NCBI GenBank assembly: GCA_903843045.1
Contig: CAIMOJ010000046.1
Location: forward strand, 159,073-194,639
From: Candidatus Uhrbacteria bacterium
GTDB lineage: Bacteria > Patescibacteriota > Patescibacteriia > UBA9934 > GWF2-40-263
Direction of reading: 5' to 3'
Length of the DNA: 35,567 bases
The position numbers and the translations under genes were made by a program. Below, one piece after another: positions 1 through 35,567 of the stretch (positions within the stretch are counted from its first letter, which is position 1; each line of letters starts with the position of its first letter). The notes under the pieces were generated by a model. The model did not search any database. It was not told the DNA's origin and worked only from the letters and a program-made list of their open reading frames with translations.

Positions 1-1262
1 CCGCTCCAGGCCATGCGCGCCATTCCGCCGGAGCGAACCCAGTCGAACAGCCACTCGCCCGTATACCGCGGATCGTTCTGCGACACGCCTCCGCCCATGT
101 ACTGCAGCCAGATGCGGTTGAACTCCTCCTGGCTCCCGATCGGCGGGGCCATGACGACCGCGATGCCGAGGCCTGTGTAGAACGATAGCTCGGACGGCTT
201 CGTCCAAAGGATGTCCGTCGTCGCGAGAATCTGGTTGAACTGCTCGAAGTATTCCTCGCGCGTATCGAACGTCGGAATGTTCAGCCAGGTGCCAAGCTCC
301 TTCTTCAGCCCGAGGCCGATCGCCGCTTCCGTGTAAAACTTCGCGACGTCCCTGCGGGTTCCCGCGACCAGGTTGAACCGGACCTCGTGCGTCGCGATCT
401 TTCGCTTCAGGCTCTCGAGGACTTGCACCCCAAGCTGTCTCTGGGCCCCGGCGCCTCCGACGGAATACGTGACGGTCAGCGGATGTGCCGCCTCGGAAAT
501 CTTGCATCGCATCGGCCCGAGCTCCGCCTTGAGCGTTCGCTGGTACCGCTCGTGAAAGATTCCTTCCGGGTCGAGATTGCACAGGCGCGCCGCGATCAGA
601 TCCTTGAGGATTTTCGAATCCGCTCCGCCGATCAGTTCCTTGGGCATCGGAAAGCCCGTGAGAAAGATATTCTCGGCCGGAACTCCGTACAGCTTCAGGC
701 GCTCAACGACGCGCCCGTTCGACGCGAAGTACTTGATCCGGCTCTTCTTCGGGTCGAGCGCGCACCAGGCCCGGCTGATATCCGCGTCCGTGGTAACGCA
801 GTAGATCTCGCCCGGATAGTCGAACGCATCCGCGAAGAACGCCGTCGCGAAAAAGGTCGTGACAAGCGGGACGGGATCCTTCGCGAGCGTGTCGATCAGG
901 TGCTTTCCCCAGCCCTTCGCGATCAGGCGGTACAGCGACTTCACCTGCATGTTCGGATCGGAAAGGTCGCGCCGCGGATAGAACGACGGGATCTCCTGCC
1001 AGCGGTCGAGCGCCTCGAACAGGAACGGGCCGATGACCGGCACCGGCTTCATGCGCGAGATCGCTTCGTACAGCTTGCGACTTTCCTTCCAAATCTTCTT
1101 ATCGTGAGCCGGAATGCCCTTGTACTCGTTCGCCGAGATCACCTCGCCTCCGGAAAGGTCGCGCAGCGCGAATGCCGCCCGGCTGTGGCCGTATCCCATG
1201 TTGACGTCCACCACCCACGCCTTCCGTCGCGTGTCGCCCTTGCCGTCGTGCGAATGTGTCAT
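1..1262 (-). CDS. GT-B-fold glycosyltransferase-like protein (MGDG synthase/MurG-like), partial
   Basis: An open frame of 420 codons starts at ATG 1262-1260 and runs off the left edge without a stop. Residues 23-30 (GYGHSRAA) match the N-terminal GxGHxxAA loop of MGDG synthase/MurG-type GT-B enzymes. Residues 266-274 (YSVGGAGAQ) look like the donor-domain glycine loop that opens the second Rossmann half. TKPSELSFYTGLG (about 354-366) resembles the conserved KPG...E segment of these enzymes. No signal peptide is visible, so it is probably cytosolic or peripheral to the membrane. The start lies 1 nt past the stop of the LOG-family gene, so the two are probably co-translated. The substrate cannot be read from sequence. 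The assignment rests on motifs only; a non-catalytic GT-B relative is possible. Confidence 0.7.
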   Translation of the reverse strand, partial: MTHSHDGKGDTRRKAWVVDVNMGYGHSRAAFALRDLSGGEVISANEYKGIPAHDKKIWKESRKLYEAISRMKPVPVIGPFLFEALDRWQEIPSFYPRRDLSDPNMQVKSLYRLIAKGWGKHLIDTLAKDPVPLVTTFFATAFFADAFDYPGEIYCVTTDADISRAWCALDPKKSRIKYFASNGRVVERLKLYGVPAENIFLTGFPMPKELIGGADSKILKDLIAARLCNLDPEGIFHERYQRTLKAELGPMRCKISEAAHPLTVTYSVGGAGAQRQLGVQVLESLKRKIATHEVRFNLVAGTRRDVAKFYTEAAIGLGLKKELGTWLNIPTFDTREEYFEQFNQILATTDILWTKPSELSFYTGLGIAVVMAPPIGSQEEFNRIWLQYMGGGVSQNDPRYTGEWLFDWVRSGGMARMAWS

Positions 1263-1263
1263 A

Positions 1264-2004
1264 TCAAAAGAAGGTTCGTTCCGACGACGTCTCGACGATC
1301 TTGAACGCGGCCTCCGCGCTGTCGACGATCACGTAGAGCTTCGTGTCCGCCACGGTCGCGACGCCGAACTTCCTCACGATGATCTCGTCAATGAACTTCA
1401 TCAGCGGCTCCCAAAATTCCTTCCCGACGCACACCATCGGTACGCGCTGGGCCTTCTTCGTCTGGATCAGGACGAGCATCTCGAAGAACTCGTCCATGGT
1501 CCCGAATCCGCCCGGAAAAAAGACGTACGCCTGGGCCGAGGCGGCCAGCATCACTTTGCGCGAAAAGAAATAGTGGAAACCCTTGCCATGCGTGATGTAT
1601 GGGTTCGCGCGCTGTTCCTTCGGCAGCTGAATGTTCAGGCCGACGGATACGCCGCCCTCCTCCATCGCGCCGCGATTGGCAGCCTCCATGATTCCCGGAC
1701 CTCCGCCGGTGACGACCGTGAACCCGCAGTCCGCGAGCATTTTTCCAAATTTCCGAGCCTCCTTGTACCACATGTCCGTCTCTGGCAATCGCGCCGATCC
1801 GAAGATCGTCACCTCGCGGTGAAACTCGGACAGAAACTGAAACCCCTCGACGAACTCCGCCATGATGCGGAAAATGCGCCAGGTAATCTCGTTGAGCGAC
1901 TCGGCCGGTGACTTCCGGTCCTTTTCCTCCGACGGGGTCAGCGGCATGCGACAGGTCCGCGGCGTCGGCGCGGCGGGCTTCTTTGATTTCTTGAGGATGG
2001 GCAT
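1264..2004 (-). CDS. LOG-family (TIGR00730) Rossmann-fold protein, putative nucleoside 5'-monophosphate phosphoribohydrolase
   Basis: Protein of 246 aa. Both LOG signatures are present: GGGPGIMEAANRGA (from about residue 100) and PGGFGTMDE (about 164-172). In characterised members these form the nucleotide pocket that cleaves cytokinin riboside or AMP-type monophosphates. The family is common in bacteria, often with unknown physiological substrate. I chose ATG 2004 over the in-frame GTG at 2013 because an extended -10 (TGATATACT) ends 9 nt before this ATG, matching other genes in the window. That -10 begins immediately after the stop of the upstream nuclease gene. The N-terminal 40 residues are lysine/proline-rich and probably disordered. 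Its stop is followed 1 nt later by the GT-B-like gene. Confidence 0.88.
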   Translation of the reverse strand: MPILKKSKKPAAPTPRTCRMPLTPSEEKDRKSPAESLNEITWRIFRIMAEFVEGFQFLSEFHREVTIFGSARLPETDMWYKEARKFGKMLADCGFTVVTGGGPGIMEAANRGAMEEGGVSVGLNIQLPKEQRANPYITHGKGFHYFFSRKVMLAASAQAYVFFPGGFGTMDEFFEMLVLIQTKKAQRVPMVCVGKEFWEPLMKFIDEIIVRKFGVATVADTKLYVIVDSAEAAFKIVETSSERTFF

Positions 2005-2013
2005 AGTACGCAC

Positions 2014-2019
2014 AGTATA
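2014..2019 (-). promoter_or_regulatory. -10 element for the LOG-family gene (leaderless)
   Basis: Minus-strand TATACT preceded by TG (extended -10), with 9 nt to ATG 2004. A start site about 7 nt after the box would leave almost no leader. It abuts the stop codon of the upstream nuclease gene at 2020. Confidence 0.6.
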
Positions 2020-3465
2020 TCACTTTCCAACGGTCCGTAACCATTTGTCCAGGCACGCCGTCGCCAGCACGTCGTCCTCGTTATAATCGATCACGTCCTG
2101 GAGGATCCGCCGGTCCTTCGTCTCCAGCCATTCCTCGTACCAGAAGATGCTCTGCGCGCCGCCAGCCTTCTTGCTGCGCCATTTAAAGTTCAGAAACTTG
2201 GACTTGGCAATATCCTTGATCGAGTAGAAATAGAGCGGGAAGATCACGCTTTCGCGGACAATCGCGAGAAGGTCGACGTACTGCGAGGCGAAGTATTCGA
2301 ACGCGGGCGACGATCCGTGTTCCTTTGCGAGCCGCAGGGTCTGGGCGCGCTCGTAGTCGGCATAGTGGTAGACCTTGAACGTCCCGGGCTTCAGCGTCGC
2401 GGTCCAGTCGACGAACTCGCGCCACATGCGAGCCTCGTGCTCGGGCTTTTCGGCGAGAAAATACTCGTATCTCGGCTTTCCGTCTCCTTCGATCCAGAAA
2501 CCAAACAGATACTGGACGTCGAGCAGCGGATCGCCCTCGATGTCGAAGTAGATCCGAATCGACGCGTCCGGGATGGCCGGCTTCTTAAGCCAGTGCAGGC
2601 TGTTCGTGGCAAGCGACTGCGCCTGGAGCTTGATTCGGTCGAGCTCGGCGGGCGAGCAGTGCGGAATCTTCGGGAGGCGCGCGACGACCATCTTGGCAGC
2701 GTCCGCAACCGTCTCGATCCCGGCCTTCCGGAGCGCCGGATGCGCGCGGGCATCGAGGTCGTAGATGAGCGCGATGTCGTTCGCCTCCTCCGCGGACCGG
2801 ATGCATTCCTTGAACCACGGCGAGTGCTTGCACTTGCTTGCAAGTCGAAGCGGAGGCTTCTTGCCGTTTAGGACTTCGACGATTTCCCTGGTGATTTTCT
2901 TCGCCTTGACAAGGTGTTCCGACCCGGGTGCGAACGCGATTCGCTCATGGTCGACGTTGATGATCGCCGTCTCCCTCGGACGCACTCCCTGGATTTCCTC
3001 TAGGATTTTCGCGTAAAAGGTCAGCTGGAGCTGTTGCTCCTTGTGGATGGAATGCGACGATTTGATATCCACAGGGACGTAGAAGTGCGGGCCAAGTTTG
3101 GACTTCCCTTTCCGTTTCTCTAACAAATCCGGCCGTCCGCGCCAAAGCACCCCATCAACCTTCGCCTCGACCGATCCCTGGTAGATCGTCAGCACACCCT
3201 GGCGCATCAGCTCGACCGTTTTCGCAAACGCCTTCGCCTGATCCTTCGCGGTCACTTCGACAAACGCCGTCCCCTCGACCCCTTTGACCCCCCTGATCCC
3301 CTCGACATATTCCTCCTCATGCATCACCCCCTGCTCCAGCAGCTTCTCCGCAAGCGCCGCGGGCTTTTCCTTGCGCGATTGGTCGCCAAAATGGTCGTAC
3401 CAGATCCAGTGCGGACAGGTTGCATACTGGTAGAACAGCGATGGGGTGACAATCGGGAGGGACAT
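2020..3465 (-). CDS. TM0106-family RecB-like nuclease (PD-(D/E)XK plus RNase H-like domain)
   Basis: Protein of 481 aa. The N-terminal half carries a PD-(D/E)XK core: GRPDLLEK (110-117), then VPVDIKSS with D133 and K135. The C-terminal half has an RNase H-like/YprB-type exonuclease fold: YFDIEGDP (about 306-313) and YNEDDVLAT near the end. This two-domain order matches the TM0106 (TIGR03491) family, whose role is presumed to be DNA repair or processing. Cysteines at 17 and in KCKHSPWFKEC (about 210-220) are placed as in Cas4/AddB-like Fe-S nucleases, but I count only three good candidates, so a cluster is uncertain. Residues 54-65 are a VxG tripeptide repeat encoded by a 9-bp tandem repeat. 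No Shine-Dalgarno is evident at ATG 3465. Confidence 0.82.
   Translation of the reverse strand: MSLPIVTPSLFYQYATCPHWIWYDHFGDQSRKEKPAALAEKLLEQGVMHEEEYVEGIRGVKGVEGTAFVEVTAKDQAKAFAKTVELMRQGVLTIYQGSVEAKVDGVLWRGRPDLLEKRKGKSKLGPHFYVPVDIKSSHSIHKEQQLQLTFYAKILEEIQGVRPRETAIINVDHERIAFAPGSEHLVKAKKITREIVEVLNGKKPPLRLASKCKHSPWFKECIRSAEEANDIALIYDLDARAHPALRKAGIETVADAAKMVVARLPKIPHCSPAELDRIKLQAQSLATNSLHWLKKPAIPDASIRIYFDIEGDPLLDVQYLFGFWIEGDGKPRYEYFLAEKPEHEARMWREFVDWTATLKPGTFKVYHYADYERAQTLRLAKEHGSSPAFEYFASQYVDLLAIVRESVIFPLYFYSIKDIAKSKFLNFKWRSKKAGGAQSIFWYEEWLETKDRRILQDVIDYNEDDVLATACLDKWLRTVGK
3271..3306. repeat. Four copies of a 9-bp tandem repeat inside the RecB-like nuclease gene
   Basis: On the plus strand the units are CCCCTCGAC, CCCTTTGAC, CCCCCTGAT and CCCCTCGAC. 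On the gene strand they encode VEG-IRG-VKG-VEG. The period is a multiple of 3, so copy-number change would keep the frame. Confidence 0.85.
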
Positions 3466-3495
3466 GTGCTGGTAGTTTGTCGTTTGGCGAGACGA

Positions 3496-4008
3496 CTAAG
3501 GCTGGACGGCGCCGGTCTCAGGCTCAGCGCCGGCGCGGGCCGCAAAGCTCATGAGGGCGACGTTTCCGTCGGCGTCGGCAAGCTCCGTGCCGTCCTTCGA
3601 CAGGAGGATGGCGTAATAAATTTCCCCGCCGCGCAGCGGCGTACTCGTCACAACCGTCAGGTGCTCGCCTCCGCCGGCCGAAAGCAACGCCGACCGTCCG
3701 ATTTCCTTCCCGGGATGTCCTCCCTCGCTGTCGTAGACCGCGACGAAGCCCGCATCCTTCATGACGGCGAACCCAATCGCGACCTCGGACGATCCGTCGG
3801 CCTGGTCCTCGACGTAGACCGCGCTCGTTCCCGCCGCAAGCATTCCTTGGAACGTCTGCTGTCGCGGCGTCGGCTGGGCGCCGAGAGACTGCGTGAGCGC
3901 CTGGTTCGTCCCGTCAACCCACTCATGCCGCGTCGACCACAAGATCGTCGCCGCGACCGCGATGGCCGCAACGACGATCAGGCCCGGGATGATCCAGACA
4001 CGCTTCAT
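3496..4008 (-). CDS. Membrane-anchored DUF7282-domain protein
   Basis: Protein of 170 aa with one N-terminal transmembrane segment (about residues 5-24, after MKR). The rest is probably outside the membrane. Residues from about 63 to 145 (VYVEDQ... GFVAVYDSEGG... GEIYYAILLSKDG) follow the pattern I know from DUF7282 domains: a beta-sandwich with a V-x-DQ start and a Gly-Phe-Val-x-Val core. Function is unknown. The start ATG lies 6 nt after the stop of the coiled-coil gene, so the two form a pair. The C-terminus (ARAGAEPETGAVQP) is low-complexity. Confidence 0.7.
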   Translation of the reverse strand: MKRVWIIPGLIVVAAIAVAATILWSTRHEWVDGTNQALTQSLGAQPTPRQQTFQGMLAAGTSAVYVEDQADGSSEVAIGFAVMKDAGFVAVYDSEGGHPGKEIGRSALLSAGGGEHLTVVTSTPLRGGEIYYAILLSKDGTELADADGNVALMSFAARAGAEPETGAVQP

Positions 4009-4014
4009 AGGCGA

Positions 4015-4395
4015 TTATTCGTCTTTCTTCGCGCCGCCGTCGTCCTTCTTGAACGCGACCTTGATCAGCGGGAGGTAGGTGTTCTCGTACTTGTCCTTCA
4101 GCTCGACGGACTTGTTGCTCATGATGAGGCTGAGCGCCATGTCGCTCATCAGCTCCTCGCTCGCCTTGATTTCCTCGTCGAGGTCGTCGATGCGCTGCGC
4201 GTCCTTCGGCGCGGCCTCCCTCACATGGCCCTCGATCTGCGACTTCTCGGTCTTCAGGACCAGAATCTCCTCGATGAGCTCCGCATGCCTGGGCTGGTGC
4301 GTCAGTTCGTCCTTGAGCACCTGCTTGAGCTTTTTGCGCTCTTCCTTCATTTCGCGGAGTTCGTTGTGGAGTTCCTGAAGACGGGCGAGAGACAT
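4015..4395 (-). CDS. Small charged coiled-coil protein, function unknown
   Basis: Protein of 126 aa, strongly helical and charged. Residues 1-45 carry a heptad-like pattern (LARLQELHNELREMKEERKK), a second helical stretch spans about 62-95, and the C-terminus is a lysine/aspartate tail. No signal peptide, membrane segment or catalytic motif is visible. It is the first gene of a pair with the DUF7282 protein. The upstream 45 nt contain GGTCAAA-type repeats rather than a clear promoter. I do not recognise a family. Start at ATG 4395 begins the helical pattern directly. Confidence 0.65.
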   Translation of the reverse strand: MSLARLQELHNELREMKEERKKLKQVLKDELTHQPRHAELIEEILVLKTEKSQIEGHVREAAPKDAQRIDDLDEEIKASEELMSDMALSLIMSNKSVELKDKYENTYLPLIKVAFKKDDGGAKKDE

Positions 4396-4404
4396 AGTGG
4401 AAAC

Positions 4405-4438
4405 AGGTCAAAAGTAAAAGGTCAAAGGTCAAAAGGAC
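4405..4438. repeat. GGTCAAA(A)-type short tandem repeats between the coiled-coil gene and rpmB
   Basis: Three near-copies of GGTCAAA(A) separated by 0-8 nt lie in the divergent intergenic region. No coding potential is visible. They may be part of a low-complexity repeat family also seen inside genes of this window. Confidence 0.6.
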
Positions 4439-4476
4439 ACATTTGAACTCCGAAAGTTTACCATTTTCCACACCCC

Positions 4477-4505
4477 TTGCCAACGATCCGCTACCTGTGT
4501 ATAAT
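4477..4505 (+). promoter_or_regulatory. Sigma70-type promoter of rpmB
   Basis: -35 TTGCCA (4477-4482), a 17-bp spacer, then a consensus -10 TATAAT (4500-4505). The ATG at 4524 lies 18 nt downstream, giving a short leader of about 12 nt. Confidence 0.8.
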
Positions 4506-4523
4506 CCTCCCGAACTCAAAAAT

Positions 4524-4754
4524 ATGGCTCAAACTTGCATTGTAACCGGAAAAAAGACGACAACGGGCAACAACGTGTCTCACTCCAACGTGAAGACGAA
4601 GCGCCGCCTGTATCCGAACCTGTCCAAGCGCCGCATTCTCAACCCGGCAACGGGAACGATGATGACGGTGTCCATCACGGCGCGCGGCATGCGCACCCTG
4701 AAGAAGTGGCAGAGCGAGGGAAAGATGTACGATCTCACCAAGCTGAACGCCTAA
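4524..4754 (+). CDS. rpmB: Large ribosomal subunit protein bL28
   Basis: Protein of 76 aa, normal length for bL28. The N-terminus MAQTCIVTGKK, then NNVSHSNVKTKRR and PNLSKRRIL, are the family signature. The protein is basic throughout, as expected for an rRNA-binding protein of the 50S subunit. I start at ATG 4524, not the in-frame ATG at 4443, because the extra 27 residues are not bL28-like and the promoter -10 lies between the two. The gene stands alone, with its own consensus promoter and a terminator immediately downstream. The zinc-type CxxC pair found in some bL28 proteins is absent; only C5 is present. Confidence 0.96.
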   Translation: MAQTCIVTGKKTTTGNNVSHSNVKTKRRLYPNLSKRRILNPATGTMMTVSITARGMRTLKKWQSEGKMYDLTKLNA

Positions 4755-4756
4755 GC

Positions 4757-4781
4757 AAAAACGCCCTTCGGGGCGTTTTTT
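4757..4781. terminator. Bidirectional Rho-independent terminator between rpmB and hflX
   Basis: Stem ACGCCC (4761-4766), loop TTCG, stem GGGCGT (4771-4776), flanked by AAAA on one side and a T-run on the other. It can act on both converging genes. Confidence 0.88.
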
Positions 4782-4796
4782 CGTTGGTCGCGACGA

Positions 4797-5915
4797 CTAG
4801 GGAAACAGGGCCTTCTCGATCCGCGCGGTCAGCTCGTCCATCCCAACGCCCGTCGCGGCCGACACGACAAGTCCCCTCTCCTTCAAAAGGAGAGGACGGG
4901 TGAGGCCTATGACCTTGCGCTTCGACAAACGATCCGCCTTGTTCCAGACGACGACCCTCGGAATCTTATCCGCGCCGATCTTGCCGAGCACGTCCTCCAC
5001 GACTTCCATGTGCTTCGCGGCGTTCTTGTCGGACGCGTCGACGACGTGGAGCAAGAGGTCCGCGTGGACCGCCTCTGAGAGGGTCGACGCGAATGCCTGG
5101 ATGAGCTCGGGCGGAAGGTCGCGAATGAACCCGATGGTATCCGAGATAAGAACCGTCTTCATGAGCTTCGGGAGGTACAGCGACCCGACGCGCGTATCGA
5201 GCGTGGCGAACAGCTCGTTGGCAGCGTATTCCTTTCGACCCGTAAGCGCGTTCAGAAGGGTCGTCTTCCCTGCGTTCGTATATCCGACGATCGCGACGGT
5301 CTTGAGCCCCTTGCGCGACCGATTCGCCCGCTGGAGATCGCGGCTCGTCTGATACGTCTTCAGCTTGTCCTTCACCGTGCGCTCGCGTTCCTTCAAATGG
5401 CGCTTCATGATCTCCGTGTTCGTCTCGCCCTGTCCGAGAGTCCCGATGCCGCCGCCCTGGCGCGACAGCTCCATCCCCATGCCGTAGATGCGCGGCCCCA
5501 TGTGGCCGATGGACGCAAGCTCGATCTCCAGCTTCGCTTCGGCGTTGTTCGCGTGCTTTCCAAAGATCTTCAGGATCAGGTCCATCCGGTCCCATACCTG
5601 CATCCCGGCCTTTCCGAGGCGTTCCGACAGCTCGTACATCTGGCGCGGCTTCAGCCGATCGTTGATAATCAAAAGCTTGGCCCCGACGGCAGGACCTTCG
5701 ACGGCCAGCTCCTCGACCTTCCCAGGCCCGATAAACATCTTCGGGTGCGGGTGCAGGCGACGCTGGTATTTCTTCACGACGACGATTCCCCCGTACGTGT
5801 TCGTCAGCTCCTCCAGCTCGGCAAGCCGCTCCAAGCTCTGCTTGGGCGTCATCCGCTGCGGAATCACGTCGATGAGGATTGTCTTTGTTTTCTGGCTTTC
5901 GGATTGGGTGGACAT
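4797..5915 (-). CDS. hflX: Ribosome-associated GTPase HflX
   Basis: Protein of 372 aa. The N-terminal HflX domain carries the conserved glycine-rich segment (MELSRQGGGIGTLGQGETN), followed by a coiled region and a GTPase domain. GTPase motifs visible are G1 GYTNAGKTTLLNAL, G2 FATLDTR, G3 DTIGF and G4 NKAD. HflX binds 50S/70S ribosomes and splits or rescues stalled ones. I start at ATG 5915 (MSTQSE); the longer frame's first 23 residues precede a -10 box located 9 nt before this ATG. Near the C-terminus, residues LTRPLLLKERGLVV are encoded by a palindromic repeat also found in the S8 protease gene, apparently a tolerated insertion just after the NKAD region. Confidence 0.95.
   Translation of the reverse strand: MSTQSESQKTKTILIDVIPQRMTPKQSLERLAELEELTNTYGGIVVVKKYQRRLHPHPKMFIGPGKVEELAVEGPAVGAKLLIINDRLKPRQMYELSERLGKAGMQVWDRMDLILKIFGKHANNAEAKLEIELASIGHMGPRIYGMGMELSRQGGGIGTLGQGETNTEIMKRHLKERERTVKDKLKTYQTSRDLQRANRSRKGLKTVAIVGYTNAGKTTLLNALTGRKEYAANELFATLDTRVGSLYLPKLMKTVLISDTIGFIRDLPPELIQAFASTLSEAVHADLLLHVVDASDKNAAKHMEVVEDVLGKIGADKIPRVVVWNKADRLSKRKVIGLTRPLLLKERGLVVSAATGVGMDELTARIEKALFP
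4872..4905. repeat. Palindromic repeat element inserted in frame in hflX
   Basis: The core stem is CCTCTCCTT (4875-4883), loop CAA, stem AAGGAGAGG (4887-4895), followed by ACGGGTGAGG. A near-identical element, inverted relative to the gene, occurs at 33881-33916 inside the S8 protease gene. Confidence 0.85.
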
Positions 5916-5924
5916 AGTGTTCGC

Positions 5925-5930
5925 AGTATA
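5925..5930 (-). promoter_or_regulatory. -10 element of hflX (leaderless)
   Basis: Minus-strand TATACT followed by exactly 9 nt and then ATG 5915. No convincing -35 is visible. It lies just downstream of the terminator of the HU gene. Confidence 0.6.
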
Positions 5931-5944
5931 TCCGAACGCCAGCC

Positions 5945-5977
5945 AAAACAAAACCGGTCCGACGAACGTCGGACCGG
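5945..5977 (-). terminator. Rho-independent terminator of the HU gene
   Basis: A perfect 10-bp stem CCGGTCCGAC / GTCGGACCGG with a 4-nt loop (5954-5977). On the minus strand it is followed by TTTTGTTTT (5953-5945). Confidence 0.92.
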
Positions 5978-5991
5978 CTTGCAATCTCTCT

Positions 5992-6273
5992 TTAAAGCAA
6001 CGCGTCCTTGCACTGCTTGGCGACGCGGAACTTGACGACGGTCTTGGCCGGGATCTGGATGGTCTCGCCGGTGGCCGGGTTGCGGCCCTGGCGGGCGGCG
6101 CGGGCGACCTTCACCAGCTTGCCGAAGCCCGGGAGAACGAACTCTCCGGCGGTCTTGGTCTGCTTATAGGCGAGCTCGGTGAGCTTGTCCATGAACATGC
6201 CAACGTCCTTCTTGGCCATTCCGGTTGCGTCCGCGAGGGCTGCCAGCGTCTGGCTCTTTGTCATCTTTGCCAT
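5992..6273 (-). CDS. HU-family DNA-binding protein
   Basis: Protein of 93 aa, the usual HU length. It has the N-terminal helical dimerisation region, then GFGKLVKVARAARQGRNPATGETIQIPAKTV, which contains the GRNPxTGE DNA-binding arm signature. The protein is basic and acts as a nucleoid architectural dimer. It is a single-gene unit: a strong terminator follows 15 nt after the stop, and its leader of roughly 50-60 nt contains a small hairpin (6287-6300) close to the ATG. HU versus IHF subunit cannot be separated by eye; HU is the default here. Confidence 0.95.
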   Translation of the reverse strand: MAKMTKSQTLAALADATGMAKKDVGMFMDKLTELAYKQTKTAGEFVLPGFGKLVKVARAARQGRNPATGETIQIPAKTVVKFRVAKQCKDALL

Positions 6274-6286
6274 AGTGTGTGATCCC

Positions 6287-6300
6287 GGCGGAAGTCCGCC
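6287..6300. repeat. Small inverted repeat in the HU leader
   Basis: GGCGGA and its complement TCCGCC separated by 2 nt, 13 nt upstream of the HU ATG. It could fold in the mRNA leader close to the start codon. Confidence 0.5.
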
Positions 6301-6366
6301 TGTGGAAAACTTAGAGATTTACAGGGGTATCTTAGCACGGGTTCAAATATATGGCTATATCATTGG

Positions 6367-6744
6367 TCAAGAACCACTGTGGGCAAACCAGGTGCGCGCC
6401 GTTTCGAGATCCTTTGAGATCAGCGCGGTCATCTGCTCCGTGCTCTCCCACGGAATGAGGTCGCGCATCTTGCTTATCAGGCGCACCGACAGTAGCTTTC
6501 CACTTAAATCCCTGCAAATATCGAGCAAATGCACCTCCAGCTTCAAATTATTACCTGTGCGCCCGTCGTTGACGCACACGAGCGATGGAAAGGTTGCCCC
6601 CTCCAGAATCGTCTCGGCCACGTATACGCCGAGGGCTGGAATGATCACCCCCTGTTCAACCGCGAGATTGGCAGTTGGACAACCCAGTCCCGTGGCAATG
6701 CCTTCGCCGCGTTCGACGCGTCCCGTGAGAAGAAGAGGTGACAT
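6367..6744 (-). CDS. Stand-alone riboflavin kinase domain protein
   Basis: Protein of 125 aa matching only the C-terminal riboflavin kinase half of RibF. Visible motifs are GRVERGEGIATGLGCPTANL (ATP/flavin loop with the PTAN signature), PALGVYVAE and NDGRTGNN followed by LEVHLLD, which holds the usual catalytic Glu. It would phosphorylate riboflavin to FMN. The FAD synthetase (nucleotidyltransferase) half is absent from this polypeptide. I start at ATG 6744 rather than 6753 because a -35/-10 pair ends 8 nt before it; the -10 overlaps the 6753 ATG. The gene follows the Nudix gene but has its own promoter. Confidence 0.88.
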   Translation of the reverse strand: MSPLLLTGRVERGEGIATGLGCPTANLAVEQGVIIPALGVYVAETILEGATFPSLVCVNDGRTGNNLKLEVHLLDICRDLSGKLLSVRLISKMRDLIPWESTEQMTALISKDLETARTWFAHSGS

Positions 6745-6752
6745 ATGGGTCA

Positions 6753-6780
6753 AGGATACTCAATGCCGGGAATTTGGCAA
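6753..6780 (-). promoter_or_regulatory. Promoter of the riboflavin kinase gene (leaderless)
   Basis: On the minus strand, -35 TTGCCA, a 16-bp spacer, -10 TATCCT (6758-6753), then 8 nt to ATG 6744. The -35 and spacer lie inside the 3' end of the Nudix gene. Confidence 0.65.
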
Positions 6781-7269
6781 GACATATTCGAGGGCGCGCT
6801 TCAGAATCGGAATCATGTCCGCGTAGCTCGACTCGGCAAGGAGATTGCCCGGAAGGACCCACTTCGCCTCGTAGGCGTGCTCAGCCGGATCGGGATGGAG
6901 CTCGGCGTCGGGAGTGGTCTCGAACAGGAAATAATGGATGTCCTTGTGGATCAGCGCGTCTTTTTTTTCAAACCGGTCGCGAAACCAAATGTCGATCTTG
7001 CCGAGCGGCTCAAGCAGCCGGATCTCGGAAAGTCCGAGCTCCTCGAGCGTCTCACGCGCCGCGGCCTCCTCCATAGATTCGCCATGCTCGACATGCCCCT
7101 TGGGGAATGCCCACTTACCGTAGGAATCCATCATCATGGCAAACTCAAGCTTACCGCCGGTTCGGCGAAAGATGATCCCTCCGGCCGAAACCTCACGCTC
7201 AATGCGCCGCTGCTTTGGGCGCGCGGAGGATTTCAAGGGCCTTTTCTTTTTGCGGATCGCGTTTGGCAT
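6760..7269 (-). CDS. Nudix hydrolase
   Basis: Protein of 169 aa. A complete Nudix box occupies about residues 58-80 (G...GE...REtlEELGL), giving the Mg-binding RE..EE core. Residues 1-22 are basic and probably disordered; the domain starts at REVSAGGIIFRR. The enzyme would cleave a nucleoside diphosphate linked to another moiety; the size and GHVEHGES loop resemble diadenosine polyphosphate or 8-oxo-dGTP-type hydrolases, but the substrate is not determinable. The ATG at 7269 lies 71 nt inside the 3' end of the S41 protease gene, a long overlap. No alternative ATG lies before the domain, so either the overlap is real or a non-standard start is used. Confidence 0.88.
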   Translation of the reverse strand: MPNAIRKKKRPLKSSARPKQRRIEREVSAGGIIFRRTGGKLEFAMMMDSYGKWAFPKGHVEHGESMEEAAARETLEELGLSEIRLLEPLGKIDIWFRDRFEKKDALIHKDIHYFLFETTPDAELHPDPAEHAYEAKWVLPGNLLAESSYADMIPILKRALEYVLPNSRH

Positions 7270-8452
7270 GTGCGTCTTCCTTGGTGTATTCCACCACGAC
7301 GTCGGGAGTAAGACCCGTTTCGTTAATCGTGCGTCCCTTGGGCGTATACCATGCGGCGATGGTGATCTTTACGGACGAGCCGTCGGGCAGATCTCGGAAA
7401 TCCTGCACGGAACCCTTTCCAAACGTCTGCGTTCCCACCATCGTGGCGAGGCCGTAGTCCTGAAGGGCTCCGGCGACGATTTCCGATGCCGAGGCGCTCC
7501 CGCCGTCCACGAGGACGACGGTCGGGATTCCCTCAAGCCGCGGTGCCGAGACGCCCGGAAACGACTGGGCGTCATCCTGCTGCTTCTCAATGACGACCGT
7601 CTGGTACCCAGTCCATGCCGACGCGACGTCGATCGCCGCGGTTAGCAGCCCACCCGGGTCCGAGCGAAGGTCGAAGACGATTCCCTTCACGTTCTTCGCA
7701 AGGACGTCGTTCACGGCCTGGTTGAACAAGCCCGTGGTATCTCCGTTGAACTCCGCGATTGAGATCGTCGCGAACCCTTCCTTGTCGATGCTCCATTTGA
7801 CGGAGTCGATCTTGATGACCTGACGCGTAATCGTGAGGTCCTCGGCATGGTCGGCTCCCGCGTGAACGACCGAGAGCTTGACGTCGGTTCCTTCCACGCC
7901 GCGAATGAGCGCCACAGCCTGGTCGACGGCCAGTTTCGTCGTGTCCTTCCCGTCGATCGACAGGATGATGTCGCCCTCCGCGAGACCTGCCATTTCCGCG
8001 GGGGAATCCTTCAGCGGAGCGACGACCACGATCACCCCGTCCTTTGATCCGATCTCGGCGCCAATTCCGCTGAACGTGCCGGAAAGCATCCCCTTGAAAT
8101 CCTTGGACGCCTCCGGGTCGAAATACATCGTATACGGGTCGCCCGCGGCCGCGACCATCCCCTTCATGGCGCCGTAGTACAGCGACTTGTCGGAGACCGG
8201 CTGCTTGTAGTAGTTGTCTTTCACCATGTTCCAGACATTCCAGAACTCGTTGAAGTTAACGTCATCGGAAACGGAGGAAGGGACCGTGCCTTTGTCGAGC
8301 AGGTGCCCCTCGCCTTCCGGAACAGCCGCGCGCGCGCCCCGTTGCTCGCCAAAGAACCAGCCCGACGAGAAGGAGGTCCCGACGAGGACGGTGACGATGA
8401 GAAAGGCGACGGCCGGCGGCTTGCGCCGGGAACACATAAGGGTCGGTTGCAT
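7199..8452 (-). CDS. S41-family C-terminal processing peptidase (CtpA/CtpB-like)
   Basis: Protein of 417 aa. An N-terminal membrane anchor (about residues 13-35) is followed by a PDZ domain (about 126-205) and the S41 catalytic domain. The catalytic serine is probably S321 in GGSASASEI, with K346 and Q350 in FGKGSVQ; the spacing (25, then 4) matches CtpB. The DLRSDPGG segment (261-268) is the usual substrate-cleft loop. It would act on the outer face of the membrane, trimming C-termini of exported proteins. I start at ATG 8452 (MQPTL) because a -35/-10 pair ends 9 nt before it; the longer frame would extend through that promoter. It diverges from the PEGA gene. Confidence 0.93.
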   Translation of the reverse strand: MQPTLMCSRRKPPAVAFLIVTVLVGTSFSSGWFFGEQRGARAAVPEGEGHLLDKGTVPSSVSDDVNFNEFWNVWNMVKDNYYKQPVSDKSLYYGAMKGMVAAAGDPYTMYFDPEASKDFKGMLSGTFSGIGAEIGSKDGVIVVVAPLKDSPAEMAGLAEGDIILSIDGKDTTKLAVDQAVALIRGVEGTDVKLSVVHAGADHAEDLTITRQVIKIDSVKWSIDKEGFATISIAEFNGDTTGLFNQAVNDVLAKNVKGIVFDLRSDPGGLLTAAIDVASAWTGYQTVVIEKQQDDAQSFPGVSAPRLEGIPTVVLVDGGSASASEIVAGALQDYGLATMVGTQTFGKGSVQDFRDLPDGSSVKITIAAWYTPKGRTINETGLTPDVVVEYTKEDAHAKRDPQKEKALEILRAPKAAAH

Positions 8453-8461
8453 AATGGGCCT

Positions 8462-8491
8462 AGGATACCCTATTTTGTGATAGAATGCCAA
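8462..8491 (-). promoter_or_regulatory. Promoter of the S41 protease gene (leaderless)
   Basis: On the minus strand, -35 TTGGCA (8491-8486), an 18-bp spacer, -10 TATCCT (8467-8462), then 9 nt to ATG 8452. It interleaves with the divergent promoter of the PEGA gene. Confidence 0.7.
8481..8486 (+). promoter_or_regulatory. Extended -10 of the PEGA/propeller gene (leaderless)
   Basis: TAGAAT preceded by TGA (extended -10, TGnTAGAAT) and followed by 9 nt to ATG 8496. No clear -35 is seen. Its last base is shared with the -35 of the divergent S41 gene. Confidence 0.6.
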
Positions 8492-8495
8492 CTGT

Positions 8496-9686
8496 ATGAA
8501 AAAGCGAACCCGACGCATTCTTTTCACTGTATTTTTGGGCGCATTTTTGATTACCGCGCCGCTTGTCGTGCTCTATACCGCCGGGTACCGGTACAACTTC
8601 GGGACCGGCCGCGTGGTCCAAACCGGCGTGCTTTCCGTCAGTTCCATTCCAAAGGGGGCCGACATCCTGCTCGACGGGACGGACGAGCGGGCCACGACCC
8701 CGTCACTGCTGAAAAATATCTTTCCTGGCGACCACGAGATCGTCGCGGAAAAAGCCGGCTACTCAACCTGGAGGAAGACCCTGGCCGTCGAAAGCAAGAA
8801 GACGACGTTCGCGGACGACATCGTGCTCTTTATGGATGGGAACCAGACGCTTGTCCGCGAAACGGACCTCCGTGCCGTCAGCATGAGCCCGCAGGGCACG
8901 AAAGCCGCGTATGCGATGACGAAGGGCCAGTGGACGGAGATCTGGATTGCGACTCTCTCGGCCGACGCCGACATTCTCGTCAGCCGGCTTCCCGTTGGCA
9001 CAGACGCACAAATCCATTTCGCCTGGCTCGAGGACGGCTCGATTCTCTCGACAGCCGCCGTCGACCGCGGAATGACGACGGTCACCCTTGTACATACCGA
9101 TTCGGGCTCCACCGTTGCATCGGTACCCGCGTCGGAGATCATGCTCTCCCCGTCTGCCGACCACGTGGCCGTCTCGCGCGCGCAGGGCGACTCGAACGAG
9201 ATCCTTGCCTACGTCCCGTTCGGATCCTACGCGGTCGGATCCGCGCCAAACGGCATGATCCAGCTCGAGGACGTCGAGCGCCATCGCCTCGTGCTCATCC
9301 AGGCAACCGGCGGCGACCAGCCCATCCTGCTCAATGCGAGCGCGACGTTCTGGCAGTGGGAACCGACCGGCAACCGACTGCTCTACACGGACGGGTTCGA
9401 CCTGCACGTATACGACGCATCCTCCCACTCCGATGAGACCATCACCCGCCTCTCCTCGCCTGTCACGTGGGTGGCATGGTATCCGGGACACTCGTACGTG
9501 CTCTATGCCCAGGACAATGCCATCTATGCCGCCGAACTCGATCGCCGCGGGGAACGAAACGTCACGAAGCTCGTGAGCGGATCCGATCTCCGCGCATTCG
9601 AGCCGTCGTCGGACGGGCGGATGCTTTGGTTCTTCGGGACGAAAGACGGGAAGAGCGGGTTATTCTCGCGAAGACTGGAGCGATAG
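8496..9686 (+). CDS. Membrane-anchored PEGA-domain plus beta-propeller protein
   Basis: Protein of 396 aa. It begins with a basic stretch and a transmembrane helix (about residues 8-29). A PEGA domain follows (about 46-105: LSVSSIPKGADILLDG ... PGDHEIVAEKAGYSTW). The rest (about 110-390) consists of WD40/TolB-like propeller blades, with repeats such as AVSMSPQGTKAAYAM and EPTGNRLLYTDG. PEGA domains are found in surface proteins and are thought to bind the envelope. The propeller probably faces outward and binds an unknown ligand. It is the first gene of a unit with the HelD-like helicase, 3 nt downstream. The architecture is common in Patescibacteria. Confidence 0.82.
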   Translation: MKKRTRRILFTVFLGAFLITAPLVVLYTAGYRYNFGTGRVVQTGVLSVSSIPKGADILLDGTDERATTPSLLKNIFPGDHEIVAEKAGYSTWRKTLAVESKKTTFADDIVLFMDGNQTLVRETDLRAVSMSPQGTKAAYAMTKGQWTEIWIATLSADADILVSRLPVGTDAQIHFAWLEDGSILSTAAVDRGMTTVTLVHTDSGSTVASVPASEIMLSPSADHVAVSRAQGDSNEILAYVPFGSYAVGSAPNGMIQLEDVERHRLVLIQATGGDQPILLNASATFWQWEPTGNRLLYTDGFDLHVYDASSHSDETITRLSSPVTWVAWYPGHSYVLYAQDNAIYAAELDRRGERNVTKLVSGSDLRAFEPSSDGRMLWFFGTKDGKSGLFSRRLER

Positions 9687-9689
9687 CGT

Positions 9690-11513
9690 ATGGCCGAACC
9701 GCTGAACAAAGAGGAAACGCTTGAGCAAGCGCGCGTTCGCGTCACGTCCGTCCGCGAGGCAATCACGGAGGAGATCCGATCGGTCGGCGCGGCCATCGAC
9801 GGTCAGTATCGCGGCGGAGAGGACCTGAATGTCCGTGCCAAGCTCCTGCGCCATTTTTCGGAGCGCTTGGACCAGCTCCACCACCTGTTCTCAAGCCCGT
9901 TCTTCGTCCGGTGCGACGTTCGATCTGCGGACGGCGACGCGAAGACCGTCTATTTCGCAAAGTTCCCAAAGACGGACGAGTCCATCTTCTCCTGGATGGC
10001 CCCGGCGTCCCGCCTTCGTTTTTCCGATATCGGTCCCGCGTCCTACGCCCTTCCGGACGGCACGTCCTGGAACGGCAATCTCATCCGAAAAGACCAGTTC
10101 ATGATCGTCGGCGGAAAAATCGTCTTCCTCTCAAGCGAGGCAACGACGCACGGAAGGACGCTCGTGTACCAGGAACAGCTCTCCAAGCGGAAGGCTGGCT
10201 TCATGCTCCCCGAGATCGTCGAGCGCATGGAACGGGCGCAGGACGACGTCATTCGCGCCCCGGAACGCGGTTCCTTCCTCATCGCGGGCCCGGCCGGATC
10301 GGGAAAGACCACCCTCGCCTTCCACCGCATCGCCTACCTCCTCCAGTCGCCGGACACCGCGCCCCGCTTCCAGTCACACAACGTCATCGTGCTCGTGCAG
10401 GACGAGGGAACGCGCGACTACTTCTGCCGGCTGCTTCCCGACCTCGGGATCCACGACGTGACGGTGACCACGTTCGGCCAGTGGGCCCTCGAGCGGCTCG
10501 GGCTTCAGGAGAGTCATCGGTTCGTCCGTCGGCCGAACGGCGTGGACGAGGCGGTCGACGCGTATGAGAGCCTCAAGTGCGAGGCGATGCGGACGATCGC
10601 GGCGGATTCGCCGAAGCGAGGCGACGCGTTCGCGCGGCTGAAGGAGATTTACGCGCCGTCGTTCTCGAAAGAGGACGAGAAGCAATTCGCGCGACAAAAG
10701 AAGGACGGCGAGCTCGACCGGTTCGACCTGTCCGTCCTCCTGCGGGCCGAGCATCAGCGCGCCGGAGCCTTCACGCGCGAGGAGGAATACTTCGTCCAAA
10801 AGAAAAACTTCGAGGTGACGCGCAAGCGCCGCACCATCCCATTGACCTACTCGCTCATCGTCGTCGACGAGGCCCAAAACTATCTCCCCGAACAGATCGT
10901 CGCCCTCCGTTCCTGCGCGTCCCCGGACACGAACGCGATCCTCTACGTGGGCGACCTCGGCCAGCAGGTGCTCGTGGGAACGCTCCGCGACTGGGGCGAC
11001 GCGGGCGAGACGTTCGGCGCGGGACAGAAGGTCCAGCTCGAGAAGGTGTACCGCAACACACGGTCGATTTTACGATACGTGGCAAGCCTCGGATTCGTCG
11101 TCTCGGTCCCGGAGGAACTGCGCGAGGGCGCGACGGTCGTCGACGAGCCATGCGCGACGGTCGGTGAAATGATCGAGAGCATCCGCAAGGTCGTCGCGAA
11201 GACGAACGGCGAGGCGCAGGTCGGCGTGCTGGGATTGACGGACGCGGACCTTGAGCCATTCGCCAAGGCGTTCGCGGGCCAGGCAAACGTCCACGTCCTG
11301 ACGGTCCACGAGGCCCAGGGCGTCGAGTTCGAGATCGTCTGCGTCGTGGGGATCCCGGAGGATTTTCTCGAAGGGGCGAGCGAGGAGCGCGGGAGGATCA
11401 AGCGGGATCTGGTGTATGTGGCGCTGACTCGCGCGATGGACGAGCTGTACGTGTTTGGACCCGTCCCGTTAAAAACAATCTTTCGTCCAGGAAATGAATT
11501 GTCGCTTAAATGA
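9690..11513 (+). CDS. HelD-like superfamily 1 ATPase/helicase
   Basis: Protein of 607 aa. Walker A is GPAGSGKTT (200-208), preceded by a segment typical of HelD (IVERMERAQDDVIRAPERG). Walker B is VVDEAQ (about 390), followed by LYVGDLGQQ, YRNTRSI, VHEAQGVEFE and finally DLVYVALTRAMDELYVFG (about 572-589), the UvrD-type motifs III to VI. The N-terminal 70 residues are helical, as in the HelD arm that enters the RNA polymerase channel, but the protein is shorter than Firmicute HelD (about 770 aa). HelD releases stalled RNA polymerase from DNA; that role is inferred here. The stop codon TGA lies within the palindrome upstream of the PaaX-like gene. Confidence 0.82.
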   Translation: MAEPLNKEETLEQARVRVTSVREAITEEIRSVGAAIDGQYRGGEDLNVRAKLLRHFSERLDQLHHLFSSPFFVRCDVRSADGDAKTVYFAKFPKTDESIFSWMAPASRLRFSDIGPASYALPDGTSWNGNLIRKDQFMIVGGKIVFLSSEATTHGRTLVYQEQLSKRKAGFMLPEIVERMERAQDDVIRAPERGSFLIAGPAGSGKTTLAFHRIAYLLQSPDTAPRFQSHNVIVLVQDEGTRDYFCRLLPDLGIHDVTVTTFGQWALERLGLQESHRFVRRPNGVDEAVDAYESLKCEAMRTIAADSPKRGDAFARLKEIYAPSFSKEDEKQFARQKKDGELDRFDLSVLLRAEHQRAGAFTREEEYFVQKKNFEVTRKRRTIPLTYSLIVVDEAQNYLPEQIVALRSCASPDTNAILYVGDLGQQVLVGTLRDWGDAGETFGAGQKVQLEKVYRNTRSILRYVASLGFVVSVPEELREGATVVDEPCATVGEMIESIRKVVAKTNGEAQVGVLGLTDADLEPFAKAFAGQANVHVLTVHEAQGVEFEIVCVVGIPEDFLEGASEERGRIKRDLVYVALTRAMDELYVFGPVPLKTIFRPGNELSLK

Positions 11514-11530
11514 CTCGATCGAGTCATTTA
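11507..11530. promoter_or_regulatory. Perfect 24-bp palindrome (copy 1) upstream of the PaaX-like gene, putative operator
   Basis: The half-site TAAATGACTCGA is followed directly by its exact reverse complement. The palindrome overlaps the HelD-like stop codon and ends 11 nt before ATG 11542, so it covers the expected promoter. The same 24 bp recur at the other end of the gene within a 54-bp palindrome. Confidence 0.8.
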
Positions 11531-11541
11531 GCATACAACCT

Positions 11542-12069
11542 ATGGGATCAAGAAATCTGTTAGCCGCGGGACTCAACGAGCTCGCCGAGTCTCTGGAGAT
11601 TGGCGCGTCCATGCTGCTGGCGTGGACACTCAGCCCAAGTGCATTTCGCCGAGACTACATCACCGGGCGTCTCCCACGCGAGGAATGGGAAGCACTCTGG
11701 AAACCCCGCCCTGAATACCAGTCGCGACGAACGCTTGAGAGGAAGGGATGGATTCAGTCCAAAAAGAACGGGGACGAAATCGTCGTTCGGCTTCATAAGG
11801 ATGCCATCAGTGCCATTCTCAAAGAACGGATCAAAAGGACGAAGACACGCCTTCCCGACAATCAGATTTGTCTGATCGTCTTTGATATTCCCGAGTCTTT
11901 CTCAGACGTTCGCCAAGCATGGAGACGGTTTCTGCGAGGAGCAAAATTCGGCCAAGTTCAAAAAAGCGCATGGGCAACGGACCGAGACGTTGCCGCCGAC
12001 ATGAGCGTGCTTATAAAGCTCGTTGGGATCGAACGCTGGTCGTGCGTCTATGTCGCATACCGAAAATAG
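11542..12069 (+). CDS. PaaX/Cas2-like putative transcriptional regulator
   Basis: Protein of 175 aa. The C-terminal half (about 108-172) has the ferredoxin-like Cas2/PaaX pattern: LIVFDIPE with D115 at the end of strand 1, a basic helix (VRQAWRRFLRGAKFG) and VQKSAW. The N-terminal half (about 1-95) would be the DNA-binding winged helix plus linker (RRTLERKGWIQSKKNGDEIVVRL). PaaX proteins bind palindromic operators, and two copies of one palindrome bracket this gene. I start at ATG 11542, just after copy 1, rather than the in-frame ATG 11494, which lies inside the helicase gene. No CRISPR array or cas1 is present, so an adaptation role is unlikely. The stop TAG falls inside the downstream palindrome. 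Confidence 0.75.
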   Translation: MGSRNLLAAGLNELAESLEIGASMLLAWTLSPSAFRRDYITGRLPREEWEALWKPRPEYQSRRTLERKGWIQSKKNGDEIVVRLHKDAISAILKERIKRTKTRLPDNQICLIVFDIPESFSDVRQAWRRFLRGAKFGQVQKSAWATDRDVAADMSVLIKLVGIERWSCVYVAYRK

Positions 12070-12117
12070 CCTGTATGTTAAATGACTCGATCGAGTCATT
12101 TAACATACAGGCTATTT
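12064..12117. repeat. Perfect 54-bp palindrome (copy 2) at the 3' end of the PaaX-like gene
   Basis: Each arm is 27 bp with no spacer: AAATAGCCTG, TATGTTAAAT, GACTCGA in order, then the exact reverse complement. The inner 24 bp equal copy 1 (11507-11530), and similarity extends outward (TTTARCATACA). It contains the stop codon of the PaaX-like gene and lies between converging genes, so it may be an operator, a bidirectional terminator or a cruciform. Confidence 0.9.
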
Positions 12118-12132
12118 CTTTTGGGTGCATGG

Positions 12133-12765
12133 CTAACTCCGCCACTCGCCAGTTCGATCGAGGAGAATTTCTGAAAACTCCGGGCGCGTCTCAATGTCTC
12201 CGAACGACCGGTACAGGACGGCATCCATCCCGAATGTCCGTGCCACGTCGACGTTCCGCTCGTCGTCGTCGATGAACAGAACGGATCCCTTTTCGTTTCC
12301 CGCGAGATCCTTCACGCGGTCAAACGCGGCATCGAAATATTCGATTTCGTTCTTCTTGTGCCCCAGGTCCGCGGAAACGAGAATGCCCTCGAAGACGCCC
12401 TTGAGCTTCTCACGCAGATGCTGGCCACGATATCGCTCCTGGTTCGTCGCCAGAAAGCAGTGGACTCCCTCCGCGCGAAGTCGTGAGACGAGATCGAGAA
12501 TCTTCTGGTCGAATTCGTCGCCCTTCGAAAACCAGTAGGCGACCAGTTCGTCCACGGTTCCCTTCCAATCCCACGAGGCGATGACCTTCTCAAGCTCTTC
12601 TTTCAAATCCGCCTTTCCGATCATGCACTGCTGGAACACGCCGAAAAAGAAGTCGTGCGTCGTCGCTTTCGCAATTCCGTAATCCGTCTCAAGCTCGTCA
12701 CTGAACATCGTCGAATGGTTGATCGTAACTCCGTCCGCGTCGAACAAAACGACTTTATACTTCAT
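12133..12765 (-). CDS. HAD-superfamily hydrolase (subfamily IA-like)
   Basis: Protein of 210 aa. Motif I is FDADGV (residues 8-13, nucleophile D9 and acid D11). Motif II is ATNQ, motif III the lysine in GHKKNEIEYF, and motif IV FIDDDERN. A helical cap lies between motif I and II, as in subfamily IA. It would be a cytosolic phosphatase acting on a small phosphorylated metabolite. It starts 5 nt after the stop of the rmlA-like gene, so it is co-transcribed; a sugar-phosphate substrate is a reasonable inference but is not shown. It converges with the PaaX-like gene across the 54-bp palindrome. Confidence 0.9.
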   Translation of the reverse strand: MKYKVVLFDADGVTINHSTMFSDELETDYGIAKATTHDFFFGVFQQCMIGKADLKEELEKVIASWDWKGTVDELVAYWFSKGDEFDQKILDLVSRLRAEGVHCFLATNQERYRGQHLREKLKGVFEGILVSADLGHKKNEIEYFDAAFDRVKDLAGNEKGSVLFIDDDERNVDVARTFGMDAVLYRSFGDIETRPEFSEILLDRTGEWRS

Positions 12766-12770
12766 AAGAT

Positions 12771-13859
12771 CTACAACTCCACGAAACTATTGTCCCCCAC
12801 GATCAACCTATGCGCCGACTTCGGGTGCGTCCGTCGCGCGTCAACGAGCGTCGCGTTCAGTCCGATCAAACTCGTCGCGATGCGCTCGGTCGTGTCGATG
12901 GTCGCGCCGCCGAAGATCACCGAGTGCTCGACTTCCGTGTCCTTGATGGTCACGCCGTCGCCGATGGAGGTGTACGGGCCGACGTACGCGCCCGAGAGGA
13001 CGCAGTTCGCGCCGATGGTCACCGGGCCGCGGATGAGGCAGTCGGCGCTCACCTTCGTGCCCGGGCCGATCGAGACGAGTCCGTGCAGCTGCGCGCCATC
13101 CTCGACGTCGCCCTCGACCTTGAACGAGTCGCGGTCGAGCGAGTCCATGATGAGCGCGTTGCCCTCGATGAGCGCGTCGGGCGTGCCGGTGTCCTTCCAC
13201 CAGCCGGTGATTTCCTCGTAGCCGACCTTCTTTCCCTGTTCGATGTACCAGGTGTTGATGTCCGAGATCTCGTACTCCCCACGGCTCGACGGCTTGATCG
13301 CGTCGAACGCATGGAAGTAATCCTCGTTGTACAGGTAGATTCCCGTGACCGCGAAGTCGCTCGGCGGGTCGCACGGCTTCTCGAGGATGCGGCGCAGCGA
13401 GCCGTCCGCGTTGAACTCCGGGACGCCGAAGCGCTGCGGATCCTTCACGCGGGCAAACGCGAGCATGCAGTCGAGCGACTCTTTCTCGAACCGCTCGACG
13501 AACTTGTTGATGCTGCCAAGGATGATGTTGTCACCAAGGAAGAAGAGGAACCGGTGACCCTCGAGATACTCCTTCGCGTTCGCCACCACGTGCGCCACGC
13601 CACGCGCGCCGCCCTGCTGCTCGAGGTACGAGATCTTCACGTCGCCCCAGTTCGACCCGTCGCCGAATGCCTTGCTCATGGAGTCGACCTCGCCCGGATT
13701 CACGTTGATGATGACGTCCTTGATCCCGGCCGCGACGATCTTGTCGATGACATGCCAAAGCATCGGCTTGTTTGCAAGCGGAATCAGATGCTTGTTGGTT
13801 GTCCACGTGATCGGACGCAATCGCGTCGCGTGTCCGCCGGCGGCAATGAGTGCTTTCAT
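12771..13859 (-). CDS. rmlA: Glucose-1-phosphate thymidylyltransferase-like nucleotidyltransferase (RmlA, long form)
   Basis: Protein of 362 aa. The nucleotidyltransferase domain opens with IAAGGHATRLRPIT (residues 5-18), a variant of GGxGTRLRPxT with His-Ala replacing Gly-Thr. Also visible are the LEQQGGARGVAH segment, FFLGDNI (metal-binding Asp) and EKPCDPPSDFAVTGIY. Residues from about 245 form left-handed beta-helix hexapeptide repeats (LHGLVSIGPGTKVSADCLIRG...), as in the long RmlA/StrD forms. It would make dTDP-glucose from dTTP and glucose-1-phosphate; UTP specificity cannot be excluded. It is the first gene of a pair with the HAD hydrolase. A -35/-10 pair ends 9 nt before ATG 13859. 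Confidence 0.85.
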   Translation of the reverse strand: MKALIAAGGHATRLRPITWTTNKHLIPLANKPMLWHVIDKIVAAGIKDVIINVNPGEVDSMSKAFGDGSNWGDVKISYLEQQGGARGVAHVVANAKEYLEGHRFLFFLGDNIILGSINKFVERFEKESLDCMLAFARVKDPQRFGVPEFNADGSLRRILEKPCDPPSDFAVTGIYLYNEDYFHAFDAIKPSSRGEYEISDINTWYIEQGKKVGYEEITGWWKDTGTPDALIEGNALIMDSLDRDSFKVEGDVEDGAQLHGLVSIGPGTKVSADCLIRGPVTIGANCVLSGAYVGPYTSIGDGVTIKDTEVEHSVIFGGATIDTTERIATSLIGLNATLVDARRTHPKSAHRLIVGDNSFVEL

Positions 13860-13868
13860 ATCGAATTG

Positions 13869-13897
13869 AGACTACCGTTAAACGGGGTTTGCGTCAA
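13869..13897 (-). promoter_or_regulatory. Promoter of rmlA (leaderless)
   Basis: On the minus strand, -35 TTGACG (13897-13892), a 17-bp spacer, -10 TAGTCT (13874-13869), then 9 nt to ATG 13859. It follows the terminator of the upstream Nudix gene. Confidence 0.75.
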
Positions 13898-13898
13898 G

Positions 13899-13924
13899 AT
13901 AAAAAGAGACGCCAGGTTGGCGTC
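13899..13924 (-). terminator. Rho-independent terminator of the Nudix gene upstream of rmlA
   Basis: A 7-bp stem GACGCCA / TGGCGTC with a 3-nt loop (13908-13924). On the minus strand it is followed by TCTTTTTAT. It overlaps the Nudix stop codon. Confidence 0.8.
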
Positions 13925-14825
13925 AGATCATGAGATACTTGGGATTGATGAGCCCGTGGGCCAGGGCCTTCGTGAACGCGCCGGTCGCCCACCCGCATGG
14001 AATTTCGCCGTCGCGGACCATGTCGAGAAAGCGAGGAATCGGGATCACGACTGGACCCATCAGCGACTCGGAAACATCGCGGTCCACGCGTTCCGGATCG
14101 GCGACGACGTCCGTGATCGCGATGATGCGAACTTCCTGCCGCAAGAGGCCCGTGTCCGGATCGTGGATCCCGAGGTCGACCACCCGGCTCGTGTCCGTAC
14201 GCTCGACGCCCGCCTCTTCCCTTGCCTCGCGAACCGCGCAGTCGACGGCATTCTCGCCCGGCTTGCGAATGCCGCGCGGAAGCTCGAGCGTCCAGCGCCG
14301 GACCGCATGCCGGAACGAACGAGTCAGAACGATCCCCCCGTCCGCGGTGAGCGGCAACGCGCCGGCTCCCGCGTCGACGCCGGACACCCAGACGATGTTC
14401 CGATACGTTCCGCGGTTCGGAGATGTCTGTCCCTTCCGCGGCGGAAAGAGCACCTCGTACTCGGCTTCCACGTAGAAGCGGTTCGCGACGATGCCGATCA
14501 GGCGGACGATCTCGATCTCGCCCTTCCGCCAGTCGCCGACGTTCAGGGATCCGTCCGCGATCTCCGTCTCGAGCCGCGTGAGGGTCTCGTTCATCGACTG
14601 AACGGAGAACTTGGATCGAACTCCGGCAAGCGATCCGGCGGCAAGCCCGCCCATGTCTCTGATCGTGACGGACTCGGTAAGAATGGCTCCCGGACGATCC
14701 GGATGAGGTTCGCGGTGAACGACTTCGTACATGTTTGCTCCTGGAATCCGTCGAGCGACGGATTGCCATGACTGCGTGATCTCGGCTGGCCGACATGGCT
14801 TTGCGCGAGACGGGAACGGTACCAA
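13923..14825 (-). CDS. Nudix hydrolase (ADP-ribose/ADP-sugar pyrophosphatase-like)
   Basis: The frame opens with TTG 14825 and gives 300 aa. The Nudix box sits at the C-terminal half (GIRKPGENAVDCAVREAREEAG), flanked by LPLTADGGIVLTRSFRHAVRRWTLELPRG, typical of ADP-ribose pyrophosphatases. The N-terminal 120 residues have no motif I recognise. The start is uncertain. ATG 14732 has an AGGAG 5 nt upstream, unusual in this window. But the residues just before it (SWQSVARRIPGAN) resemble the N-terminus of the other Nudix protein here (SWQTLSEEILDSN), which argues for an upstream start. The TTG lies in the T-run of the preceding terminator. Function within sugar-nucleotide metabolism is inferred from the neighbours only. 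Confidence 0.8.
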   Translation of the reverse strand: MVPFPSRAKPCRPAEITQSWQSVARRIPGANMYEVVHREPHPDRPGAILTESVTIRDMGGLAAGSLAGVRSKFSVQSMNETLTRLETEIADGSLNVGDWRKGEIEIVRLIGIVANRFYVEAEYEVLFPPRKGQTSPNRGTYRNIVWVSGVDAGAGALPLTADGGIVLTRSFRHAVRRWTLELPRGIRKPGENAVDCAVREAREEAGVERTDTSRVVDLGIHDPDTGLLRQEVRIIAITDVVADPERVDRDVSESLMGPVVIPIPRFLDMVRDGEIPCGWATGAFTKALAHGLINPKYLMI

Positions 14826-14857
14826 AAAAAGACGCGGGGGTCAAGCCCCGCGCGTCT
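14823..14857 (-). terminator. Rho-independent terminator after the NRS/ER-like gene
   Basis: Stem GACGCG plus GGGG pairs with CCCC plus CGCGTC (one bulged base), with loop TCAAG, followed on the minus strand by seven T. It overlaps the stop codon of the NRS/ER-like gene. Confidence 0.88.
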
Positions 14858-15689
14858 TTGCCTCCGCGTATTTTTCCATCGTGTCCCGCAGCGCCTCCGC
14901 CGTCGGGCGCATCGTGATCCCGAACTCGGCGAGCCGCGTCGACGCGAGAATGTTGTTCGAACGTCCTTTCGTCGCGAGGCCGAGCTTCACGAGCTCGTCG
15001 TTCTCGATCCACTCGTTCGTGTGCGCCGGGTCGACCAGCTCCTCGTAGAGCTTGAGCATGTCACGGTGTCGCATCGATCCCGGATTCGTCACGTGGAAGA
15101 TTCCCGGGGCCTTCTTTTCCATCAGTTGGTGGAACACCTCGATCATGTCGTCCACGATCGTGACGCTGTTCTCCACGTCGATGACCTTCTTGTATCCCGC
15201 CACCTTGTTGATGAGGTTGCGCGGTCCCGGAATGCGGTCGATCGGCATGCGGATGCGCGCGATCCCCACGTTCGGCAGCGTCGAGAGCGCGAGGTCCGCG
15301 GCCCACTTCGATCGCGAGTACGCCGGCAGCGGGTTGCCGAAATCGTCCTCGCGCCACTGCTTGTCGGCATGCGGCGAGTCGCCGTAGAAGATGCAACCCG
15401 ATCCCATGTGGAGGAGATAGACGTTCGCCTCCTGGCACGCCGCCGCGAGCGCGATCGGCATCAGCGTGTTGCCCATGATCGTCTCCAGCTGATGCGAGTC
15501 GCACCAGTCCACGTTCGGCGATCCCGTCACCCCCGCGCAGTTCAAGACGACGTCCGGCTGGTTCGCGACGATCTCCGCGAGCGCGTCTTGCTTCGACGAG
15601 ACGTGGACCTTCGACAAAACAGCCTCGTCTCCCCACGCGTCCTTGCAGCGATTGCCGACGTAGCCGGCTCCGAAAATTAGGATTTTCAT
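14841..15689 (-). CDS. NRS/ER-like bifunctional dTDP/UDP-4-keto-6-deoxyglucose 3,5-epimerase/4-reductase candidate
   Basis: SDR of 282 aa. The NAD(P) loop is FGAGYVG (6-12); Y124 and K128 form the YxxxK pair. From memory, the sequence tracks the plant UER1/RHM C-terminal domain and the mimivirus counterpart better than RmlD. Shared landmarks are AGVTGxPNVDWCxSHxxET (52-70), GCIF (98-101), RMPI...PRNxIxK (148-162), VTNPG (200-204) and RSNN (243-246). In the plant enzyme a Cys in GCIF and the Lys of RNFITK serve the epimerase step; C99 and K162 occupy these places. It could thus convert the RmlB product to rhamnose without RmlC. It follows rmlB by 16 nt. The start is ATG 15689, where homology begins; AAGG lies 9 nt upstream. 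Confidence 0.82.
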   Translation of the reverse strand: MKILIFGAGYVGNRCKDAWGDEAVLSKVHVSSKQDALAEIVANQPDVVLNCAGVTGSPNVDWCDSHQLETIMGNTLMPIALAAACQEANVYLLHMGSGCIFYGDSPHADKQWREDDFGNPLPAYSRSKWAADLALSTLPNVGIARIRMPIDRIPGPRNLINKVAGYKKVIDVENSVTIVDDMIEVFHQLMEKKAPGIFHVTNPGSMRHRDMLKLYEELVDPAHTNEWIENDELVKLGLATKGRSNNILASTRLAEFGITMRPTAEALRDTMEKYAEAKTRGA

Positions 15690-15705
15690 AGGGTCGAACC
15701 TTATT

Positions 15706-16713
15706 CTATCTCTTAAAATATTGTTTTTCGTAATACGCTTGATACTCCCCGCTCTTGATCGGCTTCCACCAATCCTCATGCTCCTTGAACCACTCGACGG
15801 TCGCGGCCAGCCCCTCGTCAAACCCGATCGTCGGTTCCCATCCAAGCTCGCGGCGGATCTTCTGACTGTTAAGCGCGTAGCGTCGATCGTGGCCCGGACG
15901 GTCCTTGACGTGCTCGATCGAGCCCTCGTCCTTGCCGAGCAGGGCGAGGAGCTTCTTCGTGATCTCAATGTTCGGCAGGCGGTCGCCGGTCCCGATGTTG
16001 TAGCTCTCGCCGAGAACGCCGCGTCGCAGCACCGCGTCGATCGCGCGCGCGTGATCCTCCGCGTGGAGCCACTCGCGAATCTGCATGCCGTCGCCGTACA
16101 CCGGGACCTTCTTTCCCTCGATCAGGTTGGTGATGAACAGCGGGAACAGCTTTTCCGGATAGTGGTACGGGCCGTACATGTTGGCCGCGTGCGTGATGAC
16201 CACCGGGGTCTGGTACGTCGACCAGTAGGACGCGACGAGATGGTCGGCCGCCGCCTTGGCCGCGGAGTACGGGCTGCGCGGCTCGAACGGCGCGTCCTCC
16301 TCCGTCTCCCCTTCCATGATCGCGCCGTACACCTCGTCCGTCGAGATCTGGACGAACCGCGGGATCGCGAACTTCCGCGTCGCCTCGAGCAGCGCGTACG
16401 TCCCGAACACCGCGGTCGTGAGAAACGCCTTCGGGTCGAGGATCGAACGGTCGACGTGCGACTCGGCCGCGTAGTTGATGATCGCGTCGAACCCTCCCTC
16501 GGACAGGATCGACTCGACGATGGCCGCGTCCGCGATGTCGCCCTTCACGAACCGGTAGCGCGGGTCGTTCTCAATGTCGGCAAGATTGGCCGGGTTTCCG
16601 GCATACGTCAACTTGTCGAGGTTGACGATTGAGACGTCGGGATAGGTCGAAAGCATGAACCGAATGAAGTTCGATCCCACGAAGCCGGAGCCGCCGGTGA
16701 CGAGAAGTTTCAT
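15706..16713 (-). CDS. rmlB: dTDP-glucose 4,6-dehydratase
   Basis: Protein of 335 aa, usual length. NAD loop TGGSGFVGS (6-14), NYAAESHVDRS, the catalytic STDEVYG (about 129-135) and YSAAK (about 154-158) are all present, as is the C-terminal substrate domain (GDRLPNIEI, RPGHDRRYALN). It oxidises, dehydrates and reduces dTDP-glucose to dTDP-4-keto-6-deoxyglucose in the cytosol. It has its own -35/-10 pair 9 nt upstream, located in the 3' end of the preceding Nudix gene, and is followed by the epimerase-reductase gene. UDP-glucose as an alternative substrate, as in plant RHM, cannot be excluded. Confidence 0.95.
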   Translation of the reverse strand: MKLLVTGGSGFVGSNFIRFMLSTYPDVSIVNLDKLTYAGNPANLADIENDPRYRFVKGDIADAAIVESILSEGGFDAIINYAAESHVDRSILDPKAFLTTAVFGTYALLEATRKFAIPRFVQISTDEVYGAIMEGETEEDAPFEPRSPYSAAKAAADHLVASYWSTYQTPVVITHAANMYGPYHYPEKLFPLFITNLIEGKKVPVYGDGMQIREWLHAEDHARAIDAVLRRGVLGESYNIGTGDRLPNIEITKKLLALLGKDEGSIEHVKDRPGHDRRYALNSQKIRRELGWEPTIGFDEGLAATVEWFKEHEDWWKPIKSGEYQAYYEKQYFKR

Positions 16714-16722
16714 ATGGTCGGA

Positions 16723-16751
16723 AGATTACCCGATCAAAGGCCCAGATGCAA
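16723..16751 (-). promoter_or_regulatory. Promoter of rmlB (leaderless)
   Basis: On the minus strand, -35 TTGCAT (16751-16746), a 17-bp spacer, -10 TAATCT (16728-16723), then 9 nt to ATG 16713. The -35 is inside the 3' end of the upstream Nudix gene. Confidence 0.75.
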
Positions 16752-17264
16752 CTTGGTCATATACCAGGCAGCGATCGCGTGGCTGTCCCAAATGCGACCG
16801 TCGCGGACGGCGTCGTCGATCTCGGACGCGGTCATGGATAGGACCTCCGACACTTCCCCGTCGTGCTCGCCGACCTTCTTAAGATCCGTCGCGAAAAAAA
16901 TATGGAGGGTCTCGTCTACGATCGCGGGAGCGGATCCGCACGTGCCGACGCTCAGAATCGTCCCGGCCTCGTATCCGGATTCCTCAGAGAGCTCGCGCGC
17001 CGCGGACTCTTCCGGCGTCTCGCCAGGCTCGATCCCACCCGCGGCGACGGAAAGGGACATCCGGTCGTTGACGTAGCGGTACTCGTTGATCATCACGAAT
17101 CGTCCGTCCTCGTCGCGGGCGACGATGAGAACGGCGCCGTCGTTGCGAACGAGATGGTATTCGCCCTCGTGTCCGTCCGGCGTCCTGAATCGTCGCAGGA
17201 TGTGCGACCACCAGGTATTGGAGTCGAGGATTTCTTCGGAGAGGGTTTGCCAGGATTCGTTCAT
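16734..17264 (-). CDS. Nudix hydrolase (ADP-ribose pyrophosphatase-like)
   Basis: Protein of 176 aa. The Nudix box reads GGIEPGETPEESAARELSEE followed by SGY, complete with RE..EE. Upstream FVMINEYRYVNDRMSLSVAAG is the usual strand layout of ADP-ribose/nucleotide-sugar pyrophosphatases. The start ATG 17264 overlaps the stop of the small membrane gene (ATGA), indicating translational coupling. The longer open frame through the preceding gene is a shadow. It may recycle or police nucleotide sugars, given the rml genes next to it; that is inference. Confidence 0.9.
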   Translation of the reverse strand: MNESWQTLSEEILDSNTWWSHILRRFRTPDGHEGEYHLVRNDGAVLIVARDEDGRFVMINEYRYVNDRMSLSVAAGGIEPGETPEESAARELSEESGYEAGTILSVGTCGSAPAIVDETLHIFFATDLKKVGEHDGEVSEVLSMTASEIDDAVRDGRIWDSHAIAAWYMTKLHLGL

Positions 17265-17608
17265 ACGATGCGGACAAGACTTAGGACGGTCGCGGGCGTG
17301 ACGAAGGCGGCGAGGACGGCGAGCAGGCGATACGATTCGAAGCCGGAGCCGAGAGTCCAGGCGATCGAGGCGAGGACGATTCCGAAGGCAGCGGCGGCGA
17401 CGTATTGGACGAACGGCCAGTCGCGGTATTCGCGGACCGTCGCCGTCCACCAGGCGCCAAAGACGATCGCGGCGAGGAGGAAGAGGTGGACCGAGAGATA
17501 GCGCGCGACGAAGCCCGGGCGCAGGGCGTCGACGATCCAAAAGGAAACGTACGAGATCGCGCTCGTGAAGAATCCCGTCTTAGCGATGCGTTCCTGCCAC
17601 GAAGCCAT
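17261..17608 (-). CDS. Small integral membrane protein, function unknown
   Basis: Protein of 115 aa with about four hydrophobic segments (near residues 15-29, 39-56, 67-85 and 94-113) separated by short charged loops. It begins MASWQERIAKTG and ends LVRIV. No family is recognised. It overlaps the upstream exported protein gene by 29 nt and the downstream Nudix gene by 4 nt (ATGA), so it belongs to the same transcript. Length and topology would fit a helper or sensor of the surrounding envelope genes, but nothing shows this directly. Confidence 0.75.
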   Translation of the reverse strand: MASWQERIAKTGFFTSAISYVSFWIVDALRPGFVARYLSVHLFLLAAIVFGAWWTATVREYRDWPFVQYVAAAAFGIVLASIAWTLGSGFESYRLLAVLAAFVTPATVLSLVRIV

Positions 17609-19022
17609 AGAGGTCGGTGAGTGAGAAAGGCTGGCGATGCATGGTCAGGTTGATCGACTTCACGGTGACCGTCCCGCCCGCGGCGCGAATGCCGGGGACG
17701 GAGAAGACGAACTTCCAAGCTCCCTTGTCGAGGACAATCTTCGTCGCGTCGAACGTCGCGCTCGCCACGTACCAGTCGCCGACCTTCCTCGGCGAGACGT
17801 ACGTCGCGTACACGTAGTCGACGCCGAGCGCGTCGAGGTTCGTCTGGTCGGTGAGGCGCACCGGGTCGGGGTTGAAGTACATCTTCCAATCGAACGCGAC
17901 GTGCCCGTCGGCCGTGACCTCGAGGTCGCCGCGCTCGGTCGAGATCGGGACAACCCCGAACTGGTTGACGTCGATCTCGAACCGCTTGTACGGCTCGTCG
18001 ATCACGAGCGGCCCCGCGGACGACAGCGCGTCCGTCACGGTCTGCAGTCCCTCGACGTGCCGGGTCGCGAACGAGAGGTGCTTGGCCTCGGTCCACATGG
18101 TAATCGGCTCCGTGTGATCCTTGTACCCGACCTCGTCGCCGAGGAACAGCGTGTTCAGGAACACCATCTTCTGCTGCGTCGTCGAGATCGTCCGCCAGAA
18201 CACGTCGCGGTCCGCCTGCATCTGTACCTTGTAAACGCCTTCGGGAAGACTCGGGATCCGGAGCGCGACGTGCCGCATGGCCGACCCCTGCGACGACGCC
18301 GAGATGTCCCCGTCGTCCGAGGCGCGGGCGTCGCCGACGGCCAGCCCGTCCGCGTTCGTCACCACGAGCGTCACCGGGTCCGCGCCCTCGTCGCGATTCA
18401 TGTCCATGTACCAGAAGTCGTACGACAGCGTCTCGTCCTTCACGTACGTCTTCAGTTCGTGCGACCCGCGCAGGCTCACCGCGATGGACTGCGTGTCGGT
18501 CGTCGGAACATACCCGTCGAGGACGAACGGCCTGCCAAGGTCGGCGTGATACGTCGCCACCTTCGAGACCGGCGGAGGGTTCGCGAGAAAATCATCGATC
18601 GACCTGTATGCCAGCGAACGCTGCAGCAGCACCTTCCCGTCCTTCTCAAGCCGAATCCAGCCGAGATTGTCGATCATCGTGTTTTGAAGCGGGTGCAAAT
18701 CGTACGCCTGCGCCTCGACGTTCCCGAGCGCGCCGAGCTCGACGATGGGCGCCTTATCGTTCTTGAACCAGATTTCCGCGTCGACGGAATCGAACGCGCG
18801 ATGGGGATGGACGAAGAAGAACGCGGGGTCGTCCGTGACGGTTCCGCTGGCGGTCGCGCGGCTGTCGGGCAGCAGGCGGTCGACGAACGGCGACGCGTCC
18901 GCGACCTCATGGCGAACCGAAAACGTTCCGGTGGGCACCAGCTCCTGGTTCAGCAACCAGGCGAACAGCGCGACCGGGACGGAGACGATGAGCAGCTGGA
19001 TGAGTCGGATGAGAAAATTCAT
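17580..19022 (-). CDS. Exported, membrane-anchored beta-rich protein of unknown function
   Basis: Protein of 480 aa. One N-terminal transmembrane segment (about 5-24) is followed by a long soluble part without other hydrophobic helices. The composition is rich in V, T, D and aromatic residues, suggesting beta structure (for example DLEVTADGHVAFDWKMYFNPD). No catalytic motif is visible. It sits between the GT39-like transferase and the small membrane protein in one tightly packed transcript, so a role in glycan display or export is possible but inferred only. Its ATG is separated from the upstream stop by 7 nt that contain part of a 14-bp inverted repeat. Its 3' end overlaps the next gene. Confidence 0.72.
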   Translation of the reverse strand: MNFLIRLIQLLIVSVPVALFAWLLNQELVPTGTFSVRHEVADASPFVDRLLPDSRATASGTVTDDPAFFFVHPHRAFDSVDAEIWFKNDKAPIVELGALGNVEAQAYDLHPLQNTMIDNLGWIRLEKDGKVLLQRSLAYRSIDDFLANPPPVSKVATYHADLGRPFVLDGYVPTTDTQSIAVSLRGSHELKTYVKDETLSYDFWYMDMNRDEGADPVTLVVTNADGLAVGDARASDDGDISASSQGSAMRHVALRIPSLPEGVYKVQMQADRDVFWRTISTTQQKMVFLNTLFLGDEVGYKDHTEPITMWTEAKHLSFATRHVEGLQTVTDALSSAGPLVIDEPYKRFEIDVNQFGVVPISTERGDLEVTADGHVAFDWKMYFNPDPVRLTDQTNLDALGVDYVYATYVSPRKVGDWYVASATFDATKIVLDKGAWKFVFSVPGIRAAGGTVTVKSINLTMHRQPFSLTDLYGFVAGTHR

Positions 19023-19023
19023 A

Positions 19024-19037
19024 GGGACTTTAGTCCC
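19024..19037. repeat. Small inverted repeat between two genes of the envelope operon
   Basis: GGGACT, two T, then AGTCCC. It overlaps the GT39-like stop codon and ends 1 nt before the next ATG. It could fold in the mRNA and modulate re-initiation. Confidence 0.45.
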
Positions 19038-20682
19038 GCAGGGTGATTCGATACAGCGTCTCGATTCCGAACGTCCGGACCTCGTCGATGCGAAGGCCGA
19101 GCCCCGCGAGCTTGTCCGCGTTCAGCCAGTCGACGTCCTTCTGCGGCAGCGTGATCCCGTAGTAGTAGAGCGGAACGCGGAGCGCGATGCGGGGCATCAG
19201 CGCGTACGTCGTCTCGTCGCGCAACGGATAGAGCACGCGGCGGAACGGGAAGAACAGCTTGTCCGCGCGGTCGACGACGATGACCGCGTCCTTTTCCGTG
19301 TTCGCAAGGACGGCCGCGCGCGTCTCCCGCGATTCCGCGAGCCCGTTCGTGGCGGCGACGATGCCGTCCTGCGACGAGAGGAACGCGACGCGAACCGACA
19401 GCCCGAGGCAGAGCACGACCAGGATGACCGCCGCCATCCGCTGCGCGAGGTCGGTGATCGCGCGGCGGGAGATCCAGCGGATCCCGAGCGCGCAGAACGG
19501 CGTCACGAGCACGAACGCCGGGAGCCAGTAACGCACGTGGCTGTTGCCGATGGTGACCTGCGTCGGATCGGGATTGTCGAAGAAGGTCCAGCTGCCGTAC
19601 ATCAGTGCCAGATACGCGGACGCGACGATCGCGAAGGCGAGATAGGATTTTCGCGCGGCGTTGTGCTCCTTGGCAAGCGACTTCCTCGGAAACGCGAGCG
19701 GGAATCCGATCGCCGCGAGAATCGTCAGCCACCAGAACAGCTCGAACCCGTAGGAAAGAAGGTTGACCTTGACGTTGTGCCGCGAGAGGCCGAAGGGGAA
19801 AAATGGCGATGGAGCGACGGAGTCGCGGAGTGGCGGAGTGACGACGGGCGCGGTCGCGACGGTCCCGCCTGCCTCCGCGTTCGCGACGACGGTGTAGCCG
19901 GTCGTGAGCGGGCTTCCGTAGGTGGCGGCATTGAAGGCGAAGAGCGGGACGAGGGCGACGGCGAGACCGGCGAGGAACGCGACGATCGATTTGCGCGACG
20001 CCCACCCCTGCCCCCTCCTCCCCATGAGGAGGGGAAACGTGGCCGCGGCGGTCGCAAGGGCGAGCCAGATGGCTTCGGAGGGACGGATGAAGAGGGCAAG
20101 GCCCGCGAGGGCGCCGGCGAGGGCCGGGTCGACAACGGCGAAGCGCTGGGTGCGCGAGGGGCGAACGACGAGGACGCAGGCCGCGAGGATCAGAAGCGCG
20201 ACGAACGGGACGTTCGGCATGAACGAGCGGGCGGAGTAGTACCACCAGGCCGGATGGATCGCGAGAAGGACGGCGGACAGGAGCGCGGTCTCCCGGTCGA
20301 AGATCTTTTTGACCGTGGCGTACCAGGCAAGAACCGCGAGCGCGGCGAGCAACGGCGTCAGGAGCGGGAGGGACCAGTATCCGGCCAGCGCGGCAATCGC
20401 CCCGAAGATCACGGGCAGGCCGATGAAGCTTCCGGGGACGAGGCGACCGGCGACGGACACGATGCTGCGCGGATGAAGCGCGTCCCCGAGAACCGCGTTC
20501 ATCGGCTCGTAGACGGACAGCGACCCGTCGCGCACGAAGGTCTTCGCGAAGAAGGCGTTCGCCGTCTCGTCGGGCGACACGTAGATTCCGCCGACGCGCA
20601 GGAGCACGAGGCACCCCAGGAACGCGAGCGCCACGAACGCGCCGATGATCCACTTGTCGAGGCGGGGATGGACGTTCTTCAT
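19030..20682 (-). CDS. GT39-like (PMT/ArnT-type) GT-C glycosyltransferase
   Basis: Protein of 550 aa with about ten or more predicted transmembrane segments. The first outer loop contains SPDETANAF, with the Asp-Glu pair typical of GT-C catalytic loops. HPAWWYYSARSFMPN and ALFIRPSEAIWLAL match the PMT/ArnT layout. It would transfer a sugar from a polyprenyl-phosphate donor to a lipid or protein outside the membrane. ATG 20682 overlaps the stop of the phosphatidyltransferase gene (ATGA). Two low-complexity insertions lie in it: an 8-bp tandem repeat (19811-19842) and a palindrome (20012-20034). Donor and acceptor are unknown. Confidence 0.82.
   Translation of the reverse strand: MKNVHPRLDKWIIGAFVALAFLGCLVLLRVGGIYVSPDETANAFFAKTFVRDGSLSVYEPMNAVLGDALHPRSIVSVAGRLVPGSFIGLPVIFGAIAALAGYWSLPLLTPLLAALAVLAWYATVKKIFDRETALLSAVLLAIHPAWWYYSARSFMPNVPFVALLILAACVLVVRPSRTQRFAVVDPALAGALAGLALFIRPSEAIWLALATAAATFPLLMGRRGQGWASRKSIVAFLAGLAVALVPLFAFNAATYGSPLTTGYTVVANAEAGGTVATAPVVTPPLRDSVAPSPFFPFGLSRHNVKVNLLSYGFELFWWLTILAAIGFPLAFPRKSLAKEHNAARKSYLAFAIVASAYLALMYGSWTFFDNPDPTQVTIGNSHVRYWLPAFVLVTPFCALGIRWISRRAITDLAQRMAAVILVVLCLGLSVRVAFLSSQDGIVAATNGLAESRETRAAVLANTEKDAVIVVDRADKLFFPFRRVLYPLRDETTYALMPRIALRVPLYYYGITLPQKDVDWLNADKLAGLGLRIDEVRTFGIETLYRITLRD
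19811..19842. repeat. Four copies of an 8-bp tandem repeat in the GT39-like gene
   Basis: The units are GGAGCGAC, GGAGTCGC, GGAGTGGC and GGAGTGAC. The period is not a multiple of 3, yet the frame stays open; the gene strand reads PPLRDSVAPSP. Confidence 0.75.
20012..20034. repeat. Palindromic repeat in the GT39-like gene
   Basis: Stem CCCCTCCTC (20012-20020), 5-nt loop, stem GAGGAGGGG (20026-20034), preceded by CACCCCTG. The layout resembles the elements in hflX and the S8 protease gene. It encodes LLMGRRGQGWAS on the gene strand. Confidence 0.7.
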
Positions 20683-21260
20683 AGGCCGTAGGTGAACAGG
20701 CTCGCGACGGCAAGCACGATGGCAAGCGAGAGAATGGCGATGGAAAGCGGGATCAGGGCTGGAATTCCCGTCCAGACGGCGACCAGCAGCAGGGTGATTC
20801 CCACGATCTGCGTGACCATCTTCGCCTTACCGATCACGTTGGCCATCACGCGGAACCCCATGCGCCTCCGCACCACGCCGCCGATCACAAGCGCCAGCTC
20901 GAGTCCCACGATCAAAAACCCGATCGTCGGGCTCAGGTATCGGATAACCACGAGGAGAATCACGGAGCTGATCAGGAGCTTGTCTGCGATCGGGTCATAC
21001 AGCGAGCCCCACTCCGTAATTTGCTTTCGCACCCGGGCCAGGGACCCGTCGAGCGCGTCCGTGAACGCGAGGAGGACGAAAAGCGGAACCCCGGTGGCAA
21101 AGTCGCCCCGATAGAGCAGCCAAAGGACAAGCGGGGTCAGAACGAACCGAAACCAGGTCACCGCGTTCGGGGTGACAAACTCTGGAACGAGGCGGATCAC
21201 CGTTGCCGCGAGCAGGCGGTCGTGTGGGAACAGCTTGTTTGGATCGCGTTCGAACGCCAT
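20679..21260 (-). CDS. CDP-alcohol phosphatidyltransferase (PgsA-like)
   Basis: Protein of 193 aa with about four to six membrane helices. The full family signature is present: D68-x2-D71-G72-x2-A75-R76-x8-G85-x3-D89-x3-D93. It would transfer a phosphatidyl group from CDP-diacylglycerol to an alcohol such as glycerol-3-phosphate or inositol phosphate. PgsA is the most common identity, but the acceptor is not decided by sequence. I start at ATG 21260 (MAFERDP), because the -10 for this gene lies 7 nt upstream and the longer frame would pass through it. It heads the transcript running through the GT39-like gene to the Nudix gene and diverges from the large membrane gene. Confidence 0.9.
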   Translation of the reverse strand: MAFERDPNKLFPHDRLLAATVIRLVPEFVTPNAVTWFRFVLTPLVLWLLYRGDFATGVPLFVLLAFTDALDGSLARVRKQITEWGSLYDPIADKLLISSVILLVVIRYLSPTIGFLIVGLELALVIGGVVRRRMGFRVMANVIGKAKMVTQIVGITLLLVAVWTGIPALIPLSIAILSLAIVLAVASLFTYGL

Positions 21261-21266
21261 AAATGG

Positions 21267-21273
21267 TAGGATA
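21267..21273. promoter_or_regulatory. Overlapping face-to-face -10 elements of two divergent genes
   Basis: Plus strand TAGGAT (21267-21272) is followed by 9 nt and ATG 21282. Minus strand TATCCT (21273-21268) is followed by 7 nt and ATG 21260. The two boxes share five bases, so both promoters probably cannot be occupied at once. Confidence 0.6.
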
Positions 21274-21281
21274 TCCGCACT

Positions 21282-23435
21282 ATGCTTGGGATTCTTTCTC
21301 GCATCCACTCTATCAGTTTTACCGTCATTTTCCTAGCGCTTCTGCTTGCGAACGCCGCGCTATGGCAAAGCCCGATCCTTGGCGCCGCGCTGCTGGCGGC
21401 GTTTCTCGTCACGTTCGGAAGCTGGATCGGACGCTTCGTGGCGCCGACCGAGCACGGGCCGACGCAGACGTGGGTTGGCGCGTGGATGCTGCTGTCGGCG
21501 GTCATGGTCGCGGGAGCCGGCGTCTACTATGTCTGGCAACTGACGACCGACGTGTCGCTCGTCATCGCGATGACGGCGGGACCGATCGCCTGGGCGCTCT
21601 CGACGAAATCCAAACTCGGTTGGTTTCAGCGTCCGCACGACGGCGTTTCCGAACCGCGCCATCGCGTCCCCGCCGCGTTCTGGATCGCGGCCTCGCTCGT
21701 CGTCGCCGGACTTGCCTCGACCGCGTGGCTGCTCATCAACGCGGCGACGACCGACGCGGTGCGAACCCTCTGGGAACGCGTTCCTCCCGCCGCGCTCGTC
21801 TCGTTCGGACTCTCCGCGCTCGTCCTCGCGGGACTCCTCTTCCACGGAAAGGAGCGCGCCGTCACGATCAGCCTCACGACCGCGACGCTCGGCGTCTTTC
21901 TCCTCGCCGCCTACCTCGTCTTTCCGCTCGGCTTCGGCTTCGACCCGTTCATCCACCTGGCCACGGAGGAGCACATCGCGCGGTTCGGCACCATCACGCC
22001 GAAGCCCCTCTACTACGTCGGCCAGTACGCCCTCATCCTCTTCGCCCACCAGGCGTTCTCGATTCCGATCGCGACGCTGAACGCGCTGCTGGTCCCGCTG
22101 CTCGCCGCGCTGCTTCTCCCGCTCGCCTGGTTCAGCGCCGCGACGCATCTGCTCAAGGACAAGAACGCCGGCGCCGCCACGCTCGCCGCGATCTTCCTCG
22201 TCCCGCTCGCGAGCTTCATCCTCACCACCCCGCAGGGACTCGCGAACCTCTGGGTCCTCCTCCTCGTGCTCGCCGCGATCCCGACCCTCGCGCGCGACGA
22301 GTCCCCGCGCGTCTGGCCCCTCGCCCTCCCCGCCCTCGCCGCGCTCGTCACGCACCCGATCGCGGGCATCCCCGCGATGCTATTCGTGATCCTCCTCGCG
22401 TCCGACCCGCGACGCAACGGCGGCCGCGCCCTCTCGCACCTGGTCTTCTGGACGACCGTCGTCGCCGGCAGCGTCGCGATCCCCCTCTCCTTCGTCGCCA
22501 ACGCGCTGCGGTCGACGGGAACGCCCGGCATCGACCCTTCGAACCTCTCAAACCTGTTCGCCCTGTCCAACCTCTCGGTCTTTTTTTCCAACCGCTTCAA
22601 TCCCCTCCTCGACTTCGTCTATCTCTACGGCCTGAATGCGACCGTCCTGTTCCTCGCGCTCGCCGCCGTCGGATACTGGATCTCGCGCCGCCAGATGCGC
22701 GGCGCGCTCCGTATCCTCGTCCTCATGGCCGCGATGCTCGCCGTGAACTGGGCGATCCTCTCGACCGCGGTCGACTTCTCGTTCCTCATCGACTATGAGC
22801 GTCAGAACTTCGCCGCGCGGCTCGTCCCGATGATCCTGTTCTTCCTCGCGCCGCTTGTCATCCTCGCGGTCGGCACGTGGATCAACCGCGTGCGCCCCGG
22901 CCCGGTCTCGCTTCGCGTCGCCACCGTCGTCCTGCTCGCCGCGCTCGCGACCGCCTCGTTCTATCTTGCCTATCCGCGCAATGACGCTTACGAGGCCGGG
23001 CATGGGTTCAACGTAAGCCAGGCGGACGTCGACGCCGTCCACGCGATCGAGAAGGACGCGGCGGGCACCCCGTACGTCGTCCTTGCGAACCAAACCGTCT
23101 CGGCCGCGGCCGTCCGCGAGCTCGGGTTCGTGCGCTACTACGGCGACCTGTTCTTCTATCCGATCCCGACCGGCGGAGACCTCTACTCGTCGTTCCTCGC
23201 GATGAACGAGAAGCCAAGCGTCGAGACCGCGAAGGCCGCGCTCGACCTCATGAACGCGCGCTGCTCGGCAAGCCCGGAGTGCACGCAGCCAGTCGCGAGA
23301 ACCGTCTATTTCGTCGTGAACCAGTACTGGTGGGAAGCGCCAAGAATCGTCGAAACGGCCAAGCAGAATGCCGCTTCCTGGTGGGCGCTCGACAACGCGT
23401 CGGTGCACGTGTTTAAATACCAGCCATATGATTGA
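21282..23435 (+). CDS. Large polytopic membrane protein, GT-C-like or unknown
   Basis: Protein of 717 aa with about 14-16 hydrophobic segments through residue 570, then a soluble C-terminal domain of about 140 aa (from YPRNDAYEAGHGFNVSQADVDAV). The segment GFGFDPFIHLATEEHIARFG after a hydrophobic helix resembles the first outer loop of GT-C transferases (D...H..E), but this is weak. TTPQGLANLW and HPIAGIPAMLF are other notable loops. A 9-bp tandem repeat (22538-22573) encodes SNL tripeptides. The stop overlaps the SPFH gene by 8 nt. The GT-C assignment is a guess from topology; a flippase or polymerase-like role is also possible. Confidence 0.75.
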   Translation: MLGILSRIHSISFTVIFLALLLANAALWQSPILGAALLAAFLVTFGSWIGRFVAPTEHGPTQTWVGAWMLLSAVMVAGAGVYYVWQLTTDVSLVIAMTAGPIAWALSTKSKLGWFQRPHDGVSEPRHRVPAAFWIAASLVVAGLASTAWLLINAATTDAVRTLWERVPPAALVSFGLSALVLAGLLFHGKERAVTISLTTATLGVFLLAAYLVFPLGFGFDPFIHLATEEHIARFGTITPKPLYYVGQYALILFAHQAFSIPIATLNALLVPLLAALLLPLAWFSAATHLLKDKNAGAATLAAIFLVPLASFILTTPQGLANLWVLLLVLAAIPTLARDESPRVWPLALPALAALVTHPIAGIPAMLFVILLASDPRRNGGRALSHLVFWTTVVAGSVAIPLSFVANALRSTGTPGIDPSNLSNLFALSNLSVFFSNRFNPLLDFVYLYGLNATVLFLALAAVGYWISRRQMRGALRILVLMAAMLAVNWAILSTAVDFSFLIDYERQNFAARLVPMILFFLAPLVILAVGTWINRVRPGPVSLRVATVVLLAALATASFYLAYPRNDAYEAGHGFNVSQADVDAVHAIEKDAAGTPYVVLANQTVSAAAVRELGFVRYYGDLFFYPIPTGGDLYSSFLAMNEKPSVETAKAALDLMNARCSASPECTQPVARTVYFVVNQYWWEAPRIVETAKQNAASWWALDNASVHVFKYQPYD
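22538..22573. repeat. Four copies of a 9-bp tandem repeat in the large membrane protein gene
   Basis: The units are TTCGAACCT, CTCAAACCT, GTTCGCCCT and GTCCAACCT, encoding SNL-SNL-FAL-SNL. It lies in a loop between predicted helices. Confidence 0.75.
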
Positions 23436-24201
23436 AACATTCTTCGCGGTACTGTTCGGCCTCGTTACCACGTTCGGATTTCCACTCGCCATCCTGCTCG
23501 TCGCGTCCATCAAGCAGGTCAACCAGTATGAGCGCGGGGTAAAGTTCACCATGGGAAAGTTTTCCAGCATGGTGGATCCGGGATGGCGCATCGTATGGCC
23601 GGTATTCCAGAGCATGCGCAAGGTCGACCTCCGCCTGAAGGCCGTCGACGTCCCGGCGCAGGACGCGATCACGAAGGACAACGTGTCCGCGAAAATCAAC
23701 GCGGTGATCTACTACAAGGTGGTCGACTCGTCGAAGGCCGTGCTCGAGGTTGAAAACTTCGGCTACGCGGTGCTGCAGCTCGCGCAGACGACGATGCGCA
23801 ACATCGTCGGCGAGGTGACGCTCGACGAGCTGCTCTCGCAGCGCATGGTCATCTCCGACAAGATCGAAAAGATCGTCGACGAGGCCACGCTCGGCTGGGG
23901 CGTGGAAGTGACCGCGGTCGAGCTGAAGGACATCAACCTGCCGCCTGACATGGTCCGCACCATCGGCAAGCAGGCCGAGGCCGAGCGCGAGCGCCGAGCC
24001 GTCATCATCAGCTCCGAGGGCGAAGTCGCCGCCGCCGAGAACCTCTCCAAGGCCGCGACCGTATTGTCGCAGTCCCCGGGCGCCCTCCACCTCCGCACGC
24101 TGAACACGATCAACGACATCTCCTCCGATCAGTCGAACACGGTCGTGTTCACCGTCCCGCTCGAGATTTTGAAGGCGTTCGTGGGGAACAAGCAGATGTA
24201 A
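23428..24201 (+). CDS. SPFH/stomatin-like membrane protein (slipin)
   Basis: Protein of 257 aa. An N-terminal hydrophobic hairpin (about 4-27) is followed by an SPFH/band 7 domain: QYERGVKFTMGKF, DPGWRIVWPVFQSMRKVDLR, VDVPAQDAITKDNVSAKINAVIYYKV and GEVTLDELLSQR. A helical region (QAEAERERRAVIISSEGE) follows, as in stomatins. Such proteins oligomerise on the inner membrane and organise lipid domains or protect membrane proteases. The NfeD partner usually found next to slipins is not present here. The start ATG overlaps the previous stop by 8 nt, so it is translationally coupled. The longer upstream frame is a shadow of the membrane gene. Confidence 0.92.
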   Translation: MIETFFAVLFGLVTTFGFPLAILLVASIKQVNQYERGVKFTMGKFSSMVDPGWRIVWPVFQSMRKVDLRLKAVDVPAQDAITKDNVSAKINAVIYYKVVDSSKAVLEVENFGYAVLQLAQTTMRNIVGEVTLDELLSQRMVISDKIEKIVDEATLGWGVEVTAVELKDINLPPDMVRTIGKQAEAERERRAVIISSEGEVAAAENLSKAATVLSQSPGALHLRTLNTINDISSDQSNTVVFTVPLEILKAFVGNKQM

Positions 24202-24204
24202 CCT

Positions 24205-24813
24205 ATGGACCGAGCCCGAGAAAACGTCGTGCTGCTTCACGGAAGGTTTCCCGAGCGGATCGATGGCACGCTCATCGCCGACCTTCCGCTTTGCGACCCG
24301 AACAACGAGGGAAACTGGATGGGACGGACGAAGCGCGAGCTGATCAAGCGCGGATACGAGGCCGACTGCCCGGTGATCCGCGACGTATGGAAATCCGCAT
24401 GGTCGGAATGGAAGTGCGAGCTCGATCGGGTTCGAATCGACGAAGGTACGACGCTGGTCGGATGGAGCCAGGGAGGATACGCCCTGCTGCGCTACCTCGG
24501 AGAGACGGGAAAGAAGGTATAGCGCTTCATCCTCGTTGCGCCAGGAGCGCCAAAGATGGACCGCGACGAACCGGAGAAACTGTTCCCAAACGAGGAAGAG
24601 AGCTATGCGTTCCCCATCACGCCAGCCCTCACGGAACAGATCCGCGATCGAGTCGTTGTCCTCGTGTCCAATGACTGGGACTTCATCCTGCGGGCGGTGA
24701 ACATGTACGAAAAGGTTCTGGACGCCAGGACGATTCGACTTGAGGACCGCGGACACTTCAGCTTTCTCATCCCGGAGCTTCCGGAATTGATGGAGGAAAT
24801 CGTCAGGACATAA
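24205..24813 (+). pseudogene. Alpha/beta hydrolase (RBBP9/YdeN-like) interrupted by an amber codon
   Basis: One frame of 202 codons plus TAA encodes a complete alpha/beta hydrolase, but codon 106 is TAG (24520-24522). Before it: VVLLHG (8-13) and the nucleophile GWSQGG with S88. After it: RFILVAPGAP, an acidic candidate in SNDWDF (D157 or D159) and the histidine in DRGHFSF (H184). TAG terminates several intact genes in this window, so a simple nonsense change (for example from AAG, CAG or GAG) is the likeliest reading. The first fragment (105 aa) lacks the acid and His; the second has an internal ATG at 24556. It follows the SPFH gene by 3 nt and ends at a bidirectional terminator. Confidence 0.8.
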
Positions 24814-24816
24814 CTT

Positions 24817-24850
24817 CAAAACGAGCCCCCGATTAGGGAGCTCGTTTTTT
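24817..24850. terminator. Bidirectional terminator between the hydrolase pseudogene and the second PaaX-like gene
   Basis: Arms AACGAGC-CCC and GGG-GCTCGTT (one unpaired base) close a short loop, with A-run upstream and T-run downstream. The last codons and stop of the PaaX-like gene lie within it. Confidence 0.85.
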
Positions 24851-25417
24851 CGCGCGCTTCATGCGCTTGCTGCGGTCGACCCGTGCGAGGCGGGACTTCG
24901 GGGTTCCGACGAAGACGTGGACCCACTCGTCGGCGTCGAAGTAGTTTATGAGGCAAACGAGGTCGTCGACGACGTCGCGTGAAGAAAACCAGAGGCTGTA
25001 GTGGACCATCGTGAATCCTGCGCGACGAAGCAATCCGCGGACGGCATTGCGCACGTCGTCGAGACGGTGCGGAACGTCGAAGCTGACGTAGCAGAATTGG
25101 TTGCCGTCGAGCAACTCCGTCCCGTTGATGACGGAGCGCTTGAGCGCCTCGACGATTCCCTTCTCAGTCAGTTTGAAGAGAATCGCGTCGCCCTGCTTGC
25201 GAAGACGGATGTACTCGCGGTCCTTCAGGGACTTGAGCGCGATCTGTCGCAGGCGCTCCAGGCGCCGCTCCTGAGATTCCAAATATCCTGGGGCACTTCC
25301 GCCAGCCCATGCGACGCCGACTGGGTGATAGACGGTCGTCCACATGTCATCGAGCGAATCAAGCAGCTCGCCGAAGAGCTTCGCGGTGACCGTTCGTTCT
25401 CCGAGTCCTCGTCCCAT
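24833..25417 (-). CDS. Second PaaX/Cas2-like putative transcriptional regulator
   Basis: Protein of 194 aa. The C-terminal ferredoxin-like part (about 107-172) shows CYVSFDVPH with D114, a basic helix (VRNAVRGLLRRAGFT) and VHYSLWFSS. The layout equals that of the other PaaX-like protein, but identity is low. The N-terminal region (about 45-95, LERLRQIALKSLKDREYIRLRKQGD) fits a winged helix. A lysine/arginine-rich tail (about 175-194) is unique to this copy. Two tandem 36-bp palindromes lie 21 nt upstream and are unrelated in sequence to those of the first copy. No cas genes or CRISPR array are nearby. A nuclease function like Cas2 cannot be excluded, because the Asp is retained. Confidence 0.75.
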   Translation of the reverse strand: MGRGLGERTVTAKLFGELLDSLDDMWTTVYHPVGVAWAGGSAPGYLESQERRLERLRQIALKSLKDREYIRLRKQGDAILFKLTEKGIVEALKRSVINGTELLDGNQFCYVSFDVPHRLDDVRNAVRGLLRRAGFTMVHYSLWFSSRDVVDDLVCLINYFDADEWVHVFVGTPKSRLARVDRSKRMKRAKKRAP

Positions 25418-25437
25418 AGGGGGGTGTTTTTTACGCT

Positions 25438-25473
25438 GTCCAACTTACATCACAGCTGCGATGTATCTTGGAC
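25438..25473. promoter_or_regulatory. Imperfect 36-bp palindrome (proximal), putative operator of the second PaaX-like gene
   Basis: It begins GTCCAACTTACATCACAG and ends CTGCGATGTATCTTGGAC; 15 of 18 positions are complementary across the centre. It lies 21 nt upstream of ATG 25417. Confidence 0.75.
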
Positions 25474-25474
25474 A

Positions 25475-25510
25475 GTCCAACTTACCTTGCAGCTGTGATG
25501 TATGTTGGAC
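25475..25510. promoter_or_regulatory. Imperfect 36-bp palindrome (distal), putative operator of the second PaaX-like gene
   Basis: It begins GTCCAACTTACCTTGCAG and ends CTGTGATGTATGTTGGAC; 14 of 18 positions are complementary. It is separated from the proximal copy by 1 bp and shares GTCCAACTTAC and TTGGAC with it. Confidence 0.75.
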
Positions 25511-25544
25511 AGTTCGTTTTCAAGGAATCTTCGCTGCGAGCGGT

Positions 25545-26732
25545 CTATTCCCGCATCAGTCCCTCCAACCGCGCCACGTACCCCGGCAGAGAGAACCCGT
25601 CGACGGTCTTGCGAATTTCCTCCTGCCTTTCCCAGAACTTCCCCTCCCCCGTCGCCAGCTTCCGCAGGGCCTCCCGCAACCCGTCCGCGTCCCCCGGACG
25701 GAACAGGTACCCGTTCTCGCCGTCGTGAACCAGCTCGCCGACGCCGCCGATGTTGGCCGCGATAACCGGGACGCCGGTCTTGAACGCCTCGTAGATGACC
25801 GTGGGCGAGTTCTCGTAGCAGAGCGACGGGACCACGACCGCGTCGGAAATGAGGAACAGCTTCACGAGGTTGTCGAGTGAGCAGAAGCCGTGGTAGACCA
25901 CGCGCGAGTCGCGGTTCGCCCAGCCGTTCACGAACGACGTGAGCGTTCCTTCCCCGGCCACATGGAGCTCGAACGGGACGTCGAGATTGTTCAGCGCGCG
26001 CAAAAGAAACTGGATTCCCTTGTGCGTCTCAAGCTGTCCCGCGAACAGCAGTCGGAGCGATCCCGGCTTGCGCTCGGTGCGCGGCGGAGGCTGGATGGCG
26101 GGCGCCGGGTTCGGGAGAATTTCGACGCGACTGTCCGGAAAGAATCCGCGCGACGTGTAAAAGTCCGCGAGAAATTTCGACGGCGATACGACCACGGTCG
26201 GCGACCCGACGACGCGCTGCATCTGTCGCGCATACCATCGCTGCGGCGGAGAGTCGTTCATCCAGCTCTTCTCCTGGCCGTAGATCATCAGCCCGCTCGG
26301 AATCGCGAGCTGGACGTCGTGGAGCGTATGGACGTGACGGATCCCGCGCGAGCGAATCGCCTCGACGCCCCGCATGCCGAACCCCTTCAGGTTGTGCGTG
26401 AGGACGACGTCGGGCTTCTCCTTGTCGAGGACGGCGCCGAGCGCGCGCATCGGGTGGGTCGCGAACAGGTCGACCAGATGCCAGGCGAGACGGACCGGAA
26501 ACGCGTGCCGGTGGTCGTCGAGCGAATGGTACAGGTTCATCGGACGGAAGCGGTACACGCGCTCGATGTTCGACTCGGTCATGCGCGGCGCGAACGACCC
26601 GTCCCTCTGCGTCGAGACGACAAACACGTCATGCCCCTTCGCATGCAGCTCAAGCGCGATCCGCTTCGCGATCTGCTCGGCCCCTCCGCGGACGACCGGA
26701 GGGTAGAGATTTGAGACGATGCCAATTTTCAC
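25545..26732 (-). CDS. GT4-family glycosyltransferase
   Basis: Protein of 395 aa. It has a GT-B fold: N-terminal MKIGIVSNLYPPVVRGGAE (acceptor domain), then LLFAGQLETHKGIQFLLRAL opening the donor domain. The E-x7-E signature appears as SLCYENSPTVIYEAFKTGVPVIA. It would use a nucleotide-sugar donor at the cytosolic membrane face. The start is a GTG (26732), 16 nt after the stop of the Cys-rich gene; no earlier start fits the family N-terminus. It is the last gene of the glycan operon, followed by the palindromes of the PaaX-like gene. Sugar and acceptor are unknown. Confidence 0.9.
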   Translation of the reverse strand: MKIGIVSNLYPPVVRGGAEQIAKRIALELHAKGHDVFVVSTQRDGSFAPRMTESNIERVYRFRPMNLYHSLDDHRHAFPVRLAWHLVDLFATHPMRALGAVLDKEKPDVVLTHNLKGFGMRGVEAIRSRGIRHVHTLHDVQLAIPSGLMIYGQEKSWMNDSPPQRWYARQMQRVVGSPTVVVSPSKFLADFYTSRGFFPDSRVEILPNPAPAIQPPPRTERKPGSLRLLFAGQLETHKGIQFLLRALNNLDVPFELHVAGEGTLTSFVNGWANRDSRVVYHGFCSLDNLVKLFLISDAVVVPSLCYENSPTVIYEAFKTGVPVIAANIGGVGELVHDGENGYLFRPGDADGLREALRKLATGEGKFWERQEEIRKTVDGFSLPGYVARLEGLMRE

Positions 26733-26748
26733 AAAGGTTCAAACGATA

Positions 26749-27189
26749 TTACGAATGACACGTTCCGGTCACCTTGTCGTAACTGGTTCCCGTCGAACAT
26801 TGGCAGGACGCGCCGGAAACGTACCCGCCACTCTTCTCGCACAGCCCAATCACGATATTGTTCCAGAACGCATACGCTCCGCGGGGCAGTCCGATCGACG
26901 CCGCGAACGCGTCCCCGGCCGGTCCGCCAATCGTCGACTGACAGAACCCCGTCGTCTTGTCGTACACCTGGTCCTGAGTCTGAAATTCCTCAATGGAACA
27001 AACGCATGCCCCGTTCTCGACGACTCCGCCGCTCAGCTCGCAGTTATAACGAACGGCGCCGGCGATCTCCGAAACGACCGCGACCGGCTGGGCGACGGTC
27101 GGAACGACTTCCACTCGCGAGACAGTCACGATCGAGACGACGATTCCTCCCACGATCAGCCCGGCCACAAACAATGCGACAGATTTCAT
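26749..27189 (-). CDS. Exported Cys-rich protein with two four-cysteine modules
   Basis: Protein of 146 aa. A single N-terminal hydrophobic segment (about 4-23) acts as signal or anchor. The rest carries eight cysteines in two matching modules: C50, C62, C64, C83 and C117, C129, C131, C144. Both modules read C-E-x-SGG-x(6)-C-x-C-S ... YDKxTGxC. The pairing C-x11-C-x-C implies two disulfides or a metal site per module. I do not recognise the family. It lies between two GT4 genes in the glycan operon, 6 nt after the upstream stop, so co-expression is certain enough. It may bind or carry glycan at the surface, which is speculation. Confidence 0.78.
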   Translation of the reverse strand: MKSVALFVAGLIVGGIVVSIVTVSRVEVVPTVAQPVAVVSEIAGAVRYNCELSGGVVENGACVCSIEEFQTQDQVYDKTTGFCQSTIGGPAGDAFAASIGLPRGAYAFWNNIVIGLCEKSGGYVSGASCQCSTGTSYDKVTGTCHS

Positions 27190-27195
27190 AGAATA

Positions 27196-28308
27196 TTATT
27201 GAGGACGCGTCAGCGCCGTGTAGATATTTTCCAACCTGCTCATCAGCGGATCCCACGCGAACTCCGCCTCGGCCCGGTGCCGCGCGGATGTGCCGAGACG
27301 GTGTCGCAGATCAACCTGTTCCAGAAGGAGCAGCATCGCCTTGCGCAATTCCTCGACGTTCCCAGGAGGAACGAGCAGGCCCGTCTCGCCGTTCAGCACC
27401 ACGCCGCGCACTCCCGGCAAGTCGGAGGCGATGCATGGGATTCCGCTCGCCGCGGCCTCGAGGGCGACGATGCCGAACGCTTCGGCGCGCTCGGTCGACG
27501 GGAAGCAGTGGATGTCGGCGGAGCGATAATATCCCGGAAGATCCTCGGCGGAGACGTTCCCGGCGAACCGGATCCGATCGCCGAGCCCGGCCGCCACAAC
27601 CGTTGCCTCGTAATTGGGACGCAGGCCGCCGTCGCCGACGATGACGCAGCTCCACGCGTAGTCGCGCAATCCGCCGAGCGCGTCGATGAGGACGGGCAGT
27701 CCCTTGAAGTGGTGCGCCGCGTCAAGTCCTCCGACGAAGAGGAAGACGGGGACCTTGTTTGCCTTCTCGGGGCTGGGGTGGAACCGTTCGAGATCGATTC
27801 CGAACGGCAGAACTTCGACGCGATCGAGCGCGCCCTGCACGTCCTTGAGGTCCGAGGTCTCGGCGTACTCGTGCGACGAGACGAGAATCTTGTCGGCGCG
27901 GTTCACGAGCCAGGGGAAGATCAGCTTGCGGTGCGCCTCGTAGACCATCGCGCGGATGCCGGTCACGACCGGGTCGTGGTGATACGTCATCACGAGCTTC
28001 TGATCTGGTCGCAGCGCCTTGCCGACGATGGCCGGTTCCGCGCCGCCGAAGAACGGATAGTGAAGGTGGACGATATCGAATCCGGACAGCCGCTTGAACA
28101 GAGACGGAACGACGCCCGCGTTCCCCACGTGCAGCGGGGACGGAACGCGATGAACGTACTCGGGGTCGCCTTCGACGGGCCCGTACAGCGGGGTGAAGAC
28201 GTGGACGTTCTGCCCGCGCGCCCGAAGACGCTCCGTGTACTCGTGAGCCACGTGGCCGATCCCTCCGCGGTATGGCGGGTACGTGCAGACGACCTGGGCG
28301 ATCTTCAT
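27196..28308 (-). CDS. GT4-family glycosyltransferase
   Basis: Protein of 370 aa. It has the GT-B fold with N-terminal VCTYPPYRGGIGHVAHEY, the mid-region HLHYPFFGGAE and HHDP, and donor-domain start LFVGGLDAAHHFKGLPVL. The E-x7-E signature is ERAEAFGIVALEAAASGIPCIA. PFGIDLERFHP is the usual GT4 linker. The start ATG overlaps the stop of the GT2 gene (ATGA). It would add a sugar to a growing glycan in the cytosol. The donor is unknown. Confidence 0.92.
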   Translation of the reverse strand: MKIAQVVCTYPPYRGGIGHVAHEYTERLRARGQNVHVFTPLYGPVEGDPEYVHRVPSPLHVGNAGVVPSLFKRLSGFDIVHLHYPFFGGAEPAIVGKALRPDQKLVMTYHHDPVVTGIRAMVYEAHRKLIFPWLVNRADKILVSSHEYAETSDLKDVQGALDRVEVLPFGIDLERFHPSPEKANKVPVFLFVGGLDAAHHFKGLPVLIDALGGLRDYAWSCVIVGDGGLRPNYEATVVAAGLGDRIRFAGNVSAEDLPGYYRSADIHCFPSTERAEAFGIVALEAAASGIPCIASDLPGVRGVVLNGETGLLVPPGNVEELRKAMLLLLEQVDLRHRLGTSARHRAEAEFAWDPLMSRLENIYTALTRPQ

Positions 28309-29384
28309 ACGAGGCGCTTAAGGACGAGCCAGACGGCGGACAAAACCGGATTCGCAACGATGTCGACGATGGGGCTACTTGTCTCCTGATGCTCGATTCT
28401 TCCCGTCCAGTGGCGGACGATTTCCTTGTCGGAGACCTTGCGAATCAGGCTGGAGAATTTCCGCTTCTCGGCGACATGCTTCCAGGTCGTCGGTCGCAGC
28501 AGGTCGAGATAGACGCACAGCTTGTCCCTGAGCCAGCCGCCCTTCGCGGCGAAGGCGAGGAGGGCGAGTTCGAGGACGACGAGCAACGGCGACAGGATGA
28601 TGAGCGTCGCGGGCCTGAGATGCGAGAAGAAAACGAGGAGGCGGGCGCGTTCCATCCAGTAGAGCTTCTTGATGGATCGGCGGAACTCGTAGTGGTGGTA
28701 GGCGACCGAGCGCGTCGCGAGGACGTTGCGATAGCCCGCGAGACGAATGCGCCAGCCGAGCTCGAGGTCGTCGTGATACATGAAATAGAAGTCCTCGAGC
28801 AGACCGACCTCGCGGAGGACCGACGAGCGGTACAGGACCGCGGCACCGGACGCATACGCGATGTCCGTCCCGTCGAGCGACGCGACGTCCTCGGCGGACG
28901 CGCGACGACCGTTGTCGCGCGCGAATCCGAATCCGAGAAAGTGCACGCTGCCGCCCGTCGCGTTCAGCGCGCCCTCGTCCTGCCAAAGGCGGACGAGCGA
29001 CTGGACCGCGCCGATCGTCTTGTCCCCTTCCGCCATCGCGACGGCCTCCGCGATCGCGGAAGGGTCGAGCTTCGCGTCGCCGTTCAGGAGGTAGACGTAG
29101 TCGGCGCCCTCGAGGAGCGCGCGGTCGATGCCGAGATTGTTCCCTCCCGCGAACCCCGTGTTCACGGCGGACGGGAAGAACGTGACGCGCGGCAATTGCT
29201 TCTCGGACTTCGGGACCGCGTTCTCGCGAATCCAGTCCGCCGACCCGTCACTCGACGCGTTGTCGACCACGATCAGGTGGAGGGCCTCCTTCGGATAGTC
29301 GAGTTGCTCGACCGACAAAAAAACGCGCTCAAGATAGGCGCTGGTGTTGTACGCGAGATAGATGATCGCGACGGTGGGCTTCAT
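28305..29384 (-). CDS. GT2-family glycosyltransferase (rhamnosyltransferase-like)
   Basis: Protein of 359 aa. GT-A fold: AIIYLAYNTSAYLERV, VVDNASSDGS, NTGFAGGNNLGI, then the divalent-metal DxD-like NGDAKLDP, and the acceptor-side FYFMYHDDLELGWR. This order is typical of WbbL/RfbF-type rhamnosyltransferases; with rml genes in the same window that donor is attractive but unproven. The C-terminal 110 residues include two hydrophobic segments that may anchor it. The start is ATG 29384, 1 nt after the DUF2304 stop; the longer frame upstream is a shadow. Confidence 0.9.
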   Translation of the reverse strand: MKPTVAIIYLAYNTSAYLERVFLSVEQLDYPKEALHLIVVDNASSDGSADWIRENAVPKSEKQLPRVTFFPSAVNTGFAGGNNLGIDRALLEGADYVYLLNGDAKLDPSAIAEAVAMAEGDKTIGAVQSLVRLWQDEGALNATGGSVHFLGFGFARDNGRRASAEDVASLDGTDIAYASGAAVLYRSSVLREVGLLEDFYFMYHDDLELGWRIRLAGYRNVLATRSVAYHHYEFRRSIKKLYWMERARLLVFFSHLRPATLIILSPLLVVLELALLAFAAKGGWLRDKLCVYLDLLRPTTWKHVAEKRKFSSLIRKVSDKEIVRHWTGRIEHQETSSPIVDIVANPVLSAVWLVLKRLV

Positions 29385-29385
29385 A

Positions 29386-29718
29386 CTATTTGGATTCGTC
29401 GACGTCCCGGAGCGCGATCTTTCGGACGAGCTTCGTGATGTCGCGCTGGGTCTCCTCCTGGCGCACGAACAGCCGGAACACGGCATACGCGAGGACGACG
29501 ACGGAAACGTACAGCGCCAGGTCGGCGCCGCGGCCGATGCCGACGAGATGCGCGACAAAGTCGGCGCTCGTCGGCCACAGGGCAACGCCGATGACGACCG
29601 CCCACAGGCCGTTCCAAACCAACAGCCAATGCAGGCTTACCTTCTGCGCGCGAAATTGCTTCACCGTGCGCGTCGCCGCGAACAGCGCGAACGTTACGAG
29701 GACGATTTGAAAAATCAT
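29386..29718 (-). CDS. DUF2304 small membrane protein
   Basis: Protein of 110 aa with three hydrophobic segments (about 2-17, 30-48 and 64-84) and a charged helical tail (LFVRQEETQRDITKLVRKI). This is the DUF2304 layout. Members usually sit beside Dpm-like GT2 genes, exactly as here, and may assist membrane attachment or flipping of the polyprenyl-linked sugar. ATG 29718 overlaps the stop region of the Dpm-like gene (ATGA). No enzymatic motif is visible. Confidence 0.85.
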   Translation of the reverse strand: MIFQIVLVTFALFAATRTVKQFRAQKVSLHWLLVWNGLWAVVIGVALWPTSADFVAHLVGIGRGADLALYVSVVVLAYAVFRLFVRQEETQRDITKLVRKIALRDVDESK

Positions 29719-30395
29719 ACGCGAGTGATCAGCTTATCCTTGAGAATGTCCTTCACGATGGCAAACGCGCGCATCGACGACGGGCTCTTCGCGAGCGTCT
29801 CGGCGGAATAGACGATCGTCACGGGACGCTCGACGTAGCGAAGCCTCCTCACGACGATGAGGTCTTGAATCTGCGAGGCGTGCGCCATGCCGTCGAGCGT
29901 GATCGTCAGTTCCTGCGCAGCCTTGCGCGACAGGGCGCGAAAGCCACAGTGCGTGTCGGTCAGGCGGATCCCCGAGATGGCGACGGTAAACCATTGGGCG
30001 AGGCGATTGACGACGCGACGCGCCATCGGCATGTTCGTCTTCTTTCCGAGGAACCGCGACCCGAGGACGACGTCGGCCGCGCCGGTTTCAATCGGCTCGA
30101 CCATCGCCGGAATGTCGCATCCCTGCATCTGCCCGTCCGCGTCAAAGTGGACGACGACTTCCGCGCCCAGCCGGTTCAGCGCGTACTCCGTGGCCGTCTG
30201 CAACGCGGCCCCCTGCCCCCGGTTGATCGCATGGCGAAGCACGGTCGCGCCGGCGGATCGCGCCGCGTTCGCGGTATTGTCGCGCGAACAGTCGTCCACC
30301 ACCACGACACCGCTTACGAACGAAGAAGCATCGCGCACGACGGCGGCGATGCGTGATTCCTCGTTAAACGCTGGGATGATAGCGATAATCTTCAC
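29715..30395 (-). CDS. Dolichyl/polyprenyl-phosphate glycosyltransferase-like GT2
   Basis: Protein of 226 aa. GT-A fold with IIPAFNEESRI at the start, VVVDDCSRDNT, and NRGQGAALQTATEYAL. FDADGQMQGCDI contains the DxD metal site, and GSRFLGKKTNMP with DTHCGFRALSR completes the DPM1/DpgS signature. It lacks C-terminal transmembrane helices; the adjacent DUF2304 gene probably supplies membrane association. It would load a sugar onto polyprenyl phosphate for GT-C enzymes such as the GT39-like protein of this window. ATG 30395 overlaps the stop of the UXS-like gene (ATGA). Confidence 0.92.
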   Translation of the reverse strand: MKIIAIIPAFNEESRIAAVVRDASSFVSGVVVVDDCSRDNTANAARSAGATVLRHAINRGQGAALQTATEYALNRLGAEVVVHFDADGQMQGCDIPAMVEPIETGAADVVLGSRFLGKKTNMPMARRVVNRLAQWFTVAISGIRLTDTHCGFRALSRKAAQELTITLDGMAHASQIQDLIVVRRLRYVERPVTIVYSAETLAKSPSSMRAFAIVKDILKDKLITRV

Positions 30396-31408
30396 AACGT
30401 GGTCAACAGTATCTTGTTTGCCTTCACGTAGTCAATCGTATGGCGCAGGCCGTCCTCGAGGCGGATGAGCGGGAGCCAGCCCAGCTCCTTGGCCCGGGCG
30501 CAGCGCGGAAGGGCGAGCTCGGAGAGGAACATGAGCGGGGCGTCGTGGCGAACGCCGACCTTCGTGCCGACCGTCTTCAGGATGATCTCCGCGACGTCCG
30601 CGATGTCGTGGTCCACGTCGCTGCCAAGGTTCACGAGCCACTGGTCGGCCGGCGCCTTCATGAGGCGAACGAGGCCGTCCACGCAGTCGGTGACGTACAT
30701 GAGCGACGTATGGAACGGCTTGCCGCCGTACACGACGATGTCCTGTCCGTCGATGGCGGAAAGCACGAAGTCGGGAATCAGCTGGCCGTCTCCGAGCGGC
30801 ATGCGCGGGCCGTACGTCCGGAAGATGCGCGCGATCTTTACCTCGAGCGCGTGCACCTGGCGATACGTCGAGAACATCGTCTCCGAGAACCGCTTTCCCT
30901 CGTCATAGCATCCGCGCGGCGACAGGTGGTCGTTGCCCGCGCCGACGTATTCCTCCGCCACGAACGGGTTCGCCTTGTCGCGCGTTCCGTAAACGACCGC
31001 GCTCGACGCGAACAGGATCCGCGCGCGATACTTTCGCGCCAGTTCAAGCACGCGATAGTTTCCCGTCGAGTTGGCAAGCAGCGTCTGGATCTTGTACTGG
31101 TCGAAGTCCTTCACCGAGGTCGGACAGGCAAGGTGGTAGATTTCCTGGATCCCCTGGAACGGCAGCTTGAACGCCGCGAGCTCCGCGTAGTTCTCCAAGT
31201 CGATCGGATCGTTGATATCGAGGCGTAGGAACTGAAAGTTCGAGTTCGGCAACAGCGAGTCGATGTTGTGCACGCCCCCCGTCGACAGGTTGTCGACGCA
31301 GATCACGCGGTTCCCTTCGCGAATGAGCCGCTCGCACAAATGCGACCCAATGAACCCGGCCCCGCCGGTGACGAGGATGTTCTTCTTTTCGAATGTGAGT
31401 TCGGCCAT
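30392..31408 (-). CDS. UDP-glucuronate decarboxylase-like SDR (UXS family)
   Basis: Protein of 338 aa. The NAD loop is TGGAGFIGS (14-22). The catalytic stretch SPRGCYDEGKR, with Y168 and K172, is the UXS hallmark; SSAVVYG (135-141) holds the catalytic Ser region. UXS makes UDP-xylose from UDP-glucuronate. The typical WGxVNPIG sequence is replaced by VGAGNDHLSPRG, so a related UDP-sugar reaction is possible. It is the first gene of the seven-gene glycan operon. A -10 (TATACT) ends 8 nt before ATG 31408, which fixes the start; the longer frame overlaps the ART-like gene and is spurious. Confidence 0.85.
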   Translation of the reverse strand: MAELTFEKKNILVTGGAGFIGSHLCERLIREGNRVICVDNLSTGGVHNIDSLLPNSNFQFLRLDINDPIDLENYAELAAFKLPFQGIQEIYHLACPTSVKDFDQYKIQTLLANSTGNYRVLELARKYRARILFASSAVVYGTRDKANPFVAEEYVGAGNDHLSPRGCYDEGKRFSETMFSTYRQVHALEVKIARIFRTYGPRMPLGDGQLIPDFVLSAIDGQDIVVYGGKPFHTSLMYVTDCVDGLVRLMKAPADQWLVNLGSDVDHDIADVAEIILKTVGTKVGVRHDAPLMFLSELALPRCARAKELGWLPLIRLEDGLRHTIDYVKANKILLTTL

Positions 31409-31416
31409 ATGGAAGG

Positions 31417-31422
31417 AGTATA
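31417..31422 (-). promoter_or_regulatory. -10 element of the seven-gene glycan operon (leaderless)
   Basis: Minus-strand TATACT preceded by TG, followed by 8 nt and ATG 31408. It lies just after the stop of the ART-like gene (31428). No clear -35 is seen. Confidence 0.6.
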
Positions 31423-31427
31423 CACGA

Positions 31428-32912
31428 TTATCGCGCCAGGCGCTCGTGGTGTTCCACGAGCTTCCGAAGCTTCGCAAGCATCCCGTCCGAGACGTTGGCG
31501 CGAACGTAGTGGAACCGCGCGGTCGCGAGCGTGTCCATGTCGAATTTTTCCTCGAACACGTAGCGTTCCTCAAGCGCGGACTTGCGATTTCGCCTCGGAT
31601 CGGCCTTCTCGAACCGGTCCGCGAGACGATCGTAGGCGGCTCGCTTCGCGGCGGTATACGCGTCGACGGACTCGTCGCGCATCAGAGCCTTCACGTCCTC
31701 CTTCGAAATGCCAAGGAACCCGAACCGCTGGCGTACGAGCTCGGCGCGCCTCGTCTGGATGGAGAGCACGTCCGCGCCATGGTTGGCACGGTCCTCGGCG
31801 CGGTCCGCGAGGGAAATTTCTCGAAATGACTTCGCGGCCTCCTCCTCTGACAGCACCGGGACGCGCGCCTCCCGAACGACCGCGTCGACCGCGCGCCCCG
31901 CGTCGGCGGACACGTCCTCCGTTTTCCAGTCGGGCGAGGAGTATCCGCGCGGAAGGATCGCCGTGATGTGCGACGGGTCGATCTCGCCCTTGATCACCAC
32001 CTCGCCCTTCGCGCGACCGAACAGCGCCTCGATCTTTGAGACGGGAACGTCCAGGACCATGATTCCCGCTCGGCCGTACGCCGCCGCTTCGGAAAGGTCC
32101 CCGGAGGCGGAAAGGTAGGGCGGAATGCCCGTGTCCGCGTATGCCCCGCCCGCGAAGCCGAAGGTCTTGTGCGCGAGGTTGATGCGCAGCGACTGACCTT
32201 CCAGAACGTAATTTTCAATGTCCTCGAGGCTCTCGTTGAACCGCTCGATCTCCGTGTCGTGCAGCTCCGGCCAGACGACATCCACGTACCGCATCAGGTT
32301 CTCATGCGTCGGACGGTCGGCCAGCGCCAGCGCCTGCTCGCGGGCCCCTTCCAGGATGCGGACGGGGCCAAGCTCTCGAGCGTCCCGCGAGCGAAGCGCG
32401 TACGGAACCTGGCGCAGGAGCGTCTCGTCCATCCGGTGGACCCCGCGATAGACGCGAACGAGCGGCTCAGTGGACGCTCTGTTCTTCGAAAGGATGATCG
32501 CCCTCTGAAACTCGACCCCGCCCGGAACGTCGACGACGCGCGCCGCGACCCCGTTCGCCTCGAACATCTCCCGAATCGCCTCCGCGTCCGCCGGCGGCTT
32601 GCGAACGCACTCACGCAATCGCAGGAGAGCCTCGAGCGCCAGGCCCTTCGCCTCGTCGCCAAGGGCGCGCAAATCGGATGCCAGCGCCTTCGCCTCGGGC
32701 GTTCCGGCCGCGTCGCAGTCGCGCTCCATCTCGTCGAGCCGGGCCAGCGTGTCCGCCGCGCGATCCGTTACGGATTGCTCGGCCGTGGCCTGGGCCGATT
32801 CCGGGGTTACGGCCTCGACGGACTCCGTGACCTTCGCGTTCTCGCGAACCTCAACGACGGTCGGCATCTCGATGGGAACGACTGGCTCGATTGTCGTTTC
32901 GTGCTCGGACAT
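31428..32912 (-). CDS. Protein with a possible ADP-ribosyltransferase-like domain, otherwise unknown
   Basis: Protein of 494 aa with no signal peptide or membrane helix. Residues 1-50 are rich in E, T, V and A; about 51-120 are helical. The middle part (about 130-320) shows, in order, LVRVYRGV (R156), PYLSASGDLSEAAAYGR (S267 and S270) and IMVLDVP, then KGEVVIKGEIDP (E304, E310). This resembles the R / S-x-S / E arrangement of arginine-type ADP-ribosyltransferases (YRG, STS, ExEVLLPP). The first Glu of ExE would be Lys302 here, so activity is doubtful. The C-terminal 170 residues are helical and charged. The gene starts 3 nt after the S8 protease stop. The family is not recognised with certainty. 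Confidence 0.6.
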   Translation of the reverse strand: MSEHETTIEPVVPIEMPTVVEVRENAKVTESVEAVTPESAQATAEQSVTDRAADTLARLDEMERDCDAAGTPEAKALASDLRALGDEAKGLALEALLRLRECVRKPPADAEAIREMFEANGVAARVVDVPGGVEFQRAIILSKNRASTEPLVRVYRGVHRMDETLLRQVPYALRSRDARELGPVRILEGAREQALALADRPTHENLMRYVDVVWPELHDTEIERFNESLEDIENYVLEGQSLRINLAHKTFGFAGGAYADTGIPPYLSASGDLSEAAAYGRAGIMVLDVPVSKIEALFGRAKGEVVIKGEIDPSHITAILPRGYSSPDWKTEDVSADAGRAVDAVVREARVPVLSEEEAAKSFREISLADRAEDRANHGADVLSIQTRRAELVRQRFGFLGISKEDVKALMRDESVDAYTAAKRAAYDRLADRFEKADPRRNRKSALEERYVFEEKFDMDTLATARFHYVRANVSDGMLAKLRKLVEHHERLAR

Positions 32913-32915
32913 ACG

Positions 32916-35039
32916 TTATGGCGACCATCCCGCGACGGACAGGCCGTTACGATCCGACTCGGCGCCAGCAAAGAATCCACCGAGGACCTTTCCGGTGAGA
33001 TCGAAGGTCCGAACCTGGGGGCCTCCGCCCGGACCCGGAACCGTAACGATTTGCGCGACTCCCCCATCGAGATTCGCGACGGTCACGCGGACGCCTCCTC
33101 GGAACAACGAGTCATAGGCGAAGAACGACCCGACGACCCTTCCCATCCCTGTGAAGACGCGAACCTGGGGTCCGCCCCCCGCGTCCGTTCCGGTGACGAT
33201 CTCGTCGATCCCGTCTCCATTCAAATCGCCCGCAGAGACATAGACGCCGCTGCCGTACGTCGGGGCATAGGCGTCGAACTTCGCGAGAACGGTCCCAATC
33301 GTCGCCCCGGTCGCAGAAAGAACGCGAACCTCCGGGCCGAATCCGGCGCCGCGAGACGCAATGATCTCGTCGTTGCCGTCGCCGTCGACGTCGCCGGTTG
33401 AGACGCGGACGGAACCCGACGGGACGAAAGTCCCTGAGAACTCGAACGGCTTGAGCTCGGAAACCTGTGCGCCGTCCATCATGAACGTGCGGACGCGGCC
33501 CTGGCCCTTGGCGTCCTCGCCGACGACGATTTCCTCCGTTCCGTCGCCATTCACGTCGCCGGTCGCGACGTTCAATCCCGTGCGGCTCGTCGTCTCGAAC
33601 GCGAAGAATTGCGACTTGAATTTTCCGTCCATTCCGAAGACGCGGACCTGCGGGCCGCCGCCCGGGGCCGGGACGGTCACGATGTCGTCCTTCCCGTCGC
33701 CGTCCACGTCGCCCACCGCCACGCGGACGCCGCCGAGAAAGGTCGGGGCGAAGGCGTCGAACTGGGTGACGAGCGCGCCGTCGCGCGTGAAGACGCGGAC
33801 AGTCGGAGGGAGACCAGGGGTCGCGGTAGCTGTGACAATGTTATGAGAGGGAGTTGGGGTTGGGCGGACAGGGGCGTAGACCTCACCCTGGCCCTCTCCT
33901 TTTGAAGGAGAGGGGAGCGTGGACGAGGCGGCGGTCGCCGCGAACGAGGGCGCGATTTGCATGGCTCGGCCGACGTTGAGACGACCCGGACCCAGCTTTC
34001 CGACCGCGTCGGTCCCCTTCTCTCTCAGCGGATCGACGGAGAGCTGGAGAATGGTTCGGATAAGCGACGGGGTCAGCGACGGGTACGCGGACTTCAAAAG
34101 CGCGACGGCTCCCGCGACGATCGGGGACGCGACCGACGTTCCGGCCCATCCGCCCTCGTAGTACGATGGAAAATCGATCCACGCGTCGTTTTGGTACATC
34201 GTCCCAAACACGTCCACGCCCGGCGCGGAAATGTCGGTGCAGTTTGATCCGTAGTTTGAAAAATCCGCCTTGGTATCCCCCTCCGTCGTCGCCGCGACCC
34301 CAATGACCCAGTCGTCGCCCCCCTCGCCAAAGCACACCGGGTATACCGGCGTATCATCGAGGTTCAATCCCCCGTGGTTGTCGTTCCCCACTGCCGCGAC
34401 CACGGAGACGCCCGCGTCGAACGCGTTATGGATATCGCTCTGAAGCGCCTTGTCCGCGTCAAACCCGGTAAACGACAGGTTGATCACGTTCGCGCCATTT
34501 TTGACGGCGTACGCGATCGCCTCGCGTGCCTTCCCCGAGTCGCCCGAGCCATAGTCGTCCAGAATCCGAAGCGGCATGATCCGCGTCTGCCAAGAAACGC
34601 CCGAGATTCCCTCGCCATTGTTCCCCACCGCGCCAATGACCCCCGCCACGACCGTCCCGTGCGCCACGCCGTCCACGGTGGAGGCGTCGCTCACGTCCGG
34701 CTCCGGCGTGTTGTCGCCGTCCACGAAGTCCCATCCGTGCACGTCGTCGACGTACCCGTTCCCGTCGTCGTCGATCCCGTTCCCCGCGATCTCCCCGGGG
34801 TTCACCCAGATGTTTCCCACGAGATCGGGATGATCCGGATCCACGCCCGAGTCAAGCACGGCCACGACGGTCTGCTGCGTCCCGATCCCAATGTCCCACG
34901 CCGCCGGCGCGCCGATCTTGTCGAGATACCACTGCTTGTTATAAAGCGGATCGTTCGGCACACGCGCAAAGACAGGTGTACAAACGAAAAGACCGAGCAG
35001 AACGGTCGCAACGATTCTACGCGGTCTTTGGTTTGTCAT
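32916..35039 (-). CDS. Exported S8 subtilisin-like protease with C-terminal FG-GAP/VCBS-type repeats
   Basis: Protein of 707 aa. A signal peptide (about 1-25, ending VFA) is followed by a subtilisin domain with the triad D63 (VLDSGVD), H127 (VAHGT) and S302 (GTSVASP). N220 in AVGNDNHGG is the likely oxyanion Asn. From about 400 onward come five to six repeats of the pattern GVxVAxGDxDGDGxDEIVT...GGGPQVRVF, a propeller-like FG-GAP/VCBS array with Asp-rich Ca sites. It is probably a secreted or surface calcium-dependent protease. Residues about 374-388 (TLPSPSKGEGQGEV) come from a palindromic repeat inserted in the linker. It follows the TPR gene by 12 nt. Confidence 0.93.
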   Translation of the reverse strand: MTNQRPRRIVATVLLGLFVCTPVFARVPNDPLYNKQWYLDKIGAPAAWDIGIGTQQTVVAVLDSGVDPDHPDLVGNIWVNPGEIAGNGIDDDGNGYVDDVHGWDFVDGDNTPEPDVSDASTVDGVAHGTVVAGVIGAVGNNGEGISGVSWQTRIMPLRILDDYGSGDSGKAREAIAYAVKNGANVINLSFTGFDADKALQSDIHNAFDAGVSVVAAVGNDNHGGLNLDDTPVYPVCFGEGGDDWVIGVAATTEGDTKADFSNYGSNCTDISAPGVDVFGTMYQNDAWIDFPSYYEGGWAGTSVASPIVAGAVALLKSAYPSLTPSLIRTILQLSVDPLREKGTDAVGKLGPGRLNVGRAMQIAPSFAATAASSTLPSPSKGEGQGEVYAPVRPTPTPSHNIVTATATPGLPPTVRVFTRDGALVTQFDAFAPTFLGGVRVAVGDVDGDGKDDIVTVPAPGGGPQVRVFGMDGKFKSQFFAFETTSRTGLNVATGDVNGDGTEEIVVGEDAKGQGRVRTFMMDGAQVSELKPFEFSGTFVPSGSVRVSTGDVDGDGNDEIIASRGAGFGPEVRVLSATGATIGTVLAKFDAYAPTYGSGVYVSAGDLNGDGIDEIVTGTDAGGGPQVRVFTGMGRVVGSFFAYDSLFRGGVRVTVANLDGGVAQIVTVPGPGGGPQVRTFDLTGKVLGGFFAGAESDRNGLSVAGWSP
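33881..33916. repeat. Palindromic repeat element inserted in the S8 protease gene
   Basis: The core stem is CCCTCTCCTT (33892-33901), loop TTG, stem AAGGAGAGGG (33905-33914), preceded by CCTCACCCTGG. It is nearly identical to the element in hflX but lies in the opposite orientation and in another reading frame. Confidence 0.85.
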
Positions 35040-35051
35040 AATTGCGTCGTG

Positions 35052-35567
35052 CTACTTCGTCTTTGCATTCGCCAGTTCCGCCTTCAACTTGTTGAGTGTC
35101 TCCGTAATCGACGTGTCCTTCGGCGACAACGTGTGCGCCACCTCGTAGTGCGAGATCGCCTCATCAAGCTGGCCGTGGCCCGCGTACCAGTCGCCAAGCG
35201 CGGTCAGGAGACCGGGAGTCTGGCCGAGATTCGCGATGGCCGCCTCGAGAATCGTTTGGATCTTCGCGTCATCCTCCGGAAAGTGCACATTGATGAGATC
35301 GACGAGCTTCAGGTATGTCGGCTCGTACGCCTCCAGATCCGAGACCTTGATCAACGACGCCTTCGCGCCGACGAAATCACCCATCTCAATCTGCGCCTGA
35401 GCCAGGTTCTCGAGCGCCGGCGGATCGGTCGGGTTGGTGCGAAGGATGTCCCTGTACGTATCCGAAGCCTTCTGCAGGTCGCCCGTCTCGTAGTACAGGT
35501 TCGCCAGCTGGAGGATCAGGCTGATGTCCCGCTTCCCGTTCGCCTCGTTATCCGCGATCTGCGCCTC
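35052..35567 (-). CDS. TPR-repeat protein, partial (N-terminus beyond the right edge)
   Basis: An open frame of 171 codons reaches the right edge; the ATG at 35384 is internal because TPR homology continues upstream of it. At least two TPR units are visible: LILQLANLYYETGDLQKASDTYRDIL (split here as LILQLANLYYETGDL and QKASDTYRDIL) and LLTALGDWYAGHGQLDEAI. The end, LNKLKAELANAKTK, is a charged helix. TPR arrays bind protein partners. It is upstream of the S8 protease gene on the same strand and probably co-transcribed with it. Signal peptide or further domains cannot be seen in this window. Confidence 0.85.
   Translation of the reverse strand, partial: EAQIADNEANGKRDISLILQLANLYYETGDLQKASDTYRDILRTNPTDPPALENLAQAQIEMGDFVGAKASLIKVSDLEAYEPTYLKLVDLINVHFPEDDAKIQTILEAAIANLGQTPGLLTALGDWYAGHGQLDEAISHYEVAHTLSPKDTSITETLNKLKAELANAKTK

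Follow-up and report, generated by a model that had tools for sequence, protein, structure and literature searches.

Why would a gene for a short Cas2-like protein be enclosed by two copies of the same palindrome? The window analyzed here, a 35,567-nucleotide stretch of a Candidatus Uhrbacteria genome, contains such an arrangement, for which an initial annotation had suggested autoregulation, DNA looping or a small mobile cassette.

A Cas2-like gene between matching palindromes

The features of the window on which the analysis is based are as follows.

11507..11530, no strand: left (upstream) palindrome, perfect over 24 bp, dyad CGATCG, holding the stop codon of the helicase ORF
11542..12069, plus strand: Cas2-like protein gene, 175 aa, winged helix, PaaX_M family, without the PaaX C-terminal domain
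11884-11886: codon of Asp115, the Cas2-position aspartate of the same gene
12064..12117, no strand: right (downstream) palindrome, perfect over 54 bp, with the same 24-bp core as the left copy
11507..12117, plus strand: whole cassette, palindrome-gene-palindrome, 611 bp
24833..25417, minus strand: second family member, 194 aa
25436..25512, no strand: two tandem imperfect palindromes with centre CAGCTG, directly upstream of the second family member

The 24-bp palindrome TAAATGACTCGATCGAGTCATTTA at 11507-11530 is followed 11 nt further on by the ATG (11542) and recurs at 12079-12102, where it forms the core of the 54-bp palindrome (27-bp arms, spacer 0) that overlaps the stop codon TAG (12067-12069). 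Both copies match at 92% across 38 nt, including a TTTARCATACA extension outside the palindrome. The position of the two copies, the spacer-free 27-bp arms and the outlying similarity were all as the initial annotation had described. Searching the 1.28-Mb genome (G000) with the exact 24-mer returned the two window sites only, together with a third site carrying three mismatches; a reversed-pattern control gave zero matches, and G000 holds no exact solo copy of the window palindrome. Among GTDB genomes an exact 20-mer of the palindrome matched once, in Zwartia panacis.

The cassette is located between two convergent genes, a helicase (ORF 9690-11513) and a HAD-type hydrolase, and exactly occupies the gap between them because the left palindrome holds the helicase stop codon. 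Two sister species lack a family member: in G002 another gene comes after the helicase homologue, and in G003 the contigs carrying the two flanking genes each break off within a RAYT-type Y1 transposase that has repeats of its own. This transposase (L112 1-560 and the end of L126) lies between GGGTCACTCGGTGACCC repeats at the insertion site of the window cassette, so the same intergenic spot has been used by two unrelated palindrome-flanked genes.

The sole Pfam domain of the window protein is PaaX_M (Cas2-like, PF20803; E 9e-8, 32.5 bits against a cut-off of 24), which was present in 23/23 family members scanned, and its score against the PaaX equivalog TIGR02277 was 18.6 bits, below the curated cut-off of 264.55 bits. 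An AlphaFold2 model (mean pLDDT 83.5) showed residues 102-175 with confidence as a Cas2-like domain, preceded at lower confidence by an N-terminal helical/winged-helix region; its best PDB match was E. coli PaaX (8a39, Z 8.9), with many Cas2 structures next. A profile of relatives matched true Cas2 chains by sequence, aligning the Cas2 Asp and the Q.SV motif, and matched ArsR-type winged helices weakly, and PADLOC Cas2 models matched 18 of the 23 members. The aspartate at the Cas2 catalytic position was found in 105/105 family members, whereas Ser or another residue occupies this position in the three canonical PaaX proteins compared (E. coli, Rhodococcus, Tsukamurella).

PaaX-family proteins are known repressors acting on palindromic sites, and autoregulation is the main rival to a mobile element here. 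A short PaaX-type regulator would have operators at both ends of its gene and combine self-repression with insulation or termination; palindromes standing alone elsewhere would be regulon members or relics, and the gene and its operator pair would have spread by ordinary gain, loss and recombination. The shared winged-helix part and Cas2-like central domain, and the structural match to PaaX, are consistent with this explanation. However, the invariant Cas2 Asp has no counterpart in the canonical PaaX compared. Further differences from PaaX are that the window protein stops at the end of the Cas2-like domain, whereas canonical PaaX proteins run about 100 residues longer, that palindromes lie at both gene ends, and that no phenylacetate genes were found near the cassette in the window.

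Cas2 is viewed as a partner that supports the CRISPR integrase structurally, its roles as a nuclease being unclear. The family shares with it the fold and the motif FD.P...R..R..L...GF...Q.SV, including the metal/catalytic Asp position, and automatic pipelines would label such genes Cas2. It differs in having an extra N-terminal winged-helix region and in forming a single-gene cassette of which cas1 or a CRISPR array is no part; none was noticed in the gene list of the window.

Palindrome pairs co-evolve with their genes

A profile search of 380 genomes from across the phylum identified family members in 122, and a search with the single window protein found them in 27 of 60 close relatives. 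Their distribution is patchy, with up to nine copies per genome. No members were found in phages or IMG/VR, and plasmids gave only distant actinobacterial PaaX, which ruled out phage or plasmid carriage of the family. In the open-access literature we found no description of PaaX with Cas2, or of PaaX with palindromes, in these bacteria; this large protein family, from a phylum of bacteria with very small genomes, is apparently undescribed. Gene neighbours varied from site to site among those examined, with no regulon gene seen to recur, which counts against a repressor.

In total, 105 distinct genes were collected, 98 of them with complete flanks. Palindromes were detected upstream of 48, downstream of 62 and at both ends of 39 of these 98 homologues, compared with 40 of 377 matched control windows (11%). 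Shuffles of two complete genomes produced essentially zero CGGCCG palindromes with at least nine matched bases per arm, and together with the control windows this ruled out chance palindromes. The same kind of arrangement as in the window thus recurs in dozens of homologues, as the initial annotation had proposed to check. Cassettes with two palindromes have a median length of about 625 bp (611 bp in the window), and upstream palindromes end a median of 13 nt ahead of the start codon, a placement that suits an operator, with downstream ones at the stop codon.

The two palindromes of a cassette evolve together and remain symmetric. Outside the dyad, arm identity was 10.9/13 within a gene versus 4.2/13 between genes (0/2000 permutations), and the unique best match of a palindrome was its own partner in 34 of the 39 two-palindrome genes, so that the palindromes of each gene resemble each other and not one genome-wide repeat. 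At the dyad itself the hexamers CGGCCG (48) and CGATCG (34) together account for 82 of 110 palindromes. Among positions differing between the two copies, 49 of 88 were symmetric in both, i.e., the changes had been compensated across the dyad. The copies agree best at the dyad (positions 1-4) and again at positions 12-16; in the spacer between these blocks they diverge yet remain symmetric. This pattern fits a dimer that reads the DNA with two outer heads, together with some process or selection that preserves symmetry. Palindrome similarity also increases with protein similarity (0/1000 Mantel permutations). An autoregulated repressor would fit this co-variation too, but an operator at the promoter leaves unexplained the second, co-evolving copy at the stop codon. 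As for the earlier proposal that the protein binds these palindromes, the co-variation and the action of symmetry at the DNA level both argue for it indirectly, and binding is retained as a prediction from sequence.

Symmetric repeats can also act in RNA, and the window copy has properties that would suit an RNA-level device in which the palindromes are mRNA hairpins (a terminator and a 5' regulator) and the Cas2-like protein is the RNase that cuts them. RNases are known among Cas2-fold proteins, the hairpin at 12064-12117 is very stable (folding energy 12.7 SD under shuffles), and the right palindrome is terminator-like, with such tails on both strands. Across the family, however, asymmetric positions showed no excess of G-U over A-C (upstream 14 vs 9, downstream 18 vs 20), so symmetry is not kept by RNA-pairing selection, which was thereby ruled out. 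The most conserved part is moreover the dyad, which would be the loop, and the T-run after downstream copies is not strong in general (mean 2.8 of 8). We consider an RNA device very improbable.

Palindromes are not universal in the family. Homologues lacking them had been named in the initial annotation as grounds for refutation; some clades do lack them, which speaks against a mobile element, but these form separate subclades. One is a clade of genus g204 (L088, L090, L095, L096, L098) with about one member per genome, and other palindrome-poor subclades have ordinary terminators only. Such subclades may be domesticated regulators. In a further subfamily (L084, L089, L097, L099-L101, L239), the proteins have a hydrophobic N-terminal segment and the palindromes are centred on CAATTG, CATTTG or AATT instead of CGNNCG.

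Filled, solo and empty forms of the same sites

The genomes used are species representatives, and fine-scale events are therefore blurred; one of them, G083, is complete in a single contig. It contains eight CGGCCG palindromes with at least 11 perfectly matched bases per arm, where shuffles give none. Most of these flank its five family genes and three are solo; one solo is identical to a palindrome belonging to a cassette at a distance of 316 kb. The corresponding sites of the sister genome G118 lack all three, and G118 in turn carries a solo that is a clean insertion relative to G083. Solos distant from any family gene number 1-3 per genome examined (G083, G118, G338). A decaying cassette, with a truncated family gene and an intact downstream palindrome, was also seen at G083 9023-9311.

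Whole cassettes show the same presence and absence. In G083 a cassette, with extra DNA on its right, separates two genes that lie ~40 bp apart in G118, where there is no cassette. The intergenic site separating an antiporter gene from cysS is filled in three species of one genus by cassettes with three different palindromes; it holds a solo palindrome in G338 (from another genus) and nothing in G268, G228 and G209. The three cysS-site genes probably do not form one clade: vertical inheritance as a single clade was rejected by an AU test (p 0.025), although two of the genes may be orthologues. Inserts also occur within coding sequence. Two of ten genomes (G338 and G170, of two genera) have a 10-codon in-frame palindromic insert at one shared codon of trmD; these inserts (L218 and L220, respectively) sit in an essential tRNA methyltransferase gene. 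The G338 insert is identical at 31 of 36 positions to that genome's solo at cysS, and the G170 insert, a palindrome in decay, resembles a G170 cassette palindrome in its left arm. Cassettes and solos are thus polymorphic between sister species, with filled, solo and empty forms of the same sites, as is typical of insertion sequences and other transposable elements. Of the options raised in the initial annotation, the small mobile cassette is strongly supported by these empty sites (including the kind of empty site it had proposed to look for), solo copies and in-frame insertions. Autoregulation and DNA looping leave unexplained the solos, among them one just 3' of a stop codon and absent from the sister genome, and the in-frame trmD copies; autoregulation by a repressor is retained as the main rival, and we judge it rather unlikely.

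Because matched palindromes bracket the gene and also occur alone in the genome, the arrangement has the appearance of a miniature mobile element of a new kind. On balance, we lean towards reading the window cassette as one copy of a ~0.6-kb REP/RAYT-like selfish palindromic element run by the Cas2-like protein. Several observations weigh against it. Solos are few; no whole cassette was seen to have transposed very recently, paralogues within one genome being at least 27% diverged. No clean target-site duplication was definable at the divergence available. The solos may have been left behind where recombination between the ends of a cassette removed its gene, and a different transposase could move the palindromes. 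In the latter case the palindromes would be non-autonomous repeats moved in trans, by a Y1 RAYT or another transposase, with the Cas2-like gene as cargo or a captured regulator. The RAYT-type Y1 transposase and repeats beside the same two flanking genes in G003 lend this some appeal, but Y1_Tnp (PF01797) is absent from G083, G118, G338, G209 and G000, all with family genes and three with solos, which ruled out RAYT as the mobiliser in the solo-bearing genomes. Since the palindromes match within a gene and share no genome-wide repeat, movement in trans appears improbable.

Candidate mechanism and related systems

Returning to an element run by its own protein, each subunit would read one half-site with its winged-helix domain, at the constrained positions about 12-16 bp out from the dyad, and the Cas2-like domains would sit as a dimer over the nearly constant CGNNCG centre. 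As the Cas2-type Asp is invariant, the protein may nick or cut at or near the dyad or at the tip of a cruciform. By analogy with RAYT acting on REPs, cutting could mobilise or resolve the palindromic ends and drive their excision or copying. Copied hairpin ends would restore perfect symmetry whatever the arm sequence, putative hairpin or cruciform intermediates perhaps being the stage at which the symmetry of the ends is restored. Repression of the gene by protein bound at the upstream copy is probable as well, and the downstream copy may additionally terminate transcription. Overall, we infer binding, cleavage and transposition by the protein from these patterns. More tentatively, the cassettes may be autonomous elements of a new class. 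In these, a Cas2-type nuclease, unaided by Cas1, a recombinase or an HUH transposase, would recognise and process the perfect palindromic ends and spread both cassettes and single 36-bp palindromes through tiny genomes. We know of no Cas2 that acts by itself as a transposase.

RAYTs (REP-associated tyrosine transposases) are related to IS200/IS605 and are thought to act on REPs. In REP/RAYT systems a short gene has its own palindromes at both ends, lone copies occur between genes and complementary mutations preserve symmetry (PMC2817692). The cassettes described here similarly place a gene between two palindromes of its own kind (39 of 98 homologues, 10.9/13 within a gene), with palindromes dispersed as solos in G083, G118 and G338, although at 1-3 per genome. 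They differ in their protein, which is Cas2-like with a winged helix and not a Y1 HUH nuclease, and in their palindromes, which are perfect, have no loop, centre on a CGNNCG dyad, lack a GT(A/G)G head and number few per genome instead of hundreds; the solo-bearing genomes have no Y1 transposases. Rickettsia palindromic elements (RPEs) are palindromic units found in frame within protein-coding genes (PMC10969869). The trmD inserts resemble RPEs and MITEs in this respect, but RPEs are about 150 bp, whereas the units here are about 36 bp and bracket a matching protein gene. To our knowledge, RPEs have no partner protein.

A Cas2-like family tied one-to-one to co-evolving palindromes would give the Cas2 fold an independent life in selfish DNA, which bears on the origin of Cas2 and would account for orphan 'Cas2' annotations in these bacteria. 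It would also provide a type of mobile element for a bacterial phylum whose genomes are very small, and the proteins with their paired palindromes, covering dozens of specificities, are a ready data set for recognition tests.

Small palindrome arrays were also present. The second family member of the window has the tandem CAGCTG-centred palindromes at 25436-25512 upstream, with no matching copy found downstream of the gene; an upstream array also occurs in L021, and in L240 the cassette palindrome stands in two tandem copies downstream of the gene (+34, +126). Elsewhere in the window, the 24-nt sequence TCCCCTCTCCTTCAAAAGGAGAGG, nearly palindromic on its own, forms an inverted repeat at 4872-4895 and 33893-33916. 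Both copies touch predicted ORFs, in which they read PSPSKGE, and resemble a coding REP element.
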